Origin: Deltaproteobacteria bacterium tcs-42
GTDB lineage: Bacteria > Desulfobacterota > Desulfuromonadia > Desulfuromonadales > Geopsychrobacteraceae
DNA length: 41,659 nucleotides
NCBI GenBank assembly: GCA_002049545.1
Contig: LLYT01000014.1
Span: 1-41,659 of the forward strand
Direction of reading: 5' to 3'
Position 1 is the first letter of the stretch. Every line of letters starts with the position of its first letter. Of the stretch, positions 1 to 41,659 are shown in pieces. The position numbers were made by a program, and so were the translations under genes. The notes below the pieces were generated by a model, which saw nothing but the letters and a program-made list of their open reading frames with translations, searched no databases and was not told the DNA's origin.

Positions 1-68
1 CCGGATGCGGGAAAACCGCATGTCCGGTGGCAACGGAGGGCTTGGTCTTGGTGACAGGGCCATTCTAT
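1..68 (+). mobile_element. 3' end of a group II intron (domains V and VI), truncated by the window start
   Basis: Positions 1-27 fold as a domain V-like hairpin: CCGGAT pairs with GTCCGG below an AT bulge, and GCGG pairs with CCGC around a GAAAA loop. The following TGGTCTT/AGGGCCA stem with a GGTGAC loop fits domain VI. The sequence then reaches CATTCTAT, ending in the AY that group II introns use at their 3' end, so the junction is probably near 68. The domain V catalytic triad would lie just outside the window and cannot be checked. No reverse transcriptase is in the window. The 3' junction is inferred from consensus only. Confidence 0.55.
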
Positions 69-76
69 TCTCTGAT

Positions 77-217
77 TATTCACCACCACTACTGATAGGG
101 GCTTGTGGTACCCATGGAAAGGGCGTCTGTCGCCACGGACGGCGAGAGTCGAACGGCCATGGACGGCGCAAAGTGGCCTTTGGAATGGGTGCCTCAAGGC
201 ATTGCTGAACAGTTACA
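77..217 (+). repeat. Structured dispersed repeat, copy 1 (inverted relative to copy 2 at 3300-3417)
   Basis: This stretch matches the reverse complement of 3300-3417 almost throughout, with a few substitutions. It differs mainly by a 24-base insertion at about 143-166 that partly duplicates the neighbouring CCACGGACGG motif. The unit is itself palindromic: GGTACCCAT near the left pairs with ATGGGTGCC near the right, and AAGGGC pairs with GCCCTT. It starts a few bases after the predicted intron end. It has no credible ORF. Confidence 0.75.
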
Positions 218-453
218 AATAAATAAGATTAACATGTCTCTTGGTGAAGGGAAACTAATAACCAGTTTGACGAGGTTTTTTTCAGCTTTCAGGTGTTTTG
301 TTGAGGTTGTTATAGTGTTTTGTACGATTCCGGCGATTATTTTGCCTGGTTTTTTGCCCTGAAGGCTGTTGGGCTTTGCACATCATCGTAGAATCCTGTA
401 AAGTACGACAGTTTTCGAGTCACGTAACATATGATGAATAAGGAATTGTTGCT
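218..453. other. Gap upstream of the HDOD gene; no gene seen
   Basis: AT-rich leader without a credible ORF. It should hold the promoter of the HDOD gene, but I see no -35/-10 pair good enough to call. Short frames across 105-362 are accidental readings through the repeat. Confidence 0.4.
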
Positions 454-1692
454 TTGGCACTTATATATGTTGATGAATTGGTTGGAGGGATGGTTCTGGC
501 AGAAGACCTGTTGACTCCTTCGGGAAGATTTATCCTGGCAGCGGGTGCTGTTTTGCAGGACGATCAACTCGAAATATTTAAATCCTGGGGAGTTATTGAA
601 GCAGATATCGAGGAATCAAGTTTGGGGGAGGAGTATAATCAAAATCAGGCATTGAAAGCCGAGTTTGTCGAACGGGCAAAAGATTATGTGTCTTCCCGAA
701 TGACGTTGAATGATCTTGATTCGGAACCGATGGCCTCGCTGTATCGTCATATTGTGCAGCGTTTTGCCCTGCGTATGCAGCAAGGTTGGCAGCCGATGAC
801 AATTTCCGAAGTTGCCATACCAGAGACCCGGGCTGGTGGGTCTCGACCGTTAAGTGTTCCGCAGTTGATCAAGGGAGAGGTGGATGTTGCATCGTTGCCC
901 ACGGTTTATACCCGTATTGTTGAGCTCTTGAATCATCCCAGTACTTCATCCCATCAGGTCGCTAAAGTTATCAGTAAAGATGCAAATTTGACAGTGCGCC
1001 TGTTGCGGCTTGTCAACAGTCCCTTCTACGGGTTTTCCGGGAAAATAGATTCTGTGTCGCGGGCAGTTTCTTTGTTGGGAATGAATGAACTGTTAAGTTT
1101 GACACTGGGAATTACCGTTATAAAGCAATTCCAGAATATTTCTGTTGATTTGTTGAGTATGGATTCATTTTGGCGACACTCTATTCGCTGCGCGTTGTTT
1201 TCCAAGATTCTTGCCGGTCACCTGGGTGAAAAAGATACCGAAAAATTTTTCGTTGGCGGGTTGCTGCACGATGTTGGACGTTTGGTGATGCTTGACCGAA
1301 TGGCCCCCCAGTATTCTGCAGCAATTATAAAAGCTCGACAGGATCAACTGCCGATGTACCGAGCTGAACAGGATTGTTTAAAAACAGACCACAGTATTGT
1401 GGGGAAGTTGTTGGCTGAAAAATGGCGATTATCACCGGCATTAATACGGATGATCGGCAGTCACCATTCTCCGCGACTCGCACAATATTCGACCGAGGCT
1501 TGTGTCGTCCATATTGCAGATATTCTCGCGCATGCTTGCGGAGATGAAATGATGCTGGTGAATGAGGTTCCAGTATTGCAAACAAAGGCCTGGGAAGAGT
1601 TGGGTCTTTCAGAAGTACTTATCGCACCAACTATCCAGCAAGTGGATGCAGAATTCAAAGATGTTGTTCAGGTTTTTATTTCTGACTCATAA
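454..1692 (+). CDS. HDOD domain signalling protein
   Basis: The product has 412 residues. Residues ~1-60 resemble the N-terminal extension of many HD-GYP proteins (a GGMVLAEDLLTPSGR stretch, then a hydrophobic AAGAVL run). Residues ~145-345 fit an HDOD domain: a VASLPTVYTRIVELLNHP opening, LTVRLLRLVNSPFYGF, and the GGLLHDVGRL segment that keeps an HD pair. HDOD proteins are output or scaffold modules of bacterial signalling and usually lack phosphodiesterase activity; the partner is unknown. The start is TTG at 454, with AAGGAA eight bases upstream and no better ATG. The gene is monocistronic, lies between the two inverted repeats, and converges with the small gene at 1842. Confidence 0.85.
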   Translation: MALIYVDELVGGMVLAEDLLTPSGRFILAAGAVLQDDQLEIFKSWGVIEADIEESSLGEEYNQNQALKAEFVERAKDYVSSRMTLNDLDSEPMASLYRHIVQRFALRMQQGWQPMTISEVAIPETRAGGSRPLSVPQLIKGEVDVASLPTVYTRIVELLNHPSTSSHQVAKVISKDANLTVRLLRLVNSPFYGFSGKIDSVSRAVSLLGMNELLSLTLGITVIKQFQNISVDLLSMDSFWRHSIRCALFSKILAGHLGEKDTEKFFVGGLLHDVGRLVMLDRMAPQYSAAIIKARQDQLPMYRAEQDCLKTDHSIVGKLLAEKWRLSPALIRMIGSHHSPRLAQYSTEACVVHIADILAHACGDEMMLVNEVPVLQTKAWEELGLSEVLIAPTIQQVDAEFKDVVQVFISDS

Positions 1693-1704
1693 TTTGTGAG
1701 TCAG
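1682..1704 (+). terminator. Hairpin at the HDOD stop codon (possible terminator)
   Basis: CTGACTCA (1682-1689) pairs perfectly with TGAGTCAG (1697-1704), and the TAA stop lies in the loop. A run of six T follows about a dozen bases later instead of directly, so this is a weak terminator candidate. Confidence 0.3.
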
Positions 1705-1841
1705 GAGAGCTCAGATGGTTTTTTGTTGCGGTGATTTTAGATGGAATTCCACAATGCTGTATTTAAGACGGCTGAAGTTGCCGTGGTGGATCACTTCCGG
1801 GAAAAAGTTGGCGTCACAACCCGGTTTAGAAGCACGATAAT

Positions 1842-2060
1842 TTATATTCCCATGGCGGGCGGTAGCTCGGTGCCATCGTGAAAACGTCTGTTGATACCTT
1901 GGTACTCACCTGTTTGGTATGAACGAATCGGGTCTTCGGTCACATTGACCCAGTGATCACTTCGGCGGAATTCTTGAACCTCGCCAATGTGGAGCAGGAT
2001 ATCCAGAAATTTTTGCTCAACCAGGTCTTCCTTGCCGTTTTTATAAACAACCTGAATCAT
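1842..2060 (-). CDS. Small conserved hypothetical protein (72 aa)
   Basis: The protein begins MIQVVYKNGKEDLVEQKFLD and contains FRRSDHWVNV followed by DPIR, then a basic/polar tail with an INRR segment. I recognise the layout (MIxVxYxNG, FRRSxxWVxV, DPIR, xRR) as that of short uncharacterised proteins common in Desulfuromonadales; their function is unknown to me. The start is the ATG at 2058-2060, preceded by a strong GGGAGGAG ribosome-binding site 6 to 8 bases upstream. A longer frame reaching 2120 lacks such a site. No signal peptide or membrane segment is visible. It is transcribed alone, opposite the HDOD gene. Confidence 0.7.
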   Translation of the reverse strand: MIQVVYKNGKEDLVEQKFLDILLHIGEVQEFRRSDHWVNVTEDPIRSYQTGEYQGINRRFHDGTELPPAMGI

Positions 2061-2330
2061 CAAGCCTCTCCTCCCGTTACTTTCCCAATTAATGCAAAAA
2101 GAAGGTCGTTTGGAATCCACTTAAAAATGGACGGCTAGTTTAACAGGTTCTGGTCCTGAATGGAATAGGGGTGGAGGCCCCTTTCTGATGGGGATTTTCT
2201 GTTGTGATTTTAGCTGCTTGGGGAGAAATGGCAGGGTTGATCAAGTTTCGGCTGCCACAGCACAAGCAAATTTGTTCCTGTGATAGCAGGCGATGATTCG
2301 AAGGGAAACCTGCGCTGGAACTCGCTGCTG

Positions 2331-3260
2331 TTATGCTTTGTTCCAGGCCAGGTCAATGGCAAACGCTTTTGTTTCAGTCCGCTGTGCTTCTCGAAGTGCC
2401 TGCTCGCTGAATTCAACGTAGGCCCAGTGGCTTGGGTTTTCTTCAATCAGTTTAACCATTTTTGCATTAAGATCATGACCGGCTTTAAACGCCTTGATGT
2501 GCCCAAGCAGTGGTGCTCCAAGAAGGCTGAAATCGCCGAAGGAATCGAGAATTTTATGGCGGACAAATTCGTTCTGGAAACGTAACCCTTCAGGATTCAT
2601 GACCCCATTGTCGTCGATGACAACGGCGTTCTCAAGGGAGCCCCCACGTGCCAGGCCATTGGCCTTCAGGTGTTCAACCTCGTGGAGAAAACCAAAGGTT
2701 CTCGCTGCAGCAATCTCTTTGCAAAACGTTTCGGTGGTAAATTTCATACTGTGTTGCTGAACCGAAATAGATGGATGATCAAAAGCAATATCAAATGAAA
2801 TTCTGAAAAATCGGGACGGGATGATGCTGATTCGCTTCTCGCCCTCAATAATTTCGAGTGGCTTACGGATGGCAATGAATTTGCGACTGCGATTGAGCGT
2901 TTTAACGTCAGCCTGCTGAATTTCGCGGATGAATGGTGCAGCGCTGCCATCAAGGACAGGTACTTCAGGGCCGTCAATGTCGACGTGGAGATTGTCGATA
3001 CCGAAAGCCGCCAGAGCCGCCATGAAATGTTCTATTGTTGAAACAGTCATCCCTTGCTGGCCAATAACTGTTGCCATGCGTGTGTCTACAACATTCTCGG
3101 AACAAGCTTTGATATCGACGGTTTGTTCTCCATCGGTGCGATGGAAAATAATCCCGGTATTTGCAGTCGCTGGACGCATTCTTAAGGTAATGCGTGCGCC
3201 GCTATGGAGCCCGATGCCAGAGATTGTTGTCGGCTTTTTGATGGTGCGCTGCAGTATCAT
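2331..3260 (-). CDS. lpxC: UDP-3-O-acyl-N-acetylglucosamine deacetylase
   Basis: LpxC removes the acetyl group from UDP-3-O-acyl-GlcNAc, the committed zinc-dependent step of lipid A synthesis, on the cytoplasmic side of the inner membrane. The 309-residue product has normal length. Zinc and catalytic residues are present: H78 in STIEHFMAAL, H235 and D239 in FVRHKILDSFGD, and the general acid H262 in KAGHDLN. The substrate-loop region GPEVPVLDGSAAPF is also conserved. It starts at ATG 3260 with a weak ribosome-binding site. It is not beside other lipid A genes (lpxA, lpxD or fabZ) or cell-division genes. Its upstream side carries repeat copy 2. The call is firm. Confidence 0.97.
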   Translation of the reverse strand: MILQRTIKKPTTISGIGLHSGARITLRMRPATANTGIIFHRTDGEQTVDIKACSENVVDTRMATVIGQQGMTVSTIEHFMAALAAFGIDNLHVDIDGPEVPVLDGSAAPFIREIQQADVKTLNRSRKFIAIRKPLEIIEGEKRISIIPSRFFRISFDIAFDHPSISVQQHSMKFTTETFCKEIAAARTFGFLHEVEHLKANGLARGGSLENAVVIDDNGVMNPEGLRFQNEFVRHKILDSFGDFSLLGAPLLGHIKAFKAGHDLNAKMVKLIEENPSHWAYVEFSEQALREAQRTETKAFAIDLAWNKA

Positions 3261-3299
3261 TTTTATTTTTGTCCAATCTTGGTGGTATGTAATTTTGTC

Positions 3300-3417
3300 T
3301 GTAACTGTTCAGCAATGCCTTGAGGCACCCATTCCAAGGGCCACTTTGCGCCGTCCGTGGCGACAGACGCCCTTTCCATGGGTACCATAAGCCCCTATCA
3401 GTAGTGGTGGTTGAATA
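3300..3417 (-). repeat. Structured dispersed repeat, copy 2 (inverted relative to copy 1)
   Basis: This copy is 118 bases long and, read on the minus strand, matches 77-217 without the 24-base insertion of copy 1. It lies between lpxC and ubiB, so any lpxC transcript beginning upstream of it would contain the fold. Its internal pairing is GGTACCCAT with ATGGGTGCC. Confidence 0.75.
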
Positions 3418-3582
3418 GTTACTTTCGTCTGAGCTTAATGCAAAACTCTTGCCAAGTTTTATTGTCGTTTAACTGTCCGTAATTATAGATTATTTGTTTT
3501 TAGTGAAAATAAGTGGTCGTAGCAGATGTTGCAGGATTCAGCAAATTTTGTTTGATTCTGTGTCGGAGTTAACACAGGGTCC

Positions 3583-5271
3583 TTACATACGACCTGAGCG
3601 CAAAATTGCGATTGCAAGTCCAAAACCAAGAAATCCTGCGACGGAATAGCCTAATAAACCCAGTATGGGGAAACCAAAAAGTATTGGCCCTTTATCGGTC
3701 TGCATGATCAGGGAGGATCCAACAATTAATGCCGCAATGACCACGCTGAATGAAATGCGATTGGTTGATTTATCAAGATCGTTAATCATACGTTCAAAGC
3801 CGCGGTGTTCAACATCGATTTTAAATTTGTTTCGATTGATGCGGTTGATAAGCTCTTTAATATCTTTTGGTAGACTCTTTCCCAGTGCCTGGTACGATTG
3901 CAGGATTTGTTTTGTATCTTTGGCAATACTCGTTGGTGAGTAGCGATCTTTGATGATCTGCTCGGCAAAAGGCTTGAGTTGAGCAACCATGTTGAAGTCC
4001 GGGTCGAGCTGTTTGCCGATCCCTTCCATGACAAATAAGGCACGAGATAATAACATCAAGTTGGATGGGAACTTGATCTGATATTCGGTCAGGATCTCAA
4101 TAAAATCAATCAGCAGCTTTCCAACCCTTAGATCCTGTAGCATGATGTCATAATAATCATCAATGAATTCGGTCAGATCACGTCGTAGATTCTTGATGTT
4201 TGAATCATCGTGCAATTCTCCAGAGTAAAGGAGCTGCGAGATAAGATGATCGACATCCCGCTGCAGAACGCACAGGAGCAGTTCTGTCAGATGGAGTTTC
4301 AGATCGTCATCCAGGCGTCCGACCATGCCAAAATCAAAGATACAAAGGGTGTTGCCCGGCAGTACATGGATGTTTCCCGGATGGGGGTCGGCATGAAACA
4401 GGCCATGGATAAAAACCTGTTTCAGGAAGTTGTCTGCTCCGTTCCGGGCAATAATTTGCGGATCGAGACCCGCCTCTTTTAATTTGTCCTGATTAGAGAT
4501 TTTTATTCCTGAAACGTATTCCAGGGTGAGTATCGAGTGACCGGTATAGTCCCAGAATACCTTGGGGATATGAATTGTTTCATCATCAGCAAAATTAGCC
4601 GCAAAGCGATCTGTGGTTCGTCCCTCTCGAGAAAAATCGAGCTCTCGATGGATGGATCGGCGAAACTCTCTGGCCAGTCCAACCGGATCGTATAGCTCGC
4701 CACCAGGCAGGTGTTTTTCGATCAGGTAAGCCAGGCCCGTCATGATATCCAGATCGGTTGCAACAATGGATTCAATGTCGGGTCTGCGAACCTTGCAAAC
4801 GACCTGTTCCCCGTTGAGCAGCGTGGCACGATGGACCTGGGCAATGCTGGCTGTAGCTAAAGGCGTTTGCTCAAATTCTTTGAATAGTTCTTCTGTCGGG
4901 TAGCCGAGCTCACGATGGATCTGTCCTTTAATTTCATCGGTTGGGACAGCGGGAATATGATCCTGAAGTTGCTGTAGCTCTTCCAGAATCTCAGCGGGAA
5001 CAATATCCGGCCGGGTCGAGAGGATTTGACCTAATTTGATAAAGGTTGGCCCCAGTTCTTCCAGGGCTAACCTGAATCTGGTCGCCTGGGTGAGGCGCTC
5101 CAGTTCGCGGGAAGCGGTTCCCAGAGAGACAATGCGCTTTCCCATTTCGAAGTAATAATCGATATTGAGCTGCTCGACAATATGGCCAAACCCGTACTTG
5201 ATCAGGGTGCCAAGGACTTGTCGATAGCGTTTGATGGAGCGAATATTGCGATTAATCCGTTTAAATGGCAA
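3583..5271 (-). CDS. ubiB: AarF/UbiB family atypical kinase
   Basis: The 562-residue protein carries the ABC1/ADCK/UbiB motifs. KLGQILSTRPDIVP is the KxGQ motif. ATASIAQVHRA replaces the P-loop. LFHADPHPGNI is the catalytic-loop equivalent and IFDFGMVGRL the metal-binding DFG. The last ~60 residues hold two hydrophobic segments (FSVVIAALIVGSSLIM and a Gly-rich one), as in membrane-anchored UbiB. UbiB ATPases support ubiquinone or menaquinone synthesis and lipid handling; the exact role here is inferred. The start is TTG at 5269-5271 with a poor ribosome-binding site, 21 bases after the phasin-like gene, so translation may depend on that gene. Confidence 0.9.
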   Translation of the reverse strand: MPFKRINRNIRSIKRYRQVLGTLIKYGFGHIVEQLNIDYYFEMGKRIVSLGTASRELERLTQATRFRLALEELGPTFIKLGQILSTRPDIVPAEILEELQQLQDHIPAVPTDEIKGQIHRELGYPTEELFKEFEQTPLATASIAQVHRATLLNGEQVVCKVRRPDIESIVATDLDIMTGLAYLIEKHLPGGELYDPVGLAREFRRSIHRELDFSREGRTTDRFAANFADDETIHIPKVFWDYTGHSILTLEYVSGIKISNQDKLKEAGLDPQIIARNGADNFLKQVFIHGLFHADPHPGNIHVLPGNTLCIFDFGMVGRLDDDLKLHLTELLLCVLQRDVDHLISQLLYSGELHDDSNIKNLRRDLTEFIDDYYDIMLQDLRVGKLLIDFIEILTEYQIKFPSNLMLLSRALFVMEGIGKQLDPDFNMVAQLKPFAEQIIKDRYSPTSIAKDTKQILQSYQALGKSLPKDIKELINRINRNKFKIDVEHRGFERMINDLDKSTNRISFSVVIAALIVGSSLIMQTDKGPILFGFPILGLLGYSVAGFLGFGLAIAILRSGRM

Positions 5272-5292
5272 GCTGCAATCCCACGTCAGTTT

Positions 5293-5598
5293 TTATTTTT
5301 CTTGTGCCTTCAGTTGTTTCTCAAGCTGTTCCACTTTGCGCTGCAACTTTTTAAATTCTTCAGCGGTAACAACTCCGACGCGATCACAGGCTTTTTTGAC
5401 TTCATCCTGAGCCATTTCTTCCAGTTTTTCCTGATTTTCTTTGGCGGCATCCCGAAGCTTTTCGAGCAGGTTCTTGCCTTCTTCTTCGGTCAGGTTCATC
5501 CGTTTTTTGAGATCATCGATCAGCTCTTCCCCTTTTTTCTGGGTCAATGACATCGCACCAATTCCAGTCAGCAAGGTTTTCTCAACAATTTCCAGCAT
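5293..5598 (-). CDS. Phasin-like / PHA granule-associated coiled-coil protein
   Basis: The 101-residue protein begins MLEIVEKTLLTGIGAMSLTQ and continues as one long charged, heptad-rich helix ending LQRKVEQLEKQLKAQEK. This matches small phasin-like proteins (PhaF/PhaI superfamily) that in several Desulfuromonadales sit directly before an AarF/UbiB gene. There is no signal peptide. The ATG at 5596-5598 is five bases from a perfect AGGAGG. A GTG codon immediately before it would be only two bases from that site, so it is not chosen. Co-transcription with ubiB is likely. A role in polymer granules is a family-level guess. Confidence 0.65.
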   Translation of the reverse strand: MLEIVEKTLLTGIGAMSLTQKKGEELIDDLKKRMNLTEEEGKNLLEKLRDAAKENQEKLEEMAQDEVKKACDRVGVVTAEEFKKLQRKVEQLEKQLKAQEK

Positions 5599-5707
5599 CA
5601 CAGCCTCCTGTTAGCAAAAATACTGAGGTTTATAAACTTATGGAAATTATAACAGTTTATGAAAACACTTCAAATGGGTCAAATGGTTTGATATCACGAT
5701 GCGTTTA

Positions 5708-5814
5708 ATCTTGATGGCGTTGCAAAAAAATCCGCCCTATGGCGTTACGCTGGTTTTTCAGGATGAAATTTTACTTAGCCAGCCGATGAGTTTTTGCGCA
5801 AGCATCAATCTTGA
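5708..5814. repeat. Imperfect inverted repeat overlapping the 3' end of the gene at 5805
   Basis: The left arm, TTGATGGCGTTGCAAAAA, is an imperfect inverse of the right arm around TTTTTGCGCAAGCATCAA. The right arm includes the stop codon of the minus-strand gene ending at 5805. A related sequence is at 17524-17574 (shared core ATGAGTTTTTGC..AAGCATCAAT). It does not encode a protein. Confidence 0.55.
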
Positions 5815-8123
5815 AACCATGATGGAGCGGGAAGGTTGAGCTTGTCCCAGGTTTTCTTGACCATTTTGCGTGCTGATTTTGAGTTTTGAAGCTGACTATA
5901 GCAGAGATCGTTCAGGTGCCTATACAGAATATTCAGGTCTTTCCGGTAATGTTTCAATAATTCTTCGAGTTGATGTCGGTTTTTCGGGAGATCAATCTCC
6001 GTTTTTCCCGATGCTGAGCAGAAGAGCAATGTCTGCTTTAGCTCTTCGCCGTAACCGGTGATAATTTGACCCGTCGCATCTTCCAGCTCGAACTCTCCAA
6101 GAAGAGTATTTTTTATGACCAATGGCGGGGTGATGGTGTAGTGGCACATCTCCGGTTGGTCGAGGAAATAGAGGTATTGTTCGGGGAAATTGGGGGTTCC
6201 GTCAGACGATAATTGTTGGGCGATCGTATCCTTGAGTTTTCTTGCTGAAGGAGCCTCAGGTGTGGCCGTTTTCGGGTTTTTGATGACCTCTGGCCGTTCA
6301 ATGTTTTGAATCGCTGGGCAGGTGAGCAGATCTGCCAGAAACTGATCAATTGACGGCGATTGATGATCGGCTGAATTCCTTTGTCCAAAGCTTGTGAGTT
6401 CATTGAGAAGGAGCGGCTCAGGGTATGGGATGTGGCCTTCAATCGTCTCCTTTGCCGCACCATCCCGTAAAGCATCCGGGTCTGTTTCGCTTACCAGAAT
6501 AATTTGCAGCCACTTGTAGAGTTGGCTTTGCGCATAAACCTTCCACCCGGGGATGTGATTACTGGTGAGTCTGTCAAGATCGGGCCAGACCAGTTCATTT
6601 CCCAGCAGCTTGTAGAGATCTTTCGGTAAAGTGAGAGCGAGCAATAATTGATTTCTGAGGCGTTTTGGATCTGGACTTGGGGTGATTTCCCGCACTTCAT
6701 CGATACGTTGCAGCGGAAAGGGTTCATCTGATGGTTTGTTGCTGGAAATAGAGAGGTGGATATTCCCATTGTTCAACAATTTTATCTGTTGAAAACTGAA
6801 AAAGTCACACAATAAAGACCACGCTAGGATGTTTTCAGGTTCTTGTAACAGGTTGATCGGTAATTCTAGAGAAAGCTTCTGCCCGGGATGGCAGAGACCG
6901 AGGAGATGGATCAATTCCCAGAGCCAGAACGGCTGGCCGGTTTTAACTTTTAAATGGCGATTTGGCCAGGACACTCGTAGTCTGGCGGTGTATTCTCGGC
7001 GTTTGGAGCTGACTATTCTGTTTTGGTTTGAAAGCCGGGCGACAACCGGCTGTTGCGAAAGGCTGTCTCGATCCAGTTGAAATATGTTGCCAAAAAGTAA
7101 TTCACATGAGGGGAGAGATGCCATCTCAGTTAATAGTGCCGTAGCTGCGAGGAAAGATACTGAGTCCGAGAGCACAGTTCTGGTTGTGCCGTCAAGCGGT
7201 GGCGATGCCGGATAGAGATGGACAGCAGCCGGTTTTTTTCTATCGATTGCGCCCTGGTACCAGGAATTGGTCAGGCAATAAATGCTCGCTGTAGCTCGTT
7301 CAGCCGGCTCGTTCCAGGAAAGTTGCCGCAAGCGTAGCAGTAAATGGTGAAAGCAGACAGCTGTTTCAAGTGGTAACGGGGGCGGTGTGATGGTTGTGTT
7401 ACGCGATAACGGGTGTTGTATAAAATCGGGCAGTGTGGCGAGCGAAAGCTCGATGGCACGGTCCATTTTTTCGGGCAGAATTGCGTCTGGAAATTTATTA
7501 AACCAGAGCAAGGCGAGAACTTGCAATAGTAACAGTCGGTTCGCTTCATTTGCACAGGTATCTGCATCTTCGCTGGAGTGCTGACCGGTTTGAGAGCGTT
7601 GGCTGCGATAGGCTTCAGCTAGTGGTGGCAGGGCTTGTTGCAGAGTCGCTTGAAATAAATTATTAAAGTAGTAGGGGGAAAGTTCTGCCGCAGGGATGGC
7701 ACCGAGGACTGCTATCAGTTTGAGTGCTTCCAAAATATCAACAAGTAAAAACCGGAAAGTTTCGGGATGGTTTGGCTTGGATAAGGGGAACGATTGCTGT
7801 TCTTTGACCTTACTGTTTTCGATCTGCCAAACTCTGGCCTGGTCTGGTTCCCAGGTTACGAAATTACGCAGCCCCAAGGCCGATGCACAGTTCCGACCCC
7901 GCTCGAGTTCCATTTCCAGATTGTCTTCCGGCAGTAACAGTACCCCTCCGGCCATCAAGCTCTGCCGGTTGATCCAGAAAACCAGAGGTGGCTTTATCAC
8001 TCCCTGTTCTGTGTCTATCTCTGGCCGGGTATCAACCCGTCGAAACGGGGTGCGGCCGTGTTCGATGATCTCTTCGGTCCAGATGGCCAGTTGTTGGGTG
8101 AATTGTTGCAGATGTTGATTCAT
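5805..8123 (-). CDS. Uncharacterised 772-residue protein in the ruvCAB run
   Basis: I do not recognise this protein. It starts at ATG 8123, 13 bases after the ruvB stop; a longer frame reaching 8225 would overlap ruvB by 89 bases. There is no signal peptide or membrane helix. Residues ~20-110 contain a segment (VFWINRQSLMAGGVLLLP, then LERGRNCASALGLRNFVTWEPDQARVW) with the rhythm of PD-(D/E)XK/HsdR_N-type nuclease domains, but I cannot identify a catalytic set. Residues ~185-330 are helical and leucine-rich (LLLLQVLALLWFNKFPD). The C-terminal ~90 residues are charged helices (KNRHQLEELLKHYRKDLN). Its position suggests a job in DNA repair or recombination; this is inference from context alone. 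Confidence 0.75.
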   Translation of the reverse strand: MNQHLQQFTQQLAIWTEEIIEHGRTPFRRVDTRPEIDTEQGVIKPPLVFWINRQSLMAGGVLLLPEDNLEMELERGRNCASALGLRNFVTWEPDQARVWQIENSKVKEQQSFPLSKPNHPETFRFLLVDILEALKLIAVLGAIPAAELSPYYFNNLFQATLQQALPPLAEAYRSQRSQTGQHSSEDADTCANEANRLLLLQVLALLWFNKFPDAILPEKMDRAIELSLATLPDFIQHPLSRNTTITPPPLPLETAVCFHHLLLRLRQLSWNEPAERATASIYCLTNSWYQGAIDRKKPAAVHLYPASPPLDGTTRTVLSDSVSFLAATALLTEMASLPSCELLFGNIFQLDRDSLSQQPVVARLSNQNRIVSSKRREYTARLRVSWPNRHLKVKTGQPFWLWELIHLLGLCHPGQKLSLELPINLLQEPENILAWSLLCDFFSFQQIKLLNNGNIHLSISSNKPSDEPFPLQRIDEVREITPSPDPKRLRNQLLLALTLPKDLYKLLGNELVWPDLDRLTSNHIPGWKVYAQSQLYKWLQIILVSETDPDALRDGAAKETIEGHIPYPEPLLLNELTSFGQRNSADHQSPSIDQFLADLLTCPAIQNIERPEVIKNPKTATPEAPSARKLKDTIAQQLSSDGTPNFPEQYLYFLDQPEMCHYTITPPLVIKNTLLGEFELEDATGQIITGYGEELKQTLLFCSASGKTEIDLPKNRHQLEELLKHYRKDLNILYRHLNDLCYSQLQNSKSARKMVKKTWDKLNLPAPSWFQD

Positions 8124-8136
8124 CAGGGTTATCTCT

Positions 8137-9165
8137 TTATGAACCGAAAAGAGGTCCGTTGCCATCTGTCTGTGCTGGAGTCCGGTGAAAATGGCGAAAG
8201 CAGCTTTCTGTGACAACACGGCCACGCGGAGTTCGATTGAGAAACCCCTGCTGAATCAGGTAGGGTTCTATAACCTCCTCGATCGTGTCCCGTTCTTCAC
8301 CTATGGCTGCTGCCAGAGTATCCAGGCCAACGGGGCCCCCCGAAAATTTATCGATGATGGTCAGCAGCAAGAGGCAATCCATGTAGTCAAAACCTTGATT
8401 GTCAACTTCCAGCCGTTGCAAGGAATGGTCTGCGAGTTCGCGGGTGATTTTACCGTCACCTTCAATTTCGGCAAAATCACGGACCCGACGGAGTAACCGG
8501 TTGACGATGCGCGGGGTTCCCCGACTGCGGCGGGCAATCTCTTCGGCGCCATCATTGTCGATCTCGATTTCAAGGATATTTGCACTGCGCCTGACGATCG
8601 TTGTCAATTCGTCTTTGGAATAAAATTCAAGTCGGCTGATTACACCAAAACGATCCCGTAATGGCGATGAAAGCAGTCCGGCGCGGGTTGTGGCTCCAAC
8701 CAGGGTAAAGCGGGGGATATCCAGCTTGATGGTGCGAGCCGAAGGGCCCTGGCCGATCATGATATCGAGCTGGTAATCTTCCATTGCTGGATAGAGAATT
8801 TCTTCAACGACCGGAGATAAACGATGGATTTCATCGATAAACAGAACGTCTCCCTCTTCAAGATTAGTCAAAACGGCCGCCAGATCCCCGGTTTTTTCAA
8901 TGACCGGGCCGGAGGTGGTCTTGATGCTGACTCCCATTTCCTGAGCAATAATATTGGCAAGTGTAGTTTTTCCCAATCCGGGAGGGCCGAAAAAGAGAAC
9001 ATGATCGAGCGCCTCCTGACGATTGCGGGCGGCATCAATAAAGACCTTCAAATTTCGCTTTGCCTTGCTTTGACCAACATATTCCTGTAGGGATTTCGGG
9101 CGCAGTCCAACCTCAAAATTGATTTCCTCGGGTTGACCATCGGCGGCAATCAGGCGTTCGCTCAT
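8137..9165 (-). CDS. ruvB: Holliday junction branch migration ATPase RuvB
   Basis: RuvB is the hexameric AAA+ motor that, with RuvA, drives branch migration of Holliday junctions. The 342-residue product has normal length. It has Walker A GPPGLGKT at residues 60-67, Walker B in LFIDEIHRL, sensor I in [10 protein letters not shown], and the arginine finger in SPLRDRFG. The C-terminal winged-helix DNA-binding domain ([25 protein letters not shown]) is intact. It lies 11 bases after ruvA. The end, PLFGS, is followed by the unknown gene at 5805-8123. The family assignment is certain. Confidence 0.98.
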
Positions 9166-9176
9166 TTTTTCTCCAG

Positions 9177-9776
9177 CTATTTCAGAAGGACTTGCAGTGC
9201 AGCTTTTAAAATATCTTCAAGGGGGGCTTCTGGAGCCAACTGTAGATTTGTCAAGGCGCGTTTTGCCAGGGTCTCTTTGTAACCCAGATTGACCAGGGCT
9301 GAAAGTGCTTCCTTGTGGTTCTCATCCGGGGTCGGTATGCTGCGGCTTGTTGGCGTAAGGGATGCGGAAGCGGCGAATGCTGTGGCTTTTTCCTGGAGCT
9401 CAAGCACCAGCCGTTCCGCACTTTTTTTACCGATTCCGGGAATATCTGTCAGACGGGGGATGTCCCCCTGGCTGAGTGCCAGTGACAGATCATCGGTCGG
9501 AATGTGCGAAAGGACCGTGATCGCCAGTTTCGGGCCGACACCGGAGACCGATATCAACAAGCCAAAGAGATCTTTTTCTGCGCTGCTGGAAAAACCGAAC
9601 AGGGTGATAGCATCTTCTTTAACGTGGGTGTGAACCTGTAGCTGAACCTTGCCATCTTCAGGCAGTCCATAAAATGTCGAGAGGGGAATCCACACCCGGT
9701 AGCCGACCCCGGCAACATCAACAATGATCTGCTCCGGACTGCGATGGACTAATTGTCCGGTTAAAAGGGCAATCAT
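9177..9776 (-). CDS. ruvA: Holliday junction DNA-binding protein RuvA
   Basis: RuvA forms the tetramer that clamps the four-way junction and loads RuvB. The 199-residue product has the N-terminal OB-fold ([20 protein letters not shown]), the tandem helix-hairpin-helix region with [17 protein letters not shown] and [19 protein letters not shown], and the C-terminal RuvB-binding domain ([20 protein letters not shown]). Length and domain order are normal. Its ATG overlaps the ruvC stop by four bases (ATGA), which points to translational coupling. Confidence 0.98.
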
Positions 9777-10291
9777 GATCGTCTTCCTCGAATTTCCCGG
9801 GTCGTTAGCGCAATTTTTCCACCCGAGTGATGACTATGGGCATGGCAAATTGCGACTGCAAGTGCGTCAGCTGCATCTTCCTGAGCGATTTCAGGCAGGT
9901 TCAATAAAGTTTTAGTCATCTGTTGGACCTGATTTTTTCCTGCACGGCCATAACCGACAACAGCACTTTTTACCTGCAATGCCGAGTATTCAGCAACGGG
10001 CAGACCCGCATTAATTCCAGCCAGTAGGGCGATCCCCCGGGCGTGTCCCAGTTTCAGTGCCGACGCCGGGTTGCGCGCCATGAAAACCTGTTCGACGGCA
10101 ACCGCTTCTGGTTGATGTTTTTCGATCAGTGTACAGAGTTTCTGATAAATTATTTGCAAGCGAACTGCAAGAGCATCCTTGCTATGGGTAAAGATTGCTC
10201 CGTTGTCGATATGGATCAGGCGATTGCCACGCTGCTCGATAAAACCGTAACCGGTAGCTTTGCTACCTGGATCAATGCCTAAAATTCGCAT
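9773..10291 (-). CDS. ruvC: Crossover junction endodeoxyribonuclease RuvC
   Basis: RuvC cuts Holliday junctions symmetrically as a dimer with an RNase H fold. The 172-residue product begins [19 protein letters not shown], with the first catalytic aspartate at D7. The acidic residue in [19 protein letters not shown] and the pair in [15 protein letters not shown] complete the site. It is first of the overlapping ruvC-ruvA-ruvB set and follows yebC by 80 bases, the usual order in many bacteria. Confidence 0.97.
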
Positions 10292-10371
10292 AAAAAAAGC
10301 TCAAGGATCATGGTTCAAGGACCAAGGTTCAATTCGTGTCCCCTGGACCTTGCGCCGACAAATTATGGCCA
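10292..10371. repeat. Short low-complexity repeat between yebC and ruvC
   Basis: About 50 bases are built from variants of a CAAGGnnCA(A/T)GGTTCAA motif, with CTGGACCTTG as a partly inverted version. Such repeats can expand or pair as weak hairpins. No gene or U-rich terminator is visible. Confidence 0.35.
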
Positions 10372-11118
10372 TCAGCTCATGATGCGTTCCATCTCATCGT
10401 CAGAGATATCGAGATTGGTATGAACATTCTGCACATCATCGTTGTCTTCCAGAACGTCAATCATTTTCATCAATGATTCAGCCTGTTTGCCTTCAACCGG
10501 GCTCAGGGTTTGGGGAATCATGGTGACTTCCGCTGCTCGATATTTGAATCCCTGTTCTTCGAGACTGTTTCTGATGGTTTCAAACTCTGCCGGGGCGGTG
10601 ACAATCTCGATGATGCCATCTTCTTCTTTGACATCTTCAGCGCCTGCTTCGAGGGCCGCTTCAAAAATAGTGTCAAAGTCGTTATCATCGGAAAAGATGA
10701 TTTGTCCTTTGCGATCAAACATAAATGCTACGGATCCGCTGACACCAAGGCTGCCACCATATTTATTAAAAGCATGGCGCACCTCTGCGACTGTCCGGGT
10801 CCGGTTGTCGGTCATGAATTCAACGATGACGGCGACGCCTCCCGGGCCATATCCTTCAAAAATGTCCTCTTCGTAGGTGACCCCATCGAGGTCTCCGGTC
10901 CCTTTTTTGATGCCACGATCAATGTTATCTTTGGGCATGTTGGCTTGTTTTGCCTTGTCGACTGCCAGTCGCAGGCGAGCGTTGGATTCAAGATCTGCTC
11001 CCCCAATTTTGGCTGCAATGGTGATTTCTTTGATCAGTTTTGTAAATATTTTTCCACGCTTGGCATCTTGTGCCCCTTTGCGGTGTTTGATATTGGCCCA
11101 TTTACTATGTCCAGCCAT
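10372..11118 (-). CDS. YebC/PmpR family regulatory or translation protein
   Basis: The 248-residue product begins [20 protein letters not shown], the conserved opening of the YebC/TACO1 family, and shows the signature [21 protein letters not shown]. Members act as DNA-binding regulators (PmpR type). More recent work links the family to ribosome rescue at proline-rich stalls. Which applies here cannot be told from sequence. The start is the ATG at 11116-11118, with AAGGAG nine bases upstream; a frame extending to 11151 lacks a matching site. The gene precedes ruvC on the same strand, the common arrangement. Confidence 0.93.
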
Positions 11119-11145
11119 GAAAATTGCTCCTTGCTTTTTTAGATT

Positions 11146-11178
11146 AAACAAAACGCCGGCAGTGCCGGCGTTTTGTTT
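11146..11178 (-). terminator. Rho-independent terminator after the cytidylate-kinase-like gene
   Basis: AAACAAAACGCCGGC and its complement around an AGT loop form a perfect stem, ending in TTTTGTTT on the minus strand. It lies between the kinase-like gene and yebC, so the two are probably separate transcripts. Confidence 0.8.
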
Positions 11179-11213
11179 GTCATGTTTCGTGTACTTGTCG
11201 GGAACTGAAATTA

Positions 11214-12020
11214 TCAGTAGTGGATTATTTTCAGGTCGTCAGTGACTCCAGCGACCCCTTCAACTTTTTCTGTATCATCTATGACCGCTTGACGTTCAGC
11301 TTCACTGTAGATATGGCCCGACAGGGTGACGTGGCAATTGGCCACATCAATGTTGAACCAGATGTCCTTGATGCGTTTATCATCCAAGCGGGCAATCTGG
11401 ATTTTTTTCTGGATGATTAAATCTTTGATTTTTAATTTGCAGGTTTGGTCTTTTTCGATCAGGTATGGATCTTTTATGGCTTCAATAATCAGTTGAGTTG
11501 CCATATCGGTAGAAATTCTGCTGGTGTTGATGACCATGTCGTATTCGATGGGGTTTGTCCAGTTGCGGTTAAAATAGTATTTAATAAAGCCAGCTCGTTG
11601 CTGGTCGCTTTTGCGCACTAAAGAACGGGCCAGGTCTGGATCGATCCACTCACGCTGAGCCCAGCGTTCGACCCTCTCTTCAAAGGGAGCAATAACCCGT
11701 ACGCGCAACACACTGGTAATCTCAGGAAGGAGATCCTGGCCACCACGACCATAGATGACAACGTCCCCTTGAAGGGCTTGCTCCAGTACGATCAGCTGAA
11801 TACGGTTCATATTCAGTTCAATTTGTCGATCCAGATTTTCAACAAATGCCGGTGGTTTTTCGTCAATCTGTTTCAGTGCTTCCTGGGTCAGGTCGTGACT
11901 CTCAGCGGCTTGCCTAATGACATCTCCATCGATCAGGGTGTAGCCAAGCTCCTCTGCAACCTGATTGACAATCGGGATGCCGCCGCTGCCCATCTCACGG
12001 GAAATGGTAATGATCGCCAT
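11214..12020 (-). CDS. Cytidylate kinase-like protein fused to a BON domain
   Basis: The 268-residue protein begins [17 protein letters not shown], the opening of the cytidylate-kinase-like family (Cytidylate_kin2 type). In place of a textbook Walker A it carries [16 protein letters not shown], an [14 protein letters not shown] segment and the [20 protein letters not shown] region follow. Residues ~195-268 form a BON-like domain ([40 protein letters not shown]). BON domains bind lipids or cell-envelope ligands in other proteins. No signal peptide is seen, so the protein is probably cytoplasmic. Substrate and role are unknown. It starts at ATG 12020 with GGAGAAAG upstream. Confidence 0.8.
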
Positions 12021-12191
12021 AAAACTTTCTCCAATATAAAATCTGTGAGGTACTCATTCTGATTTATACAGCGACCGATAATGACATGAATGACCTTCAA
12101 GTTCAAGCGTTTGTGTTGGTTTTATCCCTTGTCTTTGATTTGTGCACTGGCTATAATCCCGCTCTTTAATTTCAGTTTTGGCGGATATCTT

Positions 12192-13349
12192 ATGAGCGAA
12201 GAACAGAAATCGGGGCTCGTTGCAGAACTACAACGGCAAATTGAATCGGTTGGCGGAATTCCTTTTGCCGATTTTATGGAACAAGCTCTTTATCATCCTG
12301 AGCACGGTTATTACACGTCTGGGCGAACCCGAATCGGCAAGCAAGGCGATTTTTTTACTTCATCGAGTGTTCATTCGTGCTTTGGTCAATTGATCGCCCG
12401 ACAATTGGAGCAGATGTGGCATCTATCAGGACAGGGTGCCTTCATCATCGCTGAACAGGGGGCCGGTGAAGGGCACCTTTGCCTTGATATTCTGGATGCT
12501 CTGGAGGATAAATATCCCGAATTTTATGCCTGTCTCGAATACCGGATTGTAGAAATCAGCGCCGCTAACCGACGGCGGCAGGAACAGGCTTTACAGCGAC
12601 ATTTTTCCGCTGGACGAGTGACCTGGTGTGAATTTGACGATCTGCAGGGGATGCAGGGCTGTTTTGTCAGCAATGAACTTCTCGATGCTTTCCCGATCCA
12701 TTTAATTGAAAAGCACGCAGGAAAATTGCAGGAAGTCTATGTGGTGAACAGGGGCGACGGTTTTGCTGAAGAGTTACGCCCCCTTTCTGTCAATCTGATC
12801 CAGGATTATTTTCAGCGCATTGGAATTGAGCCGGCAGAAGGGAACCGCTGTGAAGTCAACCTTGCTGCTTGTGACTGGATGGAGCGGGTTGCTGCGGTTC
12901 TTGAACGTGGCTTTGTCTTGACCGTTGATTACGGTTTTCTGGCCGAAGAACTGCATGCCCCTTTTCGCCACGCTGGAACCTTCCTCTGCTATCACCAGCA
13001 TCAAACCAGTGAAGATCCTTACCGACGGGTTGGTTGTCAGGATATGACGGCTCATATTGACTTTACGACTTTGCAGGAGGTTGGTTGTCAGCAGGGTTTG
13101 GATACCCTTTATTTTGGCCAGCAATACCAATTTCTAATGGGACTCGGTTTTCTCGAGATGTTGATGGAGATGGAGAGTCGCGAAACCGATCCGAAAAAAG
13201 CTCAGGCATTACGGATGAATTTAAAGACTCTGATTCTGCCGGAAGGGGGGATGGGTGAAAGTTTCAAGGTTCTTGTCCAGGGGAAAAATGTTGGTCGACC
13301 GGAACTTATCTGCAATAAACGGATTCGCGATATTGCCATGCCCACATGA
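12192..13349 (+). CDS. MidA/NDUFAF7-family SAM-dependent methyltransferase
   Basis: The 385-residue product matches the MidA family (Methyltransf_28), whose mitochondrial member NDUFAF7 methylates an arginine of complex I. Diagnostic stretches are IPFADFMEQALYHPEHGYYTSGR near the N-terminus, EQGAGEGHLCLDILDAL (SAM-binding glycine loop), CFVSNELLDAFPIHL and LTVDYGFLAEE. I use the ATG at 12192 because the family begins near this sequence. The frame extends upstream to 12090 through a hydrophobic stretch that I consider accidental, though it might be an alternative N-terminus. The bacterial substrate is not known from the sequence. The gene is divergent from the kinase-BON gene. Confidence 0.88.
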   Translation: MSEEQKSGLVAELQRQIESVGGIPFADFMEQALYHPEHGYYTSGRTRIGKQGDFFTSSSVHSCFGQLIARQLEQMWHLSGQGAFIIAEQGAGEGHLCLDILDALEDKYPEFYACLEYRIVEISAANRRRQEQALQRHFSAGRVTWCEFDDLQGMQGCFVSNELLDAFPIHLIEKHAGKLQEVYVVNRGDGFAEELRPLSVNLIQDYFQRIGIEPAEGNRCEVNLAACDWMERVAAVLERGFVLTVDYGFLAEELHAPFRHAGTFLCYHQHQTSEDPYRRVGCQDMTAHIDFTTLQEVGCQQGLDTLYFGQQYQFLMGLGFLEMLMEMESRETDPKKAQALRMNLKTLILPEGGMGESFKVLVQGKNVGRPELICNKRIRDIAMPT

Positions 13350-13375
13350 GCTTTCCAGCGCTATAATATCGAAAC

Positions 13376-13405
13376 TTGCAAAATAGTTGCAATTGTCTAT
13401 ATACT
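13376..13405 (+). promoter_or_regulatory. Candidate sigma-70 promoter for the Nfu-type gene
   Basis: TTGCAA (13376-13381) and TATACT (13400-13405) are 18 bases apart, about 38 bases before the ATG. The match to consensus is good, but it is a prediction only. Confidence 0.45.
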
Positions 13406-13442
13406 TTACCAATAAACTCATAATTAGCGGAGGAAAAATCTG

Positions 13443-13667
13443 ATGAAAGAACGTGTTGAGGAAGTTTTAAACCTGATTCGCCCCATGTTGCAAGCCGATG
13501 GCGGCGATGTTGAACTGGTGGATGTCTCGGACGATGGGATTGTCAGCGTCAAGTTGACCGGTGCCTGTGGTTCTTGTCCGATGTCGACTATGACTTTGAA
13601 GGTGGGAATCGAGCGTAATCTGATGGAGCAGATTCCAGAAGTCAAAGAAGTTGTTCAAGTTCAATAG
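13443..13667 (+). CDS. NifU C-terminal domain (Nfu-type) Fe-S scaffold protein
   Basis: The 74-residue protein is a stand-alone Nfu domain, which assembles or carries [4Fe-4S] clusters for delivery to apoproteins. The CxxC that binds the cluster is CGSC (C42, C45), in a [20 protein letters not shown] context. [16 protein letters not shown] near the start is also typical. The start is ATG 13443, with GGAGG upstream. A bidirectional terminator follows. It is a single-gene unit with its own candidate promoter. Confidence 0.95.
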
Positions 13668-13687
13668 TTCAGCTTTTCGACAGTCAT

Positions 13688-13725
13688 AAAAAAAGGCTCA
13701 CAAGTGGATTGTGAGCCTTTTTTTA
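13688..13725. terminator. Bidirectional rho-independent terminator
   Basis: AAAAAAAGGCTCACAA and TTGTGAGCCTTTTTTT form a perfect stem with T-runs on both strands, between the convergent Nfu gene and the YcxB-like gene. Confidence 0.9.
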
Positions 13726-13744
13726 TACAAGTGAATCTGCTGTG

Positions 13745-14251
13745 TTATTTTTTTGCCAGATCCTGAACTTTATTCAGTTTCAGGATGTTGATGATTTCCT
13801 GCTTATCTTCCGCTGCAATCGCTTCATTGGGGATGAAGAAAAACGAGGCTTCCTTCAGATACAAGAGTAGCCCCGGTTTTGCAACCCGATAGCCATAGAA
13901 TATTTCCCAGTTAAATTCAAACTCCTGCCCTTGTTCGATCCCGGCAATTTTGTCCTGATCTATGGTGTAGTCAATCTTGCCCGGAAAATGGGGTTTGGCT
14001 TTAATCTTTTTCACCGCCTTATTGACCAGATATTGCTTGGCAAAAACACAATAGAGTCCAAAGGCGATCATACCAAAGGCAATCAGCCGATTATCAAATA
14101 ACCCCAACAAACCGCAAGCCCCGACAATCCAGGTGACTGTTCCATAGAAGAAGCGCAGCTTGAAACGCTTATCGGATGAATAATAAGCATTATAAAAAGT
14201 GCGCCAGATTTTTTCATTGAGGTCGTACTGGATTTTGATTTGCTGGCTCAT
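13745..14251 (-). CDS. YcxB-like membrane protein
   Basis: The 168-residue protein begins MSQQIKIQYDLNEKIWRTFY. It has two hydrophobic segments at ~35-70 (VTWIVGACGLLGLF and FGMIAFGLYCVFAKQYL), then a soluble beta-rich part. Its EFNWEIFYGYRVAKPGLLLYL and FFFIPNEAI stretches match the pattern of the YcxB-like domain. Function is unknown. The ATG at 14249-14251 is chosen for the AAAGGA upstream; a few extra residues are possible by starting near 14278. It converges with the Nfu gene and shares its terminator. Confidence 0.65.
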   Translation of the reverse strand: MSQQIKIQYDLNEKIWRTFYNAYYSSDKRFKLRFFYGTVTWIVGACGLLGLFDNRLIAFGMIAFGLYCVFAKQYLVNKAVKKIKAKPHFPGKIDYTIDQDKIAGIEQGQEFEFNWEIFYGYRVAKPGLLLYLKEASFFFIPNEAIAAEDKQEIINILKLNKVQDLAKK

Positions 14252-14346
14252 GGGCTGTCCTTTGTCTCCTGGTATCATTGTACGTGTGTGGAGCGATCGT
14301 TGTGATCGCCCGGTAGGTATTGCTGGTCAAATTCGGCCATTCGTCC

Positions 14347-15549
14347 TTACGATTCTCCTCGCAGAAAACTGCTCAGGCGTAACAGGATCCCCTGTTTGGT
14401 GATTAAGGCACCATGGGGACAAAGTTCCTGACAGCAGAAGCAGCGGATACAACGGTCATAGTCGATCTGCAGTCTGTTATGTTCAATCTTCATTGCTTCG
14501 GGTGGACAGTGGGTGACGCAGTCGTTACACAGCAAGCAGAGTTTATGATCAGGTTCGGGGCGGGCGGTCAGGGCATTTTTGAGGAGATGTTTCAGCCCTC
14601 CCTTGAGGCCAAAGTTGACATCGGTTGTTTTCGCCGCCCGGAAATGTTTTATTTTCAGGGATTCAAGTGGATCACCGCTGAGCTGCAGTTGTTGCAGTCG
14701 CGTATAGGGTCGTTCTGTCTCAATCGCTTGCTGTTGTGTCCAGACCTGGTGTGGTTGTAGCCCAACCAGTTCTGTTGCTACGGTATCGATAGCTTGTGGA
14801 TGACTGCCTGCCAATAATGCCCCGATTTGTACTGGATCTCCACTGCCGGGGCCTTCACCCTCCATTCCAACGACTGCATCAACAATGGTCAATGCAGGGG
14901 GCAGTGCTTCGCAGAGCTCCAGCAACATCATGGCGAAAAAAGCTTTATCGGTTCCAGCCTGCAGGTGGAGGCGGGGTTTGCGCAGACCAACAACAGCCCC
15001 GAACATGTTTTTAACGCCGCAGGTCAATCCCATCATCTGGTGGGTTTTTAGTTTCGGCAGGTTGATGACGACATCGGCATCCAGAAGTTCCCGGGCAACT
15101 TCAAATTGTTGAAATGTTCCACCCTTCGGGTGAATTGTGACCGATGTTTCGAACCGGACAAAACGGCAACCCCTCTCTTCTGCAACGGCAAGAATGCCAC
15201 TTTTACGGGCAACAGTTTCGGGACTGCCAATGCCGGGTGAATCACCAAGCGACACTTCTCCACCGGCTCTTTGAACCAGTTGGATAACGCCACGGACAAT
15301 TTCCGGGTGAGTCGTGACGGCTTTTTCGGGCGTTTTGCCCGCGAGGAGGTTTGGTTTGATAAGGACGCTCTGCCCCGGTTTGACAAAGGCCGACATGCCA
15401 CCGAGTGGCTCGAGAAGTTTTTCGAGTGCGACCAGGGTCTCGGTTGGATCATAGCTGTTCAGCCTCTGCAAAGAAACCTGGGTATGATCTGGCTTGGGTG
15501 GGGATTGCAAAAGAATAAACCTTTTGTTGATTTTGGTTTGAGCGTACAA
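14347..15549 (-). CDS. DUF362 domain protein with two 4Fe-4S ferredoxin motifs
   Basis: The first ~290 residues match DUF362: VLIKPNLLAGKTPEKAVTTHPEIVRG, VSLGDSPGIG, ADVVINLPKLKTHQMMGLTCGVKNMFG. The C-terminal ~60 residues carry two cluster-binding motifs, CLLCNDCVTHCPP and CIRCFCCQELCPHG, so a redox or electron-transfer role is likely. The substrate is unknown. The frame opens with TTG at 15549, three bases after an AAGGA that overlaps the upstream gene's end. A second TTG, about 13 codons in and nine bases from AAAAGG, is also possible, so the N-terminus is uncertain. The start lies 6 bases after the hydrolase stop, so the two are probably one operon. Confidence 0.85.
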   Translation of the reverse strand: MYAQTKINKRFILLQSPPKPDHTQVSLQRLNSYDPTETLVALEKLLEPLGGMSAFVKPGQSVLIKPNLLAGKTPEKAVTTHPEIVRGVIQLVQRAGGEVSLGDSPGIGSPETVARKSGILAVAEERGCRFVRFETSVTIHPKGGTFQQFEVARELLDADVVINLPKLKTHQMMGLTCGVKNMFGAVVGLRKPRLHLQAGTDKAFFAMMLLELCEALPPALTIVDAVVGMEGEGPGSGDPVQIGALLAGSHPQAIDTVATELVGLQPHQVWTQQQAIETERPYTRLQQLQLSGDPLESLKIKHFRAAKTTDVNFGLKGGLKHLLKNALTARPEPDHKLCLLCNDCVTHCPPEAMKIEHNRLQIDYDRCIRCFCCQELCPHGALITKQGILLRLSSFLRGES

Positions 15550-15555
15550 ATGTCC

Positions 15556-16413
15556 TTAAACGGGGGCGTCAATCGGTTCTTTTAAGGCTGTAATGGTCGC
15601 ATTTACAGGGGCTTTCCGATAGATCAGTGAAGTATGTCCCATACCGTCAAGTTCGACCGCCTTTCCCCAGGAAAGATGGTTGTTGGAGTTTGGCAGCACC
15701 ATATTGTCTTTACGGGTATAAATATTGGTCAATTGGATCGCTTCAGGAATGGGGGCACCATTGAGTCGTTTGAGGAAATCAGAATTGGGGATCAATAGTT
15801 TGCCCAGAGAGTCGATCGTCAATGTTGCCAGTTTTGAACCGTGATGGGGAGAACCAAGGCAGATTAACCGTTCCACTTTGTCGTCGCCTCCACGGAGCTG
15901 GATATAGTTACGGGCAATCATCCCCCCCATGGAATGTCCGACCAGATTGACCTTGTTGACTCCGAGCTGGTGACGCAGTTCATCAATTTTCTTTGCCAAC
16001 AGTTCGGTCAGAACTTCTTCGCTGTGCCAGGAAGAAAGATTTAAGGTCACGATATTATTAAATCCCTGTTGGCGAAGTTGGCGTTTAAACCAGAACCAGC
16101 AGGACTGGTTGACAAACAAGCCATGCAGCAGCAGAACGGGAGTTTCGTTGCGCTGCAGGGTCTGATTATTTCTATTGATCAGGCCAAATGGAATGATGAG
16201 AATAGTGATGAAATCGAAGAAAACTTCGGGGAATATCAGTGCAATTGTCAGTTTCAGGTTTTTTATACTGAACCTTTTCCTGGCCAGGTCGGGATTGCTA
16301 TTAGAATATTCATACCAGCAGATACTGTAGCTGAGCATGACAACCAGCAGGTCAAATATTAATAAGCCCAGATTTGTTATGATAAAAAGAGATAATAACA
16401 GGGATGTGATCAC
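15556..16413 (-). CDS. Membrane-anchored alpha/beta hydrolase (lipase/esterase-like)
   Basis: The N-terminal ~85 residues contain two or three hydrophobic helices. They are followed by the alpha/beta-hydrolase core. TPVLLLHGLFVNQSCW provides the HG oxyanion motif. VNLVGHSMGGMIARNY holds the nucleophile serine in GHSMGG. ELDGMGHTSLIY holds the catalytic histidine candidate. The closest known families are triacylglycerol lipases and phosphatidylcholine or acyl-ester hydrolases; the substrate is not evident. I choose GTG at 16413, with GGAG six bases upstream, giving 285 residues; the frame extends to a TTG at 16431. It probably shares a transcript with the DUF362 gene. Confidence 0.8.
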   Translation of the reverse strand: MITSLLLSLFIITNLGLLIFDLLVVMLSYSICWYEYSNSNPDLARKRFSIKNLKLTIALIFPEVFFDFITILIIPFGLINRNNQTLQRNETPVLLLHGLFVNQSCWFWFKRQLRQQGFNNIVTLNLSSWHSEEVLTELLAKKIDELRHQLGVNKVNLVGHSMGGMIARNYIQLRGGDDKVERLICLGSPHHGSKLATLTIDSLGKLLIPNSDFLKRLNGAPIPEAIQLTNIYTRKDNMVLPNSNNHLSWGKAVELDGMGHTSLIYRKAPVNATITALKEPIDAPV

Positions 16414-16569
16414 AAAATTCTCCACAGACAAAAGCTGACGCAGTCAATTTTTTGGGGTATTCTCGATTCTGGCCGTGCCTTCCCCACGGTGTACAGTTGA
16501 AGTATCGCACGCTGATGTGAAGTCGTCAATCGGTGGAGTGACAATAACAGAAAGCTGACGGAGATCTCT

Positions 16570-17469
16570 GTGAAACAGTACTTGCGAAGGTTTGAACAAC
16601 ATCTGGCGGTTGAGCGTAACCTTTCGCCACGAACGGTTGAGGCTTACATGCGCGATCTTCGCCAGTTCTCCAGTTTTATTGAACAGGCTGAGGCTGCGAA
16701 CGGTCAAGCAGGTTTCCCGGAGTGTATCGATTTATTATTATTGCGACAATATCTGGCCCGATTGCACAAATCGTGCGGTCGGACCAGTATCGCCCGTAAA
16801 TTGTCATCGATAAAAGGGTTCTTGCGTTTTCTGGTCCGTGAAGGGGCGTTGGCAGATTCTCCGGCTGATGCCCTGTCTACGCCACGGCAGGAACACTATT
16901 TGCCTAAAGTTCTCAGCGCTGAACAGGTCGGTCAGCTGTTGGATCGATCTCCTCCCGGACAACAATTGCTCGTGTTGCGTGATCTGGCCATTTTCGAATT
17001 AACGTATTCTTGTGGCTTGCGGGTTGGAGAATTGACCCATCTTGATGTCGGTGCTGTTGATCTGGAAAATTGTCAGGTCAGAGTTCTGGGCAAAGGAAAC
17101 AAGGAACGGATTCTGCCGATTGGCCGACAGGCCTGCGGTGCTCTGCGAAATTACCTTGCCAGCCGAGAACCGTCAGATCAACATGGTGCTCTGTTCCTCA
17201 ACCAGCGGGGCGGGCGACTGACGGCGCGAAGTATCCAGCGCAATCTGAAGAATCGCTTGTTGCAGTTTAACTTGCCGACCGATGCCACTCCACATGCTCT
17301 GCGTCATTCCTTTGCCACCCACCTGCTCGATGCTGGCGCTGACCTGCGGGTTATCCAGGAGCTTCTTGGCCATGCTTCTCTCTCAACGACACAAAAATAT
17401 ACCAAAGTCAGTTTTTCCCATCTGGCGGATGTTTATGATCGTTGCCATCCCCGGAGTCAGAAAAAATAA
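16570..17469 (+). CDS. xerC: Tyrosine recombinase XerC
   Basis: XerC and XerD resolve chromosome dimers at dif at the end of replication. The 299-residue product has the SAM-like N-terminal core (LAVERNLSPRTVEAYMRDL) and a full catalytic set: R151 (SCGLRVGELTHL), K175, H242 and R245 (HALRHSFATHLL), H268 (LLGHASLSTTQKYT), and nucleophile Y277. The start is GTG 16570, with GGAG upstream. The length and absence of a linked attachment site argue for the housekeeping enzyme and against a mobile-element integrase. No neighbouring dapF or rhdA-type gene is present. Confidence 0.9.
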   Translation: MKQYLRRFEQHLAVERNLSPRTVEAYMRDLRQFSSFIEQAEAANGQAGFPECIDLLLLRQYLARLHKSCGRTSIARKLSSIKGFLRFLVREGALADSPADALSTPRQEHYLPKVLSAEQVGQLLDRSPPGQQLLVLRDLAIFELTYSCGLRVGELTHLDVGAVDLENCQVRVLGKGNKERILPIGRQACGALRNYLASREPSDQHGALFLNQRGGRLTARSIQRNLKNRLLQFNLPTDATPHALRHSFATHLLDAGADLRVIQELLGHASLSTTQKYTKVSFSHLADVYDRCHPRSQKK

Positions 17470-17488
17470 CTAAAACGGTAATAATTAC

Positions 17489-17516
17489 TTGACAAGTCGC
17501 GATTAATCATTAAGCT
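17489..17516 (+). promoter_or_regulatory. Candidate sigma-70 promoter for the peroxiredoxin gene
   Basis: A perfect TTGACA (17489-17494) lies 16 bases before TAAGCT, about 90 bases upstream of the start. The repeat at 17524-17574 would be in the 5' leader. No OxyR or PerR operator could be recognised by eye. Confidence 0.4.
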
Positions 17517-17523
17517 ACGGGGC

Positions 17524-17574
17524 AATTCAAGATGGCGTCGCCATCCCATGAGTTTTTGCAAAAGCATCAATTCC
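17524..17574. repeat. Dispersed repeat, second copy of the 5708-5814 family
   Basis: It contains the perfect palindrome GATGGCGTCGCCATC (17531-17545), followed by ATGAGTTTTTGCAAAAGCATCAATT. The second part matches 5786-5810 with two or three differences. It lies in the leader of the peroxiredoxin gene. Confidence 0.5.
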
Positions 17575-17603
17575 AAACTAATTTAAAATGAAGGAGTTTC
17601 ATG

Positions 17604-18206
17604 ATGAGTGTTCTGGTTGGAAAGCAAGCCCCAAATTTTAGTGCTCCGGCTGTTATGGCCGATGGATCGATTAATGATGATTTTTCTTTGGCCGATTATA
17701 AAGGGAAATATATCGTACTGTTTTTTTACCCTCTCGATTTCACTTTTGTCTGTCCGACTGAGCTGATTGCCTTCAGTCATCGCATTGCCGAATTCGAAAA
17801 AAAGGGTGTGCAGATTCTTGGTTGCTCCATCGATTCACAATTTACTCATGCAGCATGGCGTAATACTGCGATTGACGATGGTGGTATCGGCCCGGTGAAG
17901 TACCCTCTGATTGCCGATGTCAAGCATCAGATCTGCCGTGATTATGATGTCGAATTTGAGCCGGCCGGGGTTGCTTTGCGTGGTTCCTTCCTGATCGACA
18001 AAGAGGGCGTTGTTCGTCATCAGGTTGTCAACGATCTCCCCCTCGGTCGAAATATTGATGAAATGTTGCGGATGGTGGATGCTGTCCAGTTCCATGAAGA
18101 ACATGGCGAGGTTTGCCCGGCGGGTTGGAACAAGGGAGACCAGGGAATGGTCGCCGATGAAAAAGGGGTTGCCTCTTATCTGGCAGATCAGGCCGAGAAT
18201 CTTTAA
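17604..18206 (+). CDS. Typical 2-Cys peroxiredoxin (AhpC/Prx1 type)
   Basis: It reduces hydrogen and alkyl peroxides using two cysteines. The 200-residue protein has the peroxidatic cysteine C50 in LDFTFVCPTELIAFS and the resolving cysteine C171 in EHGEVCPAGWNKG, so it is the typical 2-Cys form. The conserved arginine region GVALRGSFLIDKEGVVRH is present. The ATG at 17604 is preferred over 17601, with AAGGAG seven bases away. An alkyl hydroperoxide reductase flavoprotein is not adjacent, so the reductant is probably a thioredoxin system. Terminators follow. In an anaerobe this gene would defend against oxygen exposure. Confidence 0.95.
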   Translation: MSVLVGKQAPNFSAPAVMADGSINDDFSLADYKGKYIVLFFYPLDFTFVCPTELIAFSHRIAEFEKKGVQILGCSIDSQFTHAAWRNTAIDDGGIGPVKYPLIADVKHQICRDYDVEFEPAGVALRGSFLIDKEGVVRHQVVNDLPLGRNIDEMLRMVDAVQFHEEHGEVCPAGWNKGDQGMVADEKGVASYLADQAENL

Positions 18207-18254
18207 CCAAGATAAAAAATCTACAGTTACAAACAATTATAAATATCAGTTTAG

Positions 18255-18286
18255 AAAAAAAGACAGCTTCGGCTGTCTTTTTTTTG
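18255..18286 (+). terminator. Rho-independent terminator after the peroxiredoxin gene
   Basis: AAAAAAAGACAGC, a TTCG tetraloop, then GCTGTC and nine T. Strong on the plus strand and mirror-like on the minus strand. Confidence 0.9.
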
Positions 18287-18314
18287 TTGATTTTGTGTAC
18301 CCTGCTGGGCGCAC

Positions 18315-18350
18315 AAAAAAAGCCCCACCGGGAATCCGGCGGGGCGATTT
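18315..18350 (-). terminator. Rho-independent terminator, second minus-strand stop after the CoA-transferase
   Basis: GCCCC.CCGG and CCGG.GGGGC pair around GAAT (18322-18345), with seven T following on the minus strand. It backs up the hairpin at 18364-18405. Confidence 0.75.
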
Positions 18351-18363
18351 TATTGCAGCTGTG

Positions 18364-18395
18364 AAAAAAAACTGGCCCCCCCCCCCCTTGCGGGG
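18364..18395 (-). terminator. Terminator hairpin built on a twelve-C tract
   Basis: On the minus strand CCCCCGCAAGGGGG forms the stem, and a run of eight T follows the G-tract within a few bases. The plus strand shows twelve consecutive C (18376-18387). It lies 15 bases after the CoA-transferase stop. Confidence 0.6.
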
Positions 18396-18409
18396 GCGGT
18401 CCCGTTTTT

Positions 18410-19996
18410 TTATTCGCAGAGATCGATTTTGATATCCCAGTTCTTGACACGCATGGTGCCGTTTTCGGCAAGGTTCTGCTGCATTTTGAAGGCACGGTCG
18501 AAGAGTTGTGGTTCGTGACCGACTCCGCGCTCGAGGCAATCTTTGGCAGCCATCTCGAAATAGTCGTTGAGAATCGGCTTGTACTCCGGGTGAGCACACT
18601 TCTCGATAATGAGCTTGGCGCGCTCTTTTGGAGCCACACCACGAAGGTCAGCCAGACCCTGCTCGGTGACCAGAACGTCGAGGTCGTGCTCAGTGTGGTC
18701 AATGTGCGGAGCCTTCGGAACAACACAAGTGATCCCCAATGGATCGGTCTTGCTTGGGCGAATCGATGGACTGTGCATCATCTTGATGTAGCCGTTACGC
18801 AGGTAGTCACCGGAACCACCAAGGCCGTTGATCATCCGTGTTCCTCCAACCAGCGTTGAGTTGGCGTGTGCGTAGATGTCAAATTCAACCGGGGTGTTCA
18901 TGGCAATGCAACCGAGACGACGGATCGGCTCAGGTGCATTTGAGATCGACAGGGGGCGCAGGGTTATCTTGTCGAAGTACTTTTCCCAGTTGTCAAAGAA
19001 GCGTGGGAAGCCAGGGTCCTCGGACAGGGACAGGGAACATGCAGATGCATGGTTCAAGTTGCCGCCGTCGAAAAAGTCGAGCATGGTATCCTGCAGAACC
19101 TCGGTAAAAACCGACAGGTTGGAGAAGGGACCTTTTGCCAGACCGCCGACAACAGCATTAGCGATGGAACCAACACCGGACTGCAGTGGTAGCAGATTTT
19201 CCGGCAGACGGCCCATCTTGATTTCATGAGCGAAGAATTCCATGATGTGCCCAGCGATCGCTTCGGAGGTGTCGTCCATGTCAGCGAAGGCCCGTCCCTT
19301 GTCACGACGCTTCGACTCAACAACGGCGATGATCTTATCCGGGTCACACGGTACGTAAGGGGATCCGATACGGGAACTGGCTTCGGTGATCAGGAAGGGA
19401 GCACGATTAGGTGGCTTCTGCTGCATGGCGATGTCGTGGATACCTTCGAAGGAGGGTTGCCCGGTGTTCACTTCGATGATGATCTTGTCGCACAAGTGCA
19501 GAGCTTCAGCAATGATACCGCAGGAGGAGGTCAGAGCCAGACCGCAGTCTTCGTTGATTGCGGATACTTCGACGATCCCGATGTCATAGCGGCCGTTCTC
19601 GGTGTAGAATCCGTAGCCGGCGTCCTGGGCGAACAGACCGAGGTGCTTGTCACCCATGCGGATACGACCGGCGTTGATGCCTTTGGCGATGTTTTTACCG
19701 GTCTGATAAGGCCAGCGACGATCGATCATGTCCAGAGTCGCCCAGCGATCTTCTGTTTCTGCTCCAACGGAAGCACCGATGAACAGGTTGAACTTTAACT
19801 TGCCCTGCAGGTTGTTGGCTTCAACGTGCTCAGCCAGTGCTATAGGAACTTCTTTGGGATAACCAGCCGGAGTGAAACCGGACCAAAGCAAGTTCTGACC
19901 AGTCTGGAAGTACTTGATAGTATCCTCAGCTTTACAGACTTTGCTGAGCAGCGACTTACGACGTACGCGATCTTGAAGTGTTCCGAATTCGGACAT
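18410..19996 (-). CDS. Acetyl-CoA hydrolase/transferase family, probable succinyl-CoA:acetate CoA-transferase
   Basis: The 528-residue protein matches the class I CoA-transferases of the Cat1/AarC group. The catalytic glutamate is E299 in SVFTEVLQDTMLDFFDGG. The GLGGSGDYLRNGYI loop and RAPFLITEASSRIGSPYVP are also conserved. In Desulfuromonadales this enzyme activates acetate with succinyl-CoA and thereby closes the TCA cycle during acetate oxidation; that role is inferred here. The start is ATG 19996, with AGGAGGAGAG upstream. It is monocistronic and ends in a double terminator. Codon choice looks more optimised (GGTGA, AACGTT-type C endings) than in its neighbours, in keeping with a highly expressed gene. 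Confidence 0.92.
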   Translation of the reverse strand: MSEFGTLQDRVRRKSLLSKVCKAEDTIKYFQTGQNLLWSGFTPAGYPKEVPIALAEHVEANNLQGKLKFNLFIGASVGAETEDRWATLDMIDRRWPYQTGKNIAKGINAGRIRMGDKHLGLFAQDAGYGFYTENGRYDIGIVEVSAINEDCGLALTSSCGIIAEALHLCDKIIIEVNTGQPSFEGIHDIAMQQKPPNRAPFLITEASSRIGSPYVPCDPDKIIAVVESKRRDKGRAFADMDDTSEAIAGHIMEFFAHEIKMGRLPENLLPLQSGVGSIANAVVGGLAKGPFSNLSVFTEVLQDTMLDFFDGGNLNHASACSLSLSEDPGFPRFFDNWEKYFDKITLRPLSISNAPEPIRRLGCIAMNTPVEFDIYAHANSTLVGGTRMINGLGGSGDYLRNGYIKMMHSPSIRPSKTDPLGITCVVPKAPHIDHTEHDLDVLVTEQGLADLRGVAPKERAKLIIEKCAHPEYKPILNDYFEMAAKDCLERGVGHEPQLFDRAFKMQQNLAENGTMRVKNWDIKIDLCE

Positions 19997-20283
19997 TCTC
20001 TCTCCTCCTGTGAATGATCCAGCGATACTTTTGCATCGCTTGGAATGCGCTGTAAAACAGCAGTTAGAAATGGGTTTTTGAAATCGTACGATGTTGATTT
20101 TTACAGCAATATTAGTTGGTTAAATATTTTTTTTGACGAACAGAAAGACCACCATATTAGTCATCAGGTCGATATTAAAAGAACAGCGTTTCTTATATAA
20201 TGTTGGGATCAACCAAGTCAAGGGAAAAGATAACGACAGAGATAAAATTATCACTTCTGGTAATTGGTTGGCTTTCATAAAAA
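19997..20283 (-). promoter_or_regulatory. Leader and promoter region of the CoA-transferase gene
   Basis: A gene-free region of about 290 bases. A small hairpin lies at 20021-20040 (AGCGAT and ATCGCT around an A/T-rich loop), 25 bases before the start codon on the minus strand. AT-rich sequence at about 20100-20200 could carry the promoter, but I cannot assign boxes. A 62-codon plus-strand frame at 20133-20321 has no coding signal. Confidence 0.35.
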
Positions 20284-20320
20284 AACCGGATCCTTTTCCA
20301 ATGAAAAGCGATCCGGTTTA
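20283..20320 (-). terminator. Rho-independent terminator after bamD
   Basis: AAACCGGATCCTTTTC and GAAAAG.GATCCGGTTT pair around CAAT with a single bulge, followed by seven T on the minus strand. It is 30 bases after the bamD stop. Confidence 0.85.
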
Positions 20321-20350
20321 AAATTGACAGGTGTTTTGCAAACTTAATCT

Positions 20351-21097
20351 TTAACTTTCTTCTTCCAGAAGCTCTTTGGCATCTTCAATATAGTCACTTC
20401 CGGGAAATTCTTCGGTAAGCTGGTTGAAAATGTTGGTAGCTTTATCGGGCTGTTTTGTTTTTAGGTAGGCTTTACCGAGGTAGAAATAGGCTTCATCGCG
20501 GTAATAATAATCGGGGAAAGTTTCCAGGATTCCTTCCAGGCGATTGATGGCTGGTTGATACTGCTTGCGTTTGAGATAAAACCTTCCAACGTAAACCTCA
20601 TGCTCAGCCAGGCGGGTTCTGCAACGCTGAATCAGGTATCCTGCCTCCTGTGCCTGCGAATCATCCGGGAAGCGTCTGATTAACTCCTGAAAACTATGCA
20701 ACGCATTTTCGGTACTGGTTTGATCCCTGTCTGGAGAAAGTATTTGTTGATAGTAGCTAAGGCCCATTCGATAGAGGGTTGTTGCAGCACGGAAATCGTT
20801 GGGGTGCTGCGTCAGAAAATCTTGAAATGCGATGGCCGCTTCTTCATACCGCTCTGAGATATAATAGGCTTCAGCTATTTTCAGCTCAGCCAGCATGCTC
20901 AGCTCGGGTGAATAGAAAGTATCCCGTACTTTTTCCCACGAAGCGATAGCATCGTCGTATAGATGACTCTCAAAAAAGCTTTCACCTTTTTGAAAATGTT
21001 CTTCAGCGGAGGTTTTTGGTTTGACTTTCGATCCCCCGCAGGCGGCCAGGAACAGGCAGATCAAGATTGGCAACAGATATTTATAGATGTGTCTCAT
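20351..21097 (-). CDS. bamD: Outer membrane assembly lipoprotein BamD
   Basis: BamD is the essential lipoprotein of the BAM complex that inserts beta-barrel proteins in the outer membrane. The 248-residue product begins with a lipoprotein signal (hydrophobic LLPILICLFLA, lipobox LAAC). TPR repeats follow: AEEHFQKGESFFESHLYDDAIASWEKV, SEEYEEAAIAFQDFLTQHP-type units, and SYYQQILSPDRDQT. The start is ATG at 21095-21097, with AAAGGA about ten bases upstream; the frame runs on to 21196 but those residues have no role. It is divergent from crcB and has its own terminator. Confidence 0.93.
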   Translation of the reverse strand: MRHIYKYLLPILICLFLAACGGSKVKPKTSAEEHFQKGESFFESHLYDDAIASWEKVRDTFYSPELSMLAELKIAEAYYISERYEEAAIAFQDFLTQHPNDFRAATTLYRMGLSYYQQILSPDRDQTSTENALHSFQELIRRFPDDSQAQEAGYLIQRCRTRLAEHEVYVGRFYLKRKQYQPAINRLEGILETFPDYYYRDEAYFYLGKAYLKTKQPDKATNIFNQLTEEFPGSDYIEDAKELLEEES

Positions 21098-21317
21098 CGG
21101 TATTTGTTCCTTTGTTGCTGGTTGTACCAGGGCGAATGAGATGGCGAGGCCATCAATTGATGCCAAGAAGCTACGGAATATGTTCAGATTTGTCAATCGT
21201 CAACACTCTGGTGCGGGTAAAAGAGTCTGTCTTATGGCGACATGTTGTTTGACACTTGTTAATTCCTCATTGATAATAGCCCTTTTTTGTCGCCATTCTA
21301 AGTCTTGGAATTAAACT

Positions 21318-21692
21318 ATGCAGCTATTTTATATCGGTCTCTTTGGTGGGTTTGGTTGTGTTGCGCGTTATTTGTTGTCTGGCTGGACATATCAGCTTGT
21401 CGGACGCAATTTGCCTTATGGGACACTGTTTGTCAATATTATCGGGTCGTTCCTGCTCGGTTTGTTGGTGGCTTCCGGGGTTCGTGGTGATTTTTTCCCT
21501 GCCGAAGTCCGGGTCGGCCTGGCGGTTGGGTTCATGGGCGGCTTTACGACTTTTTCGACGTTTTCTTATGAGACCTTGCGATTGTTGGAAAACGGGAGTT
21601 TCTGGCAGGCAGGTCTTAATATTCTATTGAATATTGTGTTATGTTTGGCGTTCGCCTTTTTGGGGGTGCTGGTTGCCCGTCAAATAGCCTGA
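21318..21692 (+). CDS. crcB: Fluoride ion channel CrcB/Fluc
   Basis: The 124-residue protein exports fluoride as a dimer. It has four hydrophobic helices and the family signatures GGFGCVARYLLSGW, PYGTLFVNIIGSFLLG and the fluoride-lining GFMGGFTTFSTFSYET. It starts at ATG 21318, divergent from bamD. I looked for a fluoride riboswitch upstream and could not support one. The terB-like gene starts 51 bases downstream, so co-transcription is likely. Confidence 0.93.
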   Translation: MQLFYIGLFGGFGCVARYLLSGWTYQLVGRNLPYGTLFVNIIGSFLLGLLVASGVRGDFFPAEVRVGLAVGFMGGFTTFSTFSYETLRLLENGSFWQAGLNILLNIVLCLAFAFLGVLVARQIA

Positions 21693-21743
21693 CTCCAGAT
21701 TATTATCTGGACAAAGAAAACTTAAAATTGAAGAGAAGAGTTA

Positions 21744-22187
21744 ATGTTAAAAAGATTATTACAGGTTTTTGCCGCACCGGCAGCTCAGTCAGATCCGGTT
21801 TCAGAGGAGCGCATACCCTTGGCTGCGGCAGTGTTGTTGCTGGAAGTTGCCCATACCGATGGTGAATTTCATCAGACTGAACAGGATTTGCTTGGATCTT
21901 TATTGAAAAGCCACTTTTCTGTGTCGGACGACGCGCTCGATGATTTACTTGAGTTGGCCCATGAAGCACGTGCCAACAGTCATGATCTGCATCAGTTTAC
22001 CCGTGAAATTAATAAGGCTTTTTCCCAGCCGGAAAAAGAGCAAATCATTGAAGCTGTTTGGCAATTAGTCTATGCTGATGGGCGTCTGGATCATTACGAA
22101 GAGGCACTGATGCGGCAATTGGGGGTTCTGATCGGTCTCTCTCACCGGCAATTAATCGAAGCCAAGTTGAAGGTTTCAAGGTCGTGA
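21744..22187 (+). CDS. TerB-family protein
   Basis: The 147-residue protein matches the TerB/DjlA-like helical fold: LAAAVLLLEVAHTDGEFHQTEQDLLGSLL in the first half and IEAVWQLVYADGRLDHYEEALMRQLG in the second, two copies of a similar D-G-x-hydrophobic-E motif. TerB proteins bind metal ions and were first linked to tellurite resistance, but most members act in other stress or phage-related systems. A specific role cannot be given. It is cytoplasmic. Its stop overlaps the next gene's GTG by four bases (GTGA), so coupling with the methyltransferase is likely. Confidence 0.8.
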   Translation: MLKRLLQVFAAPAAQSDPVSEERIPLAAAVLLLEVAHTDGEFHQTEQDLLGSLLKSHFSVSDDALDDLLELAHEARANSHDLHQFTREINKAFSQPEKEQIIEAVWQLVYADGRLDHYEEALMRQLGVLIGLSHRQLIEAKLKVSRS

Positions 22188-22792
22188 AACATACTTTGAC
22201 CCGGGTCGTGACGTGGGGTCAGGAGTTGCTGGCCGAAGTTGTTCAGCCGGGAGACCTTACCGTTGACCTGACGGCCGGGAATGGGCAAGATACACTGGCG
22301 TTATATCAACTGGTTGGAAAAACTGGTCAGGTGGTGGCGTTCGATATCCAGACTCAGGCATTACTGGCGACCCGCGACCGGTTGCTTGCAGCAGGAGCCC
22401 AGATCAGATTTCAACAGCACGACATTCAACCTCTGCAGTGTCAGCCGGGAATTGATCTGCTGGAGCTGAGTCACGCTGAAATCGGCACGCTTCTACCCGC
22501 TGCACCGCAGGGGATTATTGCGAATCTGGGTTACCTTCCGGGAGGCCAGCGGGAGCTTATAACGCGTCCAGAATCAACAGTTATGGCACTAGAGCAGTCC
22601 TGCTCCCGGTTGGCAGCAGGAGGACGACTGGCGGTGGTTGTTTATCCCGGTCATCCCGGGGGAGCTGAAGAGGGTGGCGCTGTGGGTCATTTTTTCACTA
22701 CGTTGCACGATACAAGTTTTCAGGTTTTGCAGATGAAAGTGAGTAATCGACCACAAGCACCTTTTTTGTTTGTGGCAGAAAAACAGGCATGA
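22184..22792 (+). CDS. Class I SAM methyltransferase, MnmM/YtqB-like
   Basis: The 202-residue protein has the SAM-binding motif VDLTAGNGQDTLALYQL, a second motif AFDIQTQALLATRDRL, and IIANLGYLPGGQRELITRPES, close to the NLGYLPGG of the rRNA_methylase/YtqB group. B. subtilis YtqB (MnmM) methylates the nm5s2U wobble base of tRNA to mnm5s2U. The same reaction is plausible here but not proven. YPGHPGGAEEG is also conserved. It starts with GTG overlapping the terB-like stop. The frame ends 25 bases before the mlaA start. Confidence 0.75.
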   Translation: MKHTLTRVVTWGQELLAEVVQPGDLTVDLTAGNGQDTLALYQLVGKTGQVVAFDIQTQALLATRDRLLAAGAQIRFQQHDIQPLQCQPGIDLLELSHAEIGTLLPAAPQGIIANLGYLPGGQRELITRPESTVMALEQSCSRLAAGGRLAVVVYPGHPGGAEEGGAVGHFFTTLHDTSFQVLQMKVSNRPQAPFLFVAEKQA

Positions 22793-22817
22793 CTTTAATG
22801 ATTTGGGGGAAGTCCTG

Positions 22818-23627
22818 ATGTTAGTGCGTTCCTTTATATTCTTATTTATCGGATACTTCGTTCTTGTCGGCACTGTATTTGCCGATGATTTTGATGACGA
22901 CTTCGGTGATGATTTTGCCGGCGCTACGGCGGTTGAGGAAAAACTGATTTCTGATCCGCTGCAACTGTTAAACCGGGGAACGTTCTGGGTCAATGATAAA
23001 CTCTACTTCTATCTGTTCAAGCCGGTTGCAAGAGGGTATCGCCAGGTTCTACCCCGTCCGGCAAGAGTTTCAGTGGACAATTTTTTCTCAAATCTGGCGA
23101 CACCCATTCGCGCGGGAAACTCACTGTTACAATTAAAATTTCGAGATTTTGGCACTGAAACCTACCGCTTTGTTATCAATACAATTTTTGGAATCGGTGG
23201 TTTGTTCGATCCAGCAGAATCGGTTGCCGGAGTCAAAAAAGTTGATGAAGATTTTGGCCAGACTCTTGGAGCTTTTAGGGTTGGGCACGGGTTCTATCTG
23301 GTTTTACCCATTGTCGGGCCTTCAAGTTTACGCGATGCAACCGGGGTTTTTGTCGACTCTTACGCCGATCCCTTTCGATATGCCAAACTGAGTACTGTTG
23401 AGCATATAGGCGTGAAGTTGTTCGATACAGAGAATCGGTTGTCTCTGGATCGGGACACCTATGAAGGGATCGTCTACGACGCTATTGATCCCTATCTGTT
23501 TGTTCGAGCGGCCTATGCGCAACGTCGACTGGCACAGGTCGGTGAAGAGACCTATAATATCAATATATTTGAAGGGCCGTTGTTTGACGGTGATCTTTTG
23601 AATCCTTTTGACTGGTTTGGATTTTAA
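22818..23627 (+). CDS. mlaA: VacJ/MlaA family outer-membrane lipid asymmetry protein
   Basis: MlaA sits in the outer membrane and removes misplaced phospholipids for retrograde transport. The 269-residue product has a signal peptide (hydrophobic SFIFLFIGYFVLVGTVFA, cleavage near ADD) and a run of Asp/Gly. The MlaA domain follows: DPLQLLNRGTFWVNDKLYFYLFKP, FRDFGTETYRFVINTIFGIGGLFDPA, DEDFGQTLGAFRVGHGFYLVLPIVGPSSLRDATG. No cysteine follows the signal, so it is probably not lipidated, unlike the E. coli protein. The start is ATG 22818, with GGGGGAAG upstream. Two bases separate it from mlaC. Confidence 0.93.
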   Translation: MLVRSFIFLFIGYFVLVGTVFADDFDDDFGDDFAGATAVEEKLISDPLQLLNRGTFWVNDKLYFYLFKPVARGYRQVLPRPARVSVDNFFSNLATPIRAGNSLLQLKFRDFGTETYRFVINTIFGIGGLFDPAESVAGVKKVDEDFGQTLGAFRVGHGFYLVLPIVGPSSLRDATGVFVDSYADPFRYAKLSTVEHIGVKLFDTENRLSLDRDTYEGIVYDAIDPYLFVRAAYAQRRLAQVGEETYNINIFEGPLFDGDLLNPFDWFGF

Positions 23628-23629
23628 CG

Positions 23630-24220
23630 ATGAAAAAATTAGTATTAAGCTGCTGCATTGTCCTCTTGTTGACTGTATCAAGTTTTGCCTTGCCCCAGCC
23701 ACAAGCTCATATTGAGATGATGGTGGATTCTGTCCTGAGCGTTTTGCGGGAATCTGAATTGAGTGCCGAAGAAAAAAAAGCTCAGGTCAGTGGACGGGTG
23801 CAGGAGTATCTAAATGTCCAGTCAATGTCTCGCCGGACCCTCGGCACACATTGGGACGGCGCCACGGAAGAACAGAGACAGATCTTTTCTGAACGGTTTG
23901 TCAAAATTCTTGAGGGAACCTACCTGAATCGGATCGGGGATTATTCGAGTGGATCGGTTAAGTATCAGAAGCAGAGAGTCAAGGATAATAAGGCGATTGT
24001 TGATACGTTAATCGTTTTTGAGGAACTTGAAATTCCGGTTCAGTATAAAATGATCTACGCAGATGGAACCTGGCAGGTTTTTGATGTGGTGATAGAAGGG
24101 GTCAGTCTGATCAGAAATTATCGTTCCAGTTACGGTGAAATTATTCGGCGATCCGGTTATGAGGGGTTGCTGGCGTTGATGGATGAAAAAGTGCAAGCTA
24201 TGGAATCTTCTTTGCGTTAG
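23630..24220 (+). CDS. mlaC: MlaC-family periplasmic phospholipid carrier (Ttg2D-like)
   Basis: The 196-residue product has a signal peptide (KLVLSCCIVLLLTVSSFA) and the MlaC/Ttg2D fold: LNVQSMSRRTLGTHWDGATEEQRQIFSERFVKILEGTYLNRI, then DTLIVFEELEIPVQYKMIYADGTWQVFDVVIEGVSLIRNYRS. It carries phospholipid between MlaA and the inner-membrane transporter. The usual mlaD, mlaE, mlaF and mlaB genes are not in the window and must lie elsewhere. The start is the ATG two bases after the mlaA stop, so the pair is coupled. The TAG stop is part of the MITE-like terminal repeat at 24218-24382. Confidence 0.9.
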   Translation: MKKLVLSCCIVLLLTVSSFALPQPQAHIEMMVDSVLSVLRESELSAEEKKAQVSGRVQEYLNVQSMSRRTLGTHWDGATEEQRQIFSERFVKILEGTYLNRIGDYSSGSVKYQKQRVKDNKAIVDTLIVFEELEIPVQYKMIYADGTWQVFDVVIEGVSLIRNYRSSYGEIIRRSGYEGLLALMDEKVQAMESSLR

Positions 24221-24382
24221 TGTCGTGTCACCCATGAAGTGTCGGTACTTGCTGGTTCTTTTACGCGTCAACTGCGTGACGTTTTCCGCTGTATAGCTAC
24301 GGCTATGCAGCGAAAACCGCGCCTTGTTGACACGCAAAATATCGGCGCAATTTTCCGCCATCTCATGCATGACACGACACTA
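24218..24382. mobile_element. 165-bp MITE-like palindromic element
   Basis: The ends are perfect 13-base inverted repeats: TAGTGTCGTGTCA at 24218-24230 and TGACACGACACTA at 24370-24382. The match continues inward imperfectly (CCCATGA against TGCATGA). The centre is another hairpin, CGCTGTATAGC, TACG, then GCTATGCAGCG, with flanking complementary runs around it. The left end supplies the mlaC stop codon. No ORF is credible, so any mobility would need a transposase in trans. Confidence 0.7.
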
Positions 24383-24402
24383 GAGCTATTCATTCAGGAT
24401 CA

Positions 24403-24447
24403 AGCAAAAAGGGCACTTTCCAAATAAGGAAAGTGCCCTTTTTGCTT
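24403..24447 (+). terminator. Rho-independent terminator after the mla genes
   Basis: AAGCAAAAAGGGCACTTTCC and GGAAAGTGCCCTTTTTGCTT form a perfect long stem with an AAATAA loop. T-runs exist on both strands. It separates the mla unit from the hemerythrin-GGDEF gene. Confidence 0.92.
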
Positions 24448-24583
24448 GACCATCAGTCTTATAAAGAAGGGCATCAGATAATTATCCTCCCCGTAAGGAA
24501 ACCGGATCTACAAAAATCATCCCTCTTCTCGAATTTTAATGTTTATGTTACCGTCTGATATTATTGATTCTGGGAGGTGACAC

Positions 24584-25684
24584 ATGGAATTCGTCAAATG
24601 GGAGGAATCGTTAGAAACAGGATTACCAGAAGTTGACAGGCAGCATCATCATCTTATCGATGTTACCAATCAGTTTGGTGTTTTGCTGTCTCAGGATAGA
24701 GTCAGTCCTGATGATGTTGAAAAACTTTTGCAGGAGCTTGTTGCATACGCACAGTATCACTTCAAAGAAGAAGAAGAGCTCATGGAAAGTGCTGGTATAG
24801 ACCTTCGCCACCTCGATCAACACAAAAAAATACACCAGAGTTTTTTCCAGGATGTCGGCGCGCTACAGAAACAGTGGCTATCAGGGAAAAATGTTTCCTA
24901 TGAAAAATTATTTGAATACCTCGTGAATTGGTTGGTTTTTCATATCCTTGGGTCCGATAAGAATCTGGCACGCCAGATAGATGCGATCAATACCGGTCTG
25001 ACTGCTGAACAGGCTTATGCTGAACAGGAAAAAGATCTCGATCCATCAACAAAAACATTATTGCGATCGGTAAAAAATCTATTCAATCAGGTTTCATCGC
25101 AAAACAAAGAACTGATCGACCTGAATCAAAGTTTGGAACAAAACGTAGAAGCCCGGACACATGACCTGCAAAAAGCCAATCTCGAGCTGGAAAGGCTCTC
25201 AACAACGGATACTTTGACGGGGCTTTACAATAGACGCTACGCCATGTTTGCTCTTGAAAGGCTCTGGGATGAGGTCGATGTGGCGGGTTTAGGCTGCATG
25301 TTGATTGATGCCGATCATTTTAAAGAGGTCAATGACAATTATGGTCACGATGCAGGTGATATCGTTCTGCGGGAACTGGCTAAACAGTTACAGTACCCTT
25401 TGAGAACCGATGATATCGTCTGCAGGCTTGGAGGCGATGAGTTCCTGGTTATTTGTCCCGGCACAAGCCAAAAAGGGCTGGTCTATATCGCAAATCAAAT
25501 GCACCAGCACATTAAAAATCTCCGTATCGAATTTCAGGGTGGTTCATGGTCTGGCAGTATCAGTGTTGGCTTGGCTGTGAAGTCTGAAGAGATGAGTGCA
25601 CTTGAAGATCTGATAAAGCTCGCTGACAAAGGTGTGTATGCAGCAAAAGAAGCGGGAAAGAACTGTATCAAGTTCGGTCTGTAA
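24584..25684 (+). CDS. Bacteriohemerythrin-diguanylate cyclase
   Basis: The 366-residue cytoplasmic protein joins an oxygen-binding hemerythrin to a c-di-GMP synthase. Hemerythrin ligands are visible: H22, H59 and E63 (YHFKEEEELM), H76 and H80 (HLDQH), H120 and D125 (FHILGSDK). A coiled-coil linker spans ~155-205. The GGDEF domain has the intact active site RLGGDEF (GGDEF at 283-287). An I-site RxxD (RTDD, 274-277) lies five residues before it, so product inhibition is expected. The metal motif LIDADHFKEVNDNYGHDAGD is also complete. The likely job is to raise or lower c-di-GMP with oxygen. It starts at ATG 24584, with GGGAGGTG upstream. Confidence 0.95.
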   Translation: MEFVKWEESLETGLPEVDRQHHHLIDVTNQFGVLLSQDRVSPDDVEKLLQELVAYAQYHFKEEEELMESAGIDLRHLDQHKKIHQSFFQDVGALQKQWLSGKNVSYEKLFEYLVNWLVFHILGSDKNLARQIDAINTGLTAEQAYAEQEKDLDPSTKTLLRSVKNLFNQVSSQNKELIDLNQSLEQNVEARTHDLQKANLELERLSTTDTLTGLYNRRYAMFALERLWDEVDVAGLGCMLIDADHFKEVNDNYGHDAGDIVLRELAKQLQYPLRTDDIVCRLGGDEFLVICPGTSQKGLVYIANQMHQHIKNLRIEFQGGSWSGSISVGLAVKSEEMSALEDLIKLADKGVYAAKEAGKNCIKFGL

Positions 25685-25705
25685 GTGGCAAAAAAGCCAA
25701 ATCGG

Positions 25706-25741
25706 GCAAAAAAAGCGGAGCCATTGCTGACCCCGCTTTGA
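25706..25741 (-). terminator. Rho-independent terminator after the PEP-CTERM gene
   Basis: AAAGCGG and CCGCTTT pair across a 14-base loop (25712-25739). The A-rich left flank gives a T-run on the minus strand. It is 37 bases after the PEP-CTERM stop and also faces the GGDEF gene. Confidence 0.7.
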
Positions 25742-25775
25742 GTGTGTCGATATTTTTTACGGTTGTCGGAAAGTC

Positions 25776-26870
25776 TTACTTTCGCTTCCTTCTGTAGAAA
25801 GCCAATCCTGCAAGGCCACCGCCGAGGAGGAGGATGGTTGATGGTTCAGGTACAGGATTATTATTGGGTGTGTAACCGTAAAGAACTCCCATGTTCCCTC
25901 TCAAAAAAGAATAATATCCTGATTCATCATATGTATCCCCGGCCTCATACGAAAAACGGTGATAGTCGAACTTTTGCAAAGAAATCTGAAATTCCTGGTC
26001 CCCATTCATGCTGGCCAGATATTCCTCTGGTGTTAATGTCACTATCTCTTGTACCGAACCATACGCTTTTGCAATCCAAACGTCTTGAAAATCAGCAAGT
26101 TCGATAGTACAACTTTCGGGATCGTAAAAACATGTCAATGCGTCGTAGACTGATGGGGGTCCCCCATATGCGCCGCTGTTAAGGTTATTGAGAATACTTC
26201 CATAAAAACCGGCCCAACCTGTATGCCACCCCGTGTAGGTAGCATTATAGATTGCCATATCATAGTCCTCAACAGGCTCGACGTTACCGATAGCCCAATG
26301 CAGACTAGACCACCCACCTGCTTCTCCCTCGGCATTATGAAAAAAACCATCGTCCCTAAGGGAGAGATACAGGACAGAACCCAGGTACCATTCATACTGC
26401 ATTTGAACACTATTGAGCGTCCCTAAAGACGAATCGAACGGTTGAAATGTTGTGGTTCCCTGTCGATAAACAAAATCTTCAATTTGCCCATCAATATCTC
26501 TCTCCCAACGGTTCTGTAAGAGCGTGAATTGATCCACAGCAAAAGAAACGTGAGAATTATCTACAGTCGTCTCGAACTTCATGCTATTCCAGCCATCAGG
26601 ATCCGACCAACCTCCCGTAGACTTATAAAATCCCCGGTTTGAACCGGCCATGCTGTTATAGTCATTAAGACTCGGCGGCTGGTAATCATAAATGAAGGTG
26701 TCGATCGGAGATGCAAAATATTCTAACGCCCATCCCTCTTGCACACCGACTAAGGACAAACAAAAAAGAAGAACTATCAATAAAGAGAGCGAGCGAATTC
26801 TCATCATAATACCTGCAAAACTGAGAGAAAAAAGCAGACAGACAAGCATTCCTAAAAGAAATCTTTTCAT
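25776..26870 (-). CDS. PEP-CTERM sorting domain protein with two N-terminal hydrophobic segments
   Basis: The 364-residue protein ends VPEPSTILLLGGGLAGLAFYRRKRK: PEP motif, hydrophobic helix and basic tail, the substrate signal of exosortase. Residues between ~50 and 335 match no family known to me. The N-terminus has two signal-like segments: MKRFLLGMLVCLLFSLSFAGI, then from residue 22 MMRIRSLSLLIVLLFCLSLVGV with a likely cleavage near EGWA. The ATG at 26870 has a strong GGGAGG site; the ATG pair at residue 22 has only a weak AGGT. Both are therefore in the protein as read. The exosortase is not in this window. It is probably exported and linked to extracellular polysaccharide or the cell surface. 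Confidence 0.85.
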   Translation of the reverse strand: MKRFLLGMLVCLLFSLSFAGIMMRIRSLSLLIVLLFCLSLVGVQEGWALEYFASPIDTFIYDYQPPSLNDYNSMAGSNRGFYKSTGGWSDPDGWNSMKFETTVDNSHVSFAVDQFTLLQNRWERDIDGQIEDFVYRQGTTTFQPFDSSLGTLNSVQMQYEWYLGSVLYLSLRDDGFFHNAEGEAGGWSSLHWAIGNVEPVEDYDMAIYNATYTGWHTGWAGFYGSILNNLNSGAYGGPPSVYDALTCFYDPESCTIELADFQDVWIAKAYGSVQEIVTLTPEEYLASMNGDQEFQISLQKFDYHRFSYEAGDTYDESGYYSFLRGNMGVLYGYTPNNNPVPEPSTILLLGGGLAGLAFYRRKRK

Positions 26871-27280
26871 AGCAGCCTCCCTTTGAATGATTCTAGGTCA
26901 GAGAACAAATCCATGAACATATTGAGAAACATATTTCATGACAGTAGCACTGGCAGCTTCAGAATGTGGCAGGCAACAATTGATGGACAGGAAAATAGAT
27001 GGAATGTTTAATGAGCATGCAAAAATAATGCCTCGTAATTTATGTGAATATGATCGACAACTTACTAATATATAACGATAATTGTTGTGTTTAGTGTAAG
27101 GTTTTCCGACACGGTTTTTGTGGTGTCAATCGACCTCCAAGACAGGAACACCTACCAGACCCTCCCCGGAGTCCCTCCTCAGGACCGGAGCCAGCCTATA
27201 CAACAAAAGTGAGCAGACAATAGACAGTCAGAAGAACGAAGATGATGTTTAGCCAGAACAGACACAGACCGGAGGCACAA
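26871..27280. other. Gap between the PEP-CTERM gene and the tRNA-associated repeat
   Basis: About 410 bases, AT-rich at 26900-27120, without a credible gene. It should carry the promoter of the PEP-CTERM gene, but no boxes stand out. Confidence 0.4.
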
Positions 27281-27314
27281 AAAAAGGGTCAGCGATAAAA
27301 ACGCCAACCCTTTG
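27280..27314 (-). terminator. Terminator of the distal tRNA-Pro repeat unit
   Basis: AAAAAAAGGGT and ACCCTTT pair on either side of a loop containing CAGCGATAAAAACGCCA. On the minus strand it follows the partial tRNA 3' end at 27321 and ends in a T-run. It is a diverged copy of the hairpin at 27475-27508. Confidence 0.5.
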
Positions 27315-27320
27315 AATTTT

Positions 27321-27532
27321 TGGTCGGAGCGAGAGGAATCGCCCACTCCGTCAGTCGCTTCCGGCTCCTTCCTGCGTTGGCTCCCCTGCGTTCGCTTTCG
27401 CCGACATCCTGTCGGCTTTTCTGACATTTAGTCAGCGCTCACTCCGCTTCGAATCCTCTCTCAGGCGTACAAACACAAAAAGGGCTGGCTTATCGCCAAC
27501 CCTTTTGTATTTGATATGGTCGGAGCGAGAGG
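27321..27532 (-). repeat. Repeat of the tRNA-Pro 3' end plus terminator, 196-base period
   Basis: TGGTCGGAGCGAGAGGA occurs at 27321-27337 and again at 27517-27533, where it is the CCA end, acceptor strand and part of the T arm of tRNA-Pro. The match runs on past one mismatch for three more bases. Each copy is followed, on the minus strand, by a GGGTTGGC-type terminator. The spacer also has TTCGAATCCTCTC inverted at about 27449-27461, so it can pair with the partial copy to make a long stem. The layout resembles the E. coli tyrT/rtT repeats. Confidence 0.6.
27475..27508 (-). terminator. Rho-independent terminator after tRNA-Pro
   Basis: AAAAAGGGCTGGC and GCCAACCCTTTT pair around TTATC, nine bases after the tRNA CCA on the minus strand, with a T-run beyond the stem. 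Confidence 0.8.
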
Positions 27533-27593
27533 ATTCGAACCTCCGACATCTTGGTCCCAAACCAAGCGCGCTACCAGGCTGCGCTACGCTCCG
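27517..27593 (-). tRNA. tRNA-Pro (anticodon UGG)
   Basis: The 77-base sequence on the minus strand folds as a full cloverleaf. Acceptor CGGAGCG pairs with CGCTCCG. The anticodon stem CTTGG/CCAAG encloses TTTGGGA, giving anticodon TGG. The T arm GGAGG-TTCGAAT-CCTCT is present with the conserved TTCGAAT. The discriminator is A and CCA is encoded. Confidence 0.97.
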
Positions 27594-27707
27594 ACGGACG
27601 GCATTGGTACCATGGTAAAACTTAAAAGACAATCTTTTTTTTGACCATTCTCCGCTCACTTTTAACTTTCCCCAAACCTGTTAGGCTTGAAGTGAAGGAG
27701 TGAGGCA

Positions 27708-30305
27708 GTGTTTGACGAAAATTTCACAGAAATTTATCAACTCGATATTTCTGATCTTACGAAGAAACTGAAGACGTCGCCGGACGGTTTAACAGCTGAA
27801 GCTGCGGCTGACAGGCTTCGTGATGTTGGACTGAATCGGCTGCGCGAAGAACAGAAACGTTCTTTAGTGCAGATGATGTACGAACAATATCGCAATCCGA
27901 TGATTATACTTTTATTGATTGCCGCATTGGTCTCAGGGGTGATCGGTGAATTGATGGATGCTGCGGTGATTCTGGTCATTGTTGTTCTGAACAGTTTGAT
28001 TGGTTTTATTCAGGAATATCGTGCCGAAAAAGCACTCGCAGCATTGAAGCAGTTGGCTGCCCCTATCGCAACCGTCCGCCGCGATGGGAGACTCCAACGA
28101 ATCCCTGCTGTCGAACTGGTGCCGGGGGATTTGTTGTTATTGGATGCCGGAACCGTTGTCCCTGCCGATTTACGTTTAAGTGAAGTGCATAGCCTGAAGG
28201 TCGATGAAGCTGCGTTGACTGGTGAATCGGTTTCGGTTGAAAAGCATCCCGAACCGCTGCAGCAGGAGAAACTGCCACTTGGTGACCGGCGCAACATGGT
28301 TTACCGTGGTACCCAGGTGACTTATGGTCGAGGCAGTGGGTTGGTTTCAGCCACCGGGATGAATACCGAGATGGGGAAGATTGCCCATCTTCTCGATACT
28401 ACCGAAAAGATCAGGACCCCGTTGCAGAAGCGTCTCGCACGAGTTGGTCGCAATATTGCTCTGGTCACTCTGGTGATCTGCGCAATTGTATTTATGGCCG
28501 GTCTGCTGCGGGGCGATGATGTGATGTTGATGTTTCTGACGGCGGTGAGTCTGGCTGTTGCAGCGGTCCCCGAAGCTCTTCCCGCCGTTGTCACCATCTC
28601 CCTGGCTTTGGGCGCACGAACACTGGTGCAGAAAAACAGTTTGATCCGCAGGTTACCGGCTGTCGAAACTCTGGGTTCGACAACCTGTATCTGCAGCGAT
28701 AAAACCGGCACCCTGACTTTGAACCGGATGACGGTTGAGCAATTGTATGACGCTCAACTTCACCCCCTTGGCGGAGATGTTTTACAAAAAGAAGATCCCT
28801 TTCTCCTTGCGCTGGCTCTGAACAACGATATCAGGATGAATGAGGATGGTGAGCTGCTTGGCGATCCAACCGAGGAGGCTCTTTATGTAAAAGTTCAGCA
28901 GCTTGGATACGATCCGCAACAGCTCAAGGAGGAGTACCCGCGGGTCGCCGAAATCCCCTTCAGTTCCGAACGCCAGGCAATGAGTACCCTGCATCGAACC
29001 CCCTCAGGTGATGTATTACTCCTGTGTAAGGGCAGTTTTGAGGCAATATCTGCGCGGTGTCGGCGGTTTGATTCATTGTTGGCAGAGTCGCGTATCGCAG
29101 AAATGGCAGACGATGGGTTGCGAATTCTGGCCTTTGCCTGCCATCGCTTCAGGAAATTTCCCAAAAGTCTGCATGCCGAGGTTCTTGAGAAAAACCTGGA
29201 ATTTCTCGGTCTGAGTGGAGCCCTTGATCCACCCCGTGAGGAAACAGCCGCGGCGGTGCAGCAATGTCGACAGGCAGGAATTACCCCGGTGATGATTACC
29301 GGCGATCATCCCCTGACAGCAGTCCAGATAGCTGCTCGAATCGGCCTGATTGGCTCAGCAGATGCCCGTGTTGTCAGCGGGTCGGAACTGGCGACATTGT
29401 CGCATGAGCAGCTGGTTGAAATGGCCGGAGAGGTCAGGGTTTATGCTCGGATTGCCCCGGAGCAGAAACTCAGGATTGTTGCCGCTCTGCAGGAGCGGGG
29501 CGAAGCGGTGGCGATGACCGGTGACGGGGTTAATGATGCCCCGGCACTAAAACGGGCGGAAATCGGGATAGCCATGGGGATCACCGGAACCGATGTGGCG
29601 AAAGAGGCGGCCGAGATGGTGTTGCTGGATGATAACTTTGCTACTATTGTTCGAGCAATACGTGGAGGACGGGTTATTTATGCCAATATCCGTAAGTTTT
29701 TCAAATATACCCTGGCCAGCAATGCTGGAGAAATATGGACTATTTTTCTTGCTCCGTTTTTGGGTTTACCGATGCCATTGTTGCCGATCCACATTCTCTG
29801 GATTAATCTGATGACAGATGGTGCCCCGGGTCTGGCATTAGCGATGGAGCCGGCTGAAAAAAGGATTATGCAGCAAGCACCAATTTCGCCCAGGGAAAGT
29901 TTGTTTGGTCGGGGAATGTGGCAACAGATTCTTTGGGTTGGGTTGCTGATGGGTGGCAATTGCCTATTGACTCAGAAGATTGCCATCGCTCAGGGTTGGC
30001 ATTGGCAAACGATGGTGTTTACCGTCCTTTGCTATAGTCAGTTGTTTAATTCACTGGCTATCCGTTCGGAGAGGCAATCTTTATTTGTTCAGGGGGTTGC
30101 GTCGAACCTGCCACTACTGTTGGCTGTCGTGGTCAGTATTGCAGTTCAGCTGGGAATCATATATGTTGCCCCGTTGCAGTCACTGTTTCACACTCAGGCT
30201 CTTGGATTTATAGAGTTGGTGTTTTGTTTGGCCATGTCAACGGTGGTTTTCTTTGCGGTTGAGGCGGAAAAATTGTTGCTGCGCAATAATTGGATAAGAT
30301 ATTGA
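27708..30305 (+). CDS. P-type cation-transporting ATPase, P2A (calcium-like)
   Basis: The 865-residue pump has the N-terminal cation-ATPase domain, TGES actuator (171-174), PEALP in M4 (288-292), phosphorylated aspartate D331 in ICSDKTGTL, hinge TGDGVNDAPALKRAEIGIAMG, and M6 WINLMTDGAPGLALAMEP. M6 resembles the NxxTDxxP of calcium P2A pumps (SERCA/PMR1 class), so Ca2+ or Mn2+ is the best guess; substrate is unproved. Ten transmembrane helices are expected. The start is GTG 27708, with AAGGAG seven bases upstream. It is 82 bases before the peptidase start, with a palindromic repeat between them, so co-transcription is possible. Confidence 0.9.
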   Translation: MFDENFTEIYQLDISDLTKKLKTSPDGLTAEAAADRLRDVGLNRLREEQKRSLVQMMYEQYRNPMIILLLIAALVSGVIGELMDAAVILVIVVLNSLIGFIQEYRAEKALAALKQLAAPIATVRRDGRLQRIPAVELVPGDLLLLDAGTVVPADLRLSEVHSLKVDEAALTGESVSVEKHPEPLQQEKLPLGDRRNMVYRGTQVTYGRGSGLVSATGMNTEMGKIAHLLDTTEKIRTPLQKRLARVGRNIALVTLVICAIVFMAGLLRGDDVMLMFLTAVSLAVAAVPEALPAVVTISLALGARTLVQKNSLIRRLPAVETLGSTTCICSDKTGTLTLNRMTVEQLYDAQLHPLGGDVLQKEDPFLLALALNNDIRMNEDGELLGDPTEEALYVKVQQLGYDPQQLKEEYPRVAEIPFSSERQAMSTLHRTPSGDVLLLCKGSFEAISARCRRFDSLLAESRIAEMADDGLRILAFACHRFRKFPKSLHAEVLEKNLEFLGLSGALDPPREETAAAVQQCRQAGITPVMITGDHPLTAVQIAARIGLIGSADARVVSGSELATLSHEQLVEMAGEVRVYARIAPEQKLRIVAALQERGEAVAMTGDGVNDAPALKRAEIGIAMGITGTDVAKEAAEMVLLDDNFATIVRAIRGGRVIYANIRKFFKYTLASNAGEIWTIFLAPFLGLPMPLLPIHILWINLMTDGAPGLALAMEPAEKRIMQQAPISPRESLFGRGMWQQILWVGLLMGGNCLLTQKIAIAQGWHWQTMVFTVLCYSQLFNSLAIRSERQSLFVQGVASNLPLLLAVVVSIAVQLGIIYVAPLQSLFHTQALGFIELVFCLAMSTVVFFAVEAEKLLLRNNWIRY

Positions 30306-30311
30306 TCAGTA

Positions 30312-30371
30312 GGGGCGCTGCTTGCCGCGCCCTGTCGATATGACCAAAAAGGGCGCGGCAAGCAGTGCCCA
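30312..30371. repeat. Palindromic repeat, family A copy 1
   Basis: GGGCGCTGCTTGCCGCGCCC (30313-30332) pairs with GGGCGCGGCAAGCAGTGCCC (30351-30370), one wobble. The loop contains TGTCGATATGACC. There is no T-run, so it is not a simple terminator. A second copy is at 33350-33410. Confidence 0.85.
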
Positions 30372-30386
30372 CAGTCAGGATATTTC

Positions 30387-33338
30387 ATGAACAAACAAAA
30401 AATGACCCCTGGGCAATTAGTCCACGGATTTATCGTTGAGCGTTTTGACCCCCTTCCGAGTATCAATGCAACCATGATCCGTTTGCAGCATCAGGTGACC
30501 GGCGCACGCTTTATGCACCTGGAGCGCGATGATGATAACCACCTGTTTGCTGTCGGTTTTCGTACTCCACCCGATGATTCAACTGGGGTTGCCCATATTC
30601 TGGAACATACCGCGCTGTGTGGATCAAAACATTTCCCGGTGCGCGATCCGTTTTTCTCAATGCTCAAACGCAGCCTCAACAGCTTCATGAATGCGATGAC
30701 CGCCAGCGACTGGACCCTCTATCCGTTTTCCAGCATGAACCGGAAAGATTTTCACAACCTGCTTGATATTTATCTGGATGCCGCTTTTTACCCACGTCTG
30801 ACCCAGCGTGATTTCGGTCAGGAGGGGCATCGTCTTGAATATGCTGTCGGGGATGATTCCACTTCGCCACTTGAATACAAAGGGGTGGTCTATAACGAGA
30901 TGAAGGGAGCCATGTCCGATCCCTCATCACTGTTGACTCAGCGGCTCGATAAGCACCTTTATCCAACCACCACCTATCGCCACAATTCGGGTGGGGAGCC
31001 GGCAGATATTCCCACTTTGAACTGGCAACAGCTGCGTGATTTTCATGCTCGCTATTACCATCCAAGTAATTCCTGGTTTTTCAGTTCGGGTAATCTTGAT
31101 CTGGCTGAGTTGCTGGGGATTGTTGAAGATCGGGTCCTGAAGAATTTTGAACGGCTCGATTCTGATACCGAAGTTCCTGCTGAACAGCGCCTGGAAGCCC
31201 CTTTGCGGGTGACAGAAAACTATCCTCTGGATGCTGGTGAGCCGCTTGAAAAGCGTTCACTGGTTGAGGTCGCCTGGCTCGATTGCGATATTAATGACAG
31301 TTTTGGGCGGTTGGCAATGTCGTTACTTTCTGCTCTGTTGCTGGGTAATCCTGCCGCCCCCCTTTACAAAGCACTGCTCGATTCGGGCCTGGGTGCCAAC
31401 CTGGCTCCGGGAACGGGCTATCATGACGACAACCGAACCACCTATTTTGCCGCCGGTTTACAGGGAACCGATCCTGAGCATGCTGCTGCGATCGAAGAAC
31501 TGATTTTGCAGACCCTTGAACAGGTCGCCAATCAGGGGTTTCGCCCGGAGCGGATCGATGCTGCGATCCATCGACTCGAATTTTCTAATCGTGAAGTGAC
31601 AGGAGACAGTTACCCCTATTCACTGTTGTTGCTGATGCGCCTGATCGGCCCCTGGATCCATGGCGGGGATCCCCTTGCAGCGCTGAACTTTGAAGATAAC
31701 CTGCAACGATTACGGCAGGAACTGGATAAAGGACCATTTTTTGAAAACCTGATCCGCGATCGCTTGCTCAACAATCAACATCGGGTGACACTGTTACTTC
31801 AGCCCGATACTGACCTGGGACCACGTGAGGAAGCCGCTGCGCGGGCTGAGCTGGATAAAATTGAGAAGCAACTCAGTGCGACAGAAAAACAACAATTGGT
31901 AGCGCAAGCCAAAGAGCTGGCTGCGGCACAGGAAGAGGTGGAAGACCTTTCTTGTTTGCCGACTTTGGAGTTGAGCGATATTCCTCCGAATGAGTCGGCC
32001 GTTTCAGTTGAACAACGGCTGGAAAAATCTGTCAGAGAATACTGGTTTGCACAGCCAACCAACGGGATTGGTGTGGTAACGCTCAATTTTGGACTCGACA
32101 GTTTGACCGCGGAACAGCGCAAGTATCTGCCGGTCTTCAGCAGTTTGCTGACCCAGATCGGTGCCGGGGAGCGTGATTATCTGCAGATGGCCGAGGCGCT
32201 GGAAGCGGTGACGGGTGGAGTTTCGGCACGAACATCACTCCTGGATGATCCGCACGATTCTGACAAGTTTACCGCCAGTTTCGAGCTGAAAGGGAAAGCA
32301 CTGGTGCGCAATTGCCAGCCACTGTTCGGGTTGCTGCACGATATTTTGCTTACTCCCGCGTTCGGTGATCTACAGCGTATCCACACTGTTTTGAATCAGT
32401 TGCAGGTCTCACTGGAAAATTCAGTTCCTCAGTCGGGTCACACCTATGCAGCTAGAACTGCGGCTGCGTCCTTGTCTCTGGTTGGCTGGCAGAGAGAACA
32501 ATGGACGGGGCTTTCCCAGGTTGCTCTGATTCGCGAACTGGCCGCCAAAACGGTCGCGGAATTAGAACCATTGGCGACCACTCTGACAGAGATTGCCGGT
32601 CAATTGTTTAACCAGCAACAATTACGGACGGCAATCACCGTGGAAGCTGAAAACTTTCCCCCATTTAAAAATTCTTTGAGTCAATTGATTGAACAGCTTC
32701 CGCTTGAGTCTTCGCGCTTAAAAACGGAGATTGAAAAATTTACATCGCAACCTCTGCGTCAGGGGGTGGTCTGGTCATTGCCGGTTAACTACGTCACTCG
32801 GGTCTTTCGTGCGGTCCCTTATTCCCATCCCGATAGTGCCGCATTGGCGGTTCTGGAAAAATTGCTACGGGCAGAATTTCTCCACCGCGAAATACGTGAA
32901 AAGGGCGGTGCCTACGGCGGCCTGGCCGGTTACAATGCCGAGGCCGGTCAGTTCAGTATGCTGTCTTATCGCGATCCCCATATCGTGCGCACCTTGCAGG
33001 TTTATGATCAAGCCATCGCTTGGGCCGCCGCCGGGGAATTTCCTCCCGATTCGGTTAAGGAGGCGGTTCTGGCAGTCTTTGGTGACCTTGATAAACCACT
33101 CTCTCCGGCAGGGGCGGGAGCTGATGAATTTGCCAATATTCGCCAGGGGATGACTTTGGAAATGCGCAATGAGATGCGTCAGCAGCTTCTGGTGGTTGAT
33201 GGCTCGGCTCTGCAGAAGGTCGCAGAAAAATATCTCAAAAATGGAGAAAGTGCCGTTGCTGTTCTGGCAGGTGAAGCTGCACTACAGCAGGCGAATGGTG
33301 AGCTTGGTGATAATTCACTGGAATTACGGAAGATCTGA
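30387..33338 (+). CDS. M16C family zinc peptidase (PreP/Cym1-like)
   Basis: The 983-residue protein has the inverted zinc motif HxxEH at residues 70-74 (VAHILEHTALCGSKHFPVRDPF), and FMNAMTASDWTLYPFSSMN downstream, characteristic of the PreP/falcilysin class. The third zinc ligand is probably in the VVYNEMKGAMSDP region. The C-terminal half contains the R/Y-type pair seen in EKGGAYGGLAGYN. Such enzymes degrade short unfolded peptides, such as cleaved targeting or signal peptides, in a closed chamber. No signal peptide is visible, so it is likely cytoplasmic. The start is ATG 30387, with AGGA upstream. Family A palindromes flank it on both sides. Confidence 0.92.
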   Translation: MNKQKMTPGQLVHGFIVERFDPLPSINATMIRLQHQVTGARFMHLERDDDNHLFAVGFRTPPDDSTGVAHILEHTALCGSKHFPVRDPFFSMLKRSLNSFMNAMTASDWTLYPFSSMNRKDFHNLLDIYLDAAFYPRLTQRDFGQEGHRLEYAVGDDSTSPLEYKGVVYNEMKGAMSDPSSLLTQRLDKHLYPTTTYRHNSGGEPADIPTLNWQQLRDFHARYYHPSNSWFFSSGNLDLAELLGIVEDRVLKNFERLDSDTEVPAEQRLEAPLRVTENYPLDAGEPLEKRSLVEVAWLDCDINDSFGRLAMSLLSALLLGNPAAPLYKALLDSGLGANLAPGTGYHDDNRTTYFAAGLQGTDPEHAAAIEELILQTLEQVANQGFRPERIDAAIHRLEFSNREVTGDSYPYSLLLLMRLIGPWIHGGDPLAALNFEDNLQRLRQELDKGPFFENLIRDRLLNNQHRVTLLLQPDTDLGPREEAAARAELDKIEKQLSATEKQQLVAQAKELAAAQEEVEDLSCLPTLELSDIPPNESAVSVEQRLEKSVREYWFAQPTNGIGVVTLNFGLDSLTAEQRKYLPVFSSLLTQIGAGERDYLQMAEALEAVTGGVSARTSLLDDPHDSDKFTASFELKGKALVRNCQPLFGLLHDILLTPAFGDLQRIHTVLNQLQVSLENSVPQSGHTYAARTAAASLSLVGWQREQWTGLSQVALIRELAAKTVAELEPLATTLTEIAGQLFNQQQLRTAITVEAENFPPFKNSLSQLIEQLPLESSRLKTEIEKFTSQPLRQGVVWSLPVNYVTRVFRAVPYSHPDSAALAVLEKLLRAEFLHREIREKGGAYGGLAGYNAEAGQFSMLSYRDPHIVRTLQVYDQAIAWAAAGEFPPDSVKEAVLAVFGDLDKPLSPAGAGADEFANIRQGMTLEMRNEMRQQLLVVDGSALQKVAEKYLKNGESAVAVLAGEAALQQANGELGDNSLELRKI

Positions 33339-33349
33339 TATTTTTTGTA

Positions 33350-33410
33350 GGGGCGCTGCTTGCTGCGCCCTGTCAATGTGATTCCAAAAGGGCGCGGCAA
33401 GCAGCGCCCC
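33350..33410. repeat. Palindromic repeat, family A copy 2
   Basis: GGGGCGCTGCTTGCTGCGCCC (33350-33370) pairs with GGGCGCGGCAAGCAGCGCCCC (33390-33410); the loop is a variant of copy 1 (TGTCAATGTGATTCC). It lies 12 bases after the peptidase stop and 19 bases before the rlmKL start, in the same orientation as copy 1. Confidence 0.88.
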
Positions 33411-33428
33411 TGCGAGTTATTTATTATC

Positions 33429-35588
33429 ATGCAACAGCAACATTTTTTTGCTACCGCCCCTCTGGGTATTGAACCGTTATTGGCGACTGAACTTGAAGAT
33501 TTAGGTGTTGCCGAGGTGAAGCAGGAACGTGCCGGGGTCCGTTTTTCCGGCGATCTGCGGATTGCGTATCGGGCGTGCCTCTGGTCACGGCTGGCAAATC
33601 GCATTCTGTTGCCCCTGGCCAGTTTTGAAGCTCTTGATGCCGATCAGCTTTACGCCGAGATTCTGGCAATTGACTGGTCGGACCATCTGGCGGTCGATAA
33701 TTCTTTTGCCGTCGATTGTACTCTGGTTAATTCCAGAATACACCATTCCCAGTATGGCGCTTTGCGGGTCAAGGATGCCATTGTCGATCAGTTTCGCAGT
33801 CGCAACGGCAAACGTCCTTCGGTTTCGGTCGAACAGCCCGACTTGCGCCTGAATCTCCATATCTATAAGAACCGGGCCACGATAAGTATTGATCTTTCGG
33901 GTGACAGCTTGCACCGGCGGGGCTACCGGATTGATGGTGTTCATGCCCCGCTGAAAGAAAATCTGGCGGCGGCAATTCTGATTCGGGCTGGCTGGCCTGC
34001 AATCTGTGCTGCTGGAGGCGCCCTGGTTGACCCCCTCTGTGGTTCGGGAACGTTGCCCCTGGAAGCGGGGTTGATCGCGACCGATACGGCTCCCGGATTG
34101 TTGCGCCGCTACTATGGTTTTTTGGGCTGGCAACAGCACGATCACAACCTTTGGGAAGAATTACTGCAAACTGCCTGGCAGCGGCAAGAGATTGGTCTGG
34201 CGCAAAAACGTGGCACCATTGTCGGTTATGATGGCCACAACCGGGCCGTCAAGGTTGCCTGGGAACATGCCCAAAATGCCGGATTGGATAAGGTGATCCA
34301 TTTTGAACGCCGCACCCTGCGTGAATTTGTTGCTCCAGCGAGTAGGAGTGCCGGATTGGTGGTGGCAAATCCCCCCTATGGTGAGCGGCTGGGTGATGTC
34401 AGCGAATTACCATCATTCTATAATCTGCTCGGTGAAAAGATGGCGCAACACTGCTCCGGGTGGAAAGCGGCGGTCATTACCTCTGAACCGCAACTGGGGC
34501 GGAGTATCGGCTTGCGGGCGGACAAAATCAATGTCCTCTATAACGGGGCGTTGAAGTGTCAGTTGTTGCAGTTTGAATTGGGGGAAAACAATCACTGGCA
34601 GTCTCTTGAGGAAGGGGCGGGGAAGGCGGTCAAAAAAACTCTTTCTCCCGGTGCTGAAATGTTTGCCAACCGGTTGCGCAAGAATCTGAAAAAACTCAAA
34701 AAACAGGCCGGGCGGGAAAACGTCGATTGTTACCGTCTCTATGATGCCGATTTGCCCGAATATGCCGTTGCCGTCGATCTCTATGGGGATGAAGTTCACC
34801 TTCAGGAATATCGGGCACCGAAAAGTATCGATCCGCACAAAGCGGCGCAACGCTTGTGCGATGTAGAGGATGCCGTGCCGCAGGTGTTGGAGATTGTCCC
34901 CGATAAAATTCATTTAAAAGTCCGTGAACAGCAGAAGGGGAAGCAGCAGTACGAGAAGCAGGCTCGACGTGGTGTCCTCAAGGAGGTCCGGGAAGGGAAC
35001 TGTCGTTTTCTGGTTAACCTGACCGATTATCTCGATACCGGGCTGTTTCTTGACCATCGCCTCACCCGGAAAATGATCCAGCAAATGGCTACAGGAACCC
35101 GTTTTCTCAATCTGTTTGCCTATACTGGTGCTGCAACTGTTCATGCCCTGATGGGGGGTGCCGTGGCGACGACAACGGTCGATATGTCACGTACCTATCT
35201 GGAATGGGTGCGGAAGAATATCGATCTGAACGATTTTGACCCGCAAGAAGAGGAGTTGATCCAGACCGATTGTCTGACCTGGATAGAAACCGCAACGGGG
35301 GAGTACGATCTTATTTTTCTCGATCCGCCAACTTTTTCCAATTCTAAAACGATGGATGGCAGCTTCGATGTGCAGCGTGACCATGTCGATCTGCTGAAAA
35401 AAACGCTCCGCTTGCTGGCCCCCGGGGGGACTCTGATCTTTTCCAACAACTTGCGCAAATTCAAAATGGATCATGATGCGCTTCCCGGTTTGGAAATCGA
35501 AGATATCACGGCAAAAACGATCCCCTTCGATTTTGAACGCAACCCGCATATCCATAATTGCTGGTTGATAAGACGTGATGCATTGTAA
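33429..35588 (+). CDS. rlmL: Bifunctional 23S rRNA methyltransferase RlmKL
   Basis: The 719-residue product has a THUMP domain (first ~160 residues), the RlmL part with DPLCGSGTLPLEAGLIA and NPPYGERLGD, which makes m2G2445, and the RlmK part, which makes m7G2069: GTRFLNLFAYTGAATVHALMGGA, LIFLDPPTFSNSKTMDGSFDVQRDH, and LIFSNNLRKFKMD. Both halves look intact and the length is typical of the fused enzyme. The start is ATG 33429; the frame extends back to 33360 through the palindrome but has no family support. The ribosome-binding site is weak. It may be co-transcribed with the peptidase if the palindrome does not terminate. Confidence 0.95.
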   Translation: MQQQHFFATAPLGIEPLLATELEDLGVAEVKQERAGVRFSGDLRIAYRACLWSRLANRILLPLASFEALDADQLYAEILAIDWSDHLAVDNSFAVDCTLVNSRIHHSQYGALRVKDAIVDQFRSRNGKRPSVSVEQPDLRLNLHIYKNRATISIDLSGDSLHRRGYRIDGVHAPLKENLAAAILIRAGWPAICAAGGALVDPLCGSGTLPLEAGLIATDTAPGLLRRYYGFLGWQQHDHNLWEELLQTAWQRQEIGLAQKRGTIVGYDGHNRAVKVAWEHAQNAGLDKVIHFERRTLREFVAPASRSAGLVVANPPYGERLGDVSELPSFYNLLGEKMAQHCSGWKAAVITSEPQLGRSIGLRADKINVLYNGALKCQLLQFELGENNHWQSLEEGAGKAVKKTLSPGAEMFANRLRKNLKKLKKQAGRENVDCYRLYDADLPEYAVAVDLYGDEVHLQEYRAPKSIDPHKAAQRLCDVEDAVPQVLEIVPDKIHLKVREQQKGKQQYEKQARRGVLKEVREGNCRFLVNLTDYLDTGLFLDHRLTRKMIQQMATGTRFLNLFAYTGAATVHALMGGAVATTTVDMSRTYLEWVRKNIDLNDFDPQEEELIQTDCLTWIETATGEYDLIFLDPPTFSNSKTMDGSFDVQRDHVDLLKKTLRLLAPGGTLIFSNNLRKFKMDHDALPGLEIEDITAKTIPFDFERNPHIHNCWLIRRDAL

Positions 35589-35647
35589 GGACGCATTGCA
35601 TGCACCTTTGCCCCGAAGCACCATTGCGAATTGTTCAGAAGTAAGCT

Positions 35648-35759
35648 CGGGACTGTCCCCGGCCCCACCAGGGGCTGTTCCGGATGTTTATGGGGTAACG
35701 GAGATACGCCGGTTTTAACCGCAAAAGCCTGGGACAGCCCCCATGCGGGGACAGTCCCG
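35648..35759. repeat. Nested palindromic repeat, family B
   Basis: CGGGACTGTCCCCG (35648-35661) pairs with CGGGGACAGTCCCG (35746-35759). Inside, GGGGCTGTTCC pairs with GGGACAGCCCC (one mismatch). The GGGACTGTCCCC core resembles REP-like repeats linked to Y1-type transposases (RAYTs) in many bacteria; no such transposase is in this window. It lies between rlmKL and the HIT gene. Confidence 0.8.
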
Positions 35760-35798
35760 TTTTTGCTGACATAGTGAAAAAAGATCAGAGACGCCAAA

Positions 35799-36221
35799 AT
35801 GTTCGAACTTGATCCACGCCTGCAGAACGATACCATCACCCTCGGCGATTTTCCCCTCTGTCGTCTGTTGTTGATGAATGACGCAACCTATCCCTGGTTT
35901 ATCCTGGTGCCGCAGCGCGACGACCTGCAGGAAATCTATCAGTTGTCCAATGACGACCGGAAACAATTCTGGGAAGAATCAAACCGCCTCTCCCTGTGGA
36001 TGGAGCGGTTTTTCAAGTTCGATAAGTTGAATATCGCAGCACTTGGGAATCTTGTCAGCCAGTTACATTTGCACCACGTTGGTCGGCGTGTTGGTGACCC
36101 CGCCTGGCCAAACCCTGTCTGGGGGCATAGTGCCGCCGTACCCTATACCGCCATGGAAATTGAAAAATTATATCAGGTTGTCCAGATCGAATTTGTCGAT
36201 CTGTCAAGGGTTGATAACTGA
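35799..36221 (+). CDS. HIT domain protein
   Basis: The 140-residue protein has the histidine triad region as QLHLHHVGRR, with AALGNLVSQLHLHHVGRRVGDPAWPNPVWG around it. The first two histidines of the HxHxH pattern are present and the second would be the nucleophile; the third position is valine, as in HIT subgroups that end in HV/HI. NDATYPWFILVPQRDD and LNIAALGN are also conserved. HIT proteins hydrolyse or transfer nucleotides; the exact substrate is unknown. The start is ATG 35799. A terminator follows. Confidence 0.85.
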   Translation: MFELDPRLQNDTITLGDFPLCRLLLMNDATYPWFILVPQRDDLQEIYQLSNDDRKQFWEESNRLSLWMERFFKFDKLNIAALGNLVSQLHLHHVGRRVGDPAWPNPVWGHSAAVPYTAMEIEKLYQVVQIEFVDLSRVDN

Positions 36222-36323
36222 GCTTTCTTGTTGGGTGGGGCGTGGGGTTTTTATGGAGCAAGTCAGTTTGTAGCCGTGGTCAACTAAATAAGGTTGGTTT
36301 CGTGTTTGTCTTTGCCCTTTTTA

Positions 36324-36356
36324 AGTCCCCTGAAGCGATCCTCCAGGGGACTTTTT
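36324..36356. terminator. Rho-independent terminator between HIT gene and ettA
   Basis: AGTCCCCTG and CAGGGGACT (36344-36352) pair across an 11-base loop, followed by TTTTT on the plus strand. It serves the HIT gene; on the minus strand it lies after the ettA stop, with only a partial T-run. Confidence 0.8.
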
Positions 36357-36361
36357 GCCAG

Positions 36362-38038
36362 CTATTGCCGGGTCAGAGACCGATATCTGATCCGGTGTGG
36401 CTGATCAGCATCCTTGCCAAGTCTGCGTTTGCGATCAGCTTCATATTCCGAATAGTTGCCTTCAAACCAGAGAACCTGTGAATTTCCTTCAAAGGCCAGA
36501 ATGTGGGTGGCGATACGGTCGAGGAACCAGCGATCGTGGCTGATCACAACGGCACATCCGCCGAAGTTCTCGAGGCCTTCTTCCAGTGCCCGTAGAGTGT
36601 TCACGTCGAGATCGTTGGTTGGCTCATCAAGGAGCAGTACATTGGCTTCTTCGCGGAGCATTTTTGCCAGATGGACACGATTACGTTCTCCACCCGACAG
36701 GACATCCACCTTTTTCTGTTGATCGGATCCGGAGAAGTTGAAACGGGCGACATAGGCGCGGGAATTGACAGACTGCCCGCCAATCTGGAGGATATCCTGG
36801 CCACCGGTGACCTCTTCCCAGATGGTTTTGTTGCCATCCAGTTCGCGTCCCTGGTCAACATAACCAAGCTGTACCGTTTCACCAACCTTGAACTCTCCGC
36901 TATCGGCTTTTTCCTGGCCGGTAACCATATTGAATAAAGTCGATTTTCCCGCACCGTTTGGACCGATCACGCCAACAATACCACCGGCCGGAAGGTTGAA
37001 GTTGAGATTGTCAATTAATAGCCGTTGGTCAAATCCCTTACTGACTTGTTTGGCTTCAACAACCACATTTCCAAGCCGTGGACCCGGTGGAATGTAGAGT
37101 TCAAGGGTTTTCTCTTTTTCCAACCCGGCATTGCCAAGGAGTTGCTCATAAGAATTGATCCTTGACCGGGATTTTGTCCGCCGTCCTTTGGGTGACATCC
37201 GGATCCACTCCAGTTCACGTTGCAAAGTCTGTTGTCGTTTGCTTTCAGACTTTTCTTCTTTACGCAAGCGCTCCTGTTTTTGATCGAGCCAACTGGAATA
37301 ATTCCCTTTCCAGGGGATGCCCTGGCCGCGATCCAGTTCCAGAATCCAGCCAGCAACATTATCGAGAAAATAACGGTCGTGGGTGACCGCAATAACTGTC
37401 CCCGGATAGCGTTGTAAATGCTGTTCCAGCCAGCCGACCGTTTCAGCATCCAGATGGTTGGTTGGTTCATCAAGGAGGAGGATGTCTGGCTTTTGTAATA
37501 GCAATCGGCACAGGGCGACCCGACGCTTTTCTCCTCCCGACAGCACTTTGATGGATGTTTCCGGAGGTGGACAACGGAGTGCTTCTTCGGCCAGTTCGAG
37601 CCGGGAATCGAGTTCCCAGGCTTCAGCAGCGTCGAGCCTATCCTGCACCTCTGCTTGCCTGGCAAGCAGCTTTTCCATATCGCAGTCGGGGTTGGCAAAA
37701 GCGTTGTTGATCTCTTCAAACTCTGCCAGCAGGTCAACAATCTCCTGCACCCCTTCTTGCACCACCTCCCGAACGGTTTTGGTTTCATCCAGCTGTGGTT
37801 CCTGTTCCAGGTAGCCGACACTGTACCCGTCAGATAGTGCTGCTTCGCCGTTAAACTCCTTGTCAACTCCCGCCATAATTCGCAGCAGGGTCGATTTTCC
37901 CGAGCCATTCAGGCCCAGCACACCAATTTTTGCGCCGTAAAAATAGGAGAGGGAAATATCCTTGATAATCGGTTGTTTATTGTAGCTTTTACTCACTCGC
38001 ATCATTGAGTAGATAATTTTTTTGGTATCTTCGCTCAT
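36362..38038 (-). CDS. ettA: ABC-F ATPase EttA (energy-dependent translational throttle)
   Basis: EttA binds the ribosomal E site and regulates entry into elongation according to the ATP/ADP ratio. The 558-residue protein has tandem ABC domains without membrane helices. Domain 1 has Walker A GLNGSGKS (residues 42-49) and the signature/Walker B run [32 protein letters not shown]. Domain 2 has GPNGAGKST and [32 protein letters not shown]. The arm and linker segment with [24 protein letters not shown] and [15 protein letters not shown] is the EttA type. The start is ATG 38038, with AAAGGGA upstream. Length fits the family. Confidence 0.93.
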
Positions 38039-38119
38039 GGTTGTCCCTTTTAAAATCAGTTATTGATACTGGGTAGCGTTCTCTAGTTTTTGACGATTTG
38101 CGACTGTATAGCATCAGGC

Positions 38120-39274
38120 TTATGACGTTGTATAGTTGCTCGGCTCGTTTTTTTGATCCAGACCACTGAGGACCTGAAGGAAACTGTAGGTCAATTGGGG
38201 GTGGAGTTTATTCCCGGCAAGATCAAGCATGATCGAGATGATCTGATCAGTTTCCAGAGATTCCTCATAGGCGCGGTGGGTTCTCATGGCGTCATATGTA
38301 TCTGAAATTGCCGTCATATGGGAACAGATATGTTGTTTCCAGGGACGTGATGTTTGCGGATAGCCCTTATTGTCATAACGCATATGGTGCTCAAATGCAG
38401 TGACAACGGCTAATTGTGGAACTCCAGGTGTGTTGAGCAGGTATTCAGCGCCTAAGCGAGGATGCTGTTGCATGATTTGCCATTCTTCTTCATTCAACAA
38501 CCCGGATTTACTCAGAATGTCGGGAGAGATAAACATCTTGCCCACATCGTGTAACATGGCAGCAATTCCGATATCGTTGAGCAGTTGCCCTTCAATCCCG
38601 AGAACTTTGGCTTGCGCCAGATTGAGCATGCAGATATTGGTTGAGTGGGTATAGGTATATTCATCCATTGAGCGTAGTGGTGCTATCGCCATAAATGCAT
38701 CACTCTGGCTGTTGAATGCATTGACGAAACCGTTGACAATTTCATTGATCCCCGCCATTTCCAGTTTTTGTTTGTTGCGCACGCTCTGGTAGATATCCAT
38801 AAAACGATCAGCTTCAGAAGCGGCTATTTCATCTAAATCCAGATCGGCAAACTGTTGGGAGGCGGGATTTTTATAACGGATCTCAATCTGCCCGAAGTGA
38901 ATGTTTTCGCTGCCTTTGATGTCAATCTTTTTATCTGGAGTTTTGCTGAGAATATTGATGAGGCCGAGGAGTTCCTCTGCGTAGACATCGGGTTCTATCT
39001 GCAGGTGGCCGATCCCATTTCTTGCCAGAGCTTCAAGAAGTCGATCAACTGCCAGGTTTTTAGCAACGGGGGTGTTGGCGAAAATCAGCTGCCCGTCAAT
39101 AACTTTCAGCGTGACAGTGCTGTGAAGATTAAAAAGCTGGTGAAGTTCGTTCAAGGCCTGTTTGTTTAAACGCAGAACCTGACGGTGCTCAGGGTGGTAC
39201 AGAGCAGCGTTGGCAGCAGCCGTTGTTATCAGTCTGATCACCTTCTGGAGGTGGGTATCTTGAGATTTGCTCAT
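38120..39274 (-). CDS. HD-GYP domain signalling protein, with shared N-terminal domain
   Basis: The 384-residue protein ends in an HD-GYP domain, a predicted c-di-GMP phosphodiesterase. Metal-ligand positions are filled: H210, H242-D243 (LHDVGKM), H271, H296-H297 and D325. The GYP motif is DNKGYP (304-306), while the residue after HH is M instead of the common E. Residues ~10-115 form a domain with ALYHPEH and LIFANTPVAKNLAVDRLLEALARNGIGHLQIEPDVYAEELLGLI, which reappears in the neighbour at 39271-41448. There is no membrane segment. Its ATG overlaps the neighbour's stop by four bases, so the pair is translationally coupled. Confidence 0.9.
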   Translation of the reverse strand: MSKSQDTHLQKVIRLITTAAANAALYHPEHRQVLRLNKQALNELHQLFNLHSTVTLKVIDGQLIFANTPVAKNLAVDRLLEALARNGIGHLQIEPDVYAEELLGLINILSKTPDKKIDIKGSENIHFGQIEIRYKNPASQQFADLDLDEIAASEADRFMDIYQSVRNKQKLEMAGINEIVNGFVNAFNSQSDAFMAIAPLRSMDEYTYTHSTNICMLNLAQAKVLGIEGQLLNDIGIAAMLHDVGKMFISPDILSKSGLLNEEEWQIMQQHPRLGAEYLLNTPGVPQLAVVTAFEHHMRYDNKGYPQTSRPWKQHICSHMTAISDTYDAMRTHRAYEESLETDQIISIMLDLAGNKLHPQLTYSFLQVLSGLDQKNEPSNYTTS

Positions 39275-41448
39275 TGGCCTCTCCCGGAAAATTCCTGTCG
39301 TTGTCGCATCGCCTGCCTGGCCAGTTGTTTATGTCTACCTTGAGTCAGTTCATTGAGTAACTTTTCTGCTGAAGATCCGGGGAATAGAGCCAGATTCTGG
39401 AATATTTCGGTATGCAGTTGTTTGATCCGGCGCGAGACAAGTAACCCTTGTTTCTGCAGTATGCGGCGTAGAACCGGCAGGCTGTTTTTATTGCCGATCC
39501 GTGTCAGGGCCCGGATTGTCTGCTTTTGCAGTTCCATCTCCGCGTCACTGTCTGGAACGCTGCCAAGATAGTTGTGGAGGATTGAAAGAACCGTTGAATC
39601 TCGACTGAGATCAGCTATCTGTGTGGCTGAAAGACGAGCCTCGGGGTCTTCACTCTGTAGTTCTTTCAGCAGTTGTCGGTTGGCTGTCGCAGGATTACAG
39701 GAAAACAGGTTCCGCATCACTTCAACGCGTACCTTCGGGTGGGGGTGCCCGGCGATTTGGTGGAGCACTTTGACACTGTTAGGGTGCAGATCCTTGCCCA
39801 GAACAATCAACAGGTTCCGCACCAGGTACCAACGTTCGTCCTGGAGAGAGCGGACCATCATCTGCTCGGCATCTCCACCGATTTGTTCCAGAATATCCAT
39901 CCAGAATTGCCGTTCAGACCATTTTGGAGCGAGACCGAGATGTTCAATAACCCGTTCGCCATAAGGTTCTCCGACAGCGATGATATAATTGGCGATATCC
40001 TGATGTTTTTCTTCCTCCCAGAGATCGATACCATCCAGAACCTCTGACATAAAACTGGGCTGGGCATGATTTGATAGCACTTTCTCATCAAAAATACTGG
40101 CGGAGGAGTTGCCACTGAACAGGTACTTGGACCAGTTGAGGTGGATTTCGCGCAGGGTGACAAAATCTCCCGTATCTAAAAAATATCGCGACAGGTCGAG
40201 CAGGTTCTGTTGAATTGTTTCTTCCTGCTCAGGGTCAAGCTGGGTGTGCAACATTTCGAAAATGATTGCAGCGCAATTCTGTTCAACTCCCTGATTTTCA
40301 ATTTGTGACCTGAGTTTTTGCTTTTCATCCTCAGGGATATTACCGATGACGTTGTCACCGAGGATATTGAAGAGTGCGGACTGATAGCTGTCCGGCATGT
40401 ACAGGTCTTGCCGTTCTTCACTGAACAGGACGTTAAGTCGGGCGCGAACCATATCTTCTGCAAGTGGTGCCGATTTTGTTTTGACTGTGTGGTGAAATGC
40501 CCGGTCCTGGGTGTTGGCCAGATTGTCGATCAGGCCGAACAATCGTGACGAGAGGTTCAGCTCTTGTCGATTCTTGCCTGCAATCGTATTCTGGAGAAGC
40601 TGGGGTGGAATTTTTTGCAGAATGTGTGGCGCATCATCTCGATGTCGGTCAAGGGTGTGGAAGGCGCTATTGAGAAACTCCTGCTGTGCTTCAGGGGATA
40701 ACTGCTCAAGTAATGAAACGAGCTTTTTATCGTTATCCGTTTGTGCTTGCCCCCCTTTATGTTGGAGGCTGTTTTCGATAAACAGGTTGATTGATCGGGA
40801 TGAACTCTCACGTTCAGTCTGGCTGCCAACAAGCTTCTGATTGAAAATGTCTGCGACAACATCAAGGTCAAAAGACTCTCCAGACCTCCCAAAGTCGAGG
40901 ATGCCATTGTGGAGCCCCCGAATGAAATTTTCCCACAATAGCCCTTCTTCTTCCGGGGGCTGGCCGATCAGATCCTGACTGGACTGGAAGGCATCATAAT
41001 CAATCGGAACAACTGAAATATGGTCGATCTGTTGTTGCTCGAGTAATTGATCAAAACCGCCGCATGATTCTATGGTGTGTCGGTCAGAGCGGAGCAGTTG
41101 GTTAAAACGGATCAGCTCCGCATCGGTTATCCCGCTGCGGAAACTGATCGATGCGATGCCAAGTGCGGAGAAAAATTGAGCAAATTGTTGATTGGTTGGA
41201 TCTTCTTTGTCGAGCCAGAGTTGTTCAAAATAGAGAGCATCCGGAGCAATGCCTAGAGTGATGACTGGATCGGAATGGAACAGCTCTTTGAGCGTTTCCA
41301 GAGTGTTGCCGACACTGGCGGTAATTTGCGGATGCTCCGGAGGGTAGAGTGATAATTTACGCCGAGAGATATTCAGCTCATGAAGAAACGCTGTAAGGAG
41401 CGGTTTGTCTTGATCTGCCATTGGATTTTCGGTGATTTTCTGGCTCAC
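39271..41448 (-). CDS. HEAT-repeat protein with the same N-terminal domain as the HD-GYP protein
   Basis: The 725-residue protein has the N-terminal domain at ~15-125 (LSLYPPEHPQI, then LYFEQLWLDKEDPTNQQFAQFFSALGIASISFRSGITDAELIRFNQLL), closely paralleling its downstream neighbour. The middle is unrecognised. Residues ~540-700 hold HEAT-like helical repeats: LVRNLLIVLGK, HPHPKVRVEVMRNLFSC, DPEARLSATQIADL and LQKQTIRALTRIGNKNSLPVLRRIL. No catalytic motif is seen, so it is probably a scaffold or regulator for the HD-GYP protein. GTG at 41446-41448 with GGGGGAG just upstream is chosen; the first ATG would be nine codons later. Function is unknown. Confidence 0.8.
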   Translation of the reverse strand: MSQKITENPMADQDKPLLTAFLHELNISRRKLSLYPPEHPQITASVGNTLETLKELFHSDPVITLGIAPDALYFEQLWLDKEDPTNQQFAQFFSALGIASISFRSGITDAELIRFNQLLRSDRHTIESCGGFDQLLEQQQIDHISVVPIDYDAFQSSQDLIGQPPEEEGLLWENFIRGLHNGILDFGRSGESFDLDVVADIFNQKLVGSQTERESSSRSINLFIENSLQHKGGQAQTDNDKKLVSLLEQLSPEAQQEFLNSAFHTLDRHRDDAPHILQKIPPQLLQNTIAGKNRQELNLSSRLFGLIDNLANTQDRAFHHTVKTKSAPLAEDMVRARLNVLFSEERQDLYMPDSYQSALFNILGDNVIGNIPEDEKQKLRSQIENQGVEQNCAAIIFEMLHTQLDPEQEETIQQNLLDLSRYFLDTGDFVTLREIHLNWSKYLFSGNSSASIFDEKVLSNHAQPSFMSEVLDGIDLWEEEKHQDIANYIIAVGEPYGERVIEHLGLAPKWSERQFWMDILEQIGGDAEQMMVRSLQDERWYLVRNLLIVLGKDLHPNSVKVLHQIAGHPHPKVRVEVMRNLFSCNPATANRQLLKELQSEDPEARLSATQIADLSRDSTVLSILHNYLGSVPDSDAEMELQKQTIRALTRIGNKNSLPVLRRILQKQGLLVSRRIKQLHTEIFQNLALFPGSSAEKLLNELTQGRHKQLARQAMRQRQEFSGRGQ

Positions 41449-41479
41449 ATCTCCCCCGAAAGTTGTTTTGAAATATAGT

Positions 41480-41659
41480 AACGGGCGACTCGCAGCCCGT
41501 TTCCCTCAGTGACGGTGACAGTCCGTCCCTGTGTAACCGTGAGAGACATAGGAGGCCAACATCAGGATTATCACTCCGGGTAGCACCTCCCCGTCGCACC
41601 CATCGAACGGGGTTGCCGGAGGTAAGTAACTCGCTACGTCGTGAGGCGGGCGGGAGAAG
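41480..41659 (+). mobile_element. Probable 5' part of a group II intron, truncated by the window end
   Basis: The GC-rich tail has no gene. It opens with a hairpin AACGGGC...GCCCGTT, followed by GACGGTGACAGTCCGTC, a hairpin like the GGTGnAAGTCC motif near group II intron 5' ends. Near the end come GGAGGTAAGTAACTCGC and GGCGGGCGGGAGAAG, which resemble domain I stretches. The 5' boundary cannot be fixed (the GUGYG consensus is not obvious). The reading orientation agrees with the intron 3' end at position 1. Confidence 0.4.

Follow-up and report, generated by a model that had tools for sequence, protein, structure and literature searches.

The gene that follows ruvB in the window (the whole 41,659-nucleotide stretch of DNA analysed here, part of a 2.55 Mb draft genome) is best explained, taking the evidence as a whole, as encoding a catalytically dead type IIG-like protein whose present role is probably to partner RuvABC as a DNA-binding or scaffold protein, a reading to which we assign a probability of roughly 0.45. 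That the protein is a degenerate, domesticated relative of type IIG restriction-methylation proteins is, on fold and profile evidence, very likely. Its ancestry, the loss of its catalytic motifs, purifying selection on the gene, and its linkage to the ruv operon are supported by our results, and the positional tie to Holliday-junction genes is strong.

A 772-residue open reading frame starting 13 bases past ruvB, directly after ruvC-ruvA-ruvB, had been picked out in a sequence-only reading, and its coordinates hold, on the minus strand: the frame runs from an ATG at 8123 to a stop at 5807-5805, a 13-base spacer (8124-8136) separates it from the end of ruvB at 8137, the minus-strand gene order is yebC-ruvC-ruvA-ruvB-772-codon gene (Table 1), and frame 1 of the plus strand is interrupted by stops throughout 5805-8123. 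An LpxC-like gene (assigned by eye) is, with phasin and UbiB, among the genes that come after the 772-codon gene in the window. No terminator was listed in a minus-strand scan from ruvB to the 772-codon gene, and the top promoter-like site (5673-5646, 10/12) lies 3′ of the gene and before the phasin gene, so that ruvB and the gene are likely to share one transcript; two promoter-like sites scoring 9/12 (8976-8948 and 8474-8447, minus strand) fall within ruvB, and the region holds 12 such sites compared with 6.8 in shuffled sequence. LexA-type sites, sought with a pattern allowing at most one mismatch, number 11 against 7.7 expected, and give no SOS/LexA signal. No hydrophobic N-terminus is evident by eye in the protein, which is acidic overall (pI 5.9) with a basic methyltransferase-like part (9.05).

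Table 1. Features of the post-ruvB gene, its neighbors, and its nearest type IIG-like relatives
Feature	Position	Strand	Basis or remark
Very likely degenerate type IIG-like restriction-methylation gene	5805..8123	-	772 codons + stop
N-terminal PD-(D/E)XK-nuclease-like domain, residues 1-119	7767..8123	-	hhalign + Foldseek
Mostly helical region, residues 120-292	7248..7766	-	model; first part aligns to type IIG-like relatives
N6-adenine methyltransferase-like domain, residues 293-510	6594..7247	-	Foldseek, VIA-align
Variable stretch, residues 511-620	6264..6593	-	much longer region here in type IIG-like relatives; absent from short homologues
C-terminal domain, residues 621-772	5808..6263	-	common to 1,174-residue type IIG-like protein and separate 274-residue protein
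Codon 46 (Pro), PD-aspartate position	7986..7988	-	two alignments to different sets agree
Codons 60-65 (GVLLLP), ExK position	7929..7946	-	two alignments differ by few residues
Codons 385-388 (SWPN), presumed motif IV remnant	6960..6971	-	placed by eye
ruvB	8137..9165	-	Pfam
ruvA	9177..9776	-	name from sequence; synteny
ruvC	9773..10291	-	name from sequence; synteny
yebC	10372..11118	-	name from sequence; synteny
Phasin-domain protein	5296-5601	-	downstream of 772-codon gene; domain scan
UbiB-like kinase	3583-5271	-	after phasin gene; name from sequence
Nearest type IIG-like protein, 1,174 residues	L185:3894-7418		
Nearest type IIG-like proteins, 1,223-1,231 residues	L199, L200, L201		
hhalign N-terminal segment	family 9-169, relatives 12-190		E 1.4e-4
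hhalign middle segment	family 398-454, relatives 528-584		E 0.057
hhalign C-terminal segment	family 693-772, relatives 1150-1230		E 1.4e-4
Loci with GGDEF insert between ruvB and the gene	L043-L045, L047, L048, L052, L056, L058, L060-L062, L069, L070, L072, L073, L076, L077, L081		

The sequence-only reading had called the protein unrecognised, which is correct for direct searches and incorrect in that its identity can be reached through fold and profile comparison. With the window protein as query no family was found in Pfam and NCBIfam at E<=1 or in PADLOC-DB 2.0.0 at E<=0.1, and the family profile matched no PDB sequence at E<=10. When the 61 aligned homologues (23-73% identical to the window protein) were searched at E<=0.1, the matches in Pfam and NCBIfam were isolated, each in no more than two members (best E 0.0015 and 0.0017), and the best PADLOC match, in a single member, had an E of 0.021. 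We rejected a known anti-phage defence protein as a candidate, there being no consistent PADLOC profile match for the window protein or the 61 members. No published description of this ruv-linked family was found in the literature searched.

By fold, the middle of the protein resembles N6-adenine methyltransferases in both Foldseek and VIA-align. The full-length AlphaFold2 model has a mean pLDDT of 41, with blocks of residues 401-500 at 62-84, and the model of residues 1-119 averages 59; both are weak because their input alignments held only 6 and 7 close rows. For the full model, 49 of the 50 Foldseek matches listed of 846 (E<=10) carry the name of a DNA adenine methyltransferase or restriction-modification protein, the exception being a putative SAM-dependent methyltransferase; matches include a type I M protein, M.TaqI, CamA, M.BseCI, BrxX/PglX, M.EcoKI, and LlaBIII, and also BpuSI and DrdV, which are type IIG or IIL enzymes. 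The 50 VIA-align matches listed are all DNA adenine methyltransferases or restriction-modification proteins and span residues 293-549, the best having a Z of 10.0 and an rmsd of 3.4 over 137 residues. For residues 1-119, Foldseek reached E<=0.001 only with two chains of one putative restriction-endonuclease-domain protein (9y1l) and ranked BpuSI eighth (E 0.068) in a list where unrelated folds stood both ahead of it and after it; VIA-align was weak, with Z<=5.6 and unrelated folds interleaved. The N6-methylase similarity for which the sequence-only reading had proposed a check is therefore borne out in the middle of the protein; the nuclease-like N-terminus that it had proposed survives as a resemblance of about 119 residues to a PD-(D/E)XK domain (weak in VIA-align), but with a broken motif; and no confident structural match to a non-DNA family, named there as a possible refutation, was found.

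Profile comparison connects the family to type IIG-like proteins more directly. In the phylum sample, 10 of 395 genomes matched, nine within the order and one (G483) through the C-terminal domain only: there the C-terminal ~140 residues pair with the end of a 1,174-residue protein containing N6-methyltransferase domains (phylum profile search, E 4.2e-8). The best PADLOC profile for this protein (L185) is a type IIG enzyme, as it is for L199, L200, and L201, which were recruited by similarity to the L185 protein and not to the ruv-linked family. Alignment of the 61 homologues with these four proteins by hhalign gave three non-overlapping, collinear matches. The best score was 48.2, whereas 200 column shuffles reached no more than 30.4, and the reversed control gave an E of 0.45. 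Taken domain by domain, the N-terminal, middle, and C-terminal scores of 47.0, 25.5, and 47.2 (shuffle maxima 25.6, 25.3, and 22.5) were reached by none of 100 column shuffles, and the N-terminal comparison (about residues 7-171) had an E of 2e-5. By sequence alone the middle segment is borderline (E 0.02-0.06), so the methyltransferase likeness rests mainly on the fold search. Against single proteins, the N-terminal match reached its best E with L200 (8.4e-5) and was weak with the L185 protein (0.052); for the C-terminal match, only the L185 protein gave a strong E (3.4e-6), L200 gave a weak one (0.082), and L199 and L201 gave no match. Seven L185-related proteins were compared and four entered the final alignment; among those left out, L198 (E 0.045) and L202 (E 0.17) matched only in the middle, and L187, a plasmid frame, matched at the C-terminus (E 0.026). 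Comparisons with the N6_Mtase, Eco57I, and HSDR_N_2 sets were weak, some sets giving no match; in single comparisons, uncorrected for how many sets were tried, the best E was 0.0064 with the whole profile, 0.0016 with the methyltransferase part alone, and 0.019 with the N-terminus. Nuclease-, methyltransferase-, and C-terminal-like parts, the middle being marginal, lie in one chain in type IIG order.

The C-terminal domain also occurs in another protein. Two genes downstream of the 1,174-residue protein, G483 encodes a 274-residue protein that matches the domain with an E of 6.5e-5 and has it in common with the type IIG-like methyltransferase; the row (L185:3894-9862) consists of the methyltransferase, a protein of 507 residues whose start looks, by eye, like that of an ATPase, and the 274-residue protein, and is possibly an undescribed defence set.

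Neither of the two catalytic centers expected of such an architecture can be recognised in the family. At the position of the PD aspartate (column 46), the 61 homologues have proline in 44, aspartate in 11, alanine in three, histidine in two, and glutamate in one; nine of the 11 with aspartate read PDL or PDM and two read ADL, and we take these as a probable fossil of the PD motif. No homologue has lysine or glutamate anywhere in columns 60-65, the ExK position, and with the nuclease motif broken the protein should not cut in the manner of a PD-(D/E)XK nuclease. In methyltransferases, motif I is the glycine-rich SAM loop and motif IV is [DNS]PP[YFW]; both were assigned by eye, since a forced alignment of the methyltransferase part failed to place them. 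Glycine is the commonest residue in none of columns 316-333, where the SAM loop was placed by eye, and the presumed motif IV site reads mostly (S/A)WPxR, with tryptophan at column 386 in 61 of 61. Across the 61 homologues, then, neither a complete set of the type IIG catalytic residues (PD-(D/E)XK) nor motifs I and IV at the places assigned by eye are found, and we infer that the protein no longer cuts or methylates. The four type IIG-like relatives, also read by eye, all retain the methyltransferase motifs (DPACGGG or DPSCGTG, and NPPY or NFPY); L199 and L200 have RRDLTLL...TGEVK, with TGEFR at the same place in L201, and the L185 protein lacks ExK and reads VLMTLP, close to the VLLLP of the window protein. 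If real, these would form a staircase from both sites kept, through loss of the nuclease motif in the L185 protein, to loss of both.

The presumed recognition region appears reduced as well. No segment aligned between the middle and C-terminal matches, which are separated by about 180-240 columns in the family versus about 430-570 in the relatives, and homologues of 633-686 residues lack roughly residues 480-615. These short homologues (L036-L039, L062, L064-L068, L077, and L080) are natural deletion variants without what is left of the recognition-like region elsewhere in the family. Residues invariant in the family are P26, W50, N52, G84, R264, Q267, W386, P422, P647, Y650, P713, and W759, and R383 and R389 are nearly invariant in the 61 homologues.

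Among the genomes searched, the whole protein was found in one order only, and in most genomes of that order. A single-sequence search found it in 122 of 136 genomes of the Desulfuromonadales, and a profile search of the class scored 122 of 277 genomes positive, every one inside the order, with none of the 141 class genomes outside the order positive and, as a rule, one locus per genome. Named relatives are six Desulfuromusa MAGs (62-75% identity in the best segment), a genus that NCBI taxonomy places in the Desulfuromonadales. The plasmid (72,556 records) and phage (50,697 records) collections gave no match at E 1e-5, and none of 28 viral-contig stretches that fit a pattern encoded a relative. 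In addition to a normal copy, G034 carries a second, much diverged one (26% identity) next to a contig edge, at L082:1-2079.

Fourteen genomes of the order gave no match, and all of these except G006 were checked for ruvB: among the 13, it was present in seven and not seen in six, and the latter, missing both genes, are probably assembly gaps. We were unable to find a diverged copy near ruvB in the seven in a search of greedy non-overlapping frames of at least 80 residues (best frame E 0.082) that covered these seven order genomes and five other genomes of the class, one locus (L091) being short. Since ruvB is kept and no diverged copy was found nearby, two lineages, family f7 and genus g11 of family f2, lost the gene or never had it. 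In L086, ruvB, a GGDEF gene, and phasin-, UbiB-, and LpxC-like frames stand in the usual order (by eye) with the gene missing, an apparent gene loss. Four copies were flagged for stops; the stop in L032 is the ordinary C-terminal end, and the other three are disrupted, L070 near the start, L042 near residue 91, and L081 around residue 285, where a stop is accompanied by a change of frame, reflecting either errors or decay. The seven genomes with ruvB and without the gene, together with the three disrupted copies, indicate that the gene is dispensable in some lineages.

Wherever the region upstream of the gene is visible in the whole-genome loci, it contains ruvB. Same-strand ruvB lies upstream in 65 of 70 whole-genome loci (L013-L082, from 69 genomes, the window's own included), and longer flanks add two, making 67 of 70 and 67 of 67 where the upstream region is visible, L028, L034, and L082 starting at a contig edge; six loci from named contigs, several probably from the same genomes, all have the same linkage. 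Homologue neighborhoods, a check that the sequence-only reading had proposed, agree with it on the link to ruvB, and homologues are not found mostly outside ruv neighborhoods, the outcome that it had said would count against it. Loci were fetched from 18 families of the order, and the linkage holds in all of them, whereas inserted genes vary from locus to locus: in the 71 loci with ruvB visible the gap to the gene is 5-242 bases in 51, about 500 in two, and 1,456-1,992 in 18, each of which holds a GGDEF-type gene. The inserted proteins read GGDDY in most cases and GGDYY or GGDDF in single cases, and the one scanned with Pfam is HAMP-GGDEF. A small lipoprotein-like frame often comes next after the inserted GGDEF gene (by eye).

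Consistent with vertical inheritance of the gene, the family's pairwise distances correlate with RuvB distances across 49 loci (Pearson 0.78, Spearman 0.54; none of 999 Mantel permutations as high), with the family evolving much faster (mean p-distance 0.70 vs 0.21 for RuvB). NG86 dN/dS is 0.09-0.13 in six estimable pairs, a rough figure because dS is 1.4-2.5 and near saturation; nine further pairs were saturated. These values, together with matches in 122 of 136 order genomes, mean that the post-ruvB frame is a real gene, and the results support purifying selection on it.

What the gene is retained for has to be weighed against this record. A selfish restriction-modification remnant decaying without function would account for the lost active sites, the shortened recognition region, and the three disrupted copies among those fetched, but it sits badly with a dN/dS of about 0.1 after catalytic loss, with its presence in 122 of 136 genomes, usually at a single locus, and with distances that follow RuvB; it is disfavoured, and we consider it very improbable. 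It is distinctly unlikely, though less so, that the protein is still an enzyme in which old folds carry a new active site built from family-specific invariant residues, candidates being W50, N52, R264, Q267, and W386 along with the nearly invariant R383 and R389. Invariance of this kind across homologues of 23-73% identity is unusual for pure scaffolds; the residues themselves, however, are tryptophan, asparagine, glutamine, and arginine, and no conserved acidic pair or SAM loop appears in the windows counted.

A more credible alternative, though one we would still not call probable, is a domesticated, dead type IIG-like protein with a job outside Holliday-junction processing, for instance as a DNA-binding protein with an anti-restriction or regulatory task or as a phage-defence decoy or sensor, and retained beside ruv solely for the stable, co-expressed position. 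The seven genomes in two lineages that have ruvB without the gene would fit such a job, as would the other genes that share the stretch (the GGDEF protein, and the phasin and UbiB-like genes downstream) and the defence-like character of the related type IIG-like proteins. Yet linkage to ruvB holds in all 18 families sampled while inserts come and go, no plasmid or phage copy was found, and PADLOC gave nothing consistent. Given its place in the operon, its linkage across the order, and the loss of its sites, we tentatively prefer, at somewhat under even odds, a non-catalytic DNA-binding or scaffold subunit made together with RuvABC.

In the history that we consider very likely, an ancestor of the Desulfuromonadales took up into its ruvCAB operon a type IIG-like protein with nuclease, methyltransferase, recognition region, and C-terminal domain; both catalytic centers and, apparently, most of the recognition region were then lost, with selection keeping the protein as a mostly single-copy core gene. 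We infer, for this putative partner of RuvABC, that it binds DNA and acts with the resolvasome: the dead nuclease and methyltransferase folds might grip DNA near the junction while the C-terminal domain contacts a partner, and the protein might place or time the action of RuvAB and RuvC, with no cutting and no methylation. The fullest version, in which a whole restriction-modification enzyme became a permanent, dead resolvasome subunit, a DNA reader or clamp steering RuvABC and perhaps sensing DNA structure or modification, we regard as unlikely.

RuvABC is generally regarded as a machine of three subunits. Should a fourth, non-catalytic partner of defence origin be confirmed, it would represent a new path from restriction enzymes to recombination factors and a testable regulator of junction resolution across one order. 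Even without a Ruv role, an order-wide, selected restriction-modification pseudoenzyme that has lost both sites would be unusual, and it belongs to a family that the profile libraries searched miss.

Comparative genomics has linked other genes to ruv: YebC, a Clostridia-only protein, and a DUF208 protein (PMC3403352), none of which is described as restriction-derived in the part of that paper on ruv-linked genes, its section 10, where no Desulfuromonadales protein is named. The RecC subunit of RecBCD offers an analogy only, as the fold of the part cited differs from that of the ruv-linked protein. The closest comparison is with type IIG enzymes (BpuSI, DrdV, and MmeI, as well as L185 and L199-L201), whose layout is treated in the review PMC4081073 and whose order of nuclease-like, helical, N6-methyltransferase-like, and C-terminal parts the ruv-linked protein shares; unlike them, it lacks ExK, a visible SAM loop, and NPPY, has a shorter stretch between matches, and is an order-wide core gene in the ruv operon. 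The L185 protein stands halfway, by eye, with methyltransferase motifs kept and the N-terminal ExK absent. DnmA (YeeA) of Bacillus subtilis, according to PMC7261158, is an MmeI homologue without the N-terminal nuclease motif and outside an active restriction system, and is similar to the ruv-linked protein in being an MmeI- or type IIG-like protein that lacks the nuclease motif; the DnmA methyltransferase is active, however, whereas the methyltransferase signature of the ruv-linked protein is gone, and we rejected a DnmA-like orphan methyltransferase for want of intact methyltransferase motifs at the places assigned by eye. Precedents such as DnmA mean that single steps of the proposed history are known elsewhere.
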